This document shows, in pieces, positions 1 through 64,000 of a DNA stretch of 64,000 bases (positions within the stretch are counted from its first letter, which is position 1; each line of letters starts with the position of its first letter). The position numbers were made by a program, and so were the translations under genes. Origin of the DNA: an uncultured Verrucomicrobiota bacterium (lineage in GTDB: Bacteria; Verrucomicrobiota; Verrucomicrobiia; Opitutales; Opitutaceae). The stretch is from positions 1 through 64,000 of the forward strand of contig CAIRBK010000048.1 in NCBI GenBank assembly GCA_903876795.1. Direction: 5' to 3'. The notes below the pieces were generated by a model. It was not told the origin of the DNA. It did no database searches and saw only the letters and a list, made by a program, of their open reading frames with translations.

Positions 1-52
1 CTACCTGGGCTTTGAACTCGGCACTGAACTTACGTCGGTTTTTCTTGGTCAT
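1..52 (-). CDS. IS3-family transposase OrfA, N-terminal fragment (runs off window)
   Basis: Reading the reverse strand from an ATG at 52-50 gives MTKKNRRKFSAEFKAQV and stays open to the window edge. This basic start followed by (K/R)(K/R)xFSxEFK is the typical N-terminus of IS3-family OrfA proteins, which carry a helix-turn-helix that binds the element's ends. Only 17 codons are visible, so OrfB, the frameshift site and intactness cannot be judged. A terminal-repeat-like sequence lies about 40 bp upstream of the start, as expected for an element end. Confidence 0.75.
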   Translation of the reverse strand, partial: MTKKNRRKFSAEFKAQV

Positions 53-118
53 GTTTCGGATCGTTTTTCGGGTTTGGATTTAACGATCCCTCCTGTCCAG
101 TTTTCCGGCACCACCTCA
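1..118 (-). mobile_element. End of an IS3-family insertion sequence
   Basis: Positions 94-118 read on the minus strand begin TGAGGTGGTGCCGGAAAACT and continue GGACA. A TG-start terminal repeat containing an AAACTGGACA-like core is common at IS3-family ends, and it precedes orfA at the right distance. The element boundary is therefore placed at 118, with the terminal CA at 117-118. The other end and any target duplication lie outside the window. The insertion borders the carbohydrate island and may mark its edge. Confidence 0.6.
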
Positions 119-299
119 TTGAAGGTAATTTTACCTGCGTGCAATCGACGTCTATAAATCAGCCCTTCACCCAGCGCCCTTTCGGACCTTGAATCTCAAA
201 CTTCATGAAGTGTATAGATAATGTAAAAAATACATCACCGAAACTAATGGCTTTCATCTGATCGCTATATGCAGTCCTGTTTTTGAATACACATCCCGC
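119..299 (+). promoter_or_regulatory. Leader of the G8 protein gene with two short inverted repeats
   Basis: This AT-richer gap precedes the start at 300. It contains a perfect 10-bp palindrome CTTCATGAAG at 201-210 and an ATGTA-A5-TACAT inverted repeat at 221-235. Between them TATAGATAAT (213-222) offers -10-like hexamers, but no convincing -35 was found. No Shine-Dalgarno sequence is visible before the ATG. Promoter placement is a guess; the inverted repeats are directly visible. Confidence 0.3.
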
Positions 300-3200
300 A
301 TGCAAAGCCACACACTTCCCCGAATCTCACGCTCCTTGCTAAGTGGAATATCTGCACTCCTTAGTTTATTCCTTGCATCGCCCGAACTGACTCGCGCCTG
401 CGACAGCCCCGTGTGCTTGGCCGAGGCCGCCGATCTTGTCCTGATCCTACCCAGCGGCAGCGAGACCCACACCGCCGTCGCCAGCGGCGACTGGTCCGCC
501 ACCTCGACCTGGCAAGACGGGATCATCCCACCCGCCGGGGCCAAGGTCCTTATCCCCGACGGCGTCGACGTGCGCTACGACCTCAACAGCGATGTCCGCC
601 TCGACACCGTGCGTGTGGACGGCGCCCTGCGCTTCGCCAACGACCGCAACACCAAGATCGTCCTCGACACCCTTTTCGCGCCCACCAAGACCGCCGTCCT
701 CGAAATCGGCACCCCCACCGCGCCCATCCCGGCCCAGTTCTCCGCCAAGATCCTCATCACTGGCGACCGCCGCGACGCCAACGGCAACACCGCCTTCGCC
801 CCCGGCGACACCAAGCAGTTCGGCCGCGGCGTCGTCTCCAAGGGCAAGGTTACCATGCACGGTGCGAAGAAGGATTCCTACCTCGAACTCGCCGGCGACG
901 CCCGCATCGGCGACACCTTCCTCACCTTCAAGCAGATTCCCTCCGGCTGGCAGATCGGCGATATCCTCGTGCTCGCCGGCACCGGCTCTAGCCCTCTCGA
1001 CCCCGTTTACCCCCGCCCGCCCTTCAGTCTCGAATTCGACTGGTTTTCCCGCGTCCTCGCCAATCAGGCCCTCGACACCGAGCGGCTGAAAATCACCGGC
1101 ATCGAAGGTAACAAGGTTTACTTCGAACATCAGGACGTCACCACCGGCGACCGCACCCGCCTGCGTTTTAACCACCTACGACCCACTGGCGTCACCAAGC
1201 CCGTCGGCGTCACCGCCGACTTCGCCATCCACGTCGGCAACCTCTCCCGCAACATCGAGATCAGCAGCGAATCCGGCAACAACCTCTCCGGCCGAGATAT
1301 TTCCAACGCCGGCAACCTCGTCGGCGAAGAACCATTTATCAACGGCAACCTCGGTTCCGTAACCCAAGATCCGACCAACCCCAAGCGCACCATTGTCGTC
1401 AAAGGCAACGTCCGATACGTCATCGACTTCACCGAGCGCATCAACGAGATCTGGAAACGCGGCCACGCCATGTTCATGCACAACTCCGACGTGGACATCG
1501 CCTACGTCGCGTTCTGGCACCTCGGCCGCACCGACAAGAACCGCGATCTCGACGAAGTGGGCGTCCAGCTCGACAAAAAAATCGGCAACGGCACCAACCA
1601 ACGCGGACGCTACGGCGTGCATTTTCACCGCACCGGCACCCTCGACTGGATGGGTGTACCCTCCCACATCCAGGGCTGCGCCATCTGGGGCAGCCCCGGC
1701 TGGGGCATCGCCCACCACGACGCCAATCTGACCGTCGAGGACAACGTCATCTACGAGGTGCTCGGCACCGCCATCATGCAGGAGTCCGGCGCCGAGATCG
1801 GCACGTGGCGGCGAAATCTGGCTATGAAAACTTACGGTGGCGCTCCTTTCATCAGCCCGATGCAAGGCTCCGTCGGCTCGGCCTTCTATGATCGCGGCAG
1901 TAATCGTCTGGAAAACTTCGATTACGGTTACGAGGGCGTCGGTTTCTGGCTCCACGGTGCCGGCCAGATCGCCGGCGAGGACAACATCTCCGCTGGAGCC
2001 GTGAACGCGGGCTTCGCCTCTTTCGGCAACGGCGATTCCGGCCTGAAAAACCGGCTCGTGGCCAACATCGAGACCCGGCTCCTGCCCAGTTCCCAACGCG
2101 ATGTCGCCCGCAATCTGGCCGATGGCTCCCTCGTCGAGGTGTCCGCGATACCGATCCGGCAGCTCAAGCGTCTCGTCGCCTACAATACGACGCATATCGT
2201 CCACGTCTGGGGCCATACGCGGCGGGAAGGCGACGCGCTCTACTTCAACGTCACCGTCAATGATACCACCTGGGTGCCCGCTCATCCTTATTTCAGCGTG
2301 GTCGAGGACTTCCTCGGCTGGGAACTCCGCGGAAACGGCATTCGCGTCGAATACTCCGGAAACTACCACTTTCGCGACGGCATAGCGGTCGTCTCGCCCT
2401 CCGATAACCGCCGTAGCGCGATCAAGATGAACGGCAACTCGTCCGACTTCGAAAACGTCGTCTTCGTCGGCTACACCGACGCCACCTACGTGCCGCACGA
2501 CATCAGCCCCGCCTACAACCGCAATTTCCGCGGATCCGAGTTCCGCAATGTCACCTTCAAGTCCAGCGTTCGTCTCCCTTTTAACAAATACGTCACCGGC
2601 GACTTCGGCGCCTATTCGCGTGTCATCAACACCACGTTCGACGCGCCCGCTTCGCCCATTGCCGCGCCGGTGCCCGCCTTCACCCCCACCGCCGTCGGCG
2701 GCTTGGCGGTAAAGCTCGACGCTTCTGCCAGCGCCTCGGCGGACAGCGCTGATGCCAGCGCCACCAGCAAGGGCATCTGGTCCTACGGTTGGGACTTGAA
2801 TAACGATGGAAAAATCGACGAGTTCGGCCGCATTTTTTACCACTACTTTCCGGCGGCGGGCAGCTATACGGTCACGCTCAAAGTCTGGGATAAATACGGT
2901 GCTACCGCCTCCATCCCGCAGACGTTTGATGTATCGCTAACTGACTACACCAACGCCTTCACCAACGGCGATTTCGCGAATCCTGCCGCGATCAACAACA
3001 CCAGCAATTACAACAGCTTTTCCTCCCACAGCGTCTGGCATGTTTACGGCAATCTCGATGAAGGCAAAGCTCCCAACGCCGAAGGTGTGCTCAAGATCGC
3101 CGGCGGCACCTTCGGCGGAGCCGCGCAATTCGTGAACGACAACCGCATGCGCCGCGGCACGCAGACCTTCGGCTTCCGCGCGCGCACCACCGGCGGGGAC

Positions 3201-6137
3201 GGCACCCGTTTCCGCGTCCGCCTCTACGGGATCAAGGGCGAATTCGAAAACAATAATCTCGCCTTCGGCGAAGATCCCTCCCGCACCGACGGCTGGCCGG
3301 TTCGCGCCGGCGCCTTCCCCTACGAGGCCACCCTCCTCGTGGACAAAAATCTGGCCGGCAACGTCGCCGACGGCGCGACCTCCACTTGGAAAAATTTCTC
3401 ATTCAACGTGGACCTAGGCACCGGCTTCGACCGCATCGTCGTCCAGTCCAGCGCCTACCAGTCCCTTTCCGGCTCCGCCGCCTTTGAAATCGACGACGTC
3501 TCCCTCGTCGGTCCCGGCACTGCGGTGGCCTTGCCCCCCGCCCTCAACCTCCCGCCCGACGTCACCCTCGACCTCCCTGCCCGCGCCGCTCCCCGCCTGA
3601 CCATGGTCGCCGATGTGCGCGACCCCGACGGCACCATCGCCAAGGTCGAGTTCTTCGACGGCGCGACCAAGATCGGCGAAGACACCACCGCGCCCTTCCA
3701 GTGGACCCTCTTCAACGCCGCGTCCGGCATGCACGAATACACCGCCCGCGTGACGGATAATCTCGGTGCCCAGGCCACTTCGCCCGAACGCTACACCCAG
3801 GTCATCGTTGACGGCATCGCCGCGCCCCCTGCGGTCAACCCACCCGCCGCGCCCACCGGCCTCGTCGCCACCGTCATCTCCGGCTCCCGAATCAACCTCT
3901 CCTGGACCGACGCCTCCATCAACGAAAACGGTTTCGAGCTCGAACGCCGCCTCATGCCCGCCGGCGCGTTTGCCTTCGTCGCTTTCCTCCCCCCCGGCAG
4001 CACCGCTTATTCCGACACCGGCCTGCCCGCCGGCACCGCCTACACCTACCGCGTCCGAGCCGTCAACGACACCGATCCCTCCGCCTACTCAGGCGAGACG
4101 CCCGACGCACGCACCTGGGCCACCGTCGACACGCCCACCTTCGGCGTCGCCCCCGGCATCTACGAAAACACCCAGAGCGTCACCCTCGCCACAACTACCG
4201 CCGGAGCCACCATCCGCTACACCACCGACGGCAGCACTCCCACCTCCACCACCGGCACCGTTTACTCCGGCCCCATCTCCCTTGCGGCCAGCGCCACGCT
4301 CAAGGCCATCGCCTACAAAATTCAGATGACCGACAGCCCCGTCGCCAGCGGCACCTACACCATCGCCGAGCCGGTCTGGGAAGGCCTGCTCTACGACAAC
4401 AACATCGGCTACCAGGACGGCACCCTCGAATCCGCCCTCAAAGCCTCCGGCTTCACCGTCCTCGCCTATGACAATCCCCCCGCCACCAGCCCTGCGCGCC
4501 CGACCTGGTGGAATGCCAACGCCACCTATACCCAGGTCAGTGGCAACCGCACCACCTACGACTTCATGACCGGCATCCGCTGGAATGGCGTTAACCGCAC
4601 TCCCCTCACCGGAGCAGGCGATGGCAGTAGCGGCGTCGGAAAGCTCACCATCCAGCCCAACGTCACCTCCAACAAAAACAAGCGCATGGCGGTGATCCTC
4701 ACCAGCTATCAAAACTCCGCCACCGCACGCGTCACCTCGATCAAGACCGGCAGCGTCACCTCCAATCTCAACCAGCCGCTCACCGTGGGCTCCGGCAAGA
4801 CCACCGTCGGCGTCTTCACCCTCCGCGTGCGCCCGGGCGAGCCGATCGAGATCACCATCACCTACACAAACGTGCAATGGTTCGGCCTCACCCTCGCCTT
4901 CGAGGACGGCGACGGCGGCGGCTCCACCATCCCCGCCGCGCCCTCGGCCCTCGTCGCCACGTCCGCCTCGCCCAGCCAGGTCAACCTAAGCTGGACCGAC
5001 AACTCATCCAACGAGACCGGCTTCAAGATCGAGCGCAAGACCGGCGCCTCCGGCACCTACGCCCAGATCGGCACGACCGTTTTCGGCACCAACACCTATC
5101 CGGATAGCGGGTTGAGCGCTTCGACCACCTACTTCTACCGCGTCCGCGCCACCAACCTCGCCGGCGACTCCACCTTCAGCGCCGAGACCAGCGTCACCAC
5201 CGGCGCCCCCGTCGTCATCACCGGGACCCCGTCCACCCTCTTCGGCACCGCCGCCGCCCAGGGAGGCATCAGCGCCGACAACAACTACGAGCTCGGCACC
5301 CGCTTCCGCACCGGCACCGCCGGCTACGTCACCGCCCTGCGCGTCTGGCGTCCCATCAACAACGCCTCCTTCAACAACGCCACCGTCAGCAGCCCCTCCA
5401 GTTACACCGCCCGCCTCTGGACCTCCTCCGGCACCAAGCTCGCCCAAGTCACCATCGCAGCCCCCACCGCCGGCGCCTGGGCCGAGGCCACCCTCGACTC
5501 CCCTGTCGCCCTCACCGCCGGCACCACCTACGTCGTCAGCTACTCGGTCGCCTCCGGCCAGGCCTACCAGGCCTACAATCCCGCCACTCAGGTGTCCGTT
5601 GTTAGCGGCCCCCTGAGCACCCTGTCCGATGGCAAGATCGGTGTTTACACAGTAAGCAGCTCCGGGGCTTTCCCAACGAGCACCTATCAAAACTCCAACT
5701 ACTACGCAGACGTTCGTTTCGTGGTGCCCGACCCGTTGACGCCCTACCAAACCTGGCAGGAGGACCACTTCACCGAGGCACAAATCGCCAACTCGAGCTT
5801 CAGCGGCATGACCGCCGACCCCGACGGCGACGGCCTGGTCAACATGCTCGAATACGCCCTCGACCTCGACCCCCTCGCCGCCGCCTCCACCGCGGCGACC
5901 ACCGTCGGCACCGAATCCGGCACCGGACGCCTCACCCTCACTTTCCGTCGCGCCCGCCCCGCCAGCGAACTCACCTACATCGTCGAGTGCAGCAGCGACA
6001 TGGTCACCTGGCGCACCCTCGTCACCAACCCCCTCGGCGACGCCGCTGTTGGCGACCTCATCACCGTCTCCGACGCCCCCCTCAACACCGAAGACCAGAC
6101 CAGCCGCTTCCTCCGCCTCAAGGTCCAGGTGCCCTGA
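300..6137 (+). CDS. Large secreted multidomain protein: G8, beta-helix, PKD, FN3, CHB_HEX_C and DUF4082-like domains
   Basis: This 1945-aa protein starts with a signal-peptide-like segment (about residues 1-33). Approximate domain order: a G8-type domain with WSATSTWQDGIIP (63-160); a right-handed beta-helix region with GxHFHRTG and repeated NxIxxS turns (300-790); a PKD domain with YGWDLNNDGKID (790-880); a galactose-binding-like beta-sandwich (880-1070); an Ig-like domain; FN3 (1180-1275); a chitobiase C-terminal-like repeat with IRYTTDGSTPT (1276-1355); a stretch I do not recognise (1357-1535); a second FN3; a DUF4082-like domain (1642-1810); and a C-terminal module with DPDGDGLVNMLEYAL. 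G8 plus beta-helix suggests polysaccharide binding or cleavage outside the cell, but no catalytic residues were assigned. The ATG at 300 is chosen because the signal peptide starts there. Confidence 0.85.
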   Translation: MQSHTLPRISRSLLSGISALLSLFLASPELTRACDSPVCLAEAADLVLILPSGSETHTAVASGDWSATSTWQDGIIPPAGAKVLIPDGVDVRYDLNSDVRLDTVRVDGALRFANDRNTKIVLDTLFAPTKTAVLEIGTPTAPIPAQFSAKILITGDRRDANGNTAFAPGDTKQFGRGVVSKGKVTMHGAKKDSYLELAGDARIGDTFLTFKQIPSGWQIGDILVLAGTGSSPLDPVYPRPPFSLEFDWFSRVLANQALDTERLKITGIEGNKVYFEHQDVTTGDRTRLRFNHLRPTGVTKPVGVTADFAIHVGNLSRNIEISSESGNNLSGRDISNAGNLVGEEPFINGNLGSVTQDPTNPKRTIVVKGNVRYVIDFTERINEIWKRGHAMFMHNSDVDIAYVAFWHLGRTDKNRDLDEVGVQLDKKIGNGTNQRGRYGVHFHRTGTLDWMGVPSHIQGCAIWGSPGWGIAHHDANLTVEDNVIYEVLGTAIMQESGAEIGTWRRNLAMKTYGGAPFISPMQGSVGSAFYDRGSNRLENFDYGYEGVGFWLHGAGQIAGEDNISAGAVNAGFASFGNGDSGLKNRLVANIETRLLPSSQRDVARNLADGSLVEVSAIPIRQLKRLVAYNTTHIVHVWGHTRREGDALYFNVTVNDTTWVPAHPYFSVVEDFLGWELRGNGIRVEYSGNYHFRDGIAVVSPSDNRRSAIKMNGNSSDFENVVFVGYTDATYVPHDISPAYNRNFRGSEFRNVTFKSSVRLPFNKYVTGDFGAYSRVINTTFDAPASPIAAPVPAFTPTAVGGLAVKLDASASASADSADASATSKGIWSYGWDLNNDGKIDEFGRIFYHYFPAAGSYTVTLKVWDKYGATASIPQTFDVSLTDYTNAFTNGDFANPAAINNTSNYNSFSSHSVWHVYGNLDEGKAPNAEGVLKIAGGTFGGAAQFVNDNRMRRGTQTFGFRARTTGGDGTRFRVRLYGIKGEFENNNLAFGEDPSRTDGWPVRAGAFPYEATLLVDKNLAGNVADGATSTWKNFSFNVDLGTGFDRIVVQSSAYQSLSGSAAFEIDDVSLVGPGTAVALPPALNLPPDVTLDLPARAAPRLTMVADVRDPDGTIAKVEFFDGATKIGEDTTAPFQWTLFNAASGMHEYTARVTDNLGAQATSPERYTQVIVDGIAAPPAVNPPAAPTGLVATVISGSRINLSWTDASINENGFELERRLMPAGAFAFVAFLPPGSTAYSDTGLPAGTAYTYRVRAVNDTDPSAYSGETPDARTWATVDTPTFGVAPGIYENTQSVTLATTTAGATIRYTTDGSTPTSTTGTVYSGPISLAASATLKAIAYKIQMTDSPVASGTYTIAEPVWEGLLYDNNIGYQDGTLESALKASGFTVLAYDNPPATSPARPTWWNANATYTQVSGNRTTYDFMTGIRWNGVNRTPLTGAGDGSSGVGKLTIQPNVTSNKNKRMAVILTSYQNSATARVTSIKTGSVTSNLNQPLTVGSGKTTVGVFTLRVRPGEPIEITITYTNVQWFGLTLAFEDGDGGGSTIPAAPSALVATSASPSQVNLSWTDNSSNETGFKIERKTGASGTYAQIGTTVFGTNTYPDSGLSASTTYFYRVRATNLAGDSTFSAETSVTTGAPVVITGTPSTLFGTAAAQGGISADNNYELGTRFRTGTAGYVTALRVWRPINNASFNNATVSSPSSYTARLWTSSGTKLAQVTIAAPTAGAWAEATLDSPVALTAGTTYVVSYSVASGQAYQAYNPATQVSVVSGPLSTLSDGKIGVYTVSSSGAFPTSTYQNSNYYADVRFVVPDPLTPYQTWQEDHFTEAQIANSSFSGMTADPDGDGLVNMLEYALDLDPLAAASTAATTVGTESGTGRLTLTFRRARPASELTYIVECSSDMVTWRTLVTNPLGDAAVGDLITVSDAPLNTEDQTSRFLRLKVQVP

Positions 6138-6640
6138 CACTCCGTTACGGTTCTCGCAACGCCTCGCCAAACCATCAGGCGACATCAATCATATCCATCT
6201 CCACGCCAAACTCTCCCTCCGCTTCAGGGTCGGCGTACCGCGAATAATCCTCCTTCCCCTCATCATGAGTGGAAGCTGCAGCCAGTCGCGAAACGACGCT
6301 TCACGCACTGTTGGCCGTGATCGCTTCCCCGGACTTTTGCGCTCACGCGCGCAGGACTTCCATAGGCAAGTCGTGCAGGCCGTGTCCAATGGCTCGCCTA
6401 GGATGTGTTTCTAAAAAAATTCAGGCTGTCGAAATCTGCGAGTGAGAGGAAAAGCAGGCTGGGCCGGCGTTGTCCTCGTCGGCACGACCCACTCTGTCGC
6501 CTCCGTCTTGATCTCCTGGGCCGAGCCCGCTTCTCCTCTCTCGCCGACCCGATTTATTTCAGAAACACACCCAAGTCTAAAAACATCCAGCCATTGATAT
6601 AATCCGGGAACAAGCGCGGTTTAAACGGCACCCCAGCAGG
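6138..6640. other. 503-bp intergenic region between convergent secreted-protein genes
   Basis: The gap separates two genes that converge on it. No ORF in it has a recognisable protein pattern, and no GC-stem plus T-run terminator was found for either gene. It contains one imperfect inverted-repeat pair, listed separately, that bounds about 178 bp. The DNA between the arms could be degraded coding sequence, since one frame stays open for about 40 codons, but I recognise nothing in it. Confidence 0.5.
6398..6575. repeat. MITE-like segment bounded by 25-bp imperfect inverted repeats
   Basis: The left arm (6398-6422) contains GGATGTGTTTCTAAAA. The reverse complement of the right arm (6551-6575) contains GGGTGTGTTTCTGAAA. 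By hand alignment 20 of 25 positions match, with an unbroken TGTGTTTCT core. The arms enclose about 128 bp without a convincing ORF. No target-site duplication is evident outside the arms (GCTCGC on the left, TCTAAA on the right). A miniature transposable element or a transposon relic would fit; a chance pair cannot be excluded. Confidence 0.35.
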
Positions 6641-7720
6641 TCATGGCACGGATGCTTTGAGTCGCATAAAGCGTCGCTTCGCATCAGCTGGCGGAGCATC
6701 GGTCACGGTGACTTTTTCACCAACGGCGCCGGGGTTGGTGGCGAGGTCAGTCCAGATAACGAGATCGCTGCTGGCCTGCACCGTGTAGGTCAGCTCGGCC
6801 GCCGGGCGGGCGCGCTTAAAGGTTAAGGTCAAAGTTGAAGTTAAAGGGACCAGCGCAGCGGTGGGGAGCGGCGCGGAGGTGGCATCGGTCGGGGTGCCGC
6901 CGAGGGCGTATTCGAGCAGGTTGTTCAAGCCGTCGCCGTCGGGGTCGGCGGTGTTGGCGGCGGTGCCGGAGCCGTTTTGCGCGAGCCCTTGGGCGATGCG
7001 CCAGGCCTCCAGAGCGGAAATTACGGTTTGCGTTACGGAGGACGACACACTGGTGCCAAAAGAGGCCGCACCACTATAGCTGGCGGTCAGCGTATTCGCA
7101 CCCAGCGGCACTGCGGACGTGTTGAGGGTGGCGACGCCGGATCCGTTGAGCGTCGCGGAGCCCAGGCTCCCGGCGGACGAGGAAAACGTCACGCTGCCCG
7201 TGGGCACATCACCGGAGCTCGCCACCGTGGCGGTGAGCGTGAGATTCGCACCGACCCCGACCACTGCCGCGCTGGTCGTCAAAGTCGTGGTGGTAGGCAC
7301 GGTCACGAACGCCGCCGCTTGCGCGGTGGTCAGGGCGGTTTGGGAAATGCGAAATTCGCGGATGAGACCTTGGAAAAAATGGCCGTAAGTGGACTCCGTG
7401 CCGTCGGCAAAAAGCGTTTTTTGAACAGCAAAGTTGCCTCCCATATTGATCAAACAAGGCCCGAGCTCCGGCCGCGAGAGATTGGGGATGGCATTCGCGC
7501 CGCTGGCCTCGACCCGGGCCTGACCGGTGGATACCAGCGAAACCGTGCCTGCGGTGGCATCGAGGATGGCGACGGCGCGCACCGGGCCGCTTGCGGGCAG
7601 GGGACGGGAAACTGAAGTCGTCCAAGCCGACGGACTGGAGCCGAAGGCATGAAATTTCAGTTGGCCACCCTCGGTGTAGAGTAACAACCCATTCAATGAA
7701 CTGCCCAGTTTGAAAAGGAT
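6641..7720 (-). pseudogene. C-terminal continuation of the pectate-lyase-fold protein, cut off by an in-frame TAG
   Basis: This stretch is in the same frame as the upstream gene and separated from it only by TAG at 7721-7723. It reads on directly as ILFKLGSSLNGLLLYTEGG, the second half of a LamG-like sandwich that the upstream ORF begins. A bacterial Ig-like domain follows (TLTTSAAVVGVGANLTLTAT) and then the C-terminal module with DPDGDGLNNLLEYALGG, ending in RRFMRLKASVP. There is no signal peptide, and the ATG at 7696 lies inside the LamG fold, so independent translation is unlikely to give a folded product. A nonsense mutation, an assembly error or suppression of the TAG are all possible. 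Confidence 0.75.
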
Positions 7721-10645
7721 CTACTTGGGTGCCGTGGCGCTGTAATCATCGGGTGCAAACGCGATCGCCCAAGTGACTTTGGACGACGAGCCACTGTAGG
7801 AATTGATAAAAACCGAGTCGGGAAAGAGCAGGACCGAGTAGTCGAAGCGCACCGCCGCCAGCCCGCCGGGCCAAGCCGTGGCGCGACGTTCCGGTTGGAA
7901 AAAGCGGCAGAGATAATCGTCGCCCACGGAGCCGTAGGAGCCGTCGGTGGTTTTCCAGCTTCGCACCCGGCGCGAGCCGTCCGCCTGGCGATCCAGTTCG
8001 AACGCGCCGTCGGCATGGAACCAAAGCTGGAGCGACGGCGTAGCCGATAGGGTGGCGCTGGTCCGCGCTTCGGCGACCACGGGATCGCTGGCCGTGGAAG
8101 TTGCGCGCAAGAGAACGAGGGTCGAGTCCGTGGAGGACCGTACGGGCACGCTGGGATCGGAGCGGGCCAGCACCGAACCGCTCCAGACGCCTTCGCTGAC
8201 CACGTTGCCAAAGTCATCTTTCGGGTCGTCCAAAGCCAACACGAGCGAGGCGGACAACTGTCCTCCGGAGGTCACGATGAACGGAGTGAGCTGGGGATGC
8301 GACGCGGTTACGGAGAAAAGATTACCCCCGAGTATTTCGCTGCGGCCGTTGTTCGAGGTGCGGAGGTTGATGACCGGGAGTTCGGTTTTTAAGCCCAGCA
8401 CCCAGAGGTCGGCGCCGTCGTTGACAGTGAGATCCTGCATTTTGCGGCCTTCGGGGTTGTAATGCCGGGCCCAGACTTTCCAGCCAGGTCCGACATAGAG
8501 ACTGCCCGCAGCGTCGGTCACATAGTCCTGAAGAAAAAGTCGCCCCCCCGTACCGACGGTGGAGACGCCGATTTGTTCGACACTGCGCAACACCAGATCA
8601 CGACCGGGATTAAGCACAAACCTAGGACGATAAGTGGTCAGCAAAAGATTCGAGACGTGCAAGGCCGGGGCCGCCCCGGACGGAGCCGCCGCCTCCAAGA
8701 CGATTTGGGGCGAGCTAGTGTTTTGCACCGGGTTAATCACGCAGTAGTTGAGGTCGAAAATCTCCACGCCCGGCGGGATCACCAGTTTGTCCTTCACCCG
8801 ATACACATTCGGCTGGCCCGGGGTGGCGGGCAGGTAAACCCCGCGCTTGCCTGCATTGAGCGCCGCTTGGATGGCCGCGCTGTCGTCGGTCGTGTTGTCG
8901 GCTACCGCCCCATAGTCGCCGGCATTGGCCCAATCGCCGGCCGCCAGGGTCGGTCGCTCCGGCGTCTCCTCCACCGGAAGGTTGAGCGACTCGGTGTCCG
9001 TGGTGTTAAACTGGGTCGTCGCGCTGCTGCGATACTCGGTCACGGTCGGCCCCGCCACCGTGACCGCGCCCTTCTGGATCGCGGTCGCCTGGGTGGTGAG
9101 CAGGTTGCGGGCAAACAAGGCGCCTTCATTCACCACGGCGGCAGCGCTGCCGCTGGGGAAGAGCGCGGAGTCGAGCAACACGAGGTGCGCGGTCGTGCCG
9201 GTGTTTTTGATCGCATTGGGCGCGCCGGACACGACCAGGCGACGGACGGCGATGGCACGCTGATCGTTCAGCAACGCGGTGCCGGTCTGATCCAGGAGGG
9301 CAACGTGCTCAAAGGTCGCGGTGTAGCCCCGCCGGGCAACCTGGATGCCGGTGGCGAACCCGACCACGTTGAATTGCCGGACCAGCAGGGGCCCCGGGGT
9401 GTCGCGCGTGAGCCAGAGGCCGGCTAGGCCCGCGCCGTCGCCGGAGCGCACGGTCACCCGCTCGATGCTCGCGGAGTTGTTCCCCATGAAATCGATCCCT
9501 ACCGCGCCCGGATTGCCCGTGCCAGTGTTCAGGGTGAAATCCTTGAGGTAGTTTCTGAAAGCCTCGTTGCCCACATTGTTGGTTTTGATCACGGCCTTGG
9601 GGCTGGTCGCATTGCCAAAACCGCTCGCGCCGTTGGCGAGCTGCAAGGTCGTGAGACCGTTACCCGCGCCTTGGAAAATAAGGCAATTAACCGCAAGTCC
9701 GTTTTCATTGACGGCCTCCAGCGCCGAGCCCAAGCGGTAGGTGCCGGCAGGCAGGTAAATCCGCGCCACCTTCTGTCGTTCGCCCTCTTTGGCCGGCAGG
9801 TTGGCGCTGATCGCCGCCTGAATGGCTGGAGCGTCGTCGGTCACGCCGTCGCCCTTGGCGTTGAGGCTGGGGTCGGCGCTCCAGGTTTTCACGTTTACCC
9901 AGCCGGTGGCGGCGCCCAAGGCGCCCAGCGGTTGGGCGGGGTAAACCGGCGCGTCGTAGGTGACGGTGAGAGTGGGTTTCCCTGCCACGGCGAGCGTCTC
10001 CAGCGAGCGAAAGCGGGCCACGGCGCGGCCACCGCCCTCGGTGGCGCGTTTAAGGATAAAGTCGATGCGCCTCCCTGCGGCGTCGGCGACCGCCTGACGC
10101 AAGTCGACCGTATCGGGAAAAGTCTGCGCCGCGCCGGAGAGCGTGGTGGGGTTCAACCCGGAGAGCGCGGAGAGCACCGTGGCGTCGAAACTTCCGCCGA
10201 CGGTGGACCAGTTGCTGCTACCGTCGGACTTGTTCCAGGTCACACCCGAGCCGGCCGTGCCGTCGCCTTCCTTGAACGGGACGCTCAACCGGTGCAGGTT
10301 GATGATCATGCTGGTGGCGCTGAGCGCATCGTTGGAGGCACCGGTGAGCGTGAGGGTGACGCTGGTGATCGTGGCACCGAACGGCAGGCCGGAGAGGTCA
10401 AAACCGATCACAGAGCGCAGGTAATCGCCGCTGCCGGCGGTGTTTCCGACCAGCAGTTCGGCAGAAGCGCCCTGGTTGGTATTGGCGTTGCCCCCGGCGC
10501 GCAGGTAACTGTCGGTTACGCCAAAGGGATTGGAATCCAAGGTAAGCGTCGCCGCTTGAGCGGTCGTCGAAAAGAAAAACACCCCAGTAAGGGCGGCGGC
10601 AAGAAGGTGTCCAAAACAGCAGATGCGAGGACGCGATGAATCCAT
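7721..10645 (-). CDS. Secreted DNRLRE plus double pectate-lyase-3-fold protein, truncated at an amber codon
   Basis: This 974-aa product has a clear signal peptide ending STTAQA (residues 1-31). It then has a DNRLRE/CBM96-like beta-sandwich (about 32-220, with GFDLSGLP), and two pectate-lyase-3-type beta-helix starts: GDGVTDDAPAIQAAI near 265 and NTTDDSAAIQAALNAG near 590. Both carry the DGxTDDxxAIQxA signature typical of polysaccharide lyases and tail-spike-like folds. The last 100 residues are half of a LamG domain, stopping abruptly at TAPK. The missing half continues in frame past the TAG. The full frame would be 1334 codons. The N-terminal product could still be exported and fold its beta-helices. 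Substrate unknown. Confidence 0.8.
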   Translation of the reverse strand: MDSSRPRICCFGHLLAAALTGVFFFSTTAQAATLTLDSNPFGVTDSYLRAGGNANTNQGASAELLVGNTAGSGDYLRSVIGFDLSGLPFGATITSVTLTLTGASNDALSATSMIINLHRLSVPFKEGDGTAGSGVTWNKSDGSSNWSTVGGSFDATVLSALSGLNPTTLSGAAQTFPDTVDLRQAVADAAGRRIDFILKRATEGGGRAVARFRSLETLAVAGKPTLTVTYDAPVYPAQPLGALGAATGWVNVKTWSADPSLNAKGDGVTDDAPAIQAAISANLPAKEGERQKVARIYLPAGTYRLGSALEAVNENGLAVNCLIFQGAGNGLTTLQLANGASGFGNATSPKAVIKTNNVGNEAFRNYLKDFTLNTGTGNPGAVGIDFMGNNSASIERVTVRSGDGAGLAGLWLTRDTPGPLLVRQFNVVGFATGIQVARRGYTATFEHVALLDQTGTALLNDQRAIAVRRLVVSGAPNAIKNTGTTAHLVLLDSALFPSGSAAAVVNEGALFARNLLTTQATAIQKGAVTVAGPTVTEYRSSATTQFNTTDTESLNLPVEETPERPTLAAGDWANAGDYGAVADNTTDDSAAIQAALNAGKRGVYLPATPGQPNVYRVKDKLVIPPGVEIFDLNYCVINPVQNTSSPQIVLEAAAPSGAAPALHVSNLLLTTYRPRFVLNPGRDLVLRSVEQIGVSTVGTGGRLFLQDYVTDAAGSLYVGPGWKVWARHYNPEGRKMQDLTVNDGADLWVLGLKTELPVINLRTSNNGRSEILGGNLFSVTASHPQLTPFIVTSGGQLSASLVLALDDPKDDFGNVVSEGVWSGSVLARSDPSVPVRSSTDSTLVLLRATSTASDPVVAEARTSATLSATPSLQLWFHADGAFELDRQADGSRRVRSWKTTDGSYGSVGDDYLCRFFQPERRATAWPGGLAAVRFDYSVLLFPDSVFINSYSGSSSKVTWAIAFAPDDYSATAPK

Positions 10646-10704
10646 GGGGAAATGGGGTAAAAGTTCACGCTAACACCTCCGGCCGGGCCGAAGGAAACCG
10701 AGCC

Positions 10705-10734
10705 AAAAAAGGGTTAATGCCCACGCATTAACCC
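10705..10734 (-). terminator. Rho-independent terminator of the PEP-CTERM gene
   Basis: GGGTTAATGC (10711-10720) and GCATTAACCC (10725-10734) form a perfect 10-bp stem around a 4-nt CCAC loop. On the minus strand the stem is followed at once by six T (complement of 10705-10710). It lies 32 bp past the stop of the PEP-CTERM gene and before the start of the next minus-strand gene, so it separates the two transcription units. The perfect symmetry would also suit an operator, but the T-run favours termination. Confidence 0.8.
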
Positions 10735-10765
10735 TCTAAATCCAAACCGGTCGGGCGGCAGCCGA

Positions 10766-12361
10766 TCAACTCCGGCGCCGCCGGGAGGCCGCCAGGCCCA
10801 AGGCACCCATGGCCAACACGAGAGCGTAGGTTGAAGGCTCGGGGATGGCCGCGACGGAAAGCAAACCGCTGCTCTGGGTGAAGAAGTAGGTCGCGCCGTT
10901 TTCAAAGATGCTCCAAGTACCGCTGTTGTTAACAAACGAACCCGCTACACTGGAGACCGAGAACGTGCCGCCATAGGATTCGGTCAAGGTCGCCACATTG
11001 ATGATGTTCCAACTGCTGCCATCCACCGTGCTGGCGCCCGAGAGATCGAACCTCAGCCCGCCATTGAGGTCGAACGCTCCCGTTCCGCTCACCGTGTTGT
11101 TCACGCCGTTGGACCCGATGTTAAAGCGCAGCTCGCCGCCATTGGCCAGGGTGACCGTACCGGCGTTGATCGCCGTGTTGCCCGTGAAGGTATTCACGCC
11201 CGCCAGCACGAGGTTGCCCGCGCCGGTCTTGACGATGCCGCCGTTGGAGATGGCGCCGGAGACGGTTAACTCCGCCGTGCTGGCCGTGCTGTCATTCACC
11301 GCAAAAAGCCGGGTCGCCGCGCCTCCGAGGTTTAGATTGGCGGAGATCGTCGCGTTGCCGTTTTGGATCACGCCGCTGGTGGTGTTGTAAGTCACGGCGC
11401 CGCCCAAAATCAGCGTGCCGTTGGAGACCGTCTGGTTGGTCGCGCCCAGCGCGGTGGTGGAGCTGGACCCGAGGTTCAAGGCCCCGATGGTTTCGGTGAA
11501 GCCGTTCAGATCGAGCGTCGCGGTCGACCCAGCGGCTGCGCCCGCAACTGGAGACAGGGTCACCGCGAGTGTATTGGCCAGGCGTTCGTTGGCGCCGAGA
11601 CGGACCGTGGCGCCAGCGCGAACGATCAATCCAGTAGTGAAGGTATTATTGCCGCTTAGCGTGGTCACCCCTGTATTTTGGACTTCAAGGGTTTTGCCGC
11701 CGCTGCCTCCGCCGGCAATCACTCCGGTGATCGTGGTGTTACCCGTTCCCAAAAAAACCAGACTGCGGCTTGCAGTATCGAGATTAATGTCAATGGCACC
11801 CAGGGTCAGGGTAGCGCCACTGTTCAGGTTGTTGGTAATTGTGCGGTTGGCTCCGGTTGCGCCGGTGATCTTACCGCCCACCGTGACGGAGTTGGTTAGA
11901 GCTGAATCGCCCGCCGAGTTGTTAAAAACAAGTGAGCCCGTTCCGGCGATGGTGATCGGGGTGTTGATCGTCTGCAGGACGTTGGTGTTGTTGAAAACAT
12001 CCACGTTGGTGGCAGTTGCGGGCGTCGTAAGTGCGTTGCCGCCGAGGGTAAGCTGGTTGGTGCCCAAATTACCGGCAAAAGTCAGCCCGGTGATCACGAG
12101 GCCGGATTGATCGTTGCTGGGCGTGATGCTGAATCCTGGAGCCAGATTGGAAAACACCAGGGTATCCCCCGCACCGGCAAAGACGGGCACCCCATCCGGG
12201 TTCCAGTTTTCGGCGGTCGAGAAGGTGGCGGTCGCGCCGCCGCCGCCATCCCAGGTCAGCGTGGCTGCATAGAGTGGATATGTTGAGGATGTGGCTAAGA
12301 GCAGCGTCAGGGCGCCAGCGTAGGCGCGAAGTTTTGTTTTTGGGGTGTGGTCTTTTTTCAT
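10766..12361 (-). CDS. PEP-CTERM protein with autotransporter-associated beta-strand repeats
   Basis: The 531-aa protein begins with a signal peptide (MKKDHTPKTKLRAYAGALTL, cleavage near YPLYA). It consists of repetitive low-complexity beta-strand segments such as GAGNLVLAGVNTFTGNTAI and LTLGGNALTTPATAT, the autotransporter-associated repeat pattern. It ends with a complete PEP-CTERM signal: IPEPSTYALVLAMGALGLAA followed by SRRRRS. In known systems an exosortase removes this tail and delivers the protein to the envelope or matrix. No exosortase gene is in this window. The start at 12361 is chosen because the frame is open further upstream but the signal peptide begins here. It is divergent from the LacI gene, so that regulator may control it. 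Confidence 0.9.
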   Translation of the reverse strand: MKKDHTPKTKLRAYAGALTLLLATSSTYPLYAATLTWDGGGGATATFSTAENWNPDGVPVFAGAGDTLVFSNLAPGFSITPSNDQSGLVITGLTFAGNLGTNQLTLGGNALTTPATATNVDVFNNTNVLQTINTPITIAGTGSLVFNNSAGDSALTNSVTVGGKITGATGANRTITNNLNSGATLTLGAIDINLDTASRSLVFLGTGNTTITGVIAGGGSGGKTLEVQNTGVTTLSGNNTFTTGLIVRAGATVRLGANERLANTLAVTLSPVAGAAAGSTATLDLNGFTETIGALNLGSSSTTALGATNQTVSNGTLILGGAVTYNTTSGVIQNGNATISANLNLGGAATRLFAVNDSTASTAELTVSGAISNGGIVKTGAGNLVLAGVNTFTGNTAINAGTVTLANGGELRFNIGSNGVNNTVSGTGAFDLNGGLRFDLSGASTVDGSSWNIINVATLTESYGGTFSVSSVAGSFVNNSGTWSIFENGATYFFTQSSGLLSVAAIPEPSTYALVLAMGALGLAASRRRRS

Positions 12362-12506
12362 GGGGTGGGTATTCACTGTAACGACGTACGTCTTAAGGAT
12401 TTTATTCGCGCAATAATCCCGTTGCGTTTCACTAACGCAGTAGGAGCCTTCAGAACCTCCTCCTACTAGTTTTTGGGCTATCCATCCTAAAGAACCCACT
12501 ACGACC
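12362..12506. promoter_or_regulatory. Divergent promoter region with two candidate LacI-type operators
   Basis: This 145-bp gap separates the PEP-CTERM gene (leftward) from the LacI-family gene (rightward). It holds a perfect palindrome GACGTACGTC at 12383-12392 and an inverted repeat TGCGTT-TCACT-AACGCA at 12423-12439. LacI-family dimers bind 14-20-bp inverted repeats, often with a central CG, so either is a plausible operator. The position between the regulator and a divergent gene is typical for autoregulation. No clear -35/-10 pair was found. Confidence 0.4.
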
Positions 12507-13538
12507 ATGAGTTCCCTCAAACAAGTCGCGGCCGCAGCAGGGGTCTCTGAGATGACCGCCTCGCGCGCCCTGCGCAACGCCCCTCGCGTGAGCGCGAGCA
12601 CGCGCGCCAAGGTGCTCAAAGTGGCCAAAGAACTCGGCTACCGGCCCGACCCCACCGTGGTGCGCCTGATGCACCAGCTCCGTCGCCCGAAATCCGAGCG
12701 AGCCAACATCGCGATGGTCTGGTTCGACGGCCGCAGCCAGTCGGCCCCGAGCATGAAAAGCCTGACCGCCGGAGCCACCGCGCGGGCCCGGAAATTCGGT
12801 TTTAACCTCAGCCACCACGCGGTGAATGCCTACCCGGACGGGGCCTCGCTGTGCCGCGTGCTGCGCCAGCGCGGCATCGAGGGCATCATCCTGGTCGCGA
12901 TGACGGTCGTCGATGGCCTGGCGGACAAAAACGCCATGCCTTGGGACCAGTTTGCCTGGACCGTGGTTGGACTCGGCTACCAAGGCCCCGCGCTGAATCG
13001 CGTGCATTTTGACCAGTTCCGCACCGCGACCACCATCCTGCGACAGGTAATGGCTCTCGGCTATCGCCGCCCCGGCTGGGTGGTCGAGACCGACACCCAC
13101 ACCCGCATGCAGGGGGCTTGGCGCGGCGCATTTCTGGCCCGGACCGACGACGCGCCCGATGCCGCCCGGCGCTTCCGTCTCTTCTCACCCGATTTCAAAG
13201 ATATAGACCTCGCCGGCTGGATTCGCGACGAGTCGATCGACGCGGTCATTTTGTCCACCGCCAGCGCGAAATTTCTCTCCGCGCAAATCGCCGCCGGGAC
13301 CGCGCCCTCCGTGGGTATCGCGGTCATGGGTTGGCAGCCTTCGGAAAAAGCCTTCGCCGGCTACGACCAGCGCTACGATGTGCTTGGCGCCCACGCGGTG
13401 GACGCCCTCGCCGCCCTGCTCTACCGCAACGAGCGCGGCCTCGTCACGAGCCTCAAGGAGATTGTCCACCTCGGCGACTGGCACCCCGGCCCGAGCCTGC
13501 CGGGGCAGGTTTCCAAGTCGCCCGTTTCTAAACAGTAG
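12507..13538 (+). CDS. LacI-family transcriptional regulator
   Basis: The 343-aa protein opens with a canonical LacI helix-turn-helix and hinge (residues 3-50: SLKQVAAAAGVSEMTASRAL followed by RN, then VAKELGYRPD). A periplasmic-binding-protein-like effector domain follows to about residue 330. Length is normal for the family. It stands first in a run of plus-strand genes (FAD oxidoreductase, six-hairpin-like protein, LamG-like protein, GH36, transporter) and divergent from the PEP-CTERM gene, so it probably represses one or both in response to a sugar. The gene ends in TAG, showing TAG is used as an ordinary stop here. The effector cannot be deduced. Confidence 0.92.
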   Translation: MSSLKQVAAAAGVSEMTASRALRNAPRVSASTRAKVLKVAKELGYRPDPTVVRLMHQLRRPKSERANIAMVWFDGRSQSAPSMKSLTAGATARARKFGFNLSHHAVNAYPDGASLCRVLRQRGIEGIILVAMTVVDGLADKNAMPWDQFAWTVVGLGYQGPALNRVHFDQFRTATTILRQVMALGYRRPGWVVETDTHTRMQGAWRGAFLARTDDAPDAARRFRLFSPDFKDIDLAGWIRDESIDAVILSTASAKFLSAQIAAGTAPSVGIAVMGWQPSEKAFAGYDQRYDVLGAHAVDALAALLYRNERGLVTSLKEIVHLGDWHPGPSLPGQVSKSPVSKQ

Positions 13539-13704
13539 CCGTTTTCGGTCGATGTAAGAGCGATCACGAATGCGTCCATCGCCCCGGCTACCTCGGCTTT
13601 GTGTTACCCAAACGCAAGGCCCGTCTTGGGCTGAGCCGCTCTTAACAACACGCTTCAACCCAAGGGCAAGCCCCAGCTCTACACTGTCGGCTGCCCGTTC
13701 CCCC

Positions 13705-15561
13705 ATGCCGAACACCACCGTCACGTCTTCCACTAGCAACGCGTCCTCTCCGGACCTTTCCCGCACTCTAAGCCGGCACGAACTCACCGCCGATTTTGTC
13801 GTCGTCGGTGGCGGCCTCGCCGGCGTGAGCGCCGCGCTCGCCGCCGCCCGCAACGGCGCCCGCGTCATTCTCGTCCAGGACCGCTCCGTGCTCGGCGGCA
13901 ACGCCTCCAGCGAGATTCGAATGCACATCGTCGGCGCGGATACCCACGGCGGCAAACCCGGCAGCCGCGAGACCGGCATTCTTGAGGAGCTGCGCCTGGA
14001 AGACGCGGTGCGCAACCCCCACCGCAGCTTCAGCCAGTGGGATCTGTTGCTCTACGAAAAGATCAAAGCCGAGCCCAACATCACCCTGCTGCTCGATACC
14101 ACCTGCACCGCCGCCGAGGTCGTCACCGGTGCCGACGGGCAGCCCCGCATCACCGCCGTCCACGCCCTGCGCAACAGCACTGAAGACGCCTTCGTGTTGC
14201 GCGCGCCGTGGTTCGCCGATTGCAGCGGCGACGGACGCCTCGGGGCCGAGGCCGGGGCCGAGTTTGTGGTCGGCCGCGAAGGGCCTTCGGCCTACCACGA
14301 GTCGCTCGCCACCGAGGGACCCGACGCCCAGCACCTCGGTTCCTCCATCATGTTCATGGCCCGCGACCACGGCTCGCCCCAGCGTTACCTCGCGCCGTCC
14401 TGGACCCGCAAATTCAAGAAAGAAGACTTCCGCACCAAACGCCCGTTCAGCGATTACAGCTACGGCTACTGGTGGATCGAGTGGGGCGGCCACCTCGACT
14501 CCATCAAGGACAACGAGGCCATCCGCCACGAACTGCTGCGCATTGCCCTCGGCATCTGGGACTACGTCAAAAACTCCGGCGACCACCCTGGCTCGGCCAA
14601 CTTCGCCCTCGACTGGGTCGCGCCCATACCCGGCAAACGCGAGAGCCGCCGCTTCCTCGGCCGCCACGTGCTCACCGAGCAGGATGTGTATAACTCCACC
14701 GCCCGCCCCGACGCCGTCGCCTACGGCGGCTGGCCGATTGATCTCCATCCCATCCAGGGCATGGACGCCACCCACCTGCCGCCCTGCGTCTGGCACCAGT
14801 TTCCCGGTCTCTACAGCATTCCCTACGGCAGCTACAGCTCGCGCAACCTCGCCAACCTCTTCTTCGCCGGGCGTAACATCAGCGCCTCGCACATCGCCTT
14901 CGGCAGCACCCGCGTGATGGGCACCTGCGCCGTCGGCGGCCAGGCCGTGGGCGCCGCCGTCGCCCTGCTTACCGCCCGCCAGGCCACCCACACCGCCGAG
15001 CTCGAAACCGGCGACGGCCTGGCCGCGCTCCGCCAGCTCCTGGCCAAGGACGACGCCTTCATCCCCGGCGTGGTCAACACCGACCCGCTCGACCTCGCGC
15101 GCTCGGCCCGCGTGAGCGCCAGCAGCGCCGTCACCCCCGCCGCCTCCGTGGTGGACGGCCATGCCCGCCCGGAAAAACCCGTCTGGGGTCCGTGGGCGGT
15201 CGAGGGCATCCACGCCTGGCACTCCGCCGCGCTCCCGGCGACGCTGCGGCTGGAGTTGCCCGCCGCCGCGCCGCTCCGCGAGATTCACCTCACCTTCGAC
15301 AGCGGTTTGGAACGCACCCTCATGCTCACCGGTAGCGACCACTCCAACCGCCATATCATCCGCGGCGCGCAGCCGGAACTCGTCCAACACTACCGCCTGC
15401 GGCTCGACGGCGAAGTGGTCGTCGAAGAGACGTTCAACTACCAACGCAAACGCGTCCACCGCCTGCCCGCCCCGCGCACCGCCAGCGTCGTCGAGTTGGA
15501 AATCCTCGCCACCCACGGCGTTTCCGAGGCCCGCGTCTCCGAAGTCCGCCTCTATTGCTAA
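13705..15561 (+). CDS. FAD-dependent oxidoreductase with C-terminal beta-sandwich domain
   Basis: The 618-aa protein has a dinucleotide-binding motif VVVGGGLAGVSAA near residues 32-44 followed by NGARVILVQDRSVLGGNASS, typical of the FAD_oxidored family. The second FAD contact NLFFAGRNISASHIAFGSTR lies near residues 386-405. After about residue 465 comes a 150-aa region (ARVSASSAVTPAASVVDGHA) resembling an F5/8-type or CBM-like sandwich. No signal peptide is seen, so it is probably cytosolic. Similar genes are common beside glycoside hydrolases in Verrucomicrobia and Planctomycetes, but their reaction is generally unassigned. The ATG at 13705 is preferred because the sequence upstream in frame lacks protein-like character. 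Confidence 0.85.
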   Translation: MPNTTVTSSTSNASSPDLSRTLSRHELTADFVVVGGGLAGVSAALAAARNGARVILVQDRSVLGGNASSEIRMHIVGADTHGGKPGSRETGILEELRLEDAVRNPHRSFSQWDLLLYEKIKAEPNITLLLDTTCTAAEVVTGADGQPRITAVHALRNSTEDAFVLRAPWFADCSGDGRLGAEAGAEFVVGREGPSAYHESLATEGPDAQHLGSSIMFMARDHGSPQRYLAPSWTRKFKKEDFRTKRPFSDYSYGYWWIEWGGHLDSIKDNEAIRHELLRIALGIWDYVKNSGDHPGSANFALDWVAPIPGKRESRRFLGRHVLTEQDVYNSTARPDAVAYGGWPIDLHPIQGMDATHLPPCVWHQFPGLYSIPYGSYSSRNLANLFFAGRNISASHIAFGSTRVMGTCAVGGQAVGAAVALLTARQATHTAELETGDGLAALRQLLAKDDAFIPGVVNTDPLDLARSARVSASSAVTPAASVVDGHARPEKPVWGPWAVEGIHAWHSAALPATLRLELPAAAPLREIHLTFDSGLERTLMLTGSDHSNRHIIRGAQPELVQHYRLRLDGEVVVEETFNYQRKRVHRLPAPRTASVVELEILATHGVSEARVSEVRLYC

Positions 15562-15586
15562 TTGGCAAACCCGCCGACTACCCGCC

Positions 15587-17590
15587 ATGTCGTTGACCCT
15601 CCCGTTTCCAGCTCCATCCGTCGGCCGAATCGTTGAAGGACGCATCGTCGCCCAGCCCTTGGTCGCCTCCCCGTCCCACCCTGCCGAGGCCGCGGTTTTC
15701 ACCGGCACCGACGCCTCCGCCGGACTGAGCATACGCCGTGAAATCACTCACTCCAGCTCCTGCCACGCCGTCACCTGGACTGCGACCACCGCGCAAACCC
15801 TGCCCGGCGTCGCCCTCCGGCAGACCATCGAACTCGACCTGCCGTGCTCCAGCTACGTGCTGGCTCCCGGCGTCCTCTACGCGGGCAACCGCTTCCTCTG
15901 TTCGCCCCAGCCCTACTGCCCGCACATCCCGGCGGAAGGCATCTCGCCCGAAGGCCCGATCCTCATCGCCGACGTGCCGCGCCTCACCGCCGACACCGGC
16001 TATACCGTGGAGCTGGCCGCCGACGCGCTCACCACTCCGTTCGTCGGTATTTACGACCCCACGACCGGGCGCGGTGCCCTTGTCCGCGTGCCGATCTACG
16101 GCGACTGGGGAGTCACTGGAGTAACTCTGCGCACATTGCCCGGCCGGCCGGTCGAAGTGATTATCACCTTCCCGGTGCAACGCCTGCGCCGCTACCGCTT
16201 CTGCGATTGGATCGCGTGCGACGAACCGGGCATGACGCTCCAGGCCGGAACCGAGTTCCGCGCAGCCTTTGAAATCATCGAAGTAACGGCTCCATCGATC
16301 CCGGCTTTTGTTGGCGAATTGTCCCGCCGGGCCTTTGCAGCACGCGATCAAGGCGGCAACCCGGTGCGGCTTAACCCGATGCCCGCCCTGCGCACCGCCG
16401 CCGATCTGGTGGAGGCCAAATACGACCGCCTCAACTGGGACGAGTCCAACGGCTTTTACTGCACCGCCCCCGTCGCGATGCGTAGTGCCAATCCCATCTA
16501 TCTGCTGCAATCCGGCTGGTCCGGCGGCGGCCCTATGGCCGTCGCCATGCTCCAGTCCGCAGACCCCACCCGCCGGGCGCGGGCCAGACGCATGCTCGAC
16601 TTCCTCTGCACCGGGCAGGCCGCGAGCGGCTTTTTCCACGGTGGTTTTGGCGCCGGCTTTGAACACGGCAACCCACGCTGGCTCAGTTTCGACCTGAAAC
16701 GTCCCGGCTGCCGCGCCTTCACCTTTGTCCGGCGCACCCTTGAATGCGGCCGCGACCTGCTCAAATCCATCGAGCTCGTCGAAGCCCGCGGCGAGACCGC
16801 CGGGCCGCAGTGGGCCGCAACCACCCTCCGCTTTCTTGATGCCATCGTGGCAACCACCGAGCGCCACGGCCACCTCGGCTACTCGATCAATCCCGACACC
16901 GGCGCGGTGTTGTGGGGACCATCCACCGCCTCGGCCTTCGCCTTGGAGGCGCTCGTGCGCGGCCACCGCCGTTTTGGCCGACCCGAATACCTCGCCACCG
17001 CCGTGCGTCTCGCGACCTTCTGCCGCCAGGATTCCCTCGCGCGAGGGCTCACTTACGGCGGCGTGGGCGACGCCCTCATGGCGGCCGACAGTGAGAGCGC
17101 CTACGCCTTGGTCGCCGGACTCGTCCACCTCCACCAGGTCACGCACGACCCCGAGCATCTGGCCTGGGCGGTGGAAGCCGCCGACATGTTCCAGACTTGG
17201 GTGCTGCTTTACGACACGCGTTTCCCGGCCAACTCGACCCTCGCTCGCGCCGGGGTGGATCCGCGCGGCGCGGTGCTGGCCAACGTGCAAAACCAACACG
17301 GCGCGCCCGGCATCTACCAGGCCTCGGGCGTCGAATTGCTCACGCTCAGCCGCCTGACCGGTGACGACCGCTACCGCCTGTTGTTGCGCGAGATTGTGGC
17401 CTGCCTGCCGAGCATGGTCGTGCGCGAAGAGACCCGCGAGGCCTGGGGGGGCTGGGAAGTGGGCGAAGTCACCGAACGCCTCATGACCATGGACGGCATC
17501 AGACCCTGCGGCGAAACCAGCCGCACCGACAGCTTCGGCCCCGTGACCATCATCAGCGCCAACGAACTCCCGCCCGACGCCTTCAACTAA
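15587..17590 (+). CDS. Six-hairpin-like protein of unknown function, probable glycosidase or lyase
   Basis: The 667-aa product follows the FAD oxidoreductase gene by 25 bp. The first 250 residues look like a beta-rich domain. The rest is mostly helical with aromatic, glycine-rich turns typical of (alpha/alpha)6 toroids: YDRLNWDESNGFYC, HGHLGYSINPDTGAVLW, TYGGVGDALMAADSESAYAL. No export signal is visible. I do not recognise the family and cannot name catalytic residues with confidence. The neighbourhood (LacI, oxidoreductase, GH36, GPH symporter) suggests cytosolic oligosaccharide processing. The ATG at 15587 is the first after the previous stop that starts plausible protein. Confidence 0.75.
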   Translation: MSLTLPFPAPSVGRIVEGRIVAQPLVASPSHPAEAAVFTGTDASAGLSIRREITHSSSCHAVTWTATTAQTLPGVALRQTIELDLPCSSYVLAPGVLYAGNRFLCSPQPYCPHIPAEGISPEGPILIADVPRLTADTGYTVELAADALTTPFVGIYDPTTGRGALVRVPIYGDWGVTGVTLRTLPGRPVEVIITFPVQRLRRYRFCDWIACDEPGMTLQAGTEFRAAFEIIEVTAPSIPAFVGELSRRAFAARDQGGNPVRLNPMPALRTAADLVEAKYDRLNWDESNGFYCTAPVAMRSANPIYLLQSGWSGGGPMAVAMLQSADPTRRARARRMLDFLCTGQAASGFFHGGFGAGFEHGNPRWLSFDLKRPGCRAFTFVRRTLECGRDLLKSIELVEARGETAGPQWAATTLRFLDAIVATTERHGHLGYSINPDTGAVLWGPSTASAFALEALVRGHRRFGRPEYLATAVRLATFCRQDSLARGLTYGGVGDALMAADSESAYALVAGLVHLHQVTHDPEHLAWAVEAADMFQTWVLLYDTRFPANSTLARAGVDPRGAVLANVQNQHGAPGIYQASGVELLTLSRLTGDDRYRLLLREIVACLPSMVVREETREAWGGWEVGEVTERLMTMDGIRPCGETSRTDSFGPVTIISANELPPDAFN

Positions 17591-18185
17591 AAGTGAACCC
17601 ACAAGCCAACCAAAGCAGGCGGAATGCCCCTGTGCCAAACACGGGTAATCGACTGATGATTTACACTATAATCACTGGCTGCGGCTTCTCGGCTACGAAC
17701 CCTTCTAAAACGAAGTAAACCTCGCCTACATCAAACTGAACACCTCAACGCCTTGCCCGCCTCGTGGCGCTTATCCTTGGTCAACCGGAGGAACGCCCGT
17801 TGCCTCTTTCATCAACGATGCGCCCGACCTGAACTGAAGTAGAGATGCGACCGCTTCCAGCTATGTCCGCGCAACTCACGCCTGACACCCTCCCGTGGCA
17901 AGCGACAAGCTGACGCTTCCCCGTTGAATGCCACGCTGCCGCCTCCTGCTGCCCGCCGCGCCTTGGTCCGCGTGCCTCGCCCGTGTCCCATCAGGCGACC
18001 CAACCGGCGAGGAGATGCTTGGGCCAGCGCGTGGTTATTGGTCTTTATGCTCAATTGGCTATGGACGCAGTGGCTCCCGCCAGTCGCGTTGCCTGTCCAA
18101 AACCCCGGCGAAACCTACCAATCCGAAATCACCGCCTACAACGCGGTAAGCGCCGCCACTGCGGCCCGCCTCACCGCCGGCACCG
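17591..18185 (+). other. Gap holding degraded coding sequence upstream of the LamG-like gene
   Basis: The first half (17591-17920) has no credible ORF. It has several stop-interrupted protein-like stretches, such as one frame reading NEVNLAYIKLNTSTPCP after a stop near 17710. From about 17924 to 18185 a different frame reads WLLVFMLNWLWTQWLPP and then NPGETYQSEITAYNAVSAAT. This looks like the natural N-terminal part, including a hydrophobic segment, of the following gene, which lies in another frame. A frameshift near 18180-18200 would join them. No terminator or promoter was identified. Confidence 0.5.
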
Positions 18186-19262
18186 GTGCCGCCGCTTCCC
18201 GCCGACCTCCCGGCCATCCGTATCGAAAACGCCCAGGTCACCGCCTCCTTCGTCAACATTTTCCACCACTGGAGCAAATACCAGTCCGTCGTCACCGAAT
18301 ACAATGCCGGCACCTGGCACCATCTGAGCAGCGACGATGGCTCGGCCCTGGAACCCAAGGCCACCACCTTCGCCCTCTACCGCAGCCGCACCCCCGTAAC
18401 CGGAGCCACCGCCGTCGCCGCGCCGCCCGTGCGCACCCTTAACCCGCAGCCAGCCCCGTTGCCCGCCGCCCTCGCCGCCCTCGACCCGGTGTTCTGGCTC
18501 TCAATCCGCAGCAGTCTGGAAGTTCAGGACGACGACCACGGCCAGCCCCGCCTCATCCGCTGGATCGACCAAGGCAAAAACGCCAACGACGCCCGCCAGC
18601 CCACTTACGGTTTCCGCCCGTCGGTGACCTTGGACGCCAACGGGCAGCCCACCGGCCTGAGTTTCGCCGGTCATGCCCTGCGCTGGGGCAATCACCCGCT
18701 GCTCAACGACAGCGACGCCGGTTACCCCGCCAAAACCATCACGGTTCGTTTTCGAGCCGGTGCTGACATCGACAGCCTGCAAACCCTGTATTACCAAGGT
18801 GGAATGTTTAATGGGCTCTGTTTCAGCGTGAAAGAAAACAGAGTTTGGTTGATCGGCGGCACGAACCTCACGGGAGGCTGGCAAGAAGGAAGCGGCGGCG
18901 GAGCCAAGCCTGAACGCCCGGACGCTTGGCAAGTGACTCTTTCCGCGCCGATCAAGGCCGACACCGACTACACCGTCACTGGCACCCTGAACGCGACCAC
19001 CGGCACCTTGTCCCTCCACCTCAACGGCCAGCTTGCCGAGGCCAAACCCAGTGCTGGCAGGCTCAACCGCCATTCGCTCCGCACCCCGTTCGCATCGGTC
19101 GTCGGTTTTGGGGCCGTCACCACCTCCCGCCCGATGCAGCCCAATCCCACCATCTACCCGACCCGCGGCTACAACTTCGTCGGCACCCTGATCGGCCTCG
19201 CCTCCTTCAACGCCGCTCTCGACGAAACCCAGCGTAAATCAGTGGAAGACGCCCTGCGGTGA
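18186..19262 (+). CDS. LamG/concanavalin-like protein, probably 5'-truncated by a frameshift
   Basis: The 358-aa ORF starts at GTG 18186 with no signal peptide. Residues 90-358 form a concanavalin-like sandwich: FWLSIRSSLEVQDDDHGQP, IRWIDQGKNANDA, DYTVTGTLNATTGTLSLHLN and FVGTLIGLASFNAALDETQ, as in LamG_3-type domains. The upstream sequence in another frame supplies a hydrophobic segment and sequence that reads naturally into it, so the annotated start may be only the start of the undamaged part. It overlaps the next gene by GTGA, so the two are translationally coupled. A role in carbohydrate binding is likely from the fold. No catalytic function is inferred. Confidence 0.65.
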   Translation: MPPLPADLPAIRIENAQVTASFVNIFHHWSKYQSVVTEYNAGTWHHLSSDDGSALEPKATTFALYRSRTPVTGATAVAAPPVRTLNPQPAPLPAALAALDPVFWLSIRSSLEVQDDDHGQPRLIRWIDQGKNANDARQPTYGFRPSVTLDANGQPTGLSFAGHALRWGNHPLLNDSDAGYPAKTITVRFRAGADIDSLQTLYYQGGMFNGLCFSVKENRVWLIGGTNLTGGWQEGSGGGAKPERPDAWQVTLSAPIKADTDYTVTGTLNATTGTLSLHLNGQLAEAKPSAGRLNRHSLRTPFASVVGFGAVTTSRPMQPNPTIYPTRGYNFVGTLIGLASFNAALDETQRKSVEDALR

Positions 19263-20635
19263 GCCGGAGTGTATTCATACTGCGGATAGTTTCCCTCGGA
19301 CTGATTGCGGCTTGGGCGGCGCTCGCCCCCGCCGCTCTTTCCGCTCGCCCCGAGCCCTTTACCGTCGTCGCCGCGCCGTCCGGCCTGACGGTGCAACCGC
19401 TCCGCGCCGGTCTGCCGCGTTGCCAGTCGCTGCCTTGGCCCAGTGCCATCGAAGCGCCGCCAGAACTCTCCGGAGCCACCGCCATTATCCTGCCGCGCGG
19501 CGACGCCTCGGCTCCGGGAGCCGGTCTGACCCTGCGCCTCACCCAACCCGCCTGGATCGGCCTCGCCGTGCATGATCGCGGCGCACCCGATTTGACCGGC
19601 TGGACCGATACCGGGCGTTTCCTCGCCTGGACCGACGGCAACGGCGACCTGCGCCTCGACCAGCTCGTCGGCCGTCTCGTGCCCGTCGGCGAACTCGTCA
19701 TCCCCGCGCACACCGGCAGCGTGGATAATCTTGGCCAACTCTACGGCCTGCCTCACCTTATCCTTATGCGTTCCACGCCGCCCAACCCGCCCGCTGCTCC
19801 CGAGAGCCGCTCAGCCCGCTTTGCGGAGTTTGTCAGCGGCCTCACGCTCGGCAACGCCCACCTGACCGTCACCGTCTCCGCCCGCCCCCACCTGCGCATC
19901 GCCGCGCTCCGCGATTCCGCCGGTCGCGATTGGCTGCGATTCTACGACGGCGACACCTTTTGGGGCATCCGCACCTGGCTCATGGAGCCCGACGGCCAAG
20001 GCCCGCTCGCCGCCGCCCTCGCCACCCTGCCCGCCACCCTCACCCAGACCGGCCCGCACACGCTCACCGCCGAAACCGCCCCCGACCCCGCCACCGGCCT
20101 GTCGCTGGACTGGACCGTCGAGCTCGCCCCCGACCGCCCGGAGCTACGCCTCCGCCACACCGTGCGCAACCACGGTCCGGCCGCCCGCACCCTCGCCCTT
20201 TGGTCCATCGTGGTGGTCGATCCCGCCACCGGTGGCGAAACCGCCGCCGCCGCCGAGCCTGCCCCGCTCGCCGCCTGCCTGATGGCCCCCGCCAGCCTGT
20301 CCCCGGAGGCCGCCCGCAGCGTCCACCTGCGCCCCGGCGAAATCGCGCTTGAAATCCCCTCCGCGTCGCCCGACGCCATCAAGGTCGGCACCCGCCACCC
20401 CGACGGCTGGGTCGAGCACCGCCGCGCCGACGGCGTGCTCCGCTCCTGGGTCGCCTTCCCCGAAGGCGGCACCATCCCCGAAGGCGGCCGCAACCTCACC
20501 CTCTACCGCTCCCCCCGCTTCGCCGAGATCGAAAACGTCGGCGCACTGCAAAATCTCGCCCCCGGCGATACGACCAGTCTCGATCAAACCCTCACTTTGA
20601 CCACGCTCTCCTTTTCCACATCTCCGACTCCCTGA
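19259..20635 (+). CDS. Exported galactose-mutarotase-like (DUF4380-type) protein
   Basis: The 458-aa product begins with GTG inside the preceding stop (GTGA overlap). It has a signal peptide (VFILRIVSLGLIAAWAALAP, cleavage near LSA). The C-terminal 280 residues show the beta-rich pattern of galactose-mutarotase-like DUF4380 proteins: RPHLRIAALRDSAGRDWLRF, ELRLRHTVRNHGPAARTLAL and the closing ENVGALQNLAPGDTTSLDQT. Such proteins often sit beside glycoside hydrolases and probably bind sugar. No enzymatic residues were identified. The gene is 9 bp upstream of the GH36 gene, indicating one operon. Confidence 0.65.
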   Translation: MSRSVFILRIVSLGLIAAWAALAPAALSARPEPFTVVAAPSGLTVQPLRAGLPRCQSLPWPSAIEAPPELSGATAIILPRGDASAPGAGLTLRLTQPAWIGLAVHDRGAPDLTGWTDTGRFLAWTDGNGDLRLDQLVGRLVPVGELVIPAHTGSVDNLGQLYGLPHLILMRSTPPNPPAAPESRSARFAEFVSGLTLGNAHLTVTVSARPHLRIAALRDSAGRDWLRFYDGDTFWGIRTWLMEPDGQGPLAAALATLPATLTQTGPHTLTAETAPDPATGLSLDWTVELAPDRPELRLRHTVRNHGPAARTLALWSIVVVDPATGGETAAAAEPAPLAACLMAPASLSPEAARSVHLRPGEIALEIPSASPDAIKVGTRHPDGWVEHRRADGVLRSWVAFPEGGTIPEGGRNLTLYRSPRFAEIENVGALQNLAPGDTTSLDQTLTLTTLSFSTSPTP

Positions 20636-20644
20636 GTTTTCCCC

Positions 20645-22825
20645 ATGTCCACCGCACCGATCCCTCCCCGCGATTTCCTCCTCGGCGACACCCTCGCCCG
20701 CTATGCCACCGATTCCGCCGGTCGCGCCCAGCTCCAACTCCTGCCCGCCGCCCTCGCCGGTCGCGCCGCCACCCGTCGCCAACACCTCGATACCCCCGAG
20801 GCCCGTGCCCTGCCCGCCAAGTGGCAACCCATCGGAGCCCGCTCCTGGGATTCCCTCGTGCAGATTAAAATCCGCGGCGAAGGCGAGCTCAGGGGCCGCG
20901 CCCAGGGCCGCACTTTGCGCAACACCCCCTCCACCCAAGACCTTAAACTGGCCGACCTCGCCGTCTCCACCACGGACGACGTCACCACCGTGCTCGCCAC
21001 CCTGCGCGGGGCGGCCGGCTGGACGGTCGAACACCGCCTTTCCTGGCGCACCGGCGACCGCGCCCTCACCTCGACGACCCGGCTCAGTAACACCACCGCC
21101 GCGCCGATCACCGTCGAACACCTCTCATCGTTTTCCCTCAACGGCCTTAGCCCCTTCGCTTCCGACCTCGGCACCGGTCGCCTACACCTGCACCGTTTCC
21201 GCTCCGCCTGGGCGGCCGAGGGCCGCCACGAACGACTCGCCGCCGAGGCGCTCCACCTCGAACCCGCCTGGGCGCCGTTCGCCGCGCGCAGCGAGCGCTA
21301 CGGCCAGATCGGCTCCACGCCGGTCAACGGCTTCTTCCCCTGGGGCGCGGTTGAGGACGCCGTCGCCGGAGTGTTCTGGGGTGCGCAACTCTGCCTGCCC
21401 GGCTCGTGGCAACTCGAGTTCTACCGCCAGGGCGACGAGTTGAACTTCTCGGGCGGTCTCGCCGACCGCGACTTCGGCTTGTGGTGGAAAACCCTCGCCC
21501 CCGGCGAAGCCTTCGAGACCCCGCCCGCCTGGCTGGCCGTCGTGGCCGGCACGCTCGACGACCTCTGCGACCGCCTGACCGCCCAACAGACCCGTGCCCT
21601 CGCCAGCCAACCCGCCTCCGAGCGCGACCTGCCCATCCTGTTCAACGAATTCTGCACCTCTTGGGGCAGCCCGACCCACGATGCCATGCTCGCCGCCGCC
21701 GACCGCCTCGCCGGCACGCCGGTAAAAATCTGCGTGGTGGACGACGGCTGGGCCGAGCGCCCGCCCGAGGCCGTCATGCAGAGCAACGGTGACTGGATCG
21801 TGGACCGGCAAAAATTCCCCGGCGGCCTGCGCCCGACCTTCAACGCCCTGCGCGCCCGCAACCTCGCCCCCGGCGTGTGGTTTGAATTCGAGGTCTGCAA
21901 TCCCGGTTCCGCCGCCTGGGACTGCACCCACCATCAACTGCACCGCGATGGCGTCGTCCTGCGCGTCGGCGGACGACGTTTCTGGGATTTCCGCGCCCAG
22001 GCCACCCACGATTTCCTCGCCGAAAAAGTCATCGCCCTGCTGCGCGACAGCGGCGCGGCCTACCTCAAAGTGGACTACAACGAGAACCTCGGCGTCGGCT
22101 GCGACGGAACCGAATCCCCCGGCGAAGGCCTGCGCCAGCACCTTCAAGGCGTGCAGCGTTTTTTCCGCCGCCTGCGCGAAGAGTTGCCCGACCTGCTGAT
22201 CGAAAACTGCTCGTCCGGCGGACACCGTCTCGAACCCTCCATGCTCGGACTCTGCGCGATGGGTTCGTTTTCCGACGCCCACGAATCGCCCGAGATTCCC
22301 ATCATCGCCGCCAACCTCCAACGCCTCATCCTGCCCCGCCAGTCGCAGGTTTGGGCGGTGCTCCGCGCCGCCGACACGCCCGCTCGTCTGGCCTACTCGC
22401 TCGCGGCCACCTTCCTCGGCCGGTGCTGCCTCTCCGGCGAAATTCACGCACTCTCCCCCGAGCAATGGACACTGGTCCGCGCCGCGCTGGACTTTTACAC
22501 CCGCGCCGTGCCGCTGATCCGCGACGGCTCGACCCGCGTTTACCAGGAAAACCTCGGCCCGAGCTGGCGCGAACCCAGTGGTTGGCAGGCGGTGGTGCGC
22601 ACCGCCCGCGACGGCTCGGCGGCGCTGGTCGTCGTGCACACTTTCGCCTGCACCTCTAACGCAACCCTCCACGACGTGCGCATTCCGATAGCGATTGACG
22701 GAAACTGGTGCGTCAGCGCAAGTTTTGCCGCTGTTACCCAGACGACAGTCGGTGAATCATCCTCGGTTCTCCGCTTCGCCGCCGCCCCCTTCACCGGGAC
22801 GGCTTTTCTGGTTTCACGCTCATAA
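20645..22825 (+). CDS. GH36-type alpha-galactosidase
   Basis: The 726-aa protein has an N-terminal beta-supersandwich (about 1-320) and a TIM barrel with the hallmarks of GH36: VVDDGWAERP (substrate-binding region), FPGGLRPTFNALRARNLAPG, and YLKVDYNE with the predicted nucleophile Asp477. IENCSSGGHRLEP and MGSFSDAHESPE follow, the latter with the predicted acid/base Asp544. GH36 enzymes remove terminal alpha-linked galactose. There is no signal peptide, so it probably acts on imported oligosaccharides, in keeping with the GPH symporter gene 5 bp downstream. A decayed copy of part of this gene lies near 60238-60454. Confidence 0.9.
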   Translation: MSTAPIPPRDFLLGDTLARYATDSAGRAQLQLLPAALAGRAATRRQHLDTPEARALPAKWQPIGARSWDSLVQIKIRGEGELRGRAQGRTLRNTPSTQDLKLADLAVSTTDDVTTVLATLRGAAGWTVEHRLSWRTGDRALTSTTRLSNTTAAPITVEHLSSFSLNGLSPFASDLGTGRLHLHRFRSAWAAEGRHERLAAEALHLEPAWAPFAARSERYGQIGSTPVNGFFPWGAVEDAVAGVFWGAQLCLPGSWQLEFYRQGDELNFSGGLADRDFGLWWKTLAPGEAFETPPAWLAVVAGTLDDLCDRLTAQQTRALASQPASERDLPILFNEFCTSWGSPTHDAMLAAADRLAGTPVKICVVDDGWAERPPEAVMQSNGDWIVDRQKFPGGLRPTFNALRARNLAPGVWFEFEVCNPGSAAWDCTHHQLHRDGVVLRVGGRRFWDFRAQATHDFLAEKVIALLRDSGAAYLKVDYNENLGVGCDGTESPGEGLRQHLQGVQRFFRRLREELPDLLIENCSSGGHRLEPSMLGLCAMGSFSDAHESPEIPIIAANLQRLILPRQSQVWAVLRAADTPARLAYSLAATFLGRCCLSGEIHALSPEQWTLVRAALDFYTRAVPLIRDGSTRVYQENLGPSWREPSGWQAVVRTARDGSAALVVVHTFACTSNATLHDVRIPIAIDGNWCVSASFAAVTQTTVGESSSVLRFAAAPFTGTAFLVSRS

Positions 22826-22830
22826 ACCCC

Positions 22831-24318
22831 ATGTCCACCTCGCCCCCTACCCCACTCTCCGATCAACCGGCAGGCAAGCCGTCGAAATCCAGTCCGCGCG
22901 GACGTGCCGCGATCCCTCCTGACGAAAAAGTCCCCCTCAAAGAAAAACTGGCCTACGGCTTTGGCGGTCTCTCCGGCGGCATCGACTCTGCCTCCGAAAA
23001 ATACGTTCTCAACCCGATCTTCGTGATCACCTGCGGCATCTCACCGGCGATCATGAGTTATTGCGCGGTCTTCTACTCCTTCTGGAGCGGATTCTGCGAG
23101 ATGATCGTGGGGGCCTATTCCGACAAGACCCGCACCCGCTGGGGTCGGCGCAAGCCTTACATGGTGGTCGGAGCGATCCTCATGGCGATCTGGATGCCCG
23201 CCCTCTTTATGTTCAACAAGGGCTGGAGCCTCCCCTGGATCATCGCCTGGATGGTCGGGGCGCACGTCGTGGCTTTGATTTTTAACGCCATTTGGAATAT
23301 CCCTTACCAGTGCCTGTTACTCGAATGCACACCTAACAGCAACGAACGCACGAACGTCGCTGCCTGGCGCGCCTACACCGGCACCATGGCCGGTCTGGGC
23401 ATGTCCTGGCTCTGGTGGCTGATCCAGCGTCCCATCTTCAACGACGCCGCCGGCAACACCGACATCATCCACGGCGCGGTCTGGGTCTTCTCCGGTTTGG
23501 GCGTGCTGGTATTGATCTTCGGCTTGATGCCGCTGCTCGTCAAAGAGCGCACTACGGTCAGCGCCGAAAAGAAACCCGCCACCAACCTCACCCTGCGCGA
23601 AAATCTCCGCTACACCTTCACGAGCCGGCCCTTCGTGATCCTGATCTTGTTCACGTTTTTGATGACCCTCGCCGGAGCGGTTAAAGCCGGTCTCGAATTT
23701 TTCACCCGCTTTAACTACGTCTATCGCGGCGACCAGCAGCTCGCAGCCACCATATCCGGAGTAGGTGGCACCATCTCCACCTTTGTGTCGCTTACGGGCA
23801 TCCCCCTTTTTCAATGGATAGCCAATCGGTGGAGCAAAATTTTGGCCGTCAAACTCATCATGGGCATCGGCTTCTTCGCTTCGATCAGCACGCTGTTTTT
23901 TTTCACGCCTTCCAATCCCTACCTTAGCCTGATTCCCGGTCTGCTATTTGCCCCGGCGGCCACCGCGATCTGGGTGCTGATTCCCTCGATGACCGGCGAC
24001 TGCGTGGACGAAGATCAGCTGCGCACTGATCGCCGCCGCGAAGGCTCCTTCCAGTCCACCTTCTCCTGGGTGCTGCGCCTCTCGACCGCCATTGCGACGC
24101 TCATCTCCGGCCCCATCGTAGTGCTGCTCGGATACAACGCCGCCCTCAAGGGCCAGCTCCAGCCCGAGTCCGTCATTTTCAACATGCGCATCGTGCTGGC
24201 CATCGTGCCCGCCGCCATCATGGGCCTGGCGATCTGGATGATTCACAAATACCCGCTTAACCCCAAGCGCATCGGCGAAATCCACGACGAACTGAAAGCC
24301 CGCCGGGCGGCCGGCTGA
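22831..24318 (+). CDS. GPH-family sugar:cation symporter
   Basis: The 495-aa membrane protein has about 12 hydrophobic segments. It shows the glycoside-pentoside-hexuronide symporter motifs KEKLAYGFGGLSGGID near the start, GAYSDKTRTRWGRRKPYMVV in loop 2-3 and LIPSMTGDCVDEDQLRT in the second half. Its closest relative in the window is the transporter at 41114, which shares all three. Members such as MelB couple sugar uptake to Na+ or H+. It follows the GH36 gene by 5 bp and most likely imports alpha-galactosides or the oligosaccharides that contain them. The 40-residue N-terminal extension is polar and proline-rich. Confidence 0.92.
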   Translation: MSTSPPTPLSDQPAGKPSKSSPRGRAAIPPDEKVPLKEKLAYGFGGLSGGIDSASEKYVLNPIFVITCGISPAIMSYCAVFYSFWSGFCEMIVGAYSDKTRTRWGRRKPYMVVGAILMAIWMPALFMFNKGWSLPWIIAWMVGAHVVALIFNAIWNIPYQCLLLECTPNSNERTNVAAWRAYTGTMAGLGMSWLWWLIQRPIFNDAAGNTDIIHGAVWVFSGLGVLVLIFGLMPLLVKERTTVSAEKKPATNLTLRENLRYTFTSRPFVILILFTFLMTLAGAVKAGLEFFTRFNYVYRGDQQLAATISGVGGTISTFVSLTGIPLFQWIANRWSKILAVKLIMGIGFFASISTLFFFTPSNPYLSLIPGLLFAPAATAIWVLIPSMTGDCVDEDQLRTDRRREGSFQSTFSWVLRLSTAIATLISGPIVVLLGYNAALKGQLQPESVIFNMRIVLAIVPAAIMGLAIWMIHKYPLNPKRIGEIHDELKARRAAG

Positions 24319-24394
24319 ACCTGTCCACGATACCGTGGCTCGGAGCGGCTCGTGGAGTTAACTTGAAAAATTGGCCTGGCGCAGCCCCGACGCT

Positions 24395-25246
24395 TCACCC
24401 GCCTTTCCGCCACCGTGCCGGGGTTTTGCCGTAACGTTGGCCGAAGGCCCGCACAAATGACTCCGGCCGCACGAAACCGCAGCGTCGGGCGATCGCTTTG
24501 ATCGGTTCGTGGGTCCCCCGTAGCCAGTTGGCCGCCAACTCCAGCCTCAGCCGCAACAAATAATCGTAGGGACTCCGCCCGAACTGCCGCAAAAAATCCC
24601 GTCGAAAACCCGTATAACTCAACCCCAGATCAGCCGCCGCCTGGGGCATCGACCACGGCTGCTCGGGCTGCTGGCGCCAGCGTTGGATGAGCCGTTCTAA
24701 CGAACTGTCCACCGCGGAGGCCTGCGTAGATCGCGCGCACAGCCACTGCTCCAGCCTGAGTTTATTCGCATCCAAAACCGCGCGGTTGTGCGTCTCCAGG
24801 GCCTGCGCCGTAACCTGGAAAATCTCCAAGGCTTCCCCCGCCGCCGTCGCCGTGAGCGGCTGATAACCAGCGTTCGTCCGCCACCAGCCCGCACGCTCCC
24901 ACTCCTCGCGGCGGGGACCATGGAGATTCCAGTAAAGCTCCTCCCACGTTTCGCCCTCGCCCGGCCCGTAGTCGCAGCGCAGATCAGGCGAGATCAGAAA
25001 CCAACCGGGGGTCTGGACCGGCTCCGCCTTTCGTTCACCCGTCCGCCGAAAGCTTCCCGAGCCCGCCAGCACCACGACGAGGGCATGACTGGTCGCCACT
25101 CGCTCGACTCGATCCCGCTTCGCCGGAAGCCAACCCAAGGTGCGAAACGTGAGCGAATCCAAGCCCGAATCCCCATTGATTTCCGCCCAAAACCACCCCT
25201 CTCCAGGCTTGGACATTTTGAACAGTTTTTTTGGCAGAATAGACAT
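24395..25246 (-). CDS. AraC-family transcriptional regulator (first of three)
   Basis: The 283-aa protein has an N-terminal cupin-like sensing region (about 30-130: PGWFLISPDLRCDYGPGEGE) and a C-terminal double helix-turn-helix (about 185-280: MPQAAADLGLSYTGFRRDFL, then AIARRCGFVRPESFVRAFGQ and YGKTPARWR). It is divergent from the GH29 gene at 25363, so it probably activates that transcription unit. A perfect TATAAT (minus strand, 25249-25254) ends only 2 bp before the first ATG. Transcription from it would favour initiation at the later Met at 25216 (codon 11). It is clearly different from the other two AraC proteins here, which resemble each other. Confidence 0.88.
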   Translation of the reverse strand: MSILPKKLFKMSKPGEGWFWAEINGDSGLDSLTFRTLGWLPAKRDRVERVATSHALVVVLAGSGSFRRTGERKAEPVQTPGWFLISPDLRCDYGPGEGETWEELYWNLHGPRREEWERAGWWRTNAGYQPLTATAAGEALEIFQVTAQALETHNRAVLDANKLRLEQWLCARSTQASAVDSSLERLIQRWRQQPEQPWSMPQAAADLGLSYTGFRRDFLRQFGRSPYDYLLRLRLELAANWLRGTHEPIKAIARRCGFVRPESFVRAFGQRYGKTPARWRKGG

Positions 25247-25362
25247 TTATTATAGCTGTTACGAAAGATCAGAGTGGTTATTTTGTGCTGGTTTTCAATA
25301 CCAACGCCTCACGTACCACCCTTGTGTGGGCGGCATAAAAAACCCCGCTTACTCCATTCATC
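25247..25362. promoter_or_regulatory. Divergent AraC / GH29 promoter region
   Basis: The 116-bp gap is AT-richer than its surroundings near the AraC end. A perfect -10 hexamer TATAAT occurs on the minus strand at 25254-25249. No TTGACA-like -35 sits 17 bp before it, as is usual where an activator is required. For the rightward gene no strong hexamers were found. The AraC operator itself could not be picked out. Confidence 0.4.
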
Positions 25363-28144
<2,782 letters not shown>

Positions 28145-28215
28145 CCGCGCGCATTTTTAAGAACGGATAACCCCGATACGTTTCCCCAAGTCCACCCTGG
28201 AAATCAACCTACCCC

Positions 28216-30273
28216 ATGAAATTCCCAACCCTCCTATACCTCGTATTCCTATCTCCGCTTGCCACCCTAAACGCAGCCACCCGCGACGACGCCATCCTCA
28301 CACCCAAACAAGCCGCTGCTGAACGCGACCGCTCCATCGCCGCCGCCCTCGCCAGCAAAACCAGCCTGTCCGATCTCTTCGATACCACCCAAATCACGGG
28401 CGCGCAGATCGACGAGTCCGCCGTCAAGGCCATCATCCGCGTTGATCCTGCCGGACTCAGACCGGGCTCCGTTAAGTCACTCGCCGAGGGTTTCACCCTT
28501 GCCTACGCCAACCTCGACAAAGGCATCCCCACCAAGCTCTCAATCGCCCCCGGGACTTACCGTGAAGTGGCACCCGAAGCCCCATTCAAGTGGAGCGAGC
28601 AAGAGATCGCCCGAAAAACCCTATTCATCATCGAAGGCGAGGAGCCCGAAAAAGTCATTTGGTCAGGGGCCGATGTCTTTCCCCTGTCCGCCTGGAAAAA
28701 CGAGGGCGACGGCTACTATTCCCACGATTGGCCTTATCAATGGGGTTTCGGCACACAGCACGCTTCAAGCGGAACGAAGGCGGCGATCGCCTATCGGGCC
28801 GAACAAGTTTTTATCAGCGACCGCCCGCTCAAACCCCGCCTGCTGGAAATGGTGCAAATGGCCAATTTATGGGGTGTCAAGGGAACCCCAAAGGACGCCC
28901 CCCCGCCCAGTTGGACCTATACCCACACCGTAGCCCCCAAGACGGTGCTAAACGAATGGGAGTTCGGCGTCCTGGAACGCGAAGAGAATGGCCGGAAACT
29001 CTGGATGCGTCTCCCCCCAGGCGAAAAACCCGACGAAACCAGTATCGAAGTCTCGGTTCGTCGCCATCTGCTCACCTTTGTCGGAAAAGAAAACCTGGTC
29101 ATCCGCAACCTCAACATCGTCCGCGTGGCCAACGGCGGAGCCATCGGACCGGATCTGGCGCCGGCTCGCGTACCCATCCGCTTCGCCAGGTATGCCAACC
29201 AAGCGCGCGGGCAAAACATCTTGATCGAGCGCTGCCGTTTTCTCTGGAACAGCGGTAAGGGCTTTCACGTTGACGGAGACAACATCACGCTCCGCGACGT
29301 AGAATCCTCCTACAATGGTTACAGCGGCATGGAAGTCACCGGATGTAAGAACTCCCTCTGGATTCGCACCACCACCAATTTCAACCTCTGGCGAGCGAGG
29401 TGGGGCGGCACCCGGGATTATTGGACCGGCGGCGTGAAGGTGACCCGCATGGACGGGCATCTCGTTCTGGGCCACACCAGTCTGGGCAACCCGGACTGGG
29501 GCTTCTGGCATGACATCTGGAACCGCCGCATCTACATGCAAGACGTGGTGCTAATCGACAATAACAACGGACTTTTCTGGGAGCTTTCCCAAGGTCCCTT
29601 CGATGGTCGGCGCATCCTCTCCGCCAATGACACCATGGCTTACCACTCCATTTTGGTCGGTCCCTGTCGCTTGAGCGATTCCATCCTTTCCACCGGACGC
29701 CAGGCCTCGTCGCAGAACCGTCACTTTGTCGTCCGCATGGGCAGCACCAACCGCGCAAAAGACAACACCGAGCTGGACCGACTTCTGAAGGAAAGCGGCC
29801 TGACCCACGGTTTTGAACTGCAACGAACCATTGTCACCGCCAGTCCTGACTTTGGCCGCAACCTCTTCCACTATCGCGACGAACGCGACCCCGAGGCCTC
29901 CGGCTTTACCCCCATCCTCTACCGCGGCACCGACAACGTGCTCTGGGCTCCCTCCAACGAACTGCCCGCCACCGTCGAAATCAAGAAACGTGAAAAAGTC
30001 ACCGACGGCACCAACCGCGACCTGACTAGCACGGCCAAAGACCGCATCAACCTTGAAGATTGGATCAGCGGCAAGGGCTTCCCCGGCCAGGAAATCAACG
30101 CCCGCGTCCTCGACCCCGGGTTCGTCGATCCGCTCAACGGTGACTTCCGCTTCCGCAAACAGAGCCCCTTGGCCAAAGAAGCCGGTCGCTACCTCCAGTT
30201 CAGCCTCAGCCCCGAACAACGCTCCGCTATCAAATCCTACCTCGAAGGCGGCTGGCTTGATAACAAGGACTGA
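28216..30273 (+). CDS. Secreted right-handed parallel beta-helix protein
   Basis: The 685-aa protein has a signal peptide (MKFPTLLYLVFLSPLATLNA). The central part is a beta-helix with stacked turns: NLVIRNLNIVRVANGG, NILIERCRFLWNSGKGFHVD, NITLRDVESSYNGYSGMEVT and DGHLVLGHTSLGNPDWGFW. This architecture is found in polysaccharide lyases, GH28-like and GH141-like enzymes and epimerases. I could not assign a family or catalytic residues. It follows the GH1 gene by 71 bp and is the last of this AraC-headed run. It probably acts on the polysaccharide outside the cytoplasm. Confidence 0.8.
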   Translation: MKFPTLLYLVFLSPLATLNAATRDDAILTPKQAAAERDRSIAAALASKTSLSDLFDTTQITGAQIDESAVKAIIRVDPAGLRPGSVKSLAEGFTLAYANLDKGIPTKLSIAPGTYREVAPEAPFKWSEQEIARKTLFIIEGEEPEKVIWSGADVFPLSAWKNEGDGYYSHDWPYQWGFGTQHASSGTKAAIAYRAEQVFISDRPLKPRLLEMVQMANLWGVKGTPKDAPPPSWTYTHTVAPKTVLNEWEFGVLEREENGRKLWMRLPPGEKPDETSIEVSVRRHLLTFVGKENLVIRNLNIVRVANGGAIGPDLAPARVPIRFARYANQARGQNILIERCRFLWNSGKGFHVDGDNITLRDVESSYNGYSGMEVTGCKNSLWIRTTTNFNLWRARWGGTRDYWTGGVKVTRMDGHLVLGHTSLGNPDWGFWHDIWNRRIYMQDVVLIDNNNGLFWELSQGPFDGRRILSANDTMAYHSILVGPCRLSDSILSTGRQASSQNRHFVVRMGSTNRAKDNTELDRLLKESGLTHGFELQRTIVTASPDFGRNLFHYRDERDPEASGFTPILYRGTDNVLWAPSNELPATVEIKKREKVTDGTNRDLTSTAKDRINLEDWISGKGFPGQEINARVLDPGFVDPLNGDFRFRKQSPLAKEAGRYLQFSLSPEQRSAIKSYLEGGWLDNKD

Positions 30274-30281
30274 GAGGAAAC

Positions 30282-30554
30282 ACGGCCTGTGTCTTCAGGC
30301 CCAATGCCGTCGTCCCTCCTTCCCAAGTATGCGTGGTCGCCACCGCCGATATCTCGCCCGCCTGGCGCATCGGCGTGCGCTCCCGTTATCCGCACATGCC
30401 CAGTGCAGGCGAGGGGCTCAGTCACCAGGACTTCCCCGTCGTCTTCTGGCGGCAAGCCGGCGACCACGACTTCCTCCGCTGGCAGACGCGCATCGGCGAA
30501 AAACCTTACACCCAACCCGAACGCGACGATTTTACTAAGAACTTATTTATATAA
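30282..30554 (+). pseudogene. Unidentified coding remnant without a start
   Basis: One frame in the gap after the beta-helix gene reads as convincing protein: VATADISPAWRIGVRSRYPH and later FPVVFWRQAGDHDFLRWQTR with IGEKPYTQPERDDF. It ends at TAA 30552-30554 in an AT-rich stretch. Upstream it continues as AVVPPSQVCV back toward 30282 without a plausible start codon or leader. Its amino-acid quality contrasts with the non-coding neighbourhood, so it is probably the surviving internal part of a deleted gene. A small independent protein starting at GTG 30333 cannot be excluded. I do not recognise the family. Confidence 0.5.
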
Positions 30555-30806
30555 TTTTTTCCTATACTTTGGCAGGCGAGCGTGCGGGTAAACGACTACG
30601 TTGACCAGATACGGAAGCGTCATGTCTTTAAACAAATTGATTTTGATCGGCTTAAATCGTTTAAATCATAACTCATTGATAAAAATTGAATTAAAAATTT
30701 TTTTGGAAAAATTTTAGCATCGATGTCGAACAAGACAGCACTCGCGCGACTACTACATGAAGCTCGAATGTTTCGTGCTTCATTTCTAAACTCAAATAAC
30801 GTCATC
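30555..30806 (+). promoter_or_regulatory. AT-rich leader of the DGPF / ECF42 operon
   Basis: This 252-bp stretch is strikingly AT-rich for the window (for example TAAAAATTTTTTTGG near 30690-30705). It contains a short direct repeat in GGCTTAAATCGTTTAAATC around 30650-30667. It precedes an ECF-type operon, and such promoters are normally recognised by the sigma factor itself, but no -35/-10 pair can be assigned by eye. An ORF start at 30723 exists in frame with the next gene. The ATG at 30807 is preferred because it begins the signal peptide. Confidence 0.35.
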
Positions 30807-31238
30807 ATGAAACGTATCCGTTCCCTCGCCGCGCTCGCGGTCCTCATCCTTGCCATCCCGGCTGCTCGCGCCGAGATGTTTATTCTGACCATTTACGAAA
30901 CACCTGCTTCCCTGGCGCTGCGCTCCGACTCGTCGCCTAAGGGCGCGGACTACTGGAGTTCCTTCGCTGCTTATGGCGACAAGCTCAAGGCCGCCGGCGT
31001 GATTCGCGGCGGTGGCGCTTTCAAGACCGACGACACCGTGCGCACTGTCCAAGTGCGCACGGGCAAACTCAGTGAGCGCGCCGGAGCCTACGCCAAGAGC
31101 CCGGACCTGATGGGCGGCTATTTCCTCATCGACGTGCCCACGCTAGCAGACGCAGTTCGTTGGGCCTCCGAAATCCCGGCAGGGCTCGACTCCGCCGTCG
31201 AGGTGCGCGCCTTTTACCCCGTACCCGGAATGATGTAA
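30807..31238 (+). CDS. Exported DGPF/YCII-domain protein
   Basis: The 143-aa protein has a typical signal peptide (MKRIRSLAALAVLILAIPAA, cleavage ARA/E). A YCII/DGPF-type alpha-beta fold follows: MFILTIYETPASLALRSDS, YWSSFAAYGDKLKAAGVIRG, DLMGGYFLIDVPTLADAVRW and VEVRAFYPV. The DGPF tetrapeptide itself is replaced (AYAKSPDLMGG). It parallels the cytosolic neighbour almost segment by segment, so the two arose by duplication. DGPF proteins are the usual partners of ECF42 sigma factors, encoded just downstream. An exported copy is unusual and could act as an extracytoplasmic sensing component. Confidence 0.8.
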   Translation: MKRIRSLAALAVLILAIPAARAEMFILTIYETPASLALRSDSSPKGADYWSSFAAYGDKLKAAGVIRGGGAFKTDDTVRTVQVRTGKLSERAGAYAKSPDLMGGYFLIDVPTLADAVRWASEIPAGLDSAVEVRAFYPVPGMM

Positions 31239-31295
31239 GTTCACAAAACACCTTTGGCATCACTCCACAAAACCAAATCCAAACACATTCATAAT

Positions 31296-31658
31296 ATGCA
31301 ATACGCCATTTTAGTCTACGAAACCGAAGCCGATTTCGCGGCGCGCAACGATCCTGAAAAAGCCGGAGCCTACTGGGGTGCCTACGGCGCTTACAGTCAG
31401 GCGCTCGTAAAGGCCGGTGTGGCAGCGGGCGGTACCGGCCTTCACCCGACGAGTGTCGCCACCACGGTACGTATGCGTGATAACGGTCGTCTGGTACAGG
31501 ACGGCCCTTTCGCCGACACCAAGGAAATGCTCGGCGGCATTTTCCTGATTGACGTGCCTGATTTGGACACGGCCCTGTTTTGGGCGGCACGTTGCCCTTC
31601 AGCTGTGACCGGCAGCGCCGAGGTGCGCCCTTGCCTGCCACCGCCACCTTCCGAGTGA
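31296..31658 (+). CDS. DGPF/YCII-family protein, cytosolic partner of the ECF42 sigma factor
   Basis: The 120-aa protein MQYAILVYETEADFAARNDP carries the full signature VQDGPFADTKEMLGGIFLID followed by VPDLDTALFWAARCPSA and a closing VEVRP-like segment (SAEVRPCLPPP). DGPF proteins are small ferredoxin-like folds of the YCII superfamily whose biochemical role is unsettled. Their genes accompany ECF42 sigma factors. The start at 31296 is chosen because the homologous fold begins MQYAIL; 14 further codons upstream are open but unconvincing. Its stop overlaps the GTG of the sigma gene (GTGA), so the two are co-translated. Confidence 0.88.
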   Translation: MQYAILVYETEADFAARNDPEKAGAYWGAYGAYSQALVKAGVAAGGTGLHPTSVATTVRMRDNGRLVQDGPFADTKEMLGGIFLIDVPDLDTALFWAARCPSAVTGSAEVRPCLPPPPSE

Positions 31659-32899
31659 GTCCAGACGCCGCTCATCAGGAGGCGGCGCTTGCCGCCGTCG
31701 ATTTCACAGCCCGCTCCGCCTACGGCAGGCTTCTTGCCTACCTTGCGAAGCATTGGCGCGACCTCGCGGCGGCAGAAGACGCGCTCGCGGAGGCATTTGC
31801 CGCAGCGCTACGAGACTGGCCTACCGATGGTGTGCCGCGCCACCCCGAGGGTTGGTTGCTCACCGCCGCGCGCCGCCGCCTCATGGACGGCGCGCGGCAC
31901 GAGGCAGTGCGAGCCGCCGCCGAAACGGATATAGCTGCCACTCTTGAACGCCTATTGGAATCCAACTCCGCCACGATGACCGTCCCCGACGAACGCCTCG
32001 CTCTCATGTTTGTCTGCGCGCACCCGGCGATAGCCCCCGAGGTTCGCACGCCGCTCATGTTACAGACCGTGCTCGGCCTCGACTCCGAACGTATCGCCTC
32101 GGCCTTTTTAGTCGCGCCCACGGCGATGGCGCAGCGCCTGGTTCGGGCCAAGGCTAAGATTCGTGACGCCGGAATCCTTTTTAGCCATCCCGAGTCGGCC
32201 GAGCTCCCCGCCCGTCTCGATGCCGTGCTCGAAGGCATTTACGCCGCCTACGGCAGCGGCTGGAGCGAAACATCCGAGACCGGCGCGAACTCGCGCGGCC
32301 TTGCCCGCGAAGCTCTCTGGTTGGGCCGGGTGCTGGCGAGGCTGATGCCGTCGGAGCCGGAAGCGTTAGGGCTACTCGCTCTGATGCTTCACTGTGAAGC
32401 GCGGCGCGGGGCTCGCCATGACGCAGGCGGTGGTTTTGTTCCGCTCGACAAACAAGATACGGCCTTATGGTCGCAAGAAATGATGGACGAGGCCGAATCG
32501 AGGTTGTCCGAAGCCGCCCGCGAGGGACGTATCGGACGATTCCAGCTTGAGGCGGCGATCCAGTCGGCCCACGCGCGGCGAGCCCGCGATGGCAAAGTGG
32601 AATGGGACGTCATCGTTCGTCTTTACGACGGACTTTTGACCATAGCGCCCACCCTAGGCGCAATGGTCGGTCGCGCGGCGGCGCGAGCCGAAGCCGACGG
32701 CACCCTCGCTGGACTAGCGGATTTGAACACCCTGCCCAAGGACCGCTGCGCGGTTTACCAACCGGCCTGGGCCTTGCGCGCGCATTTGCTTCAACGCCTC
32801 GGGCGGTTAACTGAAGCTCGCGTCGCGCGCGATCAGGCGATTGGTCTTTGCGAAGATGCCGCAGTCCGAGCCTACCTGCGCAAAACGGTGCCGGACTGA
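31655..32899 (+). CDS. ECF42-type RNA polymerase sigma factor with C-terminal DUF6596-like extension
   Basis: The 414-aa protein starts at GTG 31655, overlapping the DGPF gene. Region sigma-2 is seen in YGRLLAYLAKHWRDLAAAED with AEAFAAALRDWP and GWLLTAARRRLMDG. Sigma-4 is seen in MLQTVLGLDSERIASAFLVA with TAMAQRLVRAKAKI. The long C-terminal helical part with LDAVLEGIYAAYGSGW, GLLALMLHCEARRGAR and YQPAWALRAHLLQRLGR is the extension typical of ECF42 (about 400 residues against about 180 for an ordinary ECF). That extension replaces an anti-sigma factor in control of the protein; none is encoded nearby. Targets likely include its own operon. Confidence 0.92.
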   Translation: MSPDAAHQEAALAAVDFTARSAYGRLLAYLAKHWRDLAAAEDALAEAFAAALRDWPTDGVPRHPEGWLLTAARRRLMDGARHEAVRAAAETDIAATLERLLESNSATMTVPDERLALMFVCAHPAIAPEVRTPLMLQTVLGLDSERIASAFLVAPTAMAQRLVRAKAKIRDAGILFSHPESAELPARLDAVLEGIYAAYGSGWSETSETGANSRGLAREALWLGRVLARLMPSEPEALGLLALMLHCEARRGARHDAGGGFVPLDKQDTALWSQEMMDEAESRLSEAAREGRIGRFQLEAAIQSAHARRARDGKVEWDVIVRLYDGLLTIAPTLGAMVGRAAARAEADGTLAGLADLNTLPKDRCAVYQPAWALRAHLLQRLGRLTEARVARDQAIGLCEDAAVRAYLRKTVPD

Positions 32900-32935
32900 C
32901 CGGCATCATGAAACCTGCGCACGTTCCCCCTTGAA

Positions 32936-32953
32936 ATGGTCGCCCGCGACCAT
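32936..32953. promoter_or_regulatory. 18-bp palindrome between the sigma gene and the exported hydrolase
   Basis: ATGGTCGC-CC-GCGACCAT is a perfect inverted repeat with 8-bp arms and a 2-bp centre, in the 149-bp gap. No T-run follows, so it is not an intrinsic terminator. The spacing is too tight for a good RNA hairpin but suits a dimeric DNA-binding protein. It lies 96 bp upstream of the next start codon and could be an operator of the hydrolase gene. Confidence 0.45.
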
Positions 32954-33048
32954 ACCACCATCCCCACCCGCGCACCGGGCGTGTACCGTCTCTCGGTTCT
33001 CTCGCCCCTGATGAGCCCCGTCAGTAAACCCCGAGCCCCAAATACCCC

Positions 33049-35703
33049 ATGTATCGCTTCCTCCCCGCCGCCGCCTGCGCCGCGTGCGGCCGCAAGCTCC
33101 AGACCCGGCCGGCCAGCTCCGGGCTTTTGGCATTTCACAAGAACGTCTGGCGCACCATCGGCCTTATCCTCTTGCTCGGTTGTCACGCACTCGCCTTCGG
33201 ACAATACGCGCCGCTCTTAAAAAATCCGGGCTTTGAGGAGGCGTTCGTTCCCCGGCCTCCCGGCAATGCCACCGACAAGGGTCAGGCCCTCGGCGAGGTG
33301 GCCCAAGGCTGGCAGGATGAGTCCACCTGGGCCGGCGTGACGGTCACCTATGCGCGCCACGAGGCGCAGCCGCACTCGGGCCGCTTCGCCCAGGAAATCA
33401 ACGTCACCCGCGTCGATAATGGCTTCGCGCAGTTCGCCCAGAGTATCTCATTCAAAAAAGGCGCCGGCCTGCGCGCGACCGTCTGGTTGCGCGGCGTGCC
33501 GGGGCAATCCGTCGCCGTGATGTTCCGCAACGGCGCGCCCAGTTGGAAAACCATCGCGAAAAAAAACGTCAACCTGACCGCCGAGTGGCAGGCCGTCCGG
33601 CTGATCGGTGTCCCGGACCAGGACTACGCCGGTTCGCTCATGCTGCAAACTTCCCAGCCTGCGCACTTTTATGTGGACGACGTGCAACTGGAGTTGATGA
33701 CCGAGGTCAGGGACGACGCGCCCGACAAGCGCGGCAACCTCATCGGCGGAGGCTCGTTTGAAACCGACGGGCTGCCCTACGGCTGGTCCTATCGCGCGGG
33801 CGGTTATGAGCACTTGGATTTAACTTGGGAAGATCGACCGCCCCAGTTCGCCGCAGAGGGAGCGGTGGGACAGCGGTCGCTCCAGTATGAACTGCCGCCC
33901 AAAGCGGCCCTGACCGTTTCTTCCCCCGTGTTCACCTTCAACGGCAACCGCCCGCACACGGCCAGCGTCTGGCTCAAAGCCAGCCAGCCCGACACACCCG
34001 CCCGCCTCTACTGGCCAGGGGCGGATGCGAGCCAGGATATCGTCGTCGGCACGGAGTGGGCGCGCTACACCCTGACCAGAAACCTGCCTTATCTGGATGC
34101 TCTCCGGCTGGCGGTTCATTTCGCCAATCGCGGCGGCCAACCCCTTACGGTCTGGATGGATGGCGCGGCGGTCGAAGAGGCCGCCAAGGCATCCGCGGTC
34201 TGGCAGGACGCGGCCCCGCACGCCGTGAGTTTAACCCTCGACCGGCCCGGGCATATCCTGCACGACGACGAAAAGGCTTTCGCCAAACTCTCCATCGCCC
34301 CCGAACCGCCCGCCGGGGCGACGTTGGCGCTGAAGGTCGAAAATCTCCTCGGCGGCGTGACCCCGTTGTCCGCGCTGGCCTTGCCGGCGGAAAACGTTGC
34401 GCTGCCCTTTTTCTCCGACCGCCCCCGCGGCTACTTCAAGCTGCACGCGACCGTGCTGGACGCCAAGGGAGGCGCCCTTTCCGCACCCGTGGAACTGATC
34501 TACACCCGCCTGCCCAAGCCGCGCGAAATCACTCCGTCAAACTCCTACTTCGGCGTCCATATTCCGCTCAATCCTTACTACATCGCCCTCGCCCGCGCCT
34601 CGGGGCACCGCTGGATTCGCATGCACGACACCTGCATGATCGGCAAATGGCCGCTGGCCGAGCCGCAGCCCGGTCAATGGAACTTCTACGACCAACAAAT
34701 CGACGCCGCCCACGGCGCGGGGCTGGCCATTCTGGGCATGTTGGACGGCGCCCCGGCGCGCGTCTCGGCGACCCCGCGTAAAGAAGGCGGCTACTGGAGC
34801 ATTTGGAACATTCCCAACGCCCCGGACGCCGAGGCGGCCTGGCGCGTTTACGTGCGCACCGTGGTCGGCCATTACCAGGGGAAAATCGACCACTGGGAGG
34901 TTTGGAACGAACCGTGGGGCAAGTGGTGGCTGGCCTCCGGCGGCACAACCGAACTCTATGCCCGGTTTTTGAAAGCGGCCTTTGCGGAAACCAAAAAAGC
35001 CAACCCCAAGGCCCTGATCGTTGGTATTGATACAATGGCGGGACGTCCGTGGACGGAGAACGCATTAAAAGTGGCTGGAACCGAGCACTATGACTTTTTC
35101 TCGTTTCACGATTACGACGACGGCTTCGTCGGCGGACCGGAAAACCGCAGCAAGCAACAGGCGGAGACCTTCGCCGCCGCGCAAAATGCGGTGGGCACCG
35201 CCAAACCGTTGTGGAACACGGAGGGTGCCTCCGGGGCTGATTTCGGTTCTTGGTATGCACCACAAACCGGCGGTGTTCCGTCCCGCACCCAAGCGGCGCT
35301 TTACGTCCGTTACGACGTGAGCCAGCTCGCCAACGGCATCCAAAAGTTTTTCCTCTATTCCATCCAAGAGGGCACCGCGATGGGCGAGACGCACTACCGC
35401 GCCACCGAATACGACCGGGCCGTCAAACCCGCCGTCGCGGCGCGGGCGGTGCTCGCCTCGCTCGTGGACGGTGCGGGCATCCCCTTGCGCAGCGAGCCGG
35501 AGCCCGGCGTGGACGTTTACACCTTCCCCGCCCAGGACGGAAAACAGGTGCAGGTTTGGTGGTCGTTCGATGGAAAAACACACACCTTGCCGCTGCCCGA
35601 CCGCGCCCAGGTGCTGGATGTCTTCGGCTCTCCCGTTGACGCAAAATCCAAAACCGTGACGGTGACCGGTGAACCGCGCTACGTGATACTTCCTGCAAAA
35701 TGA
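33049..35703 (+). CDS. Exported clan GH-A hydrolase (GH39-like) with two CBM-like domains
   Basis: The 884-aa protein has a 40-residue lead and then a hydrophobic export segment (TIGLILLLGCHALAFG). LLGC could be a lipobox, so it may be a lipoprotein. Two CenC-like beta-sandwiches follow (about 60-225 with NPGFEEAFVP, and 225-375 with GGGSFETDGLPYGWS), then a spacer. From about residue 500 a TIM barrel begins: NSYFGVHIPLNPYY, HWEVWNEPWGKWW with predicted acid/base Glu621, and PLWNTEGASG with predicted nucleophile Glu725. WNEP plus a late TEG fits clan GH-A, nearest GH39-like. The substrate is unknown. A paralogue with the same layout lies at 42612. Confidence 0.8.
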   Translation: MYRFLPAAACAACGRKLQTRPASSGLLAFHKNVWRTIGLILLLGCHALAFGQYAPLLKNPGFEEAFVPRPPGNATDKGQALGEVAQGWQDESTWAGVTVTYARHEAQPHSGRFAQEINVTRVDNGFAQFAQSISFKKGAGLRATVWLRGVPGQSVAVMFRNGAPSWKTIAKKNVNLTAEWQAVRLIGVPDQDYAGSLMLQTSQPAHFYVDDVQLELMTEVRDDAPDKRGNLIGGGSFETDGLPYGWSYRAGGYEHLDLTWEDRPPQFAAEGAVGQRSLQYELPPKAALTVSSPVFTFNGNRPHTASVWLKASQPDTPARLYWPGADASQDIVVGTEWARYTLTRNLPYLDALRLAVHFANRGGQPLTVWMDGAAVEEAAKASAVWQDAAPHAVSLTLDRPGHILHDDEKAFAKLSIAPEPPAGATLALKVENLLGGVTPLSALALPAENVALPFFSDRPRGYFKLHATVLDAKGGALSAPVELIYTRLPKPREITPSNSYFGVHIPLNPYYIALARASGHRWIRMHDTCMIGKWPLAEPQPGQWNFYDQQIDAAHGAGLAILGMLDGAPARVSATPRKEGGYWSIWNIPNAPDAEAAWRVYVRTVVGHYQGKIDHWEVWNEPWGKWWLASGGTTELYARFLKAAFAETKKANPKALIVGIDTMAGRPWTENALKVAGTEHYDFFSFHDYDDGFVGGPENRSKQQAETFAAAQNAVGTAKPLWNTEGASGADFGSWYAPQTGGVPSRTQAALYVRYDVSQLANGIQKFFLYSIQEGTAMGETHYRATEYDRAVKPAVAARAVLASLVDGAGIPLRSEPEPGVDVYTFPAQDGKQVQVWWSFDGKTHTLPLPDRAQVLDVFGSPVDAKSKTVTVTGEPRYVILPAK

Positions 35704-35785
35704 GTCCGCCGGTTGGTTGGGATGATGCGAAACGGAAAAACGGCCTCACCTCTTGCCGCGATTAACCCGTCCCTGCACCGCCACC

Positions 35786-36664
35786 CTACTTTCGGTGCAT
35801 GGCCCGGTAGGCACCGGGTGAGAAACCAAGGCGAACTTTGAATACCTTCGTAAAGTGGAACCGGTCCGAAAACCCGGACTGCGCGGCGATAACCTCGATC
35901 GTCTCGTCGGTCGCCACCAATTGCCGCGCCGCCGCCTGTACCCGCCGCTCCAGCCGGTATTGAGCCGGACTCATGCCCGTGCCTGCCCGGAACCGCCGCA
36001 CAAACTGCGTCGCGCTGAATCCGCATAACTTCGCCAACTCCCCGTTGTCCGCCGGACCCTCCTCGGGCCGTTCCATCCGCGTCAAGGCCGGAGCCAGCCG
36101 CGCCGACTCGCTCCGCCAGACCTCCGCCGCCCGCCGGTCCTCCTCCGACAGGCTGTCCAGAAAACCCGCCATCACCGCGTGGAGAAAAGCCAGCGCCCAC
36201 CCATGCGCCGCCAGCGAGGGTTCGCCCACCCTGTCCGTCCCCTGCCCCCACCGCGCCGCCAAACCCGCCAGCTCCCCCTCCAGCGGCAGGCTGAACGGAC
36301 GATTGCACCGCTCTTTCACGAGCTGGACGGGCAAGCCGTGAAACGCGAAATGCTGGTAATCCTGCGTCACCGGCCCTTGCACCGCCGTGCGAAACCTCAT
36401 CCACGCGGGTAACACATACACCCGCCCTGGCTCCAGCGGCAACCACCGCCCCTCGTGCTCGATCCGCGCCCCCTTGCGGTCTTGCACATACAAGCGCCAA
36501 AAGGGACTGCAAATATCTAGGCGCCAACCTGTTTCGTCCAATCGGAACCGACGGCTCACCAGCAGGCGCGGCTGGGCAAAACCCAACCATTCCTCCTTCG
36601 CCGAGCCTCGGGTGGCACCGTGATACATGCTCGGAATACACACATTTATGCCCCGCTCCGCCAT
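35786..36664 (-). CDS. AraC-family transcriptional regulator (second of three)
   Basis: The 292-aa protein has an N-terminal sensing region (LDICSPFWRLYVQDRKGARI, RVYVLPAWMRFRTAV) and a C-terminal double helix-turn-helix (LAKLCGFSATQFVRRFRAGT with GMSPAQYRLERRV, then VIAAQSGFSDRFHFTKVFKV and FSPGAYRAMHRK). It is closely similar to the AraC protein at 60683-61558 in both halves. The frame is open to 36826, but the start at 36664 is preferred: the extension would cross most of the divergent promoter and gives no conserved sequence. It faces the GH29 gene at 36783 and probably activates the long downstream run. It ends in TAG. Confidence 0.88.
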   Translation of the reverse strand: MAERGINVCIPSMYHGATRGSAKEEWLGFAQPRLLVSRRFRLDETGWRLDICSPFWRLYVQDRKGARIEHEGRWLPLEPGRVYVLPAWMRFRTAVQGPVTQDYQHFAFHGLPVQLVKERCNRPFSLPLEGELAGLAARWGQGTDRVGEPSLAAHGWALAFLHAVMAGFLDSLSEEDRRAAEVWRSESARLAPALTRMERPEEGPADNGELAKLCGFSATQFVRRFRAGTGMSPAQYRLERRVQAAARQLVATDETIEVIAAQSGFSDRFHFTKVFKVRLGFSPGAYRAMHRK

Positions 36665-36692
36665 AGTAAAATCCCCCGTCTTGCCGTATAGT
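36661..36692. promoter_or_regulatory. Candidate AraC-type operator shared with the third AraC module
   Basis: CCATAGTAAAATCCCCCGTC followed by TTGCCGTATAG at the AraC end of this divergent region closely matches CCATAGCAAAAATTCCCCCC-GCCGTGTAG at 61591-61619. Each copy lies beside one of the two similar AraC genes. Conserved blocks are CCATAG, the A-run, a C-run and GCCGT(A/G)TAG. Paralogous regulators beside shared non-coding DNA suggest a binding site. TATAGT at 36687-36692 could also act as a -10 for the rightward GH29 gene. Confidence 0.5.
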
Positions 36693-36782
36693 CGTGATGC
36701 AATCTGCGGCCAAGCTTCCCCCGCTGCGCTTACCGCCCTCTGCCCGCTCCATCCTACTCTCTCCGTCATCAAACCCATCGCC

Positions 36783-38138
36783 ATGTCCTCCGCCGTTAAC
36801 AATCCCGCCCACGCCTGGTTTCCCAATGCCCGCTACGGACTCTTCCTCCACTGGGGTCCCTACGCCCAATACGCCCGCGGCGAACAAGTGCTCATCCGCG
36901 AGATGCTCGATCAACGCGCTTACGCCGCCCGCGCCTGCGCCTGGAACCCGCAAAAATTCGACGCCACCGCGTGGGCCCGCGCCGCCGTCGCCGGTGGCTG
37001 CCGCTACGCCGTTTTCACCACCCGCCACCATGACGGCTACTGCCTTTGGGACACCGCCACCACCGACTACTCCTCGGCCAAGCAGGCCCCGCAGCGCGAC
37101 TTCGTGCGCGAATACGTCGATGCCTTTCGCGCCGCCGGACTGCGCGTGGGGCTGTATTATTCCTGGAATGACCTGCGCATCCCCGCCCTCTACGCCGGCC
37201 CCGAACGCGATCCCCTCGGTTGGGCCGCCATGCGCGACTACGTTCACGCCCAAGTCGAGGAGTTGCTCACGCGCTACGGCCCAATTGACATGTTCTGGTT
37301 CGACGGCGCCTGGCCCCGCCACGCGCTCGACTGGGACAGCCCCGGCCTGGTCGCCCGCATGAGGGAGCTCCAGCCCGGCATGATGATCAACAACCGCCTC
37401 GCCGAGATGCCGGGCGAGAAGATCCACGACCCCACCCAGCTCGCCAGCCCCGACGAGCACGGCGTCCACGAGGTGGATGATCGCGGGGACTTCGGAACGC
37501 CCGAACACCACATCACGGCCTCGGCCTCCCGCCTCTGGGAATCTTGTCAGGTCACAACCTGGCGACTCTGGAGCCACACCACCGGCGACCGCTGGCGGGC
37601 GGCCGACCAGTGGCTCGACATGCTCACCGACGCCTCCTGCAAAGGCGGCAACCTCCTGCTCAACGTCGGCCCCACTGCCGACGGCGAACTCCCGCCCGAG
37701 TGGCTCGCCCGCAACCGCGAGGTTGGCGAGTGGTTGCGCGTCCACGGCGAAGCTGTTTACGGCGGCGATCTCACGCCCTGCGACGTGTTTGAAAGCACCC
37801 TGCTCGGCGGTCGCCAAGTGCGACGTGGCAACACCCTCTACGTCCTCTGTCGCTTCTGGCATGGCGGCGAAGCGATCCGCCTCGCCGGTCTCGATGCCGA
37901 CATCACCCGCGCCACCCTCCTCGGCTCCGACGCCGCCCTAACCGCCTCGCACGATGCCTACGGCGTGACCTTGCACGGCGCACCGGCCACTCCGCCGACC
38001 GCGCTCTTTCCCGTGCTCAAGCTCGAATGCGCCGCCGAGCCCCGCGCCCTCGCCACCTACCACCCCGGCCTCTGGGGCGGAGACCCTTTTCGCCTCCACG
38101 CCTGGGCCGCCGCCCGCGGCCATGGATTCAACGCTTAA
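36783..38138 (+). CDS. GH29 alpha-L-fucosidase (second)
   Basis: The 451-aa enzyme shows the GH29 pattern: FPNARYGLFLHWGPYAQYAR, YAVFTTRHHDGYCLWDTAT, DFVREYVDAFRAAGLRVGLY and IDMFWFDGAWPRH, with predicted nucleophile Asp174. KGGNLLLNVGPTADGELPPE follows near the barrel end. The C-terminus is shorter than in the first GH29 here and lacks a clear discoidin domain. No signal peptide is visible. The ATG at 36783 starts well-conserved sequence; the open frame upstream runs through the promoter. It heads the longest collinear gene run of the window, and the next gene starts at or just after its stop. Confidence 0.92.
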   Translation: MSSAVNNPAHAWFPNARYGLFLHWGPYAQYARGEQVLIREMLDQRAYAARACAWNPQKFDATAWARAAVAGGCRYAVFTTRHHDGYCLWDTATTDYSSAKQAPQRDFVREYVDAFRAAGLRVGLYYSWNDLRIPALYAGPERDPLGWAAMRDYVHAQVEELLTRYGPIDMFWFDGAWPRHALDWDSPGLVARMRELQPGMMINNRLAEMPGEKIHDPTQLASPDEHGVHEVDDRGDFGTPEHHITASASRLWESCQVTTWRLWSHTTGDRWRAADQWLDMLTDASCKGGNLLLNVGPTADGELPPEWLARNREVGEWLRVHGEAVYGGDLTPCDVFESTLLGGRQVRRGNTLYVLCRFWHGGEAIRLAGLDADITRATLLGSDAALTASHDAYGVTLHGAPATPPTALFPVLKLECAAEPRALATYHPGLWGGDPFRLHAWAAARGHGFNA

Positions 38139-39258
38139 CCTCGCCATGCACCGCGACCGCCTCGTCCTCCTCCCGCCCAACCGCGTCTGGCGAACCTACC
38201 CCGGCGGGCGCACCCTCGATCAACTCGCCGGAGTGCCCGCGCCCGCCGACTCGCACTTTGCCGAGGACTGGATCGGCTCCGTCACCCGCGCCACCAACGT
38301 CGGGCGCGAGTCCATCGCCGAGGGCATCTCCCAAGTCCGCCTCTCCGCCGCGCCCGATGCGCCCACCCACGATCTCGCCGCCTTGCTCGCCGCCGACCCC
38401 GTCTACTTCCTCGGCTCCGCGCACGTCGCCGCCTTTGGCCCGCAACCGCAGTTGCTGGTCAAGTTCCTCGACTCCGCCACCCGCCTCCATTTCCAGGTCC
38501 ACCCCACCCGCGACTACGCCCGCCGCGTGCTCGGCGCGCCCAGCGGCAAAACCGAGGCCTACCACATCCTCGCCGCCCGCACCGACCTCGCCGAGCCGCC
38601 CTACATCTACGTCGGCTTCCAACGCCCACCCTCCCCGGAACAACTCAAGCGCCTGATCGAGACCCAAGACATCGCGGGGATCGAAGCCTGTTTCGACAAA
38701 ATCGAGGTCCGTCCCGGCGACACCTTTATCATCCCCGGCGGCACGCCGCACGCCCTCGGCCCCGGCGTGTTCATGGTCGAAATCCAGGAGCCGAGCGACC
38801 TGGTCATCCGCTTCGAATTCGAGCGCGGTGGCTACGTCCTGCCCGAGTCCGCCCGCTTCATGAACCGGGGCATCGACTTCGCCCTCACGATCTTCGACCT
38901 CGCGCCACTCAACCGCGCCGCCATCGACACCCGCGTGCGTTGCCAACCGCGCCGCCTCGCCGATCACGGCGGCGGCTCGTTCACCGAGGAGTTGATCGGC
39001 CCCGCCCAGACCGACTGCTTCCGCGTCACCCGCACCTCGCTGGCCGGGCCGGTCGTCCGCCCAAGCGGGAGCTTTTCCATCGCCATCGTCACCGAAGGCC
39101 GCGTGCGCGCCGAGACGCCGGGCGGCGAACCGGTGGAACTCAACTGCTACGACCACGTGCTCATCCCCGCCGGGCTCGGGGCGCTAACCTGGCACCCGCT
39201 CACCGCAGAGGCCTCGGTGCTGGAGTGCCATCCGCCCGCTCCAATTACCCCGCCTTAA
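38122..39258 (+). CDS. manA: Class I mannose-6-phosphate isomerase
   Basis: The 378-aa protein interconverts mannose 6-phosphate and fructose 6-phosphate. The metal-binding pattern of type I phosphomannose isomerases is visible: LHFQVHP (His123, Gln125, His127 region), KTEAYHIL (Glu145) and PGGTPHALGPG (His210). A second ATG at 38146 (codon 9) would avoid the 17-bp overlap with the fucosidase gene and starts closer to family members beginning MHxxxLxLxPNRVWRTYxGG, so it may be the real start. Its place in the run implies that mannose released by the GH2 mannosidase is phosphorylated and enters glycolysis. No hexokinase is in the window. Confidence 0.85.
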   Translation: MDSTLNLAMHRDRLVLLPPNRVWRTYPGGRTLDQLAGVPAPADSHFAEDWIGSVTRATNVGRESIAEGISQVRLSAAPDAPTHDLAALLAADPVYFLGSAHVAAFGPQPQLLVKFLDSATRLHFQVHPTRDYARRVLGAPSGKTEAYHILAARTDLAEPPYIYVGFQRPPSPEQLKRLIETQDIAGIEACFDKIEVRPGDTFIIPGGTPHALGPGVFMVEIQEPSDLVIRFEFERGGYVLPESARFMNRGIDFALTIFDLAPLNRAAIDTRVRCQPRRLADHGGGSFTEELIGPAQTDCFRVTRTSLAGPVVRPSGSFSIAIVTEGRVRAETPGGEPVELNCYDHVLIPAGLGALTWHPLTAEASVLECHPPAPITPP

Positions 39259-39260
39259 TT

Positions 39261-41117
39261 GTGAAAACCCAATCCCCCGAACTTCTCGCCCGCCACGCCG
39301 ATATCCCGGAAGTGCCCAAGCCCGATCCGGCACGAGTGGCGCAGATCGCCGCATCCCTTCCCGAACATCCCGCCTGGCCTCTGCCTTCTCCGCTTGGCCT
39401 CAGCGGCTGGCGTTCCCTCACCGGGGATGCGCCGTTTGCCGAACTGGATCGCCTGGCGGCGGAGATCCGTAGCCGACCGCCGGAGCATATCGGACGCGAG
39501 CATTTCGAGGACTTTCACCGCACGGGACTTTCCACCGCTTATCAAGCCGCGCGCGTGCCGCTGCAGGAGCGTTTCGTCGTGTTGACCGCCCACGCCGGCG
39601 TCGCCCCCGACGGAGCCAGCCCGGGCGCGCTGCTGCAGCTGCTTCGCCACTATTGCGGGCTCTTCTCGTGGGTTTCGCCCTTTCACGACTGGCTGGGGCG
39701 CAACTATGCCGGCGAACGCCCCACGGTGGACATCGTGGTCGCCGAATTCGCCCAGAAAATCGCCCGCGCGGTGGCCGCTCTCGGTCCCGCCCTGCCTCCA
39801 GATTTGCGCGCCCTCATTTTTAACGAGATGGAACGTCGCGTCTTTTCCGTGCTCCGTCCGGCCTACGCCGAGGGCAAAGACGGTTCGTGGTGGCTCTACA
39901 ACGAATCCAACTGGAACGTCGTCTGCCTCAGCGGCACCACCCTCGCCGCGCTCACTCTTTTGCCCGACCGCCACGATCGCGCCCTTTTCGTTGCCGGGAC
40001 GGAACTCCACGTCGAAAAATTTCTGCGCAGTTTCGAGGCGGATGGCGCCTGCACCGAGGGCATCAACTACTGGCATTTCGGCTTCGGCCTGTTCAGCCAA
40101 CTGGCCGAAGCCTGCCACCGCGCCACTGGCGGCGTGGTCAACCTCTGGAAAAACGATAAGGTGTCCGCTATCGCCCGGTTCGGCGCGCGCTACGCCCTCG
40201 CTCCGGGAGTTTACCCGGCGTTCTCGGATGTGGCGCACGACCTCGCCCCGCCGCACCCGATCCTGGCCTTCGTCAGCCGTCGTTTTGGTCTCGGCCAGCA
40301 CGACAGCGAAGCCGCCGCCTTGGCCTCGACCCGTTTCCTGACCGATTTTCCTGCCTCCATCATGGAACCGGCCGAGTGGAGTGCCGGAGCTGGTAACATC
40401 AGCCCTCCGCCGCAGCACGACTGGTTCCCGCAGTCACACATTTATCTGGGTCGCCCGGGCCGTTCACGCGCCCAGCTCGCCGTCGCACTAAAAGGCGGGC
40501 ACAACCACCAGCCGCACAACCACAACGACCTCGGCAGCTTCGTCATCGCCGTGCGCGGCCGCCCCGTCGTCACCGACATGGGCATGCCGGTTTACGACCG
40601 CGACTACTTCGCCGAAAAACGCTACGACAACCCCTCCGCCTGCTCGCGCGGCCACGGCGTGCCGGTGATCTACGGCACCTTCCAACGCGTCGGACGCGAT
40701 GCCGCCACCCGCCTGCTGCGCGCGGAATTCGGCGCGGTGGAAGACACCGTTGTGCTTGATCTCACGGCGGCCTACGCCGTGCCCCACCTCCTCTCGCTCA
40801 CCCGCACCCTCACGTATTCGCGAGCCGGCGACGGCGCGGTGCTCGTCGAAGATCATGCCACCTTTTCCCAGCCCGCCACCCTGGCCTCGGCGCTCGTTAC
40901 CTTCGCCCCCTGGTCTTCACCGCAGGCGAACACCCTGCGGCTCGGTTCCGCCGGACATCAGCTCGCCGTCACTTGGGAATCCGACCTGCCGTCCGAACTC
41001 TCCGGCGATGTGGTTCCCGTGCGTCTGGGCAGCGGACAAAACCCGCCCTCTCGCTGGCTCATCAGCCTGCCCGCCGCCCTCGAGGCTAAACTTACCTTCC
41101 ATTTTAGCCCTCTATGA
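39261..41117 (+). CDS. Heparinase II/III-like protein
   Basis: The 618-aa product starts at GTG 39261, 2 bp after the isomerase stop. The first 370 residues look like an (alpha/alpha) toroid (WWLYNESNWNVVCLSGTTLA, ACTEGINYWHFGFGLFSQLA). The C-terminal beta-sandwich has the heparinase II/III signature GHNHQPHNHNDLGSFVIAVR with His421 and neighbours, then GRPVVTDMGMPVYDRDYF. Members are uronic-acid-specific polysaccharide lyases in families such as PL12, PL15, PL17 and PL21; the exact family is not assigned. There is no signal peptide, so it would act on imported oligosaccharides. Its stop overlaps the next start (ATGA). Confidence 0.85.
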   Translation: MKTQSPELLARHADIPEVPKPDPARVAQIAASLPEHPAWPLPSPLGLSGWRSLTGDAPFAELDRLAAEIRSRPPEHIGREHFEDFHRTGLSTAYQAARVPLQERFVVLTAHAGVAPDGASPGALLQLLRHYCGLFSWVSPFHDWLGRNYAGERPTVDIVVAEFAQKIARAVAALGPALPPDLRALIFNEMERRVFSVLRPAYAEGKDGSWWLYNESNWNVVCLSGTTLAALTLLPDRHDRALFVAGTELHVEKFLRSFEADGACTEGINYWHFGFGLFSQLAEACHRATGGVVNLWKNDKVSAIARFGARYALAPGVYPAFSDVAHDLAPPHPILAFVSRRFGLGQHDSEAAALASTRFLTDFPASIMEPAEWSAGAGNISPPPQHDWFPQSHIYLGRPGRSRAQLAVALKGGHNHQPHNHNDLGSFVIAVRGRPVVTDMGMPVYDRDYFAEKRYDNPSACSRGHGVPVIYGTFQRVGRDAATRLLRAEFGAVEDTVVLDLTAAYAVPHLLSLTRTLTYSRAGDGAVLVEDHATFSQPATLASALVTFAPWSSPQANTLRLGSAGHQLAVTWESDLPSELSGDVVPVRLGSGQNPPSRWLISLPAALEAKLTFHFSPL

Positions 41118-42556
41118 ATACCCCGCCTCCCGCCGTTTCCGCCGACTCCAAAGCCATCTCTTCGGACGACAAGGTTCCCCTGAAGCAAAAGCTCGCCTAC
41201 GGGGCCGGTGGCTTCGCCGGAGCTATGGGCCCCAACATGGACAACGCCCTGTTGCGTCCGATTTTTGTCATCACCCTCGGCCTCTCGCCGGCCTTGATGA
41301 GCCTCTTCGATGCGCTCTATCGCATCTGGGACGCCGTGACCGACGGGCTCATGGGCTGGGTGTCCGACAACACCCGCACGCGCTGGGGCCGCCGCCGGCC
41401 CTACATCGTGCTGGGGGCGGTCCTCGTCAGTCTGTGGATGCCCTGCCTTTGGTTGTTCGATCGTTCCTGGGATATGAACACCATCATCCTCTACATGGTG
41501 GCGACGCAGCTTTTTCTCACGGTGTTCACGACCATTTGGAACGTCCCCTATCAGTGCCTGCTTTTGGAGTTCAGCGCCGACTCGCGCGAACGCACCAACG
41601 CCGCCGCCTCGCGGGCCTATTTCGGCAAATTCGCCGGCTTTTGCATGGGCTGGGTCTGGTGGCTCACCCAGCGCCCGATTTTCCACGACGAAAACGGCCA
41701 GCCCGACATCATCCGAGGTGCGTTTTGGGTCTCCATCGGCGGCGGTCTGCTCGTGTTGCTGTTCGGTGCACTGCCCGGCTTGTTCTGCCGCGAACGCTTT
41801 TACGCCACGGCCAAACACCAAAAAAGCGTCCCCATCCTCGAATCCATAAAGTCCACCCTCTCGAACCGCCCCTTTTGGTTTCTCATCGGCCTGGCGCTCA
41901 CGCTCAGCCTCGCCTCCAGCGCGGCCACGGGCCTGGGTTTTTTCGTCACGCTCATCTACGTTTGCGGCGGTGACCAAGGTCTCGCCTCCACCATCGCGGG
42001 CTTCGGCTCCACCGTAACGCTCGTCACCGGCATCGCCGCCATCCCGCTCTGTCAATGGGTCGCCAATCGCTACGGCAAAAAAGTCGCCACGCTCGGCACC
42101 CTCGGACTTTTCTTGCTGTGGGGCGCGGCCACCTGGGTGGTTTATAACCCGGCCCTTCCCTACCTCGTGCTGGTCACGGGAGTCATCCACTCCATCTCCA
42201 ACACCGCCATCTGGATCCTCATCCCCTCGATGACCGGCGACGTGGTGGACCACGACGAACTGCACACCGGCCAACGGCGCGAAGGCGCCTACGCCGCCGT
42301 CTTCTCCTGGACCTACAAGCTCTCCACCACCCTGGGCACCGCCGTCTCCGGCCTGCTGGTGGTCTGGGTGGGCTACGATGCCGCCCTCAAAATCGAACAA
42401 CCAGCCGAGGTCATCCATAACATGCGTCTGGCCCTGCTGATCGTGCCCGTGGTTTTCGTGTGCGTGGCGATTTTCTTTATGTCGCGTTTCCCGCTTGGCC
42501 CGACGCGCGTCGCCGAAAACCGCCGCCTGCTCGATGCCCGCCGCACCACCGCCTGA
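41114..42556 (+). CDS. GPH-family sugar:cation symporter (second)
   Basis: The 480-aa membrane protein carries the GPH motifs KQKLAYGAGGFAGAMGPNM, GWVSDNTRTRWGRRRPYIV and LIPSMTGDVVDHDELHTGQR. It has about 12 hydrophobic segments and resembles the transporter at 22831 throughout. Its start overlaps the heparinase-like gene by ATGA, indicating translational coupling, so its cargo is likely the uronic-acid-containing oligosaccharides those enzymes process. With no SusC/SusD or ABC importer in the window, the two GPH proteins are the only visible sugar importers. Confidence 0.92.
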   Translation: MNTPPPAVSADSKAISSDDKVPLKQKLAYGAGGFAGAMGPNMDNALLRPIFVITLGLSPALMSLFDALYRIWDAVTDGLMGWVSDNTRTRWGRRRPYIVLGAVLVSLWMPCLWLFDRSWDMNTIILYMVATQLFLTVFTTIWNVPYQCLLLEFSADSRERTNAAASRAYFGKFAGFCMGWVWWLTQRPIFHDENGQPDIIRGAFWVSIGGGLLVLLFGALPGLFCRERFYATAKHQKSVPILESIKSTLSNRPFWFLIGLALTLSLASSAATGLGFFVTLIYVCGGDQGLASTIAGFGSTVTLVTGIAAIPLCQWVANRYGKKVATLGTLGLFLLWGAATWVVYNPALPYLVLVTGVIHSISNTAIWILIPSMTGDVVDHDELHTGQRREGAYAAVFSWTYKLSTTLGTAVSGLLVVWVGYDAALKIEQPAEVIHNMRLALLIVPVVFVCVAIFFMSRFPLGPTRVAENRRLLDARRTTA

Positions 42557-42611
42557 CTTCGTTTTAGCCTGATTTTCCCCAACCCCACCAACCCCGCCCT
42601 CCCCAAAAAAC

Positions 42612-45401
42612 ATGAACCCGACCGCGCCCCGACGCCTATTCGCCGCCGCCGTGCTTGCTCTCGCCAGCATGCTCAACGTCTCCACCGCTGCCGACGCCCT
42701 CCCGGCCGGCTTCAAGCCCATCACCTTCGACATGGAGGACCCCTTCGTGCCGGTGAACCTCACCCAAGGCTCAAAATCGACCGTCTCCGGCGTGATCCCC
42801 GCCGGCTGGGATGAGAACAGCGGGTGGGTCATGCCCGACGGCGGCGGAGCCAATGTGGAAGTCTCCCACAGTCAGGAGGAGGAAGGAGGGCGTTTTCTGC
42901 GCATCCACCTGCGCCTCGTAACCTCCAAGTCAGCCACGCTCTTGTATAATCCGGTGCCGCTGTCTCCGACGGTCTATTACAAACTATCCGTCAAGCACCG
43001 CAGCCAGACTTCGACCGGCTTTCGCCTCGGCCTGCGCGGCCGTGGAGACCGTCACCGCACCACCTATTGGTCTCAGTCCGTGAATACAGCCCCGGAATGG
43101 GGAACCTTCACCGCGCTGGTGCCGCCCAATGATGACCCAAACGCCACGCTGGTTCTCTCGGTGGAAACCCCCGGCATGGTCGATCTGGATGACATAACGC
43201 TGACGCCAGTCGCCAAAGCCGAAATCGAGACTGCGGGTCCCAAACTCACGGGTAACATTTTACCCGGCAGCGTATTTCCCCAAGGCGTGCCCAAGCCCTG
43301 GGTCACCGGCAACGGCATCTTCCGCCCCGAGGATTACCAAAGCGACCCCGCCAACCCCGGCCCCTCCGGCTTCCCCGCTCTGCGCCTCGTCACCCGGGGT
43401 GGTTCACTGGAGACACTCTTCACCGGCCAGCCCGGCTCGCCGCACACCTTCAGCGTTTTCCTCAAGGCCGACCAGCCCGGCACCTCGGTAAATCTCCTCG
43501 TTGGTCCGCAAAACGCCGGATCGGCCACCCCGCCTTTCGGTCGCGCGGTCACGGTCGGTCCGAAGTGGGAACGCTACTCCGTGACCGCGACGCTGCCCTT
43601 TGGCACCGAGCCGGTTTATGTGGTGAGGGTAGGCGCCCCCAGGGATCGCACCGTCTGGATCGATTCCGCGCAGGTCGAAGTGAGCGACCGCGCCGGTCAA
43701 CCCCGCCGCACCGGCGCGTTGGAGCTGCAAGCCTTTCCGGTGAATAACTACGGGCTGTCCCTCGCCGGCGAACCATTGGCGGTTCAGGTCCTCGTCATTG
43801 GCGCGGTGAACCCCGGAGCGAAAATCACCGCCACCTTGATCCCCCTCGCCGGCAATGCCCGTCCGCTGCCCGCCGTGGAACTGAAGCCCATGCAAGGTGC
43901 GGCCGTCAGCCAAACCCTTTCACTGGTCATCCCGCCCGGCGACGAACAGGCGCTGGGCTACTACCGCGTGGAAATCAAAGCCGTGGACGCCGCCGGAAAA
44001 CCCTTGTCCACCACCCGCGAAATTCCGCTCGCCCGCGTTCGCCCGCCGCGCGTCCCCGACGCTTACGCCCCGGATTCGCCCTTCGGTGTGCATCTCGGCA
44101 ATAGCATCTGGGAAGCGCAGCCGGAATCACTCGCCCGTTTTGCCCGCGACGTCGGCTTCAAGTGGGCACGCACCAGTGTCATGCGCTGGGATCGCCTTGA
44201 ACGACCGGACGGGACTTTCGATTTTACCGAAAGTGATGAGGAAATCCGTGTCCTTGAAGCCTATAAATTCGGCGTTCTGGCCACCTTGGGAAAGACACCC
44301 AAATGGTATTCCATCGAGCCAGCCGACGCCGACACCGGTCGCACCCACAACGCTGCCCCCCGCCCGGAACACCTCGACAAATGGGAAGCCTACGCCCGCC
44401 GCGTTGCCGAACGCTACAAGGGTCGCGTCACCGCCTGGGAAACGTGGAACGAGCCCGACCTGCCCAGTTACCTGTTTACCAAAGTGGAAGACCCCGCGAC
44501 GCCTGCGGAGCCGAATCGGCGCAGCACCCTGTTCCCGCCGAACACGAAAAGATATCGTCTCGTCGGAGCCACCGTGGAGGAGTTCGCCGCCATCCACCGC
44601 GCCGCGTATCGCGGCCTGAAGGCCGCCGATCCCGCCAACCGCGTCTCCTGGAATCTGGCCGCGATCCTCTCCAATGGCCGCCACGTCGGGGTGAACGGCG
44701 AAGACTGGAAAAAATCCGTCGCCACGGCTGTCGGCAGCGAAGCCGATTTCTTCACCTACCATTTGTATAACGGCGACGCCTTCGGCTCCCCCGGAGATGT
44801 GATCAGCCGCATGGCCGACGCCGCCCGCGAACGCGGATCCGCAGGAGGCCACCCGGTGCCGGTCTGGAACAGCGAGGGCGGACGCGGCGTGGACAACGAA
44901 ATCAACGCCCTGGCCTTCACCCCGCCCGTGCGGCTGGATCGCGGCCATCGCTGGGCCGAGCGTCTCGTGCGCTATTACGTCAGCACCCTGGCCAGCGGCA
45001 CGGAGAAATTCTTCCTCTTCAACCTGCACCTCGGCACGACCAGCATGACCACTTACAGCGCGCTGAACTTCGACGGCTCCGTCTCCCCGCTCATGCCGGC
45101 CTTCTCCAACCTTGCCTGGCATATCGAAGGCCAAAAGTTCGTCCGCACGGTCTCGCCAGCGCCCACGCTGCACGTCCACGCCTTCCAGGCCCGCACCGGC
45201 CCCGGCAGCACGCTGGTTGTGCTCTCCAACGGTCTGGATCGCGTGGTGATTCCCGGACCCATCCCGGGCGTCACCGCCCGCGACCTCTACGGCAACGAGC
45301 TGCCCTACCCCGTTAAACTCGGCGACGGCGTGATCTTCCTCAGCGCGGTCACCGACGCCGAAACGCTGATCAAATCAATCACAAGCAAACCTGAGCAATG
45401 A
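42612..45401 (+). CDS. Exported clan GH-A hydrolase (GH39-like), paralogue of the 33049 gene
   Basis: The 929-aa protein has a signal peptide (LFAAAVLALASMLNVSTAA). Two CBM-like sandwiches follow (about 40-200 and 200-365). From residue 480 a TIM barrel runs: SPFGVHLGNSIWEAQPESLA, KWARTSVMRWDRLE, TAWETWNEPDLPSYLF with predicted acid/base Glu614, and VPVWNSEGGRGVD with predicted nucleophile Glu755. The layout copies the gene at 33049, but sequence identity is modest. Its stop overlaps the GH2 start by four bases (ATGA). Exported action on the polymer is likely; specificity is not deducible. Confidence 0.82.
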   Translation: MNPTAPRRLFAAAVLALASMLNVSTAADALPAGFKPITFDMEDPFVPVNLTQGSKSTVSGVIPAGWDENSGWVMPDGGGANVEVSHSQEEEGGRFLRIHLRLVTSKSATLLYNPVPLSPTVYYKLSVKHRSQTSTGFRLGLRGRGDRHRTTYWSQSVNTAPEWGTFTALVPPNDDPNATLVLSVETPGMVDLDDITLTPVAKAEIETAGPKLTGNILPGSVFPQGVPKPWVTGNGIFRPEDYQSDPANPGPSGFPALRLVTRGGSLETLFTGQPGSPHTFSVFLKADQPGTSVNLLVGPQNAGSATPPFGRAVTVGPKWERYSVTATLPFGTEPVYVVRVGAPRDRTVWIDSAQVEVSDRAGQPRRTGALELQAFPVNNYGLSLAGEPLAVQVLVIGAVNPGAKITATLIPLAGNARPLPAVELKPMQGAAVSQTLSLVIPPGDEQALGYYRVEIKAVDAAGKPLSTTREIPLARVRPPRVPDAYAPDSPFGVHLGNSIWEAQPESLARFARDVGFKWARTSVMRWDRLERPDGTFDFTESDEEIRVLEAYKFGVLATLGKTPKWYSIEPADADTGRTHNAAPRPEHLDKWEAYARRVAERYKGRVTAWETWNEPDLPSYLFTKVEDPATPAEPNRRSTLFPPNTKRYRLVGATVEEFAAIHRAAYRGLKAADPANRVSWNLAAILSNGRHVGVNGEDWKKSVATAVGSEADFFTYHLYNGDAFGSPGDVISRMADAARERGSAGGHPVPVWNSEGGRGVDNEINALAFTPPVRLDRGHRWAERLVRYYVSTLASGTEKFFLFNLHLGTTSMTTYSALNFDGSVSPLMPAFSNLAWHIEGQKFVRTVSPAPTLHVHAFQARTGPGSTLVVLSNGLDRVVIPGPIPGVTARDLYGNELPYPVKLGDGVIFLSAVTDAETLIKSITSKPEQ

Positions 45402-47905
45402 ACCACCTCGACCTCGCGACCCTGCCCTGGACCCTCACTCGCGCCGATGCCCCGTCGGACATCTTCGCCGCCGTCGTCCCCGGCTGCGTCCACACCGCGC
45501 TGCTGCACGCCGGGCGCATCGAAGACCCCTTCGCCGTCGGCGCGGAAGAACGCCTCAAATGGATCGGCCTGTCCGACTGGCTCTATCGCGTCGAGTTCCC
45601 GGTCACCGCCAACCTGCTGGCCGCCGAGCATGTCGAACTGTGCGCCTACCACCTCGACACCCTCGCCACCGTGCGCGTGAACGGTGTCGAAGTCGGCAGC
45701 GCCGACAACCAGTTCCGCCTCTGGCGTTGGGACGTGCGCGCCGCGCTTCTCCCCGGCCCCAACACACTCGAAATTCACTTCGCCAGCGCCGACCGCTGGC
45801 TCGAAAGCCGCTTCGCCGAGCCCATCCTGCGTGACGGCATCGACGTGCGCCCCCTGCTCGCCAAGCCCCGCTCGTTCCTGCGCAAAATGGCCTGCGCCTG
45901 GGGCTGGGACTGGGGCGTCTCCCATCCGTCCGTCGGCATCCTCGGCGCGATCCGTCTGGAAAGCTGGAGCACCAACCGGCTCGTCTCCGTGCAGGTGCGT
46001 CAACGCCACCGGCCCGGAGTCGCGGAACTGACCCTGGTGCCCGAGATCGCGCACCCTGACGGCGTGGGCGAACTGCGCGCCGTGCTGCGATTCGGCGGTG
46101 CAGTGGCCGCGACGTTTACCAACCACGAAGCGATCGTGCGCCAGCCCCGGCTCTGGTGGCCCAACGGCCTCGGCGAGCAGCCGCTCTACGATTTGGATGT
46201 CGAGCTGATCGATGCCGCCGGTCGCGTGCTCGACACCTGGTCGCGGCGCATCGGTCTGCGGGAACTTCGCTTCCTCAGCGAACCTGACGCCATTGGCCGC
46301 AGTTTCGAGTTCGAGGTCAACCGCCACCGCTTCTACGCCAAGGGTAGCAACTGGGTGCCGATTTCGCCCTTCGCCAGCGACTCCGACAGCCGCCGCGCCC
46401 CGCTGCTCGCCGCGCACCAGGCTCATCTTAATATGATCCGCATCTGGGGCGGCGGCATCTACGAACCCGCCTCCTTCTACGAAACCTGCGACGAACTCGG
46501 CCTGCTCGTTTGGCAGGATTTTATGTTCGCCTGCGCCAACTACCCGGCTTTCGACCGCGCGTTGCTCGCCAATATCGCCGCCGAGGCCCGCGATCAGGTG
46601 CGCCGTCTGCGCCACCACGCCTGCCTCGCACTGTGGTGCGGCAACAACGAAATCGACGGCAACCAAGCCGATGCCTGGGGCACCGACCCCTCCGCCCCCT
46701 GGGGACGCCGCCGCAAGGTCGCGTCTTGGCGCGACTACGACGCGCTCTTCAACGGCGTGCTTCCCGCCGCCATCCGCGAACTCGCTCCCGAGCAGAGCTA
46801 CATCCCCAGCAGCCCCCACGATCCGGACGACCGCCGCCGCCACGACGACCGCACCGGTGCCGGCATGTGGTATGAACGCAGCGGCGACCTGCATTTTTGG
46901 AACTGCTGGTTCGGCGAACGCCCAGCCATCGCCCAGCGTGCCAGCGCCCCGCGTTTCGCCTCGGAGTTTGGTTTCCAATCCGCGCCGGTGTTATCCACCC
47001 TGCGCTCCATCGGCTTTCCGCCGGAAGCCCCTTTGGCCGAGATCGATTCTGTCCAGCTCGCCCACCGCCAACGCTGTCACAAGGGCAACGAACGGCTGCT
47101 ACGTCTAACCGCGCGCGAATTTGGCGGCAGCGGCGACACCATCGGCGACTTCGCCTGGCGCACGCACCTGCTGGAGGCTTTCTGCCTGAAATATGCCATT
47201 GAACACTGGCGCACCGGCGGCGGTCGCAATCGCGGCGCGCTGGTCTGGCAACTCAATGATTTCTGGCCGGGCTTCACCTGGTCCACCGTTGACCACAGCG
47301 GACGCTGGAAACCCGCCCACCATGTGCTCAAGCGCGCCTACGCCCCGTTGCTGCTCGTCGGCATCGAGCACCGCGAAGCCCGCACCGTGCAATTCATCGC
47401 CGCCAACGACCGCCGCGAACCCGTGGCCGCCGAGTTCCGCTGGGCGCTCTGGAGCGCCGCCGGTGAGCGTATTTTTCAGAGCGAAGCCGAACCCGCCGTC
47501 ATCGCGGGCGGTGGCTGGATCAAAGATTTCGGCACGGTCGAGATCAACCACCTCATCAATCTCCATGGCGAAGGCCGCGTCCTCGTTCACCTCGAACTGC
47601 AGGTGGAAGGCCGTGTCGTCGCCGAAGATATGGTGCATCATGTCGTCCCCGCGCAGCTGCTTCTGGAAGACCCGCAACTGAGTGTCGAGGTGCTGTCGCA
47701 AAACGGCAATCGCGCCCGCGTCCGCCTTAGCGTGCAACGCCCCGCCTTGTGGGTAACGTTCACCGACGAACGCGTTGTCCACGCCGAAGACGACGCCTTC
47801 CCCCTGCTCCCGGATCGGCCCCGCGAGCTCGACCTCGAACTGACCGCCGGAGCCTCCGCCGCCGACCTTCGCCTGACCTCCTGGCGCGGCACGGAACCTC
47901 GCTAA
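45398..47905 (+). CDS. GH2 beta-mannosidase-like enzyme
   Basis: The 835-aa enzyme has the beta-mannosidase pattern: VVPGCVHTALLHAGRIEDPF, LKWIGLSDWLYRVEFPV, CAWGWDWGVSHPSVGI, FYAKGSNWVPISPFAS and MIRIWGGGIYEPASFYETCD. The predicted acid/base is Glu418 in LALWCGNNEIDGN and the nucleophile Glu523 in PRFASEFGFQSAP. These features separate mannosidases from GH2 galactosidases. No signal peptide is present. It probably removes beta-linked mannose from imported oligosaccharides. This agrees with the phosphomannose isomerase gene in the same run. The start overlaps the upstream stop. Confidence 0.9.
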   Translation: MNHLDLATLPWTLTRADAPSDIFAAVVPGCVHTALLHAGRIEDPFAVGAEERLKWIGLSDWLYRVEFPVTANLLAAEHVELCAYHLDTLATVRVNGVEVGSADNQFRLWRWDVRAALLPGPNTLEIHFASADRWLESRFAEPILRDGIDVRPLLAKPRSFLRKMACAWGWDWGVSHPSVGILGAIRLESWSTNRLVSVQVRQRHRPGVAELTLVPEIAHPDGVGELRAVLRFGGAVAATFTNHEAIVRQPRLWWPNGLGEQPLYDLDVELIDAAGRVLDTWSRRIGLRELRFLSEPDAIGRSFEFEVNRHRFYAKGSNWVPISPFASDSDSRRAPLLAAHQAHLNMIRIWGGGIYEPASFYETCDELGLLVWQDFMFACANYPAFDRALLANIAAEARDQVRRLRHHACLALWCGNNEIDGNQADAWGTDPSAPWGRRRKVASWRDYDALFNGVLPAAIRELAPEQSYIPSSPHDPDDRRRHDDRTGAGMWYERSGDLHFWNCWFGERPAIAQRASAPRFASEFGFQSAPVLSTLRSIGFPPEAPLAEIDSVQLAHRQRCHKGNERLLRLTAREFGGSGDTIGDFAWRTHLLEAFCLKYAIEHWRTGGGRNRGALVWQLNDFWPGFTWSTVDHSGRWKPAHHVLKRAYAPLLLVGIEHREARTVQFIAANDRREPVAAEFRWALWSAAGERIFQSEAEPAVIAGGGWIKDFGTVEINHLINLHGEGRVLVHLELQVEGRVVAEDMVHHVVPAQLLLEDPQLSVEVLSQNGNRARVRLSVQRPALWVTFTDERVVHAEDDAFPLLPDRPRELDLELTAGASAADLRLTSWRGTEPR

Positions 47906-47931
47906 AATCGACAACCCAAGCCAGCCCGCTC

Positions 47932-49989
47932 ATGACCCTCGCCACACGCCCCGTCCTCGCGCGCTACCGCCGCCTGCTCCTGCGCGCTGACGCGCCTTGC
48001 CACCCGCTCCTCGCTTTGCCCGGAGCCGACGGGGCGTGGCCGGATGTCACCGTGGTTTACAGCCCCACCCCGGGACTGCCCGCCAGCGAACACCTCGCCC
48101 GCACCGGTCAACTCGCCCTCGCTTGGGCGCACCCGGTCTCGCCGCACCACGGCGAGGACGCGCTGCTGGCCGCCATCGTCGGCGCGCTGCGCCACTGGCA
48201 GGAGCGCGACCCGCTCTCCTCGAATTGGTGGCACAACTCCATCGGCGTGCCGCTCCACCTCGCGCCCGTCCTCGCCCTGCTGGCCGACGCGCTGCCCGGC
48301 GACCTCGCTGCTTGGATCGCCCGACGCCTGCGCCGCGCGTATCGCGACGGCCAATTCTGGATTCACGGCCTCGACATCCGCCCGGATGGTTCCAGCCCGC
48401 ATGCCGATTTCCCCAAACCCTCCACCGGCCAGAACACCATCTGGATGGCTCGCGCCGCCCTGCTGGCCGCCGATTACGAGGCCGACCCCGCCCTCGCTCG
48501 CGTCGCCACCGCCGCCATTTTGGAGGAGTTGCGTATCCAACCCTTCGGCACCGAGGGCATTCAGGCCGACCTGAGTTTTCACCAGCACGGCGCTATCCTC
48601 TACACCAACGGCTATGGCCGCAACTTCGCCGCCGACCTCGCCGAAATCGCCTGGCTCGTACACGACACGCCCCACGCATTTCCGGCGGAGCAACTTTCCC
48701 TGCTCGCCGACTACATCTCGGTTGGCCACGGCTGGACGTGGTGGGGATCTTATTTCGACTTCGGCACCAACGGACGCGAGATTTCCCGCCCCGCCGATTT
48801 TCCCGCTGACGCGAAGACTTTTGTCGCCCGGGTCGGACTGCTCGCCGAGGTCTTCCCTGAGCGCGCCGCGTCGCTCGCCGCCCTCGCCGCCACCCTGCGC
48901 GGCGAAGCACCGCCCGCCGCTGGCCCGGCTCTGGGGAGTCGCTTTTTTTATCGCTCCGACTGGATGGTTCACCGCTGCCCGGCCTTCTTTGCCTCGGTGC
49001 GCCTGACCTCCGACCGCATCCGCGCCACTGAGACGGGTAACGGCGAAAACCTCCTCGGCGGCTTCCTCGGCGACGGCGTCGTTCAATTCCTCCGACGCGG
49101 CGACGAATACCTGCCCATCGTTTCTCTCTGGAACTGGCGTCAGCTCCCGGGAACTACATGCGCGCAGAACGACGCCCGCCCGCCGCAATTCATCTGGGGA
49201 CGCGGTGCCGAGGGTCTCACGCCCTGGGCCGCCGGTGCCTCCGACGGCGAGGTCGGTGTCGCCGCCTTCCGCTCTCTGCGCGAGGGCGTCGAGATTTGGA
49301 AAGCCTGGTTTTTCATCGGCGACACCGTGACCTGCCTCGGCGCGGGTCTGCACGCCCCGCACACCACCGCGCCCATCGTCACGACCGTCGATCAACGCAC
49401 CAGCCCGGCGGACTTCGTGGTCGCCTCGCCCGGCGATCACCCGGCTTGGGTCTGGCACGACGGCATCGCTTACCTCTTCGAGTCGGGCAACGCCCCCGTG
49501 CGCATCTTGCGCGAACACCGGTCCGGTGATTCCACCGTCATCAACAGCCACCAGCCCGCCTGCCACTACGCCGCCGATATCTTCACCCTCGCGCTCGACC
49601 ACGGCCCGGCTCCCGCCAAGGGCGGCTACGCCTACCACGTCGCTCTCGCCGAAAACCCCGCCGCCATCGCCGCCCTGCCGCGTCCGCGCATCGTGTCCAA
49701 CACCGCGACCGTCCAAGCCGTGGCCGACTCCTCGGGCACGCGCTGGCTGGCGGCTTTTCACGCGCCCGGCGAAATCACTCTCGCACCCGGCAGCGTGCTC
49801 CGCGCCGAGCAACCCGCCGTCGTCATCATCACCCGCACCGCGACCGGCTGGACCGTCCACGCCGCCCATCCTGTCGCCGCCGTCCGCCGGCTCGCCTTCA
49901 CCCTCGGCGGACGCGAATTCGCCCTCGAAATCAACCCCGACCCCGAGCACGCCGGCCAGAGCGTGCGCTACGACTTCACTTTTGCCTAA
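47932..49989 (+). CDS. Cytosolic PL8-type polysaccharide lyase
   Basis: The 685-aa protein matches the PL8 pattern: LSSNWWHNSIGVPLHLAPVL, then GQNTIWMARAAL, LSFHQHGAILYTNGYGRNF and FASVRLTSDRIRATETGNGE. The predicted Asn168, His219 and Tyr228 are spaced 51 and 9 residues apart, nearly as in the catalytic Asn349-His399-Tyr408 of Streptococcus pneumoniae hyaluronate lyase. PL8 enzymes cleave hyaluronan, chondroitin or xanthan by beta-elimination. There is no signal peptide, which is unusual because most PL8 enzymes are exported. It may act on imported uronic-acid oligosaccharides. It lies 26 bp after the mannosidase gene. Confidence 0.85.
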   Translation: MTLATRPVLARYRRLLLRADAPCHPLLALPGADGAWPDVTVVYSPTPGLPASEHLARTGQLALAWAHPVSPHHGEDALLAAIVGALRHWQERDPLSSNWWHNSIGVPLHLAPVLALLADALPGDLAAWIARRLRRAYRDGQFWIHGLDIRPDGSSPHADFPKPSTGQNTIWMARAALLAADYEADPALARVATAAILEELRIQPFGTEGIQADLSFHQHGAILYTNGYGRNFAADLAEIAWLVHDTPHAFPAEQLSLLADYISVGHGWTWWGSYFDFGTNGREISRPADFPADAKTFVARVGLLAEVFPERAASLAALAATLRGEAPPAAGPALGSRFFYRSDWMVHRCPAFFASVRLTSDRIRATETGNGENLLGGFLGDGVVQFLRRGDEYLPIVSLWNWRQLPGTTCAQNDARPPQFIWGRGAEGLTPWAAGASDGEVGVAAFRSLREGVEIWKAWFFIGDTVTCLGAGLHAPHTTAPIVTTVDQRTSPADFVVASPGDHPAWVWHDGIAYLFESGNAPVRILREHRSGDSTVINSHQPACHYAADIFTLALDHGPAPAKGGYAYHVALAENPAAIAALPRPRIVSNTATVQAVADSSGTRWLAAFHAPGEITLAPGSVLRAEQPAVVIITRTATGWTVHAAHPVAAVRRLAFTLGGREFALEINPDPEHAGQSVRYDFTFA

Positions 49990-50029
49990 ACCGTTTCTCT
50001 TAAAACCAGCCACTACCCAAAGCACCTCC

Positions 50030-51592
50030 ATGACCCAACTCGCCGCCAAACCCTGGCCCTATCCGCTGCGCCCTTGGAACCGCCCCAAGCACTACAACGA
50101 CTGCACGCCTGTTCAGCCGCTGGTGAAAGAGAACACGTTCCTCGGCGTCATGCCCGACCGTTCCTACACACCCACCTTCGTCGAGGCCCAGTCATCCCTG
50201 CCCGCGCCGCATTGGGCCGGTCACGAAGCCGAGATCGAGAGCTACTGGCACGCCTGGCAGCTGGCCTTCAAAAACACCCGTCGCGCCCCGCTCGAAACCG
50301 GCTTCATCACGCCTTTCATCGACACCGCGTTCAACGACTGCCTGTTCATGTGGGACTCGGTCTTCATCCTCATGTTCGCCCGCTACGGCGAACGCGCCTT
50401 CGCCTTCCAAAAGACCCTCGACAACTTCTACACCAAGCAGCACCCGAGCGGCTTTATCTCCCGCGAACTGCGCGAATGGAACGGCGAGGACCAGTTCCAC
50501 TACGCCGACCCCAACAGCACCGGCCCCAACACCCTCCACTGGTCCGAGTGGGAGTATTTCCTCCAGTTCGGCGACCGCGCCCGCCTCGCCGCCGTGTTTC
50601 CCTGCCTCGTCGCCTACCACCACTGGATGCGCAAAAACCGCTCCTGGCCCGATGGCACCTATTGGACCACCGGCTGGGGCGGCGGCATGGATAACCAGCC
50701 CCGCCTATCCCCCGGCTGCAGTCCCAAGTGGGAACATGATTTCCTCTCCTGGCTCGACGCCACCGCCCAGGCCGTATTCTCCGCCCGCACGCTGGTGAAA
50801 ATGGCCGCCGTCCTCGGCCGCGACGCCGAGGTGGCCGACCTTCAGTCCGAAGCCGACTCCCTCACCGCCTTCATCAACGACAAGATGTGGAACGAGGCCC
50901 AGGGCTTCTACACCGACCGCCGCCGCGACGGTTCGCTCAGCTCGGTTAAAAGCATCGGCGCTTACTGGACGCTGCTCGCCGACATCGCCCCGCCCGACCG
51001 CCGCGCCCGCCTCATCGCCCACCTCACCAACCCGCAGACCTTCGGCCGCCCGCATCCCATTCCATCGTTGTCCGCCGACGATCCTGCCTACTCCGGCGCC
51101 ATCGGCGGCGACTACTGGCGCGGCTCCGTCTGGCCCTGCACCAACTACGTGGTCCTGCGCGGCCTCACCCAATCCGGCGAAGACGCCCTCGCCCATCAGC
51201 TCGCCCGCCGTCACCTCGACTACGTTACCCGTGTCCACGAGCAAACCGGCACCTTCTGGGAAAACTACCACCCGGAGCAAATCGCCCCAGGCAACCACGC
51301 CATGAAAAACTTCGTCGGCTGGGGCGGCGTCGGCCCCATCGCCATCTTCCTCGAATACGTGCTCGGCCTTCGTCCCGACTTCGCAAACCAGACCCTCGTC
51401 TGGGACGTGCGCCTGACCGAGGCCCACGGCGTGGACCGCTACCCCTTCGGCCCCGAAGCCCAGCTCGACCTGCACGCCGCCGCACGCTCCGACGCAAACA
51501 CGGAACCGGACATCACCGCCCGCTCCAACCGCCCCGTGCGTCTCCTCGTCCGCTGGCCCGGCGGCGAACGTCTGGTCGTCCTAACGCCCTGA
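50030..51592 (+). CDS. MGH1-like (alpha/alpha)6 glycoside hydrolase (GH63/GH37 type)
   Basis: The 520-aa protein shows the MGH1/GH63 fold pattern: FNDCLFMWDSVFILMFARYG, FYTKQHPSGFISRELREWNG, GWGGGMDNQPRLSPG with predicted catalytic Asp221, SGAIGGDYWRGSVWPCTNYV and TGTFWENYHPEQIAPGN with predicted catalytic Glu411. Related enzymes are inverting alpha-glucosidases, alpha-mannosidases and mannosylglycerate hydrolases. No signal peptide is visible. About 128 bp of this gene recur as an isolated fragment at 58905-59032. The actual substrate is unknown. Confidence 0.85.
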   Translation: MTQLAAKPWPYPLRPWNRPKHYNDCTPVQPLVKENTFLGVMPDRSYTPTFVEAQSSLPAPHWAGHEAEIESYWHAWQLAFKNTRRAPLETGFITPFIDTAFNDCLFMWDSVFILMFARYGERAFAFQKTLDNFYTKQHPSGFISRELREWNGEDQFHYADPNSTGPNTLHWSEWEYFLQFGDRARLAAVFPCLVAYHHWMRKNRSWPDGTYWTTGWGGGMDNQPRLSPGCSPKWEHDFLSWLDATAQAVFSARTLVKMAAVLGRDAEVADLQSEADSLTAFINDKMWNEAQGFYTDRRRDGSLSSVKSIGAYWTLLADIAPPDRRARLIAHLTNPQTFGRPHPIPSLSADDPAYSGAIGGDYWRGSVWPCTNYVVLRGLTQSGEDALAHQLARRHLDYVTRVHEQTGTFWENYHPEQIAPGNHAMKNFVGWGGVGPIAIFLEYVLGLRPDFANQTLVWDVRLTEAHGVDRYPFGPEAQLDLHAAARSDANTEPDITARSNRPVRLLVRWPGGERLVVLTP

Positions 51593-51753
51593 TCTCCCGC
51601 CACCCCATGAGCCCCGCACAGCACCCGAGCGAAGCTCACGTAGTATCACGACAGAACGCCTGCGCCGGATTTTCCGGCCACGGCGTGAACTGACGCCTCC
51701 AGCGTCTTTCATCCGCTTTCTTACCCTCCAAACCGCAGATACCCCCAGCCAAC
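51593..51753 (+). promoter_or_regulatory. Gap with a small hairpin before the secreted PL8 gene
   Basis: In this 161-bp gap GCCGGA-TTT-TCCGGC (51664-51678) forms a perfect 6-bp stem with a 3-nt loop. No T-run follows, so it is at best a weak terminator or an mRNA processing or attenuation stem between the cytosolic enzyme genes and the exported lyase. No promoter hexamers are convincing. Confidence 0.35.
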
Positions 51754-54700
51754 ATGAAGCCCACCCCTGCCCCTTTTCCTCAAACCCCAGGTGCTGGCGC
51801 TGCGACGCAAAAGTATCGACGAAGTAAAGGACGCGCGAACTTTCAAAACCTGCTCTCCGGCTCCAACTCAACCACCCGCTTGCGCTGCCTTCCACGTCCC
51901 CCAGCCTGGTTCGCCCGCATAGTCGTCTCGGTTATCGCCTTTATCGCCCTCTTCGCCGCCACCGCCCGAGCGGTCACTCCCGCCGCCACCGCCGCCCAGC
52001 TTGTCACGCTGGAAGAGCGAGTGGTAACCCAGCTTTTGACTGCATCCGGATCGACTGCCACCGAGCGCACCGCCTGGCTGCCGACGCTCGGTTCGGACGG
52101 CCTTTGGCCGCTTTCCGAAATCAACTATGACGACACGTCGCGCACCAATTGGAATCCCCAGCAGCACCTTGCCCGCTTGGACGACCTCGCCGTCACCTGT
52201 CGGAAGGCCAAAACCAACGCCAGTCAGGTCGCCCTCTTTACGCAGACCCGCGAAGCCGTGATCCGCGGCCTCAAAGGCTGGCTGAATCGGAACCCTTTTC
52301 CGACTTCCCTGAACTGGTATCAGAACCAAATCGCCGCCACGACCGTGCTCGGCCGCATCGCTGTCCTGATGAAGCCGGAGCTGACCGAGGCCAACGGCTT
52401 CACCGCCGCCGAACGCGACAAGCTCCTCACCCGCCTCGCGCTCGCGTGGAACGGCGGCAACGGCGGTGCTCCCGCGACCGGCCCCAACGCGCTCACCGGG
52501 GCCAACCTCGTGTGGGTCTCCGTGCCCACGCTCTACCGCGGTATCTACGGCGACAACCTCACCGACATCAACCGCGCCGCCGAGGGTGTCGCCCGCGCCA
52601 TCACGACCATCAAGGACGGCGAAGGCATTCTCGCCGACGGCAGTTTCCACCAGCACGGCGCCCTGCTCTACAACGGCGGTTACGGCACCGGCTTTGTCCA
52701 GGACTCCCTTTCCGCCGCGACCTATTTTCAAGACCTCGCCACCCTCGCTCTAGAGAGCCCCGCCCTGACCTTGCTGGAAGCGCTCGTCCTCGACGGCAAC
52801 CGCTGGATGATCCGCGGGACATGGTTCGACAACTCCACCCGCGGCCGTGAACCCGGCCGCTTTGACGTCGGCCCCGTCGGCTCCGGCTACGCCAACGCCC
52901 TGAACCGACTGATCGCGCTCAACGGCACACGCCCCGGCGCCCGCAATCCCGAGTTGCAGGCGGTCCGGGCCCGCATCCTCGACGCCAGCCTCGCCCCCTT
53001 CACCGGCACCAAGGTCTTTCCTCGCAGCGACTACCTGGTGCAGGCCCGCAACTCCTCCTGGCTCTCCGTGCGCGCCGCCTCCTCCCGCACCGTCATGACC
53101 GAGACCACGGTCAATCAGGAAAATATCACCGGTGCCTACCAGGGAGACGGTGCCATGTTCCTCCGCACCAAGGGCGACGAATACCACACCATCCTCCCCC
53201 TCTGGGACCCCACCAAAGTCCCAGGCACCACCACCCGCCAAAGCTCCACCCTCCCCACCAACACCTACCTGCAAAAAGGCGCCCAGGCCTACTCGGGCGG
53301 CGCCCAGCTCGACGACTCCATCGCCTACGGCTTCCGCTACACCCGTAACTCCGTCACCGCCACCAAGGGCTGGATCGTCTTCCCCGACGCCACCGTGTTT
53401 TTCGGCGCCGACGTCGGCGTCACTTCCTCCTCAATCACCGATCCGGTGGCCACCACGGTTAACCAAACCTACCTGCGCGGAGCCGTCACCCTCCGCGAGC
53501 GCGGTGCGTCCTCCTCCACCGTCCTCGCCAAAAGCGCCACGCCCTACGCCTACGCCACGCCGCCGTCCTGGGTCCACCACGACGGCTTCGGCTATATCTT
53601 CCCCTCGTCGCTCACCACCCCGGTCGAAATCCACCCCCGCACCGTCACCGGCCGCAAGTGGACCGACGTCAACGTCAACTCCTCCAACACCGACGAGATC
53701 ACCACCAACAACGACACGCTGACCCTCGCCTTCAACCACGGTGCCAACCCCTCCGGAGGCCTAACCACCTACGCCACCATCATCTATCCCGCCGCCACCG
53801 CCGACGCCGTTCAGACTTTCGCCGCCGCCAACCCCATCACCATCCTTGCACAGACCGCCACCGTCCTGGCCGCCCGCCACGCGACCGAGAAAATCACTGG
53901 CGCCGTCTTCCGCGGCGCCGGCGCCACCGAGCTGCGCAGCGGCGTCAGCCTCGCCTCAGACGGCGACGCCACCGTGCTCGTCCAAAAAACCGACACCGCC
54001 GTCAACGTAGCCATCGCCGACCCCGGCCAGTCCCGCACCACCGCCCAGCTCACCCTCGGCCTGCTGCTCGACGGCCCGGGAGCCACCCGCAACCTCGCCG
54101 CCGGCACCACGACCCTTGCCTTCACGCTGCCCACCGCCGCCGACCAACGCGGCTCCACCGTGTCCGCCACGTTCACCGTTTTCGCGCCCGCCACGCCGGC
54201 CACCCCGCCTGCCGCACCCACCCAGTTCACCGCCACGCCCTCGGCCGCCAACCAGATTTCCCTTGCCTGGACCGCCCCCGCCGGCGGCGGACAAACCGCC
54301 TACAATCTCGACTTCCGCCTCTCCGGTGCCTCCGCCTGGACCAGCCTGACCAACCCCGCCGCCGCCGCGACCAGCTTTGTGCACACCGGCCTGACCGGCG
54401 GCTCCACTTACGAATATCGGCTGCGCGCCACCAACTCCGCCGGTCCCTCCACCTACGCCAACTCTTCCGCCACCGCCGCCAGCGGCGCCCTGGGCACCGG
54501 CACCAGCCTCTTCGGCACCACCACGCCGCCCACCGGTTCGTCCAACGACAGCAACTACGAACTCGGCATGCGCTTCCGCGTCACCCAACGCGGCCAGGTG
54601 ACCGCCCTGCGCGTTTACCGCGCGACCAACGGAGCGGCCAGTTACCCGGCCAAACTCTGGCGCGCCTCCGACCAAACCATCCTCGCCAGCGCCACCATCA

Positions 54701-55638
54701 CCGGCGGCACCCCCGTCGGCTGGAAGTCGGTCACCCTCGCCACCCCCGTGACTCTGGAGACCGGTGTCACCTATCTCGTCTCCTATTCCATAGACGCGGG
54801 AACCACCTACCAAGCCACCAACGGCAGCTTCGGCTCCACCCTGACCAACGGCGCGCTCACCACCGCCGGGGCCGCCACCGACGCGGGCTACATCGGCGTA
54901 TATGTCACCACCAAGGGGGCCTTCCCCACCCAGAGCTTTAACAACTCCAACTACTGGGCCGATGTCACCTTCAGCCCCTTCCTGCCCGTGCCCGCCGCAC
55001 CGAGCGCTTTCACCACCACCGCCGCCAGCGCCAGCAGCATCCAGCTCTCCTGGACCGCAGGCGACAGCACCCAGACCGGCTACAGCCTCGAAGTCAGCAT
55101 AGACGGCCAGTCCACGTGGAGCGTCCTCGCAAATCCTGCCGCCAACACCACCGGCTACACTCATACCGGGCTCTCGCCTTCGGTTACCCGCGCATACCGC
55201 CTGCGCGCCACCAACGGCTCCGGCTCCTCCGGCGCCTTGACGGCCAGCGCGACGACCTGGACCGCCCTCGAAGGCTGGCGCGTGAGCCAGGGCCTCGCCC
55301 AAAACGGCAGCGGCACCGCCGCCGACACCGCCGACCCCGACGGCGACGGCCTTGTCAACCTCCTCGAATACGCCCTCAACGGCACGCCGACCAACGCCGC
55401 CTCCGCTCCGATCCCGATAGCCGCGCTGGTCCCTTCAACTTCAACTTTAACCTTAAGCTTCTTCCGCGCCCGCCCAGCCAGCGAACTCACCTACACCGTC
55501 CAAGCCAGCTCCGACCTCGTCACCTGGACCGACCTCGTCACCAACCCCGGCACCACGGGCCAAAACGTCACCGTCACCGACACTCCGCCCGCTGATGCAC
55601 CCCGTCGTTTCCTGCGCCTCCGCGTCACTTCGCCATAA
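51754..55638 (+). CDS. Secreted PL8-type lyase with FN3, DUF4082-like and C-terminal LEYAL module
   Basis: The 1294-aa protein has a long basic lead, then a hydrophobic export segment (IVVSVIAFIALFAATARA). The PL8 part (about 75-800) has NPFPTSLNWYQNQIAATTVL, NALTGANLVWVSVPTLYRG, DGSFHQHGALLYNGGYGTGF and LSVRAASSRTVMTETTVNQE. The predicted triad Asn251, His301 and Tyr310 keeps exactly the 50- and 9-residue spacing of characterised PL8 enzymes. FN3 (about 815-905), a DUF4082-like domain (about 915-1070, NDSNYELGMRFRVTQRGQVT), a second FN3 (1075-1165) and the DPDGDGLVNLLEYALNG module complete it. It probably makes the first cut in the polymer outside the cell. Confidence 0.88.
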   Translation: MKPTPAPFPQTPGAGAATQKYRRSKGRANFQNLLSGSNSTTRLRCLPRPPAWFARIVVSVIAFIALFAATARAVTPAATAAQLVTLEERVVTQLLTASGSTATERTAWLPTLGSDGLWPLSEINYDDTSRTNWNPQQHLARLDDLAVTCRKAKTNASQVALFTQTREAVIRGLKGWLNRNPFPTSLNWYQNQIAATTVLGRIAVLMKPELTEANGFTAAERDKLLTRLALAWNGGNGGAPATGPNALTGANLVWVSVPTLYRGIYGDNLTDINRAAEGVARAITTIKDGEGILADGSFHQHGALLYNGGYGTGFVQDSLSAATYFQDLATLALESPALTLLEALVLDGNRWMIRGTWFDNSTRGREPGRFDVGPVGSGYANALNRLIALNGTRPGARNPELQAVRARILDASLAPFTGTKVFPRSDYLVQARNSSWLSVRAASSRTVMTETTVNQENITGAYQGDGAMFLRTKGDEYHTILPLWDPTKVPGTTTRQSSTLPTNTYLQKGAQAYSGGAQLDDSIAYGFRYTRNSVTATKGWIVFPDATVFFGADVGVTSSSITDPVATTVNQTYLRGAVTLRERGASSSTVLAKSATPYAYATPPSWVHHDGFGYIFPSSLTTPVEIHPRTVTGRKWTDVNVNSSNTDEITTNNDTLTLAFNHGANPSGGLTTYATIIYPAATADAVQTFAAANPITILAQTATVLAARHATEKITGAVFRGAGATELRSGVSLASDGDATVLVQKTDTAVNVAIADPGQSRTTAQLTLGLLLDGPGATRNLAAGTTTLAFTLPTAADQRGSTVSATFTVFAPATPATPPAAPTQFTATPSAANQISLAWTAPAGGGQTAYNLDFRLSGASAWTSLTNPAAAATSFVHTGLTGGSTYEYRLRATNSAGPSTYANSSATAASGALGTGTSLFGTTTPPTGSSNDSNYELGMRFRVTQRGQVTALRVYRATNGAASYPAKLWRASDQTILASATITGGTPVGWKSVTLATPVTLETGVTYLVSYSIDAGTTYQATNGSFGSTLTNGALTTAGAATDAGYIGVYVTTKGAFPTQSFNNSNYWADVTFSPFLPVPAAPSAFTTTAASASSIQLSWTAGDSTQTGYSLEVSIDGQSTWSVLANPAANTTGYTHTGLSPSVTRAYRLRATNGSGSSGALTASATTWTALEGWRVSQGLAQNGSGTAADTADPDGDGLVNLLEYALNGTPTNAASAPIPIAALVPSTSTLTLSFFRARPASELTYTVQASSDLVTWTDLVTNPGTTGQNVTVTDTPPADAPRRFLRLRVTSP

Positions 55639-55727
55639 CCCTGAATTAGCAATCATCCGCTCCCGCAGTCCCGGTCTGATCCCGAACCCGCCCCTGACCC
55701 ACGCCAAGGCACCCGCTTTACTCTGCC

Positions 55728-58700
55728 ATGTCCTCGATTTCCCTCCACCGTATCCGACTGGAAACCTGGCGCACCGCCCTCGGTGACATCACCAACGCCT
55801 CCCTATCCGGCTTCGACGACTCCGCGTGGAAAGCGGTCCGCGTCCCCCACAACTGGGATGACTACCACGGCTATCCCGCCGTCTCCCATGGCAACCTCCA
55901 CGGCACCGCGTGGTATCGCACGCCGTTCACCTGGTCGCCCCCCCGGCCCGACGCCCGCTTGCATGCCTTCTTCGAGGGAGTGGGAAGTTACGTCTCGGTT
56001 TACTGCAACGGCCAACTCATCGGCGAACACGCAGGCGGCCGCACCACCTTCACCCTCGACCTCACCTCCGCCCTCCGCACCGGGGACAACGTGCTCGCCG
56101 TCCGCGCCCACCATCCCGAGAAAATCGCCGACCTGCCTTTCGTTTGCGGCGGCTGCTGGGGCTCGCCAAATACCGAGGGCTCCCAGCCCTTCGGCCTCTT
56201 CCGCCCGGCCTGGCTCGAAACCACCGGCCCCGTGCGCATCACGCCCTTCGGCGTTCACATCCTGACCCCGCACCTCGATCACGCCGCCGCTGTAATCGAG
56301 GTGCACACCGAGCTCTTCAATCCCGGTCTCGCCGCGCGCGGCGTCCATCTGAACACCCGCCTCGTCGCTCCCGAAGGCACCGACGCGGGCCAACTCGCGC
56401 TCGACCTCGTTCTCGCCCCCGGCGAGCTCCGCACCGTCACCCAACGCTTTCCCTCGCTTGCCGCGCCGCAACTCTGGAGCCCAATCACGCCGCTCCTGCA
56501 CACCGCGCACTCCACCGTCACCGCCGACGGTGCGCCCTCGCACCAAATCGAAACCACCTTCGGCCTGCGCTGGGTCGAGTGGCCGGTCATCGCGGAACCC
56601 AACGCCGACCGCAACGTCCGCTCCCCCGACGGCCGCGGCCGCCTCGTCTCCAACGGCGACATCCCGCCCGCCCCCTCCAACAACCACCACACGCTCCTTA
56701 CCGCCACCGCCCCCACCACGCCCGTCACCCTCGCCCCCGCCGGCGTCGCCATCCGCCTCGCCGACACCTCGCTCTTCCCCAGCCAGGCCGCGCTCCATGT
56801 CGATCTCTCGCTTTGCGGCCACGGCGAAGCCCGCGTCTTCATCGAACTCCAAAACGAAGGCGGCACCCTCTTCTTCCAGCAACACCGCGCCACCGTCGCC
56901 GTGGCCACCACCTCCGCCCATCGCTGGACCACCACCCTCATCAACCAGCCGCAGCCCTGGCGAGCCGACTCCCCCTACCTCCACAAGCTCGTCATCGAGC
57001 TCCGCTCCGCCGACGGCACGCTCTGGCAACGCGCCGAGACTACCTTCGGCTTCCGCCAGACCGACGGCCTGCTCAACCTCGCCCGCCCCGTCTACGAGGA
57101 AATCGCCCGCCCCGATCCTCACGCCGGCACGCCCCTTTCGCGCCGGGTTCTCCGCATCAACGGCGAGCCCGTTTTCCTGAACGGCACCTGCGAATACGAA
57201 CACCTCCTCGGCTGCGACCACGCCTTCACCGACGAACAGGTCGCCGCCGATGTTGCCATGATGCTTGCCTGCGGCTTCAACGCCTTCCGCGACGCCCACC
57301 ACCCGCACAACCTCCGCTACTACGACGCCTGGGATCGCGCCGGCGTCCTCTGCTGGACGCAGATGGGCTCCCGCTTCTGGTTCGACACCCCCGCCTTCCG
57401 CGAAAACTTCCTCCGCCTCACCGCCGAGTGGGTCCGCGAACGCCGCAACTCCCCCTCGGTCCTCATCTGGGGCATCCAAAACGAGTCCGCCCTGCCCGAA
57501 GCCTTCGCCCGCGAAGTCACCGCGCTCATCCGCTCCCTCGATCCCACCAGCCCGGCATGGCGCATCACCACCACTTGCAACGGCGGCAAGGGCTCCGACT
57601 GGAACGTCCCGCAAGAATGGAGCGGCACCTACGGCGGCAACTGCCACGACTACGATCTGGCCCGCCTCCAGCTCGTCGGCGAATACGGCGCCTGGCGCAA
57701 CTTCGGACAACACACCGAAACCGACTACCGAGGCGACGAAAACGACCGCAGCGAATCCTGGGCCTGCTTCGCCATGGAGACCAAGATTCGCCTCGGCGAG
57801 GCCGCCCGCGACCGCGCCGTCGGCCACTTCCATTGGATCTTCAACTCCTTCCAAAACCCCGGCCGCACCGCCGACAACTACGAAGGCGTGGACCCGCAAT
57901 ACCACATCGGCTCCGTCAACAACAAGGGTCTCGTCACCGCGTGGCACCAGCCCTCCGACCTTTTCCACCTCTACCGCTCCAACTACGCCGACCCGGTCCG
58001 AGACCCGATGGTCTATATCGTCTCGCACACCTGGTCAGAACGCTTCCACACCAGCCCGCGCGCCCGCCGCCTTCGCATTTACAGCAACGCCGAGGAGGTC
58101 GAGCTCTTCAACGGTCACCGCAGCCGCTCCCTCGGCGTGCGCCGCCACCCGGGCCGCGGACGCCACTTCGTTTGGGAAGATGTCGACCTCACCGTCAACA
58201 CCCTCCACGCCGTCGCCCGTATCGGCGGCCGCGACGTCGCCGAAGACTTCATCGCCTTCGACCACCTCCCCGCCGACCACGCAGGCATCGCCTCCTGGAG
58301 CGGCCCCGCGCACCCGGCCCTCGACGCCACCCCGGCCGGCCGCGCCTTGCACCGCGTCAACTGCGGCGCCACCGCCGACCACACAGACGCTCAAGGACGC
58401 GTCTGGTCCGCCGACCACCACGCCGAGTCCTGGGCCGGCCGTTTCCCCGGCGTCGCGCCCGACCTCGCCAGCCGCGGACACACTCCCGTGCCCGTGCAAG
58501 GGGCCGCCGATCCAGCTCTATATCGGGAATACCGATACGGCCGCGAACCCCTTAAGTGGCGCTTCCCCGTCGCGCCGGGTCGCCATCTGGTGCGCCTGCA
58601 CCTCTCCGAGCCCTGGTTCGGCGTCGGTGGCGCGGCCGACTGCGCAGGCTGGCGGCGTTTCGATGTCGCGATCAACGACCAGACTCTCGCCCGAGACATC

Positions 58701-58847
58701 GACATCTGGGCCGCCGCCGGCGGTGCCCACCGCGCCCACATCCTCGACCTCGAAACCGATATCGCAGGCAACCATCTCACGCTGCATTTCCCGCGCGTTA
58801 CCGTGAACCAGGCCCTCGTCTTTGCGATCGAAGTTTTTGCCCGGTAA
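55728..58847 (+). CDS. GH2 beta-galactosidase/glucuronidase-like enzyme with C-terminal malectin domain
   Basis: The 1039-aa protein has the GH2 sugar-binding sandwich (FDDSAWKAVRVPHNWDDYHG), an immunoglobulin-like domain and a TIM barrel: RINGEPVFLNGTCEYEHLLG, FNAFRDAHHPHNLRYYDAWD, LIWGIQNESALPEA with predicted acid/base Glu586 and LQLVGEYGAWRNFG with predicted nucleophile Glu652. The last 180 residues (ALHRVNCGATADHTDAQGRV, FPVAPGRHLVRLHLSEPWFG) resemble malectin, a carbohydrate-binding fold. No signal peptide is seen. Specificity among beta-galactosidase, glucuronidase and others cannot be fixed from sequence alone. Confidence 0.85.
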   Translation: MSSISLHRIRLETWRTALGDITNASLSGFDDSAWKAVRVPHNWDDYHGYPAVSHGNLHGTAWYRTPFTWSPPRPDARLHAFFEGVGSYVSVYCNGQLIGEHAGGRTTFTLDLTSALRTGDNVLAVRAHHPEKIADLPFVCGGCWGSPNTEGSQPFGLFRPAWLETTGPVRITPFGVHILTPHLDHAAAVIEVHTELFNPGLAARGVHLNTRLVAPEGTDAGQLALDLVLAPGELRTVTQRFPSLAAPQLWSPITPLLHTAHSTVTADGAPSHQIETTFGLRWVEWPVIAEPNADRNVRSPDGRGRLVSNGDIPPAPSNNHHTLLTATAPTTPVTLAPAGVAIRLADTSLFPSQAALHVDLSLCGHGEARVFIELQNEGGTLFFQQHRATVAVATTSAHRWTTTLINQPQPWRADSPYLHKLVIELRSADGTLWQRAETTFGFRQTDGLLNLARPVYEEIARPDPHAGTPLSRRVLRINGEPVFLNGTCEYEHLLGCDHAFTDEQVAADVAMMLACGFNAFRDAHHPHNLRYYDAWDRAGVLCWTQMGSRFWFDTPAFRENFLRLTAEWVRERRNSPSVLIWGIQNESALPEAFAREVTALIRSLDPTSPAWRITTTCNGGKGSDWNVPQEWSGTYGGNCHDYDLARLQLVGEYGAWRNFGQHTETDYRGDENDRSESWACFAMETKIRLGEAARDRAVGHFHWIFNSFQNPGRTADNYEGVDPQYHIGSVNNKGLVTAWHQPSDLFHLYRSNYADPVRDPMVYIVSHTWSERFHTSPRARRLRIYSNAEEVELFNGHRSRSLGVRRHPGRGRHFVWEDVDLTVNTLHAVARIGGRDVAEDFIAFDHLPADHAGIASWSGPAHPALDATPAGRALHRVNCGATADHTDAQGRVWSADHHAESWAGRFPGVAPDLASRGHTPVPVQGAADPALYREYRYGREPLKWRFPVAPGRHLVRLHLSEPWFGVGGAADCAGWRRFDVAINDQTLARDIDIWAAAGGAHRAHILDLETDIAGNHLTLHFPRVTVNQALVFAIEVFAR

Positions 58848-58904
58848 CCCCAGTCTCCTGCCCTGCCGATCGCGACGCGTTCAGCTCAAGCGAAAACCAT
58901 CCTG

Positions 58905-59032
58905 TGGCCGCCGTCCTCGGCCGCGACGCCGAGGTGGCCGACCTTCAGTCCGAAGCCGACTCCCTCACCGTCTTCATCAACGACAAGATGTGGAAAGAGG
59001 AACAGGGATTCTAAATCGACCGCCGACGCGAC
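58905..59032 (+). pseudogene. Fragment of the MGH1-like hydrolase gene
   Basis: This 128-bp stretch aligns without gaps to 50802-50929 inside the MGH1-like gene: the first 66 bp are identical and about 8 mismatches follow. Translated, it reads AAVLGRDAEVADLQSEADSL and FINDKMWKEEQGF, then a TAA replaces the TAC of the intact gene. Similarity fades quickly outside these limits. It is either the remnant of a deleted paralogue or a short duplicative insertion. It occupies most of the gap between the GH2 gene and the esterase gene. Confidence 0.85.
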
Positions 59033-59118
59033 TGCTTGTCAGCTGGGCCGGCTGCGAACGAATGCTTGAAACCACCAATGTTTGAGTCAGTAATCTACCT
59101 TCCTTTTTTTATCCGGCT

Positions 59119-60165
59119 ATGCTCCATCAAAACCTCGAGCTTCACAACTTCGCCGAAATCGAGCCCTGGGCCGGCTACGCCACCGGTGCCCTCCACCGCA
59201 TCCCGCGCCGGGTGGCCGACCAGCTCACGCCCCGCGGTCGCTGGATCGCCCTCGAATCCGCCGGCTCGGAAATTCGCTTCGTCACCGAGGCCCCCACCGC
59301 CCACCTCTACCTCGGCTCGCTCCATGGCACGTCCGGCGCTCCCCACGCCGCCGCCGAGGTGTTGATTTATCGCGGCGATTTCCGCCACGACCACGTCATC
59401 CTGCAACCCGGCGTGCAAACGTGCATCGAACTCAACGTACCCGAGAAATTCGCCAACCTCCCCCCCGAGGTCCTGCGCGGACGCCGCTTCTCGGGCAAAA
59501 TCTGGCGCGTTTTCTTCGAGCGCAGCCGCGTCGCCCTCCACCACCTAGACGCCCACGGCTACACCGTGCGCCCGCCCGCCGCCGACGAGAAACCCGCCCT
59601 GCGCTGGCTCGCCTACGGCTCCTCCATCACCAACGGCTCCGCCGCCACCCGCCACGTCAATTGCTACGTCCAGCAGGCCACCTGGCGGCTCGGCGTCGAT
59701 GTCCTCAACCACGGCATGAGCGGCGCCTGCGCCATCGAACCCGAAATGGTCGAGTGGCTGGCCTCCCGCGACGACTGGGACTTCGCCACCTGCGAGCTCG
59801 GCATCAATCTGCTCGGCTGGATCGACGTCCCCGAGTTCCGCCGCCGCGCCACCCACCTCGTCGAAACTCTCCGCGCCCGCCACCCGGCCAAGCCGCTCGC
59901 CCTCATCACCCACTTCACCTTCGAGGCCCACCTCAAGCCCTCCGAAATCGCCAAACGCGAAAAAGCCGACGCCTTCGACGCCGTGCTCCGCGACTTGGCC
60001 TCCGTCCACCACCTCGCACTCATCGAAGGCCAAAAGTTACTCGCCTACGCCGGCGGTCTCTCCACGGATCTGCTCCACCCCGCCGACCACGGCATGTTCC
60101 AGATGGGCGAAAACCTCGCCACCGCGCTTCGCGCAGCTTGGCCCACCCTGCCGTTCGCCCGCTAA
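59119..60165 (+). CDS. SGNH/GDSL-family carbohydrate esterase-like protein
   Basis: The 348-aa protein has an N-terminal jelly-roll-like region (about 1-150) and an SGNH hydrolase part. The block-I motif LRWLAYGSSITNGS carries the predicted nucleophile Ser169. Block II is VLNHGMSGACAIE, block III TCELGINLLGW, and TDLLHPADHGMFQM provides Asp317 and His320. Similar two-domain proteins are acyl or acetyl esterases acting on polysaccharide side groups. The preceding fragment of another gene and the 271-bp gap leave its promoter unclear. No signal peptide is apparent, so deacylation would follow import. Confidence 0.82.
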   Translation: MLHQNLELHNFAEIEPWAGYATGALHRIPRRVADQLTPRGRWIALESAGSEIRFVTEAPTAHLYLGSLHGTSGAPHAAAEVLIYRGDFRHDHVILQPGVQTCIELNVPEKFANLPPEVLRGRRFSGKIWRVFFERSRVALHHLDAHGYTVRPPAADEKPALRWLAYGSSITNGSAATRHVNCYVQQATWRLGVDVLNHGMSGACAIEPEMVEWLASRDDWDFATCELGINLLGWIDVPEFRRRATHLVETLRARHPAKPLALITHFTFEAHLKPSEIAKREKADAFDAVLRDLASVHHLALIEGQKLLAYAGGLSTDLLHPADHGMFQMGENLATALRAAWPTLPFAR

Positions 60166-60237
60166 ATCCTTCAGCGGTCAGTCGCTTTCCTCCCGGAACA
60201 CCTCTGCCTAAACACGAACATCTATCGCATCGGTCAA

Positions 60238-60454
60238 CCCGACCTTCGACCCCCTGCGCGCCCGCCGCCTCGCCCCGGACGTGTGGTGAGAGTTCGAGGT
60301 CTCAACCCCGGCTCCGCCGCCTGGGACGACAGCAGCGCGGCCTACCTAAATGTGGACTACAACAAAAACCTCGGCACCCCTTGCGACGGGACCGAATCTC
60401 CCGAAGAGGACCTACACCGGCACCCTTAGGGCGGGCTGCGTTTTTTCGCCAGTC
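60238..60454 (+). pseudogene. Decayed fragment of a GH36 alpha-galactosidase gene with internal deletion
   Basis: The stretch resembles two separate parts of the GH36 gene at 20645. 60238-60328 matches about 21832-21921 (coding RPTFNALRARNLAPGVWFEF). 60329-60454 matches about 22046-22170 (coding SGAAYLKVDYNENLG). The sequence between them, about 125 bp, is missing. Several substitutions and stops (TGA at GTGTGGTGAG, TAG near 60427) show it is non-functional, and it is more diverged than the MGH1-like fragment. It indicates that another GH36 gene once stood here or that a copy of the locus was inserted and eroded. Confidence 0.8.
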
Positions 60455-60455
60455 C

Positions 60456-60473
60456 GTGTTCTTTAAAAAACAC
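60456..60473. other. Short AT-rich hairpin after the GH36 fragment
   Basis: GTGTTCTTTAAAAAACAC folds back on itself, GTGTT pairing with AACAC and TTT with AAA, with one mismatch. A TATAAT hexamer follows at 60483-60488. The arrangement could be a terminator or a transposon-end relic, but no function can be assigned. Confidence 0.3.
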
Positions 60474-60512
60474 ACCCGAGGGTATAATCGATCTTTCACC
60501 GAAATGATTTTT

Positions 60513-60602
60513 GTCACAGAGCACACGGATGCCTGACACGAAGATCACAGAAACAAGCCCTAGCATCGAAGGGCATTCGTTTTCCTCCGTGACCTCCGTT
60601 TC
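60513..60602. repeat. Intergenic CACAGAG / CTCCGTGAC-type repeat sequence
   Basis: GTCACAGAGCACACGGATG, then CACGAAGATCACAGAAAC, then in opposite orientation TTTTCCTCCGTGACCTCCGT form a cluster of short related units. Many bacterial genomes carry dispersed intergenic sequences of this CACAGAGG...CTCCGTG type. Whether this is a copy of such a repeat cannot be tested from one window, since no second copy occurs here. Confidence 0.35.
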
Positions 60603-60682
60603 CCCGCTGCGGCTTGGCTCTGAGTCCCATCAGAAAAATGAGATGCAGCCCCTTCGCTCCGGGCCTCCACCTTCCTGCGTTC

Positions 60683-61558
60683 CTAGCTGCTCCCAACATC
60701 CGCCCGCTCCAACCTGTGCATGCGGCGGAACTCGCCCGGGGTGACCCCCAGCCGCGCCTTGAAAATCCGCGTAAAATAAAACCGGTCCGTAAACCCCGTC
60801 GCCTCGGCGATGTCGTCGAGCTTGCGCTTGGTCGTCGCCAGCCAGCGCGAGGCCGTCAACACCCGCCGCTCGATCCGATATTGCGCCGGCGTCAGGCCCG
60901 TCGCCGCCTTGAAGCGACGGCTGAAGTGATCCAGCCCCAGCCCCACCAGCGCCGCCAGCTCGGCGTTGTCCGCCCGCGCCGCCGGGTCGGCGTCCAGACG
61001 ATCCAGGGCCACCCGCAAGGCCTGGTCCGTCTCGATCCACTGCGATAACTTGGCGCGTGGCTCCGCCGGCAACGCCTCCACCGCCGTGATCACCGCCGCT
61101 TGCGCCAGCACGCCCGCCCAACCGTAAACCGCCGGCAAACTCCGCCCCTCTTCCGCCGGATGCTGGATCACCGCCAGCCACTGTTGTGCCAGCACGCCCG
61201 TCGCCCCGGTCAAAGGCAATTCCACCGGTCGGTCAAAGGTCGTCTTTAACCAACTCTCGGGAAACCCGTTTAACAGAAAGTGCATATAGCCATGCCCGAC
61301 CGGCCGCGCCGTCCCCGTCATAAAAGCCACCCAGGCCGGCACCAGATAAAGCCGGTCGGGCGCGAGCTCCAACCGCCGTCCGCCACAGGTGATGAAGCCG
61401 CCGCGTTTATCCATCGTGTAGAGCCGCCAGAACGGACTGCACAACTCCAGCGTCCAGCTCTCCGGCGTCACCCGGGTGTGATGCGCGATCAACACCTGCA
61501 CGCCGAAGCGCTGCATCCGTTGCTCCTCCCACGTTACCGTCGTTTCACCGATCTCCAT
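60683..61558 (-). CDS. AraC-family transcriptional regulator (third of three)
   Basis: The 291-aa protein closely follows the second AraC protein: LELCSPFWRLYTMDKRGGFI, RLYLVPAWVAFMTGTA, then the double helix-turn-helix LAALVGLGLDHFSRRFKAAT with GLTPAQYRIERRV and IAEATGFTDRFYFTRIFKAR with GVTPGEFRRMHRLE. The start at 61558 is supported because an in-frame TAG lies 10 bp further upstream. It is divergent from the hydrolase gene at 61634 and probably activates it, perhaps through the site shared with the second module. The gene ends in TAG. Confidence 0.88.
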   Translation of the reverse strand: MEIGETTVTWEEQRMQRFGVQVLIAHHTRVTPESWTLELCSPFWRLYTMDKRGGFITCGGRRLELAPDRLYLVPAWVAFMTGTARPVGHGYMHFLLNGFPESWLKTTFDRPVELPLTGATGVLAQQWLAVIQHPAEEGRSLPAVYGWAGVLAQAAVITAVEALPAEPRAKLSQWIETDQALRVALDRLDADPAARADNAELAALVGLGLDHFSRRFKAATGLTPAQYRIERRVLTASRWLATTKRKLDDIAEATGFTDRFYFTRIFKARLGVTPGEFRRMHRLERADVGSS

Positions 61559-61590
61559 GTCGGGTTTCTACATCTTTGATCGGCTTTCAT

Positions 61591-61620
61591 CCATAGCAAA
61601 AATTCCCCCCGCCGTGTAGG
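61591..61620. promoter_or_regulatory. Second copy of the candidate AraC operator
   Basis: CCATAGCAAAAATTCCCCCC followed by GCCGTGTAGG lies in the 75-bp divergent region between the third AraC gene and the hydrolase at 61634. It matches the site at 36661-36692 apart from a 4-bp spacer difference and a few substitutions. Its position close to the rightward start (14 bp away) would place it at or over a promoter. Confidence 0.5.
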
Positions 61621-61633
61621 ATGGCACCCTCCC

Positions 61634-63649
61634 ATGAGCACCCATCCCCACACCCTCCGCTTCCGCCAGGTCCACCTCGATTTCCACACCTCGGGCGACA
61701 TCCCCGACGTCGGCGCCAAGTTCGACCAGGCCGCCTTCCAGGCCGCCCTTAAGCGCGGCCACATCGACTCGATCACCGTCTTCGCCAAGTGCCACCACGG
61801 CTACAGCTACCACCCGACCCAGGTCGGCACGCGGCACCCCACGCTCAAGCGCGACCTGCTCGGCGAACAAATCGCCGCCGCCCGCGAGATCGGCGTGCGC
61901 TGCCCCATCTACCTCTCCGCCGGTTTCGACGAAGTCGCCGCCGCCGCCCATCCCGAGTGGATCGTCGTCGAGAAAAACGGCCTGCTCAAAGACCCCCTCT
62001 CCGGCCTCGGCTGGCAGCGCATGAACTTCGGCTCCGCCTACCTCGACTACCTCTGCGCCCAGATCGAGGAAGTCGTGCAACGCTGGCCCGACAACGACGG
62101 CATCTTCCTCGACATCATCAGCCCCTGGCGGGACTACAGCCGCGCCTCGCTCTTCAAGATGCGCGACCTCGGCCTCAACCCGCTCAACGATCAGGACGTC
62201 GCCACCTTCGCCCAGCAAACCCTGCTCCGTTACTACGAGCGCACCACCGCCGCCGCCCGCAGCGTGCGGGCCGAAACCCCGGTCTTCCACAACGGCGGCC
62301 ACATCCCCATCGGCGCGGAGAAATTCAACTTCTTTAACTCCCACTTCGAGCTCGAGTCCCTGCCCACCGGCGGCTGGGGCTACGACCACTTCCCGCTCTC
62401 CGCCCGCTACGCCCTCACCCAGCCGCGCGACTTCCTCGGCATGACCGGCAAATTCCACGGCACCTGGGGCGAGTTCGGCGGCTTCAAACGCCCCGCCGCC
62501 CTCCGCTACGAATGCGCCGCCATGCTCGCCAATGGCGCCAAATGCTCCGTCGGCGACCAGCTCCACCCCTCCGGCGAAATCAACCCCGACACCTACGCCC
62601 TCATCGGCGCCGCCTACGCCGAGGTCGCGGTCAAGGAACCCTGGGCCCGCGCCATCCGCCCCGCCGCCCGCATCGCCATCGTCAGCGCCGAGCGCTCCCA
62701 AGGCCCCGCCCGTGGCGCCGAGACCGCCAGCATCGCCGACGAGGGCGCCTCGCGCATCCTGCTCGAACTCCACCTGCCCTTCGTTGTCCTCGACGAACAC
62801 GGCTCGTGGGACGGCTACGATCTCGTGGTGTTGCCCGACGGTCTCTTGCTCACTCCGGCGGCCATCGCCAAAGCCCGGGCCTTCCTCGCGCGCGGCGGCC
62901 GCCTGCTCGCCGCCGGCTCCGCCCTGCTCAACGAAGCCGCCACCGCCTTCGCGCTCGACCCCGGCGCGAAGCTCCTCGGCCGCTCCGCCTTTGATCCCGA
63001 TTACCTCGTCGCCACCTCCCTCTCGCCCGACGTGCCGGTGCGTTCGCCAATCGTGGTTTTCGGCGGCGCCTACGACCTCGCGCCCACCTCCGCCCGCGTG
63101 CTCGTCGAACGCCGCGTGCCCTACTTCAACCGCACCTGGGAACACTTCTGCTCCCACCAGCACACGCCCGATTCCCCCGCGCCCGCCGGTCCCGCCGCCG
63201 TTTTGGGCAACAACATCGCCTACTTCGCCCACGACATTTTTGCCCAATACCGCAAAATCGGCCAGCCGCTCTACCGCGACTTCGTCCGCGCCGCCCTCGT
63301 CCACTTGTTTCCCGAAGGTCTGCCGGTCGAGAGCAACCTGCCGTCGGTCGCCCGCTTCAACGTCCTCGCCCAGCCCGCCGAGAAACGCCACGTCGCCCAC
63401 CTGCTCTACGCGCCGATCACCCTCCGCGCCATGCTGCCGATCTGGGGTTCGCCCAAGCCCTGCGAAGTCATCGAGGAACTCATCCCGCTGCGCGATTCCC
63501 GCGTGACCCTGCGCCTGCCGCAGCCCGTCACCGCCGCCAGCCTCGAACCCCAGGGCACACCGCTGCCCTTCACCCAGGACGGCGACCGCGTGACCTTCAC
63601 CGTCCCCGAGTTCACCGGCCACCAGATCATCGCCCTCGCCCACGCTTAA
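61634..63649 (+). CDS. GHL6-type glycoside hydrolase with GH42-like trimerisation domain (candidate GH151 fucosidase)
   Basis: The 671-aa protein starts RFRQVHLDFHTSGDIPDVG and continues HIDSITVFAKCHHGYSYHPT, REIGVRCPIYLSAGFDEVAA and NDGIFLDIISPW, a TIM barrel of the hypothetical glycosyl hydrolase 6 type. From about residue 360 a Rossmann-like GH42 trimerisation domain follows (RIAIVSAERSQG, GYDLVVLPDGLLLTPAAIAK). Some enzymes of this architecture are GH151 alpha-L-fucosidases. That assignment is suggested by memory of the family and by the AraC-fucosidase arrangement elsewhere in this window, not proven. No signal peptide is present. GH52-like coding sequence follows after 19 bp. Confidence 0.7.
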   Translation: MSTHPHTLRFRQVHLDFHTSGDIPDVGAKFDQAAFQAALKRGHIDSITVFAKCHHGYSYHPTQVGTRHPTLKRDLLGEQIAAAREIGVRCPIYLSAGFDEVAAAAHPEWIVVEKNGLLKDPLSGLGWQRMNFGSAYLDYLCAQIEEVVQRWPDNDGIFLDIISPWRDYSRASLFKMRDLGLNPLNDQDVATFAQQTLLRYYERTTAAARSVRAETPVFHNGGHIPIGAEKFNFFNSHFELESLPTGGWGYDHFPLSARYALTQPRDFLGMTGKFHGTWGEFGGFKRPAALRYECAAMLANGAKCSVGDQLHPSGEINPDTYALIGAAYAEVAVKEPWARAIRPAARIAIVSAERSQGPARGAETASIADEGASRILLELHLPFVVLDEHGSWDGYDLVVLPDGLLLTPAAIAKARAFLARGGRLLAAGSALLNEAATAFALDPGAKLLGRSAFDPDYLVATSLSPDVPVRSPIVVFGGAYDLAPTSARVLVERRVPYFNRTWEHFCSHQHTPDSPAPAGPAAVLGNNIAYFAHDIFAQYRKIGQPLYRDFVRAALVHLFPEGLPVESNLPSVARFNVLAQPAEKRHVAHLLYAPITLRAMLPIWGSPKPCEVIEELIPLRDSRVTLRLPQPVTAASLEPQGTPLPFTQDGDRVTFTVPEFTGHQIIALAHA

Positions 63650-63668
63650 ACCTCGGCAAAAAATCCGC

Positions 63669-64000
63669 ATGAAATCCCCCGTATTCTTCAACGCCCACCA
63701 CTCCCCGGTCGGCTCCTTCGCCACGTTCACCCTCGGCGAACGCGGCCCTCGCGGCGGCCTCGGCCTCGAACTGGGCGGCCCGGCCAACGAAAGCATCTTC
63801 ATCGGCCTGCAAACCCGCGAGGGCGAGGGCTATGAAGCGCTGCCGTTCTTCAAGAATAGCGGCGATGCCGCCGTGCGTTATGATGTCTCGCTGGATGCCG
63901 CCGCCGCCCCGGCGGGGAAAGTGCGGCCCTTTGCCGATGCGTCGATCACCCGCGAGTTCCGGCTTGGCAGCGATACATGGCGCGCCGGAGACATCACGTT
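63669..64000 (+). CDS. GH52-like beta-xylosidase, N-terminal part (runs off window)
   Basis: The visible 110 codons begin MKSPVFFNAHHSPVGSFATF, closely resembling the start of GH52 beta-xylosidases (FFNAHHSPVGAFASFTLGFPG). They continue GGLGLELGGPANESIFIGLQ and ALPFFKNSGDAAVRYDVS. GH52 enzymes remove beta-xylose from xylo-oligosaccharides with retention. The catalytic residues lie beyond the window end, so activity cannot be judged. It follows the GHL6-type gene closely and is probably co-transcribed with it. Confidence 0.75.
   Translation, partial: MKSPVFFNAHHSPVGSFATFTLGERGPRGGLGLELGGPANESIFIGLQTREGEGYEALPFFKNSGDAAVRYDVSLDAAAAPAGKVRPFADASITREFRLGSDTWRAGDIT

Follow-up and report, generated by a model that had tools for sequence, protein, structure and literature searches.

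A predicted exported YCII-fold paralogue in first position marks a variant ECF42-type sigma factor operon

An operon of three genes was found in the window (the whole stretch of 64 000 nt analysed, from an uncultured Verrucomicrobiota bacterium) that, judged from its sequence, represents a variant of the ECF42 operon, in which the known pair of DGPF gene and sigma factor gene is extended by a predicted exported YCII paralogue in first position. The reading that we favour, and hold to be somewhat more probable than all others together, is that this exported copy is an envelope-side output that is co-expressed with the ECF42 sigma factor and originated from a duplicated DGPF gene.

Organization of the operon

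The original prediction had placed an ECF42-type operon at 30807-32899, and these coordinates proved correct: the region holds three genes on the plus strand, encoding first a predicted exported YCII protein, then a DGPF protein of the cytosol and lastly a sigma factor of ECF42 type, and is preceded by a candidate promoter element.

30724..30750, + strand: ECF42-like promoter element TGTCGA-N17-CGAC (pattern match, conservation in close operons)
30807..31238, + strand: predicted exported YCII-fold protein with the DGPF loop lost, 143 aa, mature from Glu23 (translation, Pfam, signal-peptide rule)
31296..31658, + strand: cytosolic DGPF/YCII protein, 120 aa, motif DGPFADTKE (translation, Pfam, PDB relative 1s7i)
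31655..32899, + strand: ECF42-type sigma factor with a DUF6596 C-terminal extension (translation, Pfam; start picked from the sequence)

Both of the first two products matched Pfam YCII (PF03795, cut-off 24 bits), the exported protein with 38.3 bits over residues 25-136, after the signal, and the cytosolic protein with 62.8 bits. They are tandem paralogues, as had been proposed, being 36 % identical over 117 columns (E=2e-24), and they account for both of the YCII matches in the 3.57-Mb assembly. The likely start of the sigma factor gene, chosen from the sequence, is the GTG at 31655, which gives a 4-nt overlap with the DGPF stop codon (GTGA).

Of the two flanking genes, both searched against Pfam, 28216-30273 matched Beta_helix and 33049-35703 matched glycosyl hydrolases below the cut-off. 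By eye, the genes around the operon (positions 25363-39258) resemble those for carbohydrate degradation and include fucosidase-like, GH1-like, beta-helix, GH10/39-like and mannose-6-phosphate-isomerase-like genes and an AraC-type regulator.

Export signal of the first gene product

The product of the first gene begins MKRIRSLAALAVLILAIPAARA-EMFILTIYE..., in which residues 1-22 form the predicted signal peptide. This segment has a positive n-region, a 14-residue uncharged core and an AxA site, and carries neither a lipobox Cys nor an Arg-Arg pair; as far as sequence can tell, it is a textbook Sec signal with the YCII domain straight after it, and the protein itself would be expected outside the cytosol. 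Signal peptides were called with a hand-made rule (positive start, uncharged hydrophobic core, Ala at -1), by which all five members of the clade described below have a signal-like N-terminus, bearing out the signal peptide that had been proposed for the exported copy. The Ala preceding the mature end is invariant in the five sequences and the remainder of the signal has diverged, which fits the expectation for a signal peptide. Over the signal segment, whose letters are not conserved, dN exceeded dS in the closest pair (0.10 vs 0.06).

A survey of ECF42-related loci for exported paralogues, as the original prediction had suggested, gave a positive call in five of 114 distinct YCII ORFs, all five belonging to one clade. 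The ORFs (at least 60 aa, E up to 1e-4, duplicates removed by their last 70 residues) came from loci collected by similarity to the exported copy, to its relative in genome G231 or to DUF6596, and the survey of YCII proteins is hence biased. A signal peptide arising by chance was considered and ruled out, the rule being positive in 5/5 members of the clade and in 0/109 of the other distinct YCII ORFs, compared with a background of 11/550 among the ATG-started frames of at least 45 codons in the window, a figure that includes true secreted genes. Eight more loci outside the clade were judged cytosolic by eye, four of them new (L152, L153, L154 and L158) and four being places already in the set.

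Loss of the DGPF loop and retention of the fold

None of the five clade members has DGPF or DGPY, in agreement with the earlier claim that the exported copy had lost the tetrapeptide. Across the whole loop, DGP[FY]A..KE, the exported copies retain D in 2/5, G in 1/5, P in 4/5, and K and E in 0/5 sequences, whereas the 26 cytosolic copies, one of them a fragment, have P in 26/26 and D, G, K and E in 25/26 each. The rest of the YCII fold was retained, again as proposed: 34 columns are invariant in the five sequences, and the mature window protein, modelled from a 32-sequence alignment, gave a pLDDT of 93.1 and a pTM of 0.83. This model supersedes an earlier one, built from a 3-sequence alignment with the G451 protein first, which had a pLDDT of 67.9 and gave a weak fold search. 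Judged by its sequence, the exported copy is thus a YCII-fold protein of DGPF descent but, by motif, no DGPF protein.

The mature model has the ferredoxin-like fold of the solved YCII members. The DGPF protein PA1349 (PDB 1s7i), the sole sequence relative in the PDB at the limits used, shares this fold (Foldseek TM 0.78, E 1.7e-8; VIA Z 13.7, rmsd 3.5 over 118 residues) but keeps the loop, as DGPFAETKE, that the exported copy has lost. Met 7 of the PA1349 crystal chain aligns to the first residue of the cytosolic copy in the window, so that PA1349 shows no space in which a signal peptide could lie. YciI/HI0828 (PDB 1mwq) is likewise ferredoxin-like (Z 10.6, rmsd 2.6 over 89 residues), at 20 % identity; it is not known to be linked to any sigma factor.

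The loci L073, L074 and L075 gave three pairs, not independent of one another and without the window and G231 copies, in which the dN/dS of the exported gene was 0.12, 0.16 and 0.16, indicating purifying selection; in the same pairs the values were 0.13-0.16 for the DGPF gene and 0.08-0.16 for the sigma factor gene.

Assignment of the sigma factor to ECF42

The sigma factor ORF matched Sigma70_r2 with 28.4 bits (cut-off 24) and Sigma70_r4_2 with 23.5 bits, just under the cut-off of 25.7. More than 200 residues follow region 4, and in these DUF6596, which we take to be the mark of ECF42 sigma factors, scored 102.2 bits, while TPR_8 reached only E=0.086. The sigma factors of the four relatives scored 93.6-96.3 bits for DUF6596, and their TPR matches were likewise under the cut-off (best 24.4 bits vs 27). 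A tie between DUF6596 and ECF-type sigma factors is described in the available text of PMC11119718, in which ECF42 is not named. The ORF at 31296-31658 is a YCII/DGPF gene adjoining the sigma factor gene, an arrangement given as a feature of ECF42 in the accessible part of PMC8999054. No anti-sigma factor was found in the two flanking genes by Pfam or, by eye, among the other ORFs of at least 250 aa in positions 26000-38500.

A second DUF6596 sigma factor is present in the genome of the window (contig C69:503-808, locus L150); its N-terminal part is lost near the contig start and it has no YCII gene in this assembly. Other DUF6596 sigma factor lineages of the class (L028, L031, L034 and L036) have two or three YCII genes close by, in many cases on the downstream side of the sigma factor gene, and none of these YCII genes was positive by the signal-peptide rule.

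Promoter element

ECF42 promoters are of the TGTCG...CGTC-like type, and a candidate element of this type starts at 30724 in the window, its end lying 56 bases before the start codon of the exported gene. Close operons were defined by a sigma factor match of E <1e-90 and an upstream YCII gene (26 of the 75 distinct sigma factor ORFs), and the search for the element extended up to 300 bases from the first YCII domain. TGTCGA-N17-CG(A/T)C preceded the first gene in 22 of these 26 operons, with a spacer of always 17 bases (the four without it being L004, L025, L029 and L084), as against 11 of 5200 shuffled upstream regions. A slightly wider pattern gave three matches among the remaining 49 sigma factor ORFs, many of which have little upstream sequence. 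Within the window, a looser pattern had 15 matches against 10.5 expected, which is not significant alone.

All five exported-type operons have the element before the exported gene, ending 48-60 nt ahead of its start codon, and in operons without an exported gene it ends 43-81 nt ahead of the YCII domain; with such similar distances, the exported gene occupies the usual first-gene position. The same element precedes the DGPF gene on the Neorhizobium plasmids L145 and L148. Three sequences printed for Sinorhizobium meliloti RpoE10 and its targets in PMC6180224 contain TGTCGG-N17-CGTC, which resembles the window element; the N17 spacing was counted in this analysis.

Exact matches to TGTCGA-N16/17-CGAC in the window's own genome numbered 12, vs five for the reversed pattern. 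The other 11 lie inside open frames, and formally so does the match in the window, owing to an upstream in-frame ATG; for this reason no regulon was drawn from them. Between the element and the start codon there is a leader hairpin (30756-30777) followed by T-rich sequence, one of two terminator-like structures found where 3.7 were expected, which is no more than chance would give. AT-rich blocks at 30531-30560 and 30621-30710 (10-30 % GC per 30 bases) lie upstream of the element in GC-rich surroundings.

Distribution and phylogeny of the exported copy

Signal-bearing relatives were found in G231 (loci L023/L042), in G451 (L044, whose protein is that of L073, from a Verrucomicrobiaceae MAG), in L074, from the Verrucomicrobiota MAG KLAP45, and in L075, from a Verrucomicrobiales MAG. 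The kinship to G451 would place the genome of the window in Verrucomicrobiota. The order exported YCII, cytosolic DGPF, sigma factor was the same in all five loci. When 47 YCII proteins were placed in a midpoint-rooted tree, the exported five grouped as one clade (95/89), nested in the 31-member DGPF clade that goes with this ECF42 subgroup (97/98), the window copy standing on a long branch (1.63). Their five host sigma factors fell in three places in a tree of 27 sigma factors. A single shared origin of the exported gene and its sigma factor without loss was ruled out, the AU test giving p=3e-6 when the hosts were held together. On the evidence of these trees, the exported gene probably arose once and was afterwards lost repeatedly or passed between operons.

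Among 384 genomes sampled from the window's class, a profile of three exported copies detected the clade in two (with 249 and 236 bits), the next-best match being the window's own cytosolic copy at 117 bits; DUF6596 was present in 78 of the same 384 genomes (77 above the cut-off). In addition, the clade was found in 1/322 sampled genomes of the window's order and in 2/336 of the order of G231. These samples overlap, so that the counts are not additive, and about 10 first-look candidates were scored per genome, which allows for misses. Phyla beyond that of the window were covered by scanning genome contigs for matches to two strict peptide patterns, which returned 37 stretches, three of them relatives, and would miss diverged copies. 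No exported relative was present among 55 candidate stretches from viral contigs, the phage search gave no match, and the four plasmid records with a YCII match were all cytosolic by eye. The possibility, raised as grounds for rejecting the original prediction, of an exported copy that is widespread and has no tie to ECF42 is contradicted by this rarity and by the ECF42-type neighbour in 5/5 loci. No exported YCII protein alongside ECF42 was found in the accessible portions of the literature on ECF42, DGPF, YCII or DUF6596.

On a Fuscovulum ytuae plasmid (NZ_CP124537.1, L147:2014-2451), a 145-residue hypothetical protein with several hydrophobic stretches precedes a YciI-DUF6596 sigma factor pair. 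It is another envelope-type protein by an ECF42-like operon, and is not recognizably related to the exported YCII protein.

Alternative explanations

The original prediction had gone on to propose a signalling path across the membrane, in which the exported DGPF-like protein senses the outside and relays to the extension of the sigma factor. The exported gene is found solely beside ECF42, in all five loci, and the available text of PMC8999054 proposes that ECF42 is controlled by protein interaction via its extension, with the YCII protein a suspected participant, both of which speak for a relay. A sensor of this kind needs a membrane-spanning partner, however, and neither gene 2 nor gene 3 encodes one (best 19-residue Kyte-Doolittle means of 1.22 for the cytosolic DGPF protein and 1.32 for the sigma factor, as compared with 2.04 in the exported protein's signal region), which leaves the idea unsupported; nor was there an anti-sigma factor in the two flanking genes, and the loop common to the cytosolic partners has gone from the exported copy. 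Moreover, 21 of the 26 close ECF42 operons lack an exported copy and its hosts are scattered over ECF42 lineages. The relay is accordingly regarded as unlikely, and this part of the prediction was not upheld. That the two copies are family members of 36 % identity, encoded side by side, would also suit a gauge of secretion, in which slow export leaves YCII-folded precursor free to bind either the cytosolic DGPF protein or the sigma factor extension, the operon thereby sensing the load on Sec; an operon under its own control would make this a feedback loop. With the conserved loop lost and no common arrest-like sequence in the signal segment, such a gauge seems distinctly improbable. Slightly more doubtful again is the specific form in which precursor and cytosolic DGPF protein are rivals for the ECF42 extension and the sigma factor reads export efficiency, although, if true, it would make the operon a secretion-load sensor without a membrane protein of its own.

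Two further explanations would deprive the first gene of an exported function. As a decaying, functionless duplicate that sits in the operon by chance, it would be expected to be as rare and patchy as it is (2/384), and the window copy is the most diverged and lies outside the dN/dS pairs; the low dN/dS in the three pairs, the invariant columns and the well-folded predicted model of the window copy itself nevertheless make decay very unlikely. The real start might instead be the ATG at 30876, downstream of the hydrophobic segment, giving a second ordinary cytosolic YCII protein: the window has a Met right before the first strand, where the cytosolic copies begin. This start, which had been named as a refutation of export, is contradicted by the genes of the four orthologues, which lack any Met in the stretch from the signal to the first strand and have a signal-like N-terminus that ends in Ala before Asp, and by a coding-type GC3 of 0.74 over the segment vs 0.39 immediately upstream; we give it hardly any credence.

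A probable envelope-side output of ECF42

The favoured reading, that the exported copy is an output of the ECF42 system, would run as follows. A DGPF gene in an ancestral ECF42 operon would have been duplicated, the extra YCII gene now being the first; one duplicate would have acquired a Sec signal peptide while its DGP[FY]..KE loop disappeared, and the other would have remained in the cytosol with its loop kept. The operon is most likely read from the ECF42-type promoter TGTCGA-N17-CGAC, presumably by its own sigma factor, which when active would increase its own level and those of the cytosolic DGPF partner and of a soluble protein bound for the periplasm. The exported copy is most likely a small ligand-binding or catalytic YCII-fold protein, acting as an effector, and not a sensor wired to the sigma factor; its promoter-side position would suit an output better than a sensor. 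As the loop was kept in the cytosol and lost outside, the simplest reading is that it serves cytosolic work, be it catalysis or sigma factor contact, with the exported copy as an output produced alongside the sigma factor. The paralogue pair in one operon would thereby point to the DGPF loop as the likely sigma factor contact (or active site), and suggests that ECF42 responses extend, in some cases at least, to the cell envelope.

Outputs in the form of small effectors have precedent in the ECF42 group: overexpressed RpoE10 in S. meliloti raised a protein of hydrophobic-ligand-binding type and glyoxalase-like proteins, according to the available part of PMC6180224. The same text reports that the S. 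meliloti YCII-sigma factor operon was not raised by RpoE10 overexpression despite a similar motif, and autoregulation may therefore fail in the window operon too. A substrate or ligand of a DGPF protein was not found in the accessible literature around ECF42 and DGPF. The output model draws on five loci, a hand-made signal rule and an element that is missing from 4/26 close operons.

Comparison with known systems

Cell-surface-signalling ECF systems of the FecIR type have an anti-sigma factor that links the outside to the inside. The window operon differs from them in that no anti-sigma factor, membrane protein or receptor gene was seen in it. Known ECF42 operons, as exemplified by those of Sven_0747 (Streptomyces venezuelae), ECF-10 (Pseudomonas putida) and RpoE10 (S. 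meliloti), consist of a DGPF/YCII gene and a sigma factor with a TPR-rich C-terminal extension of about 200 residues, on which sigma factor activity depends. The window operon resembles these in its YCII/DGPF gene directly upstream of the sigma factor gene, the C-terminal extension, the lack of any visible anti-sigma factor and the TGTCG-type element, but differs from them in carrying, in first position, an extra, predicted exported YCII paralogue that has lost the DGPF loop.
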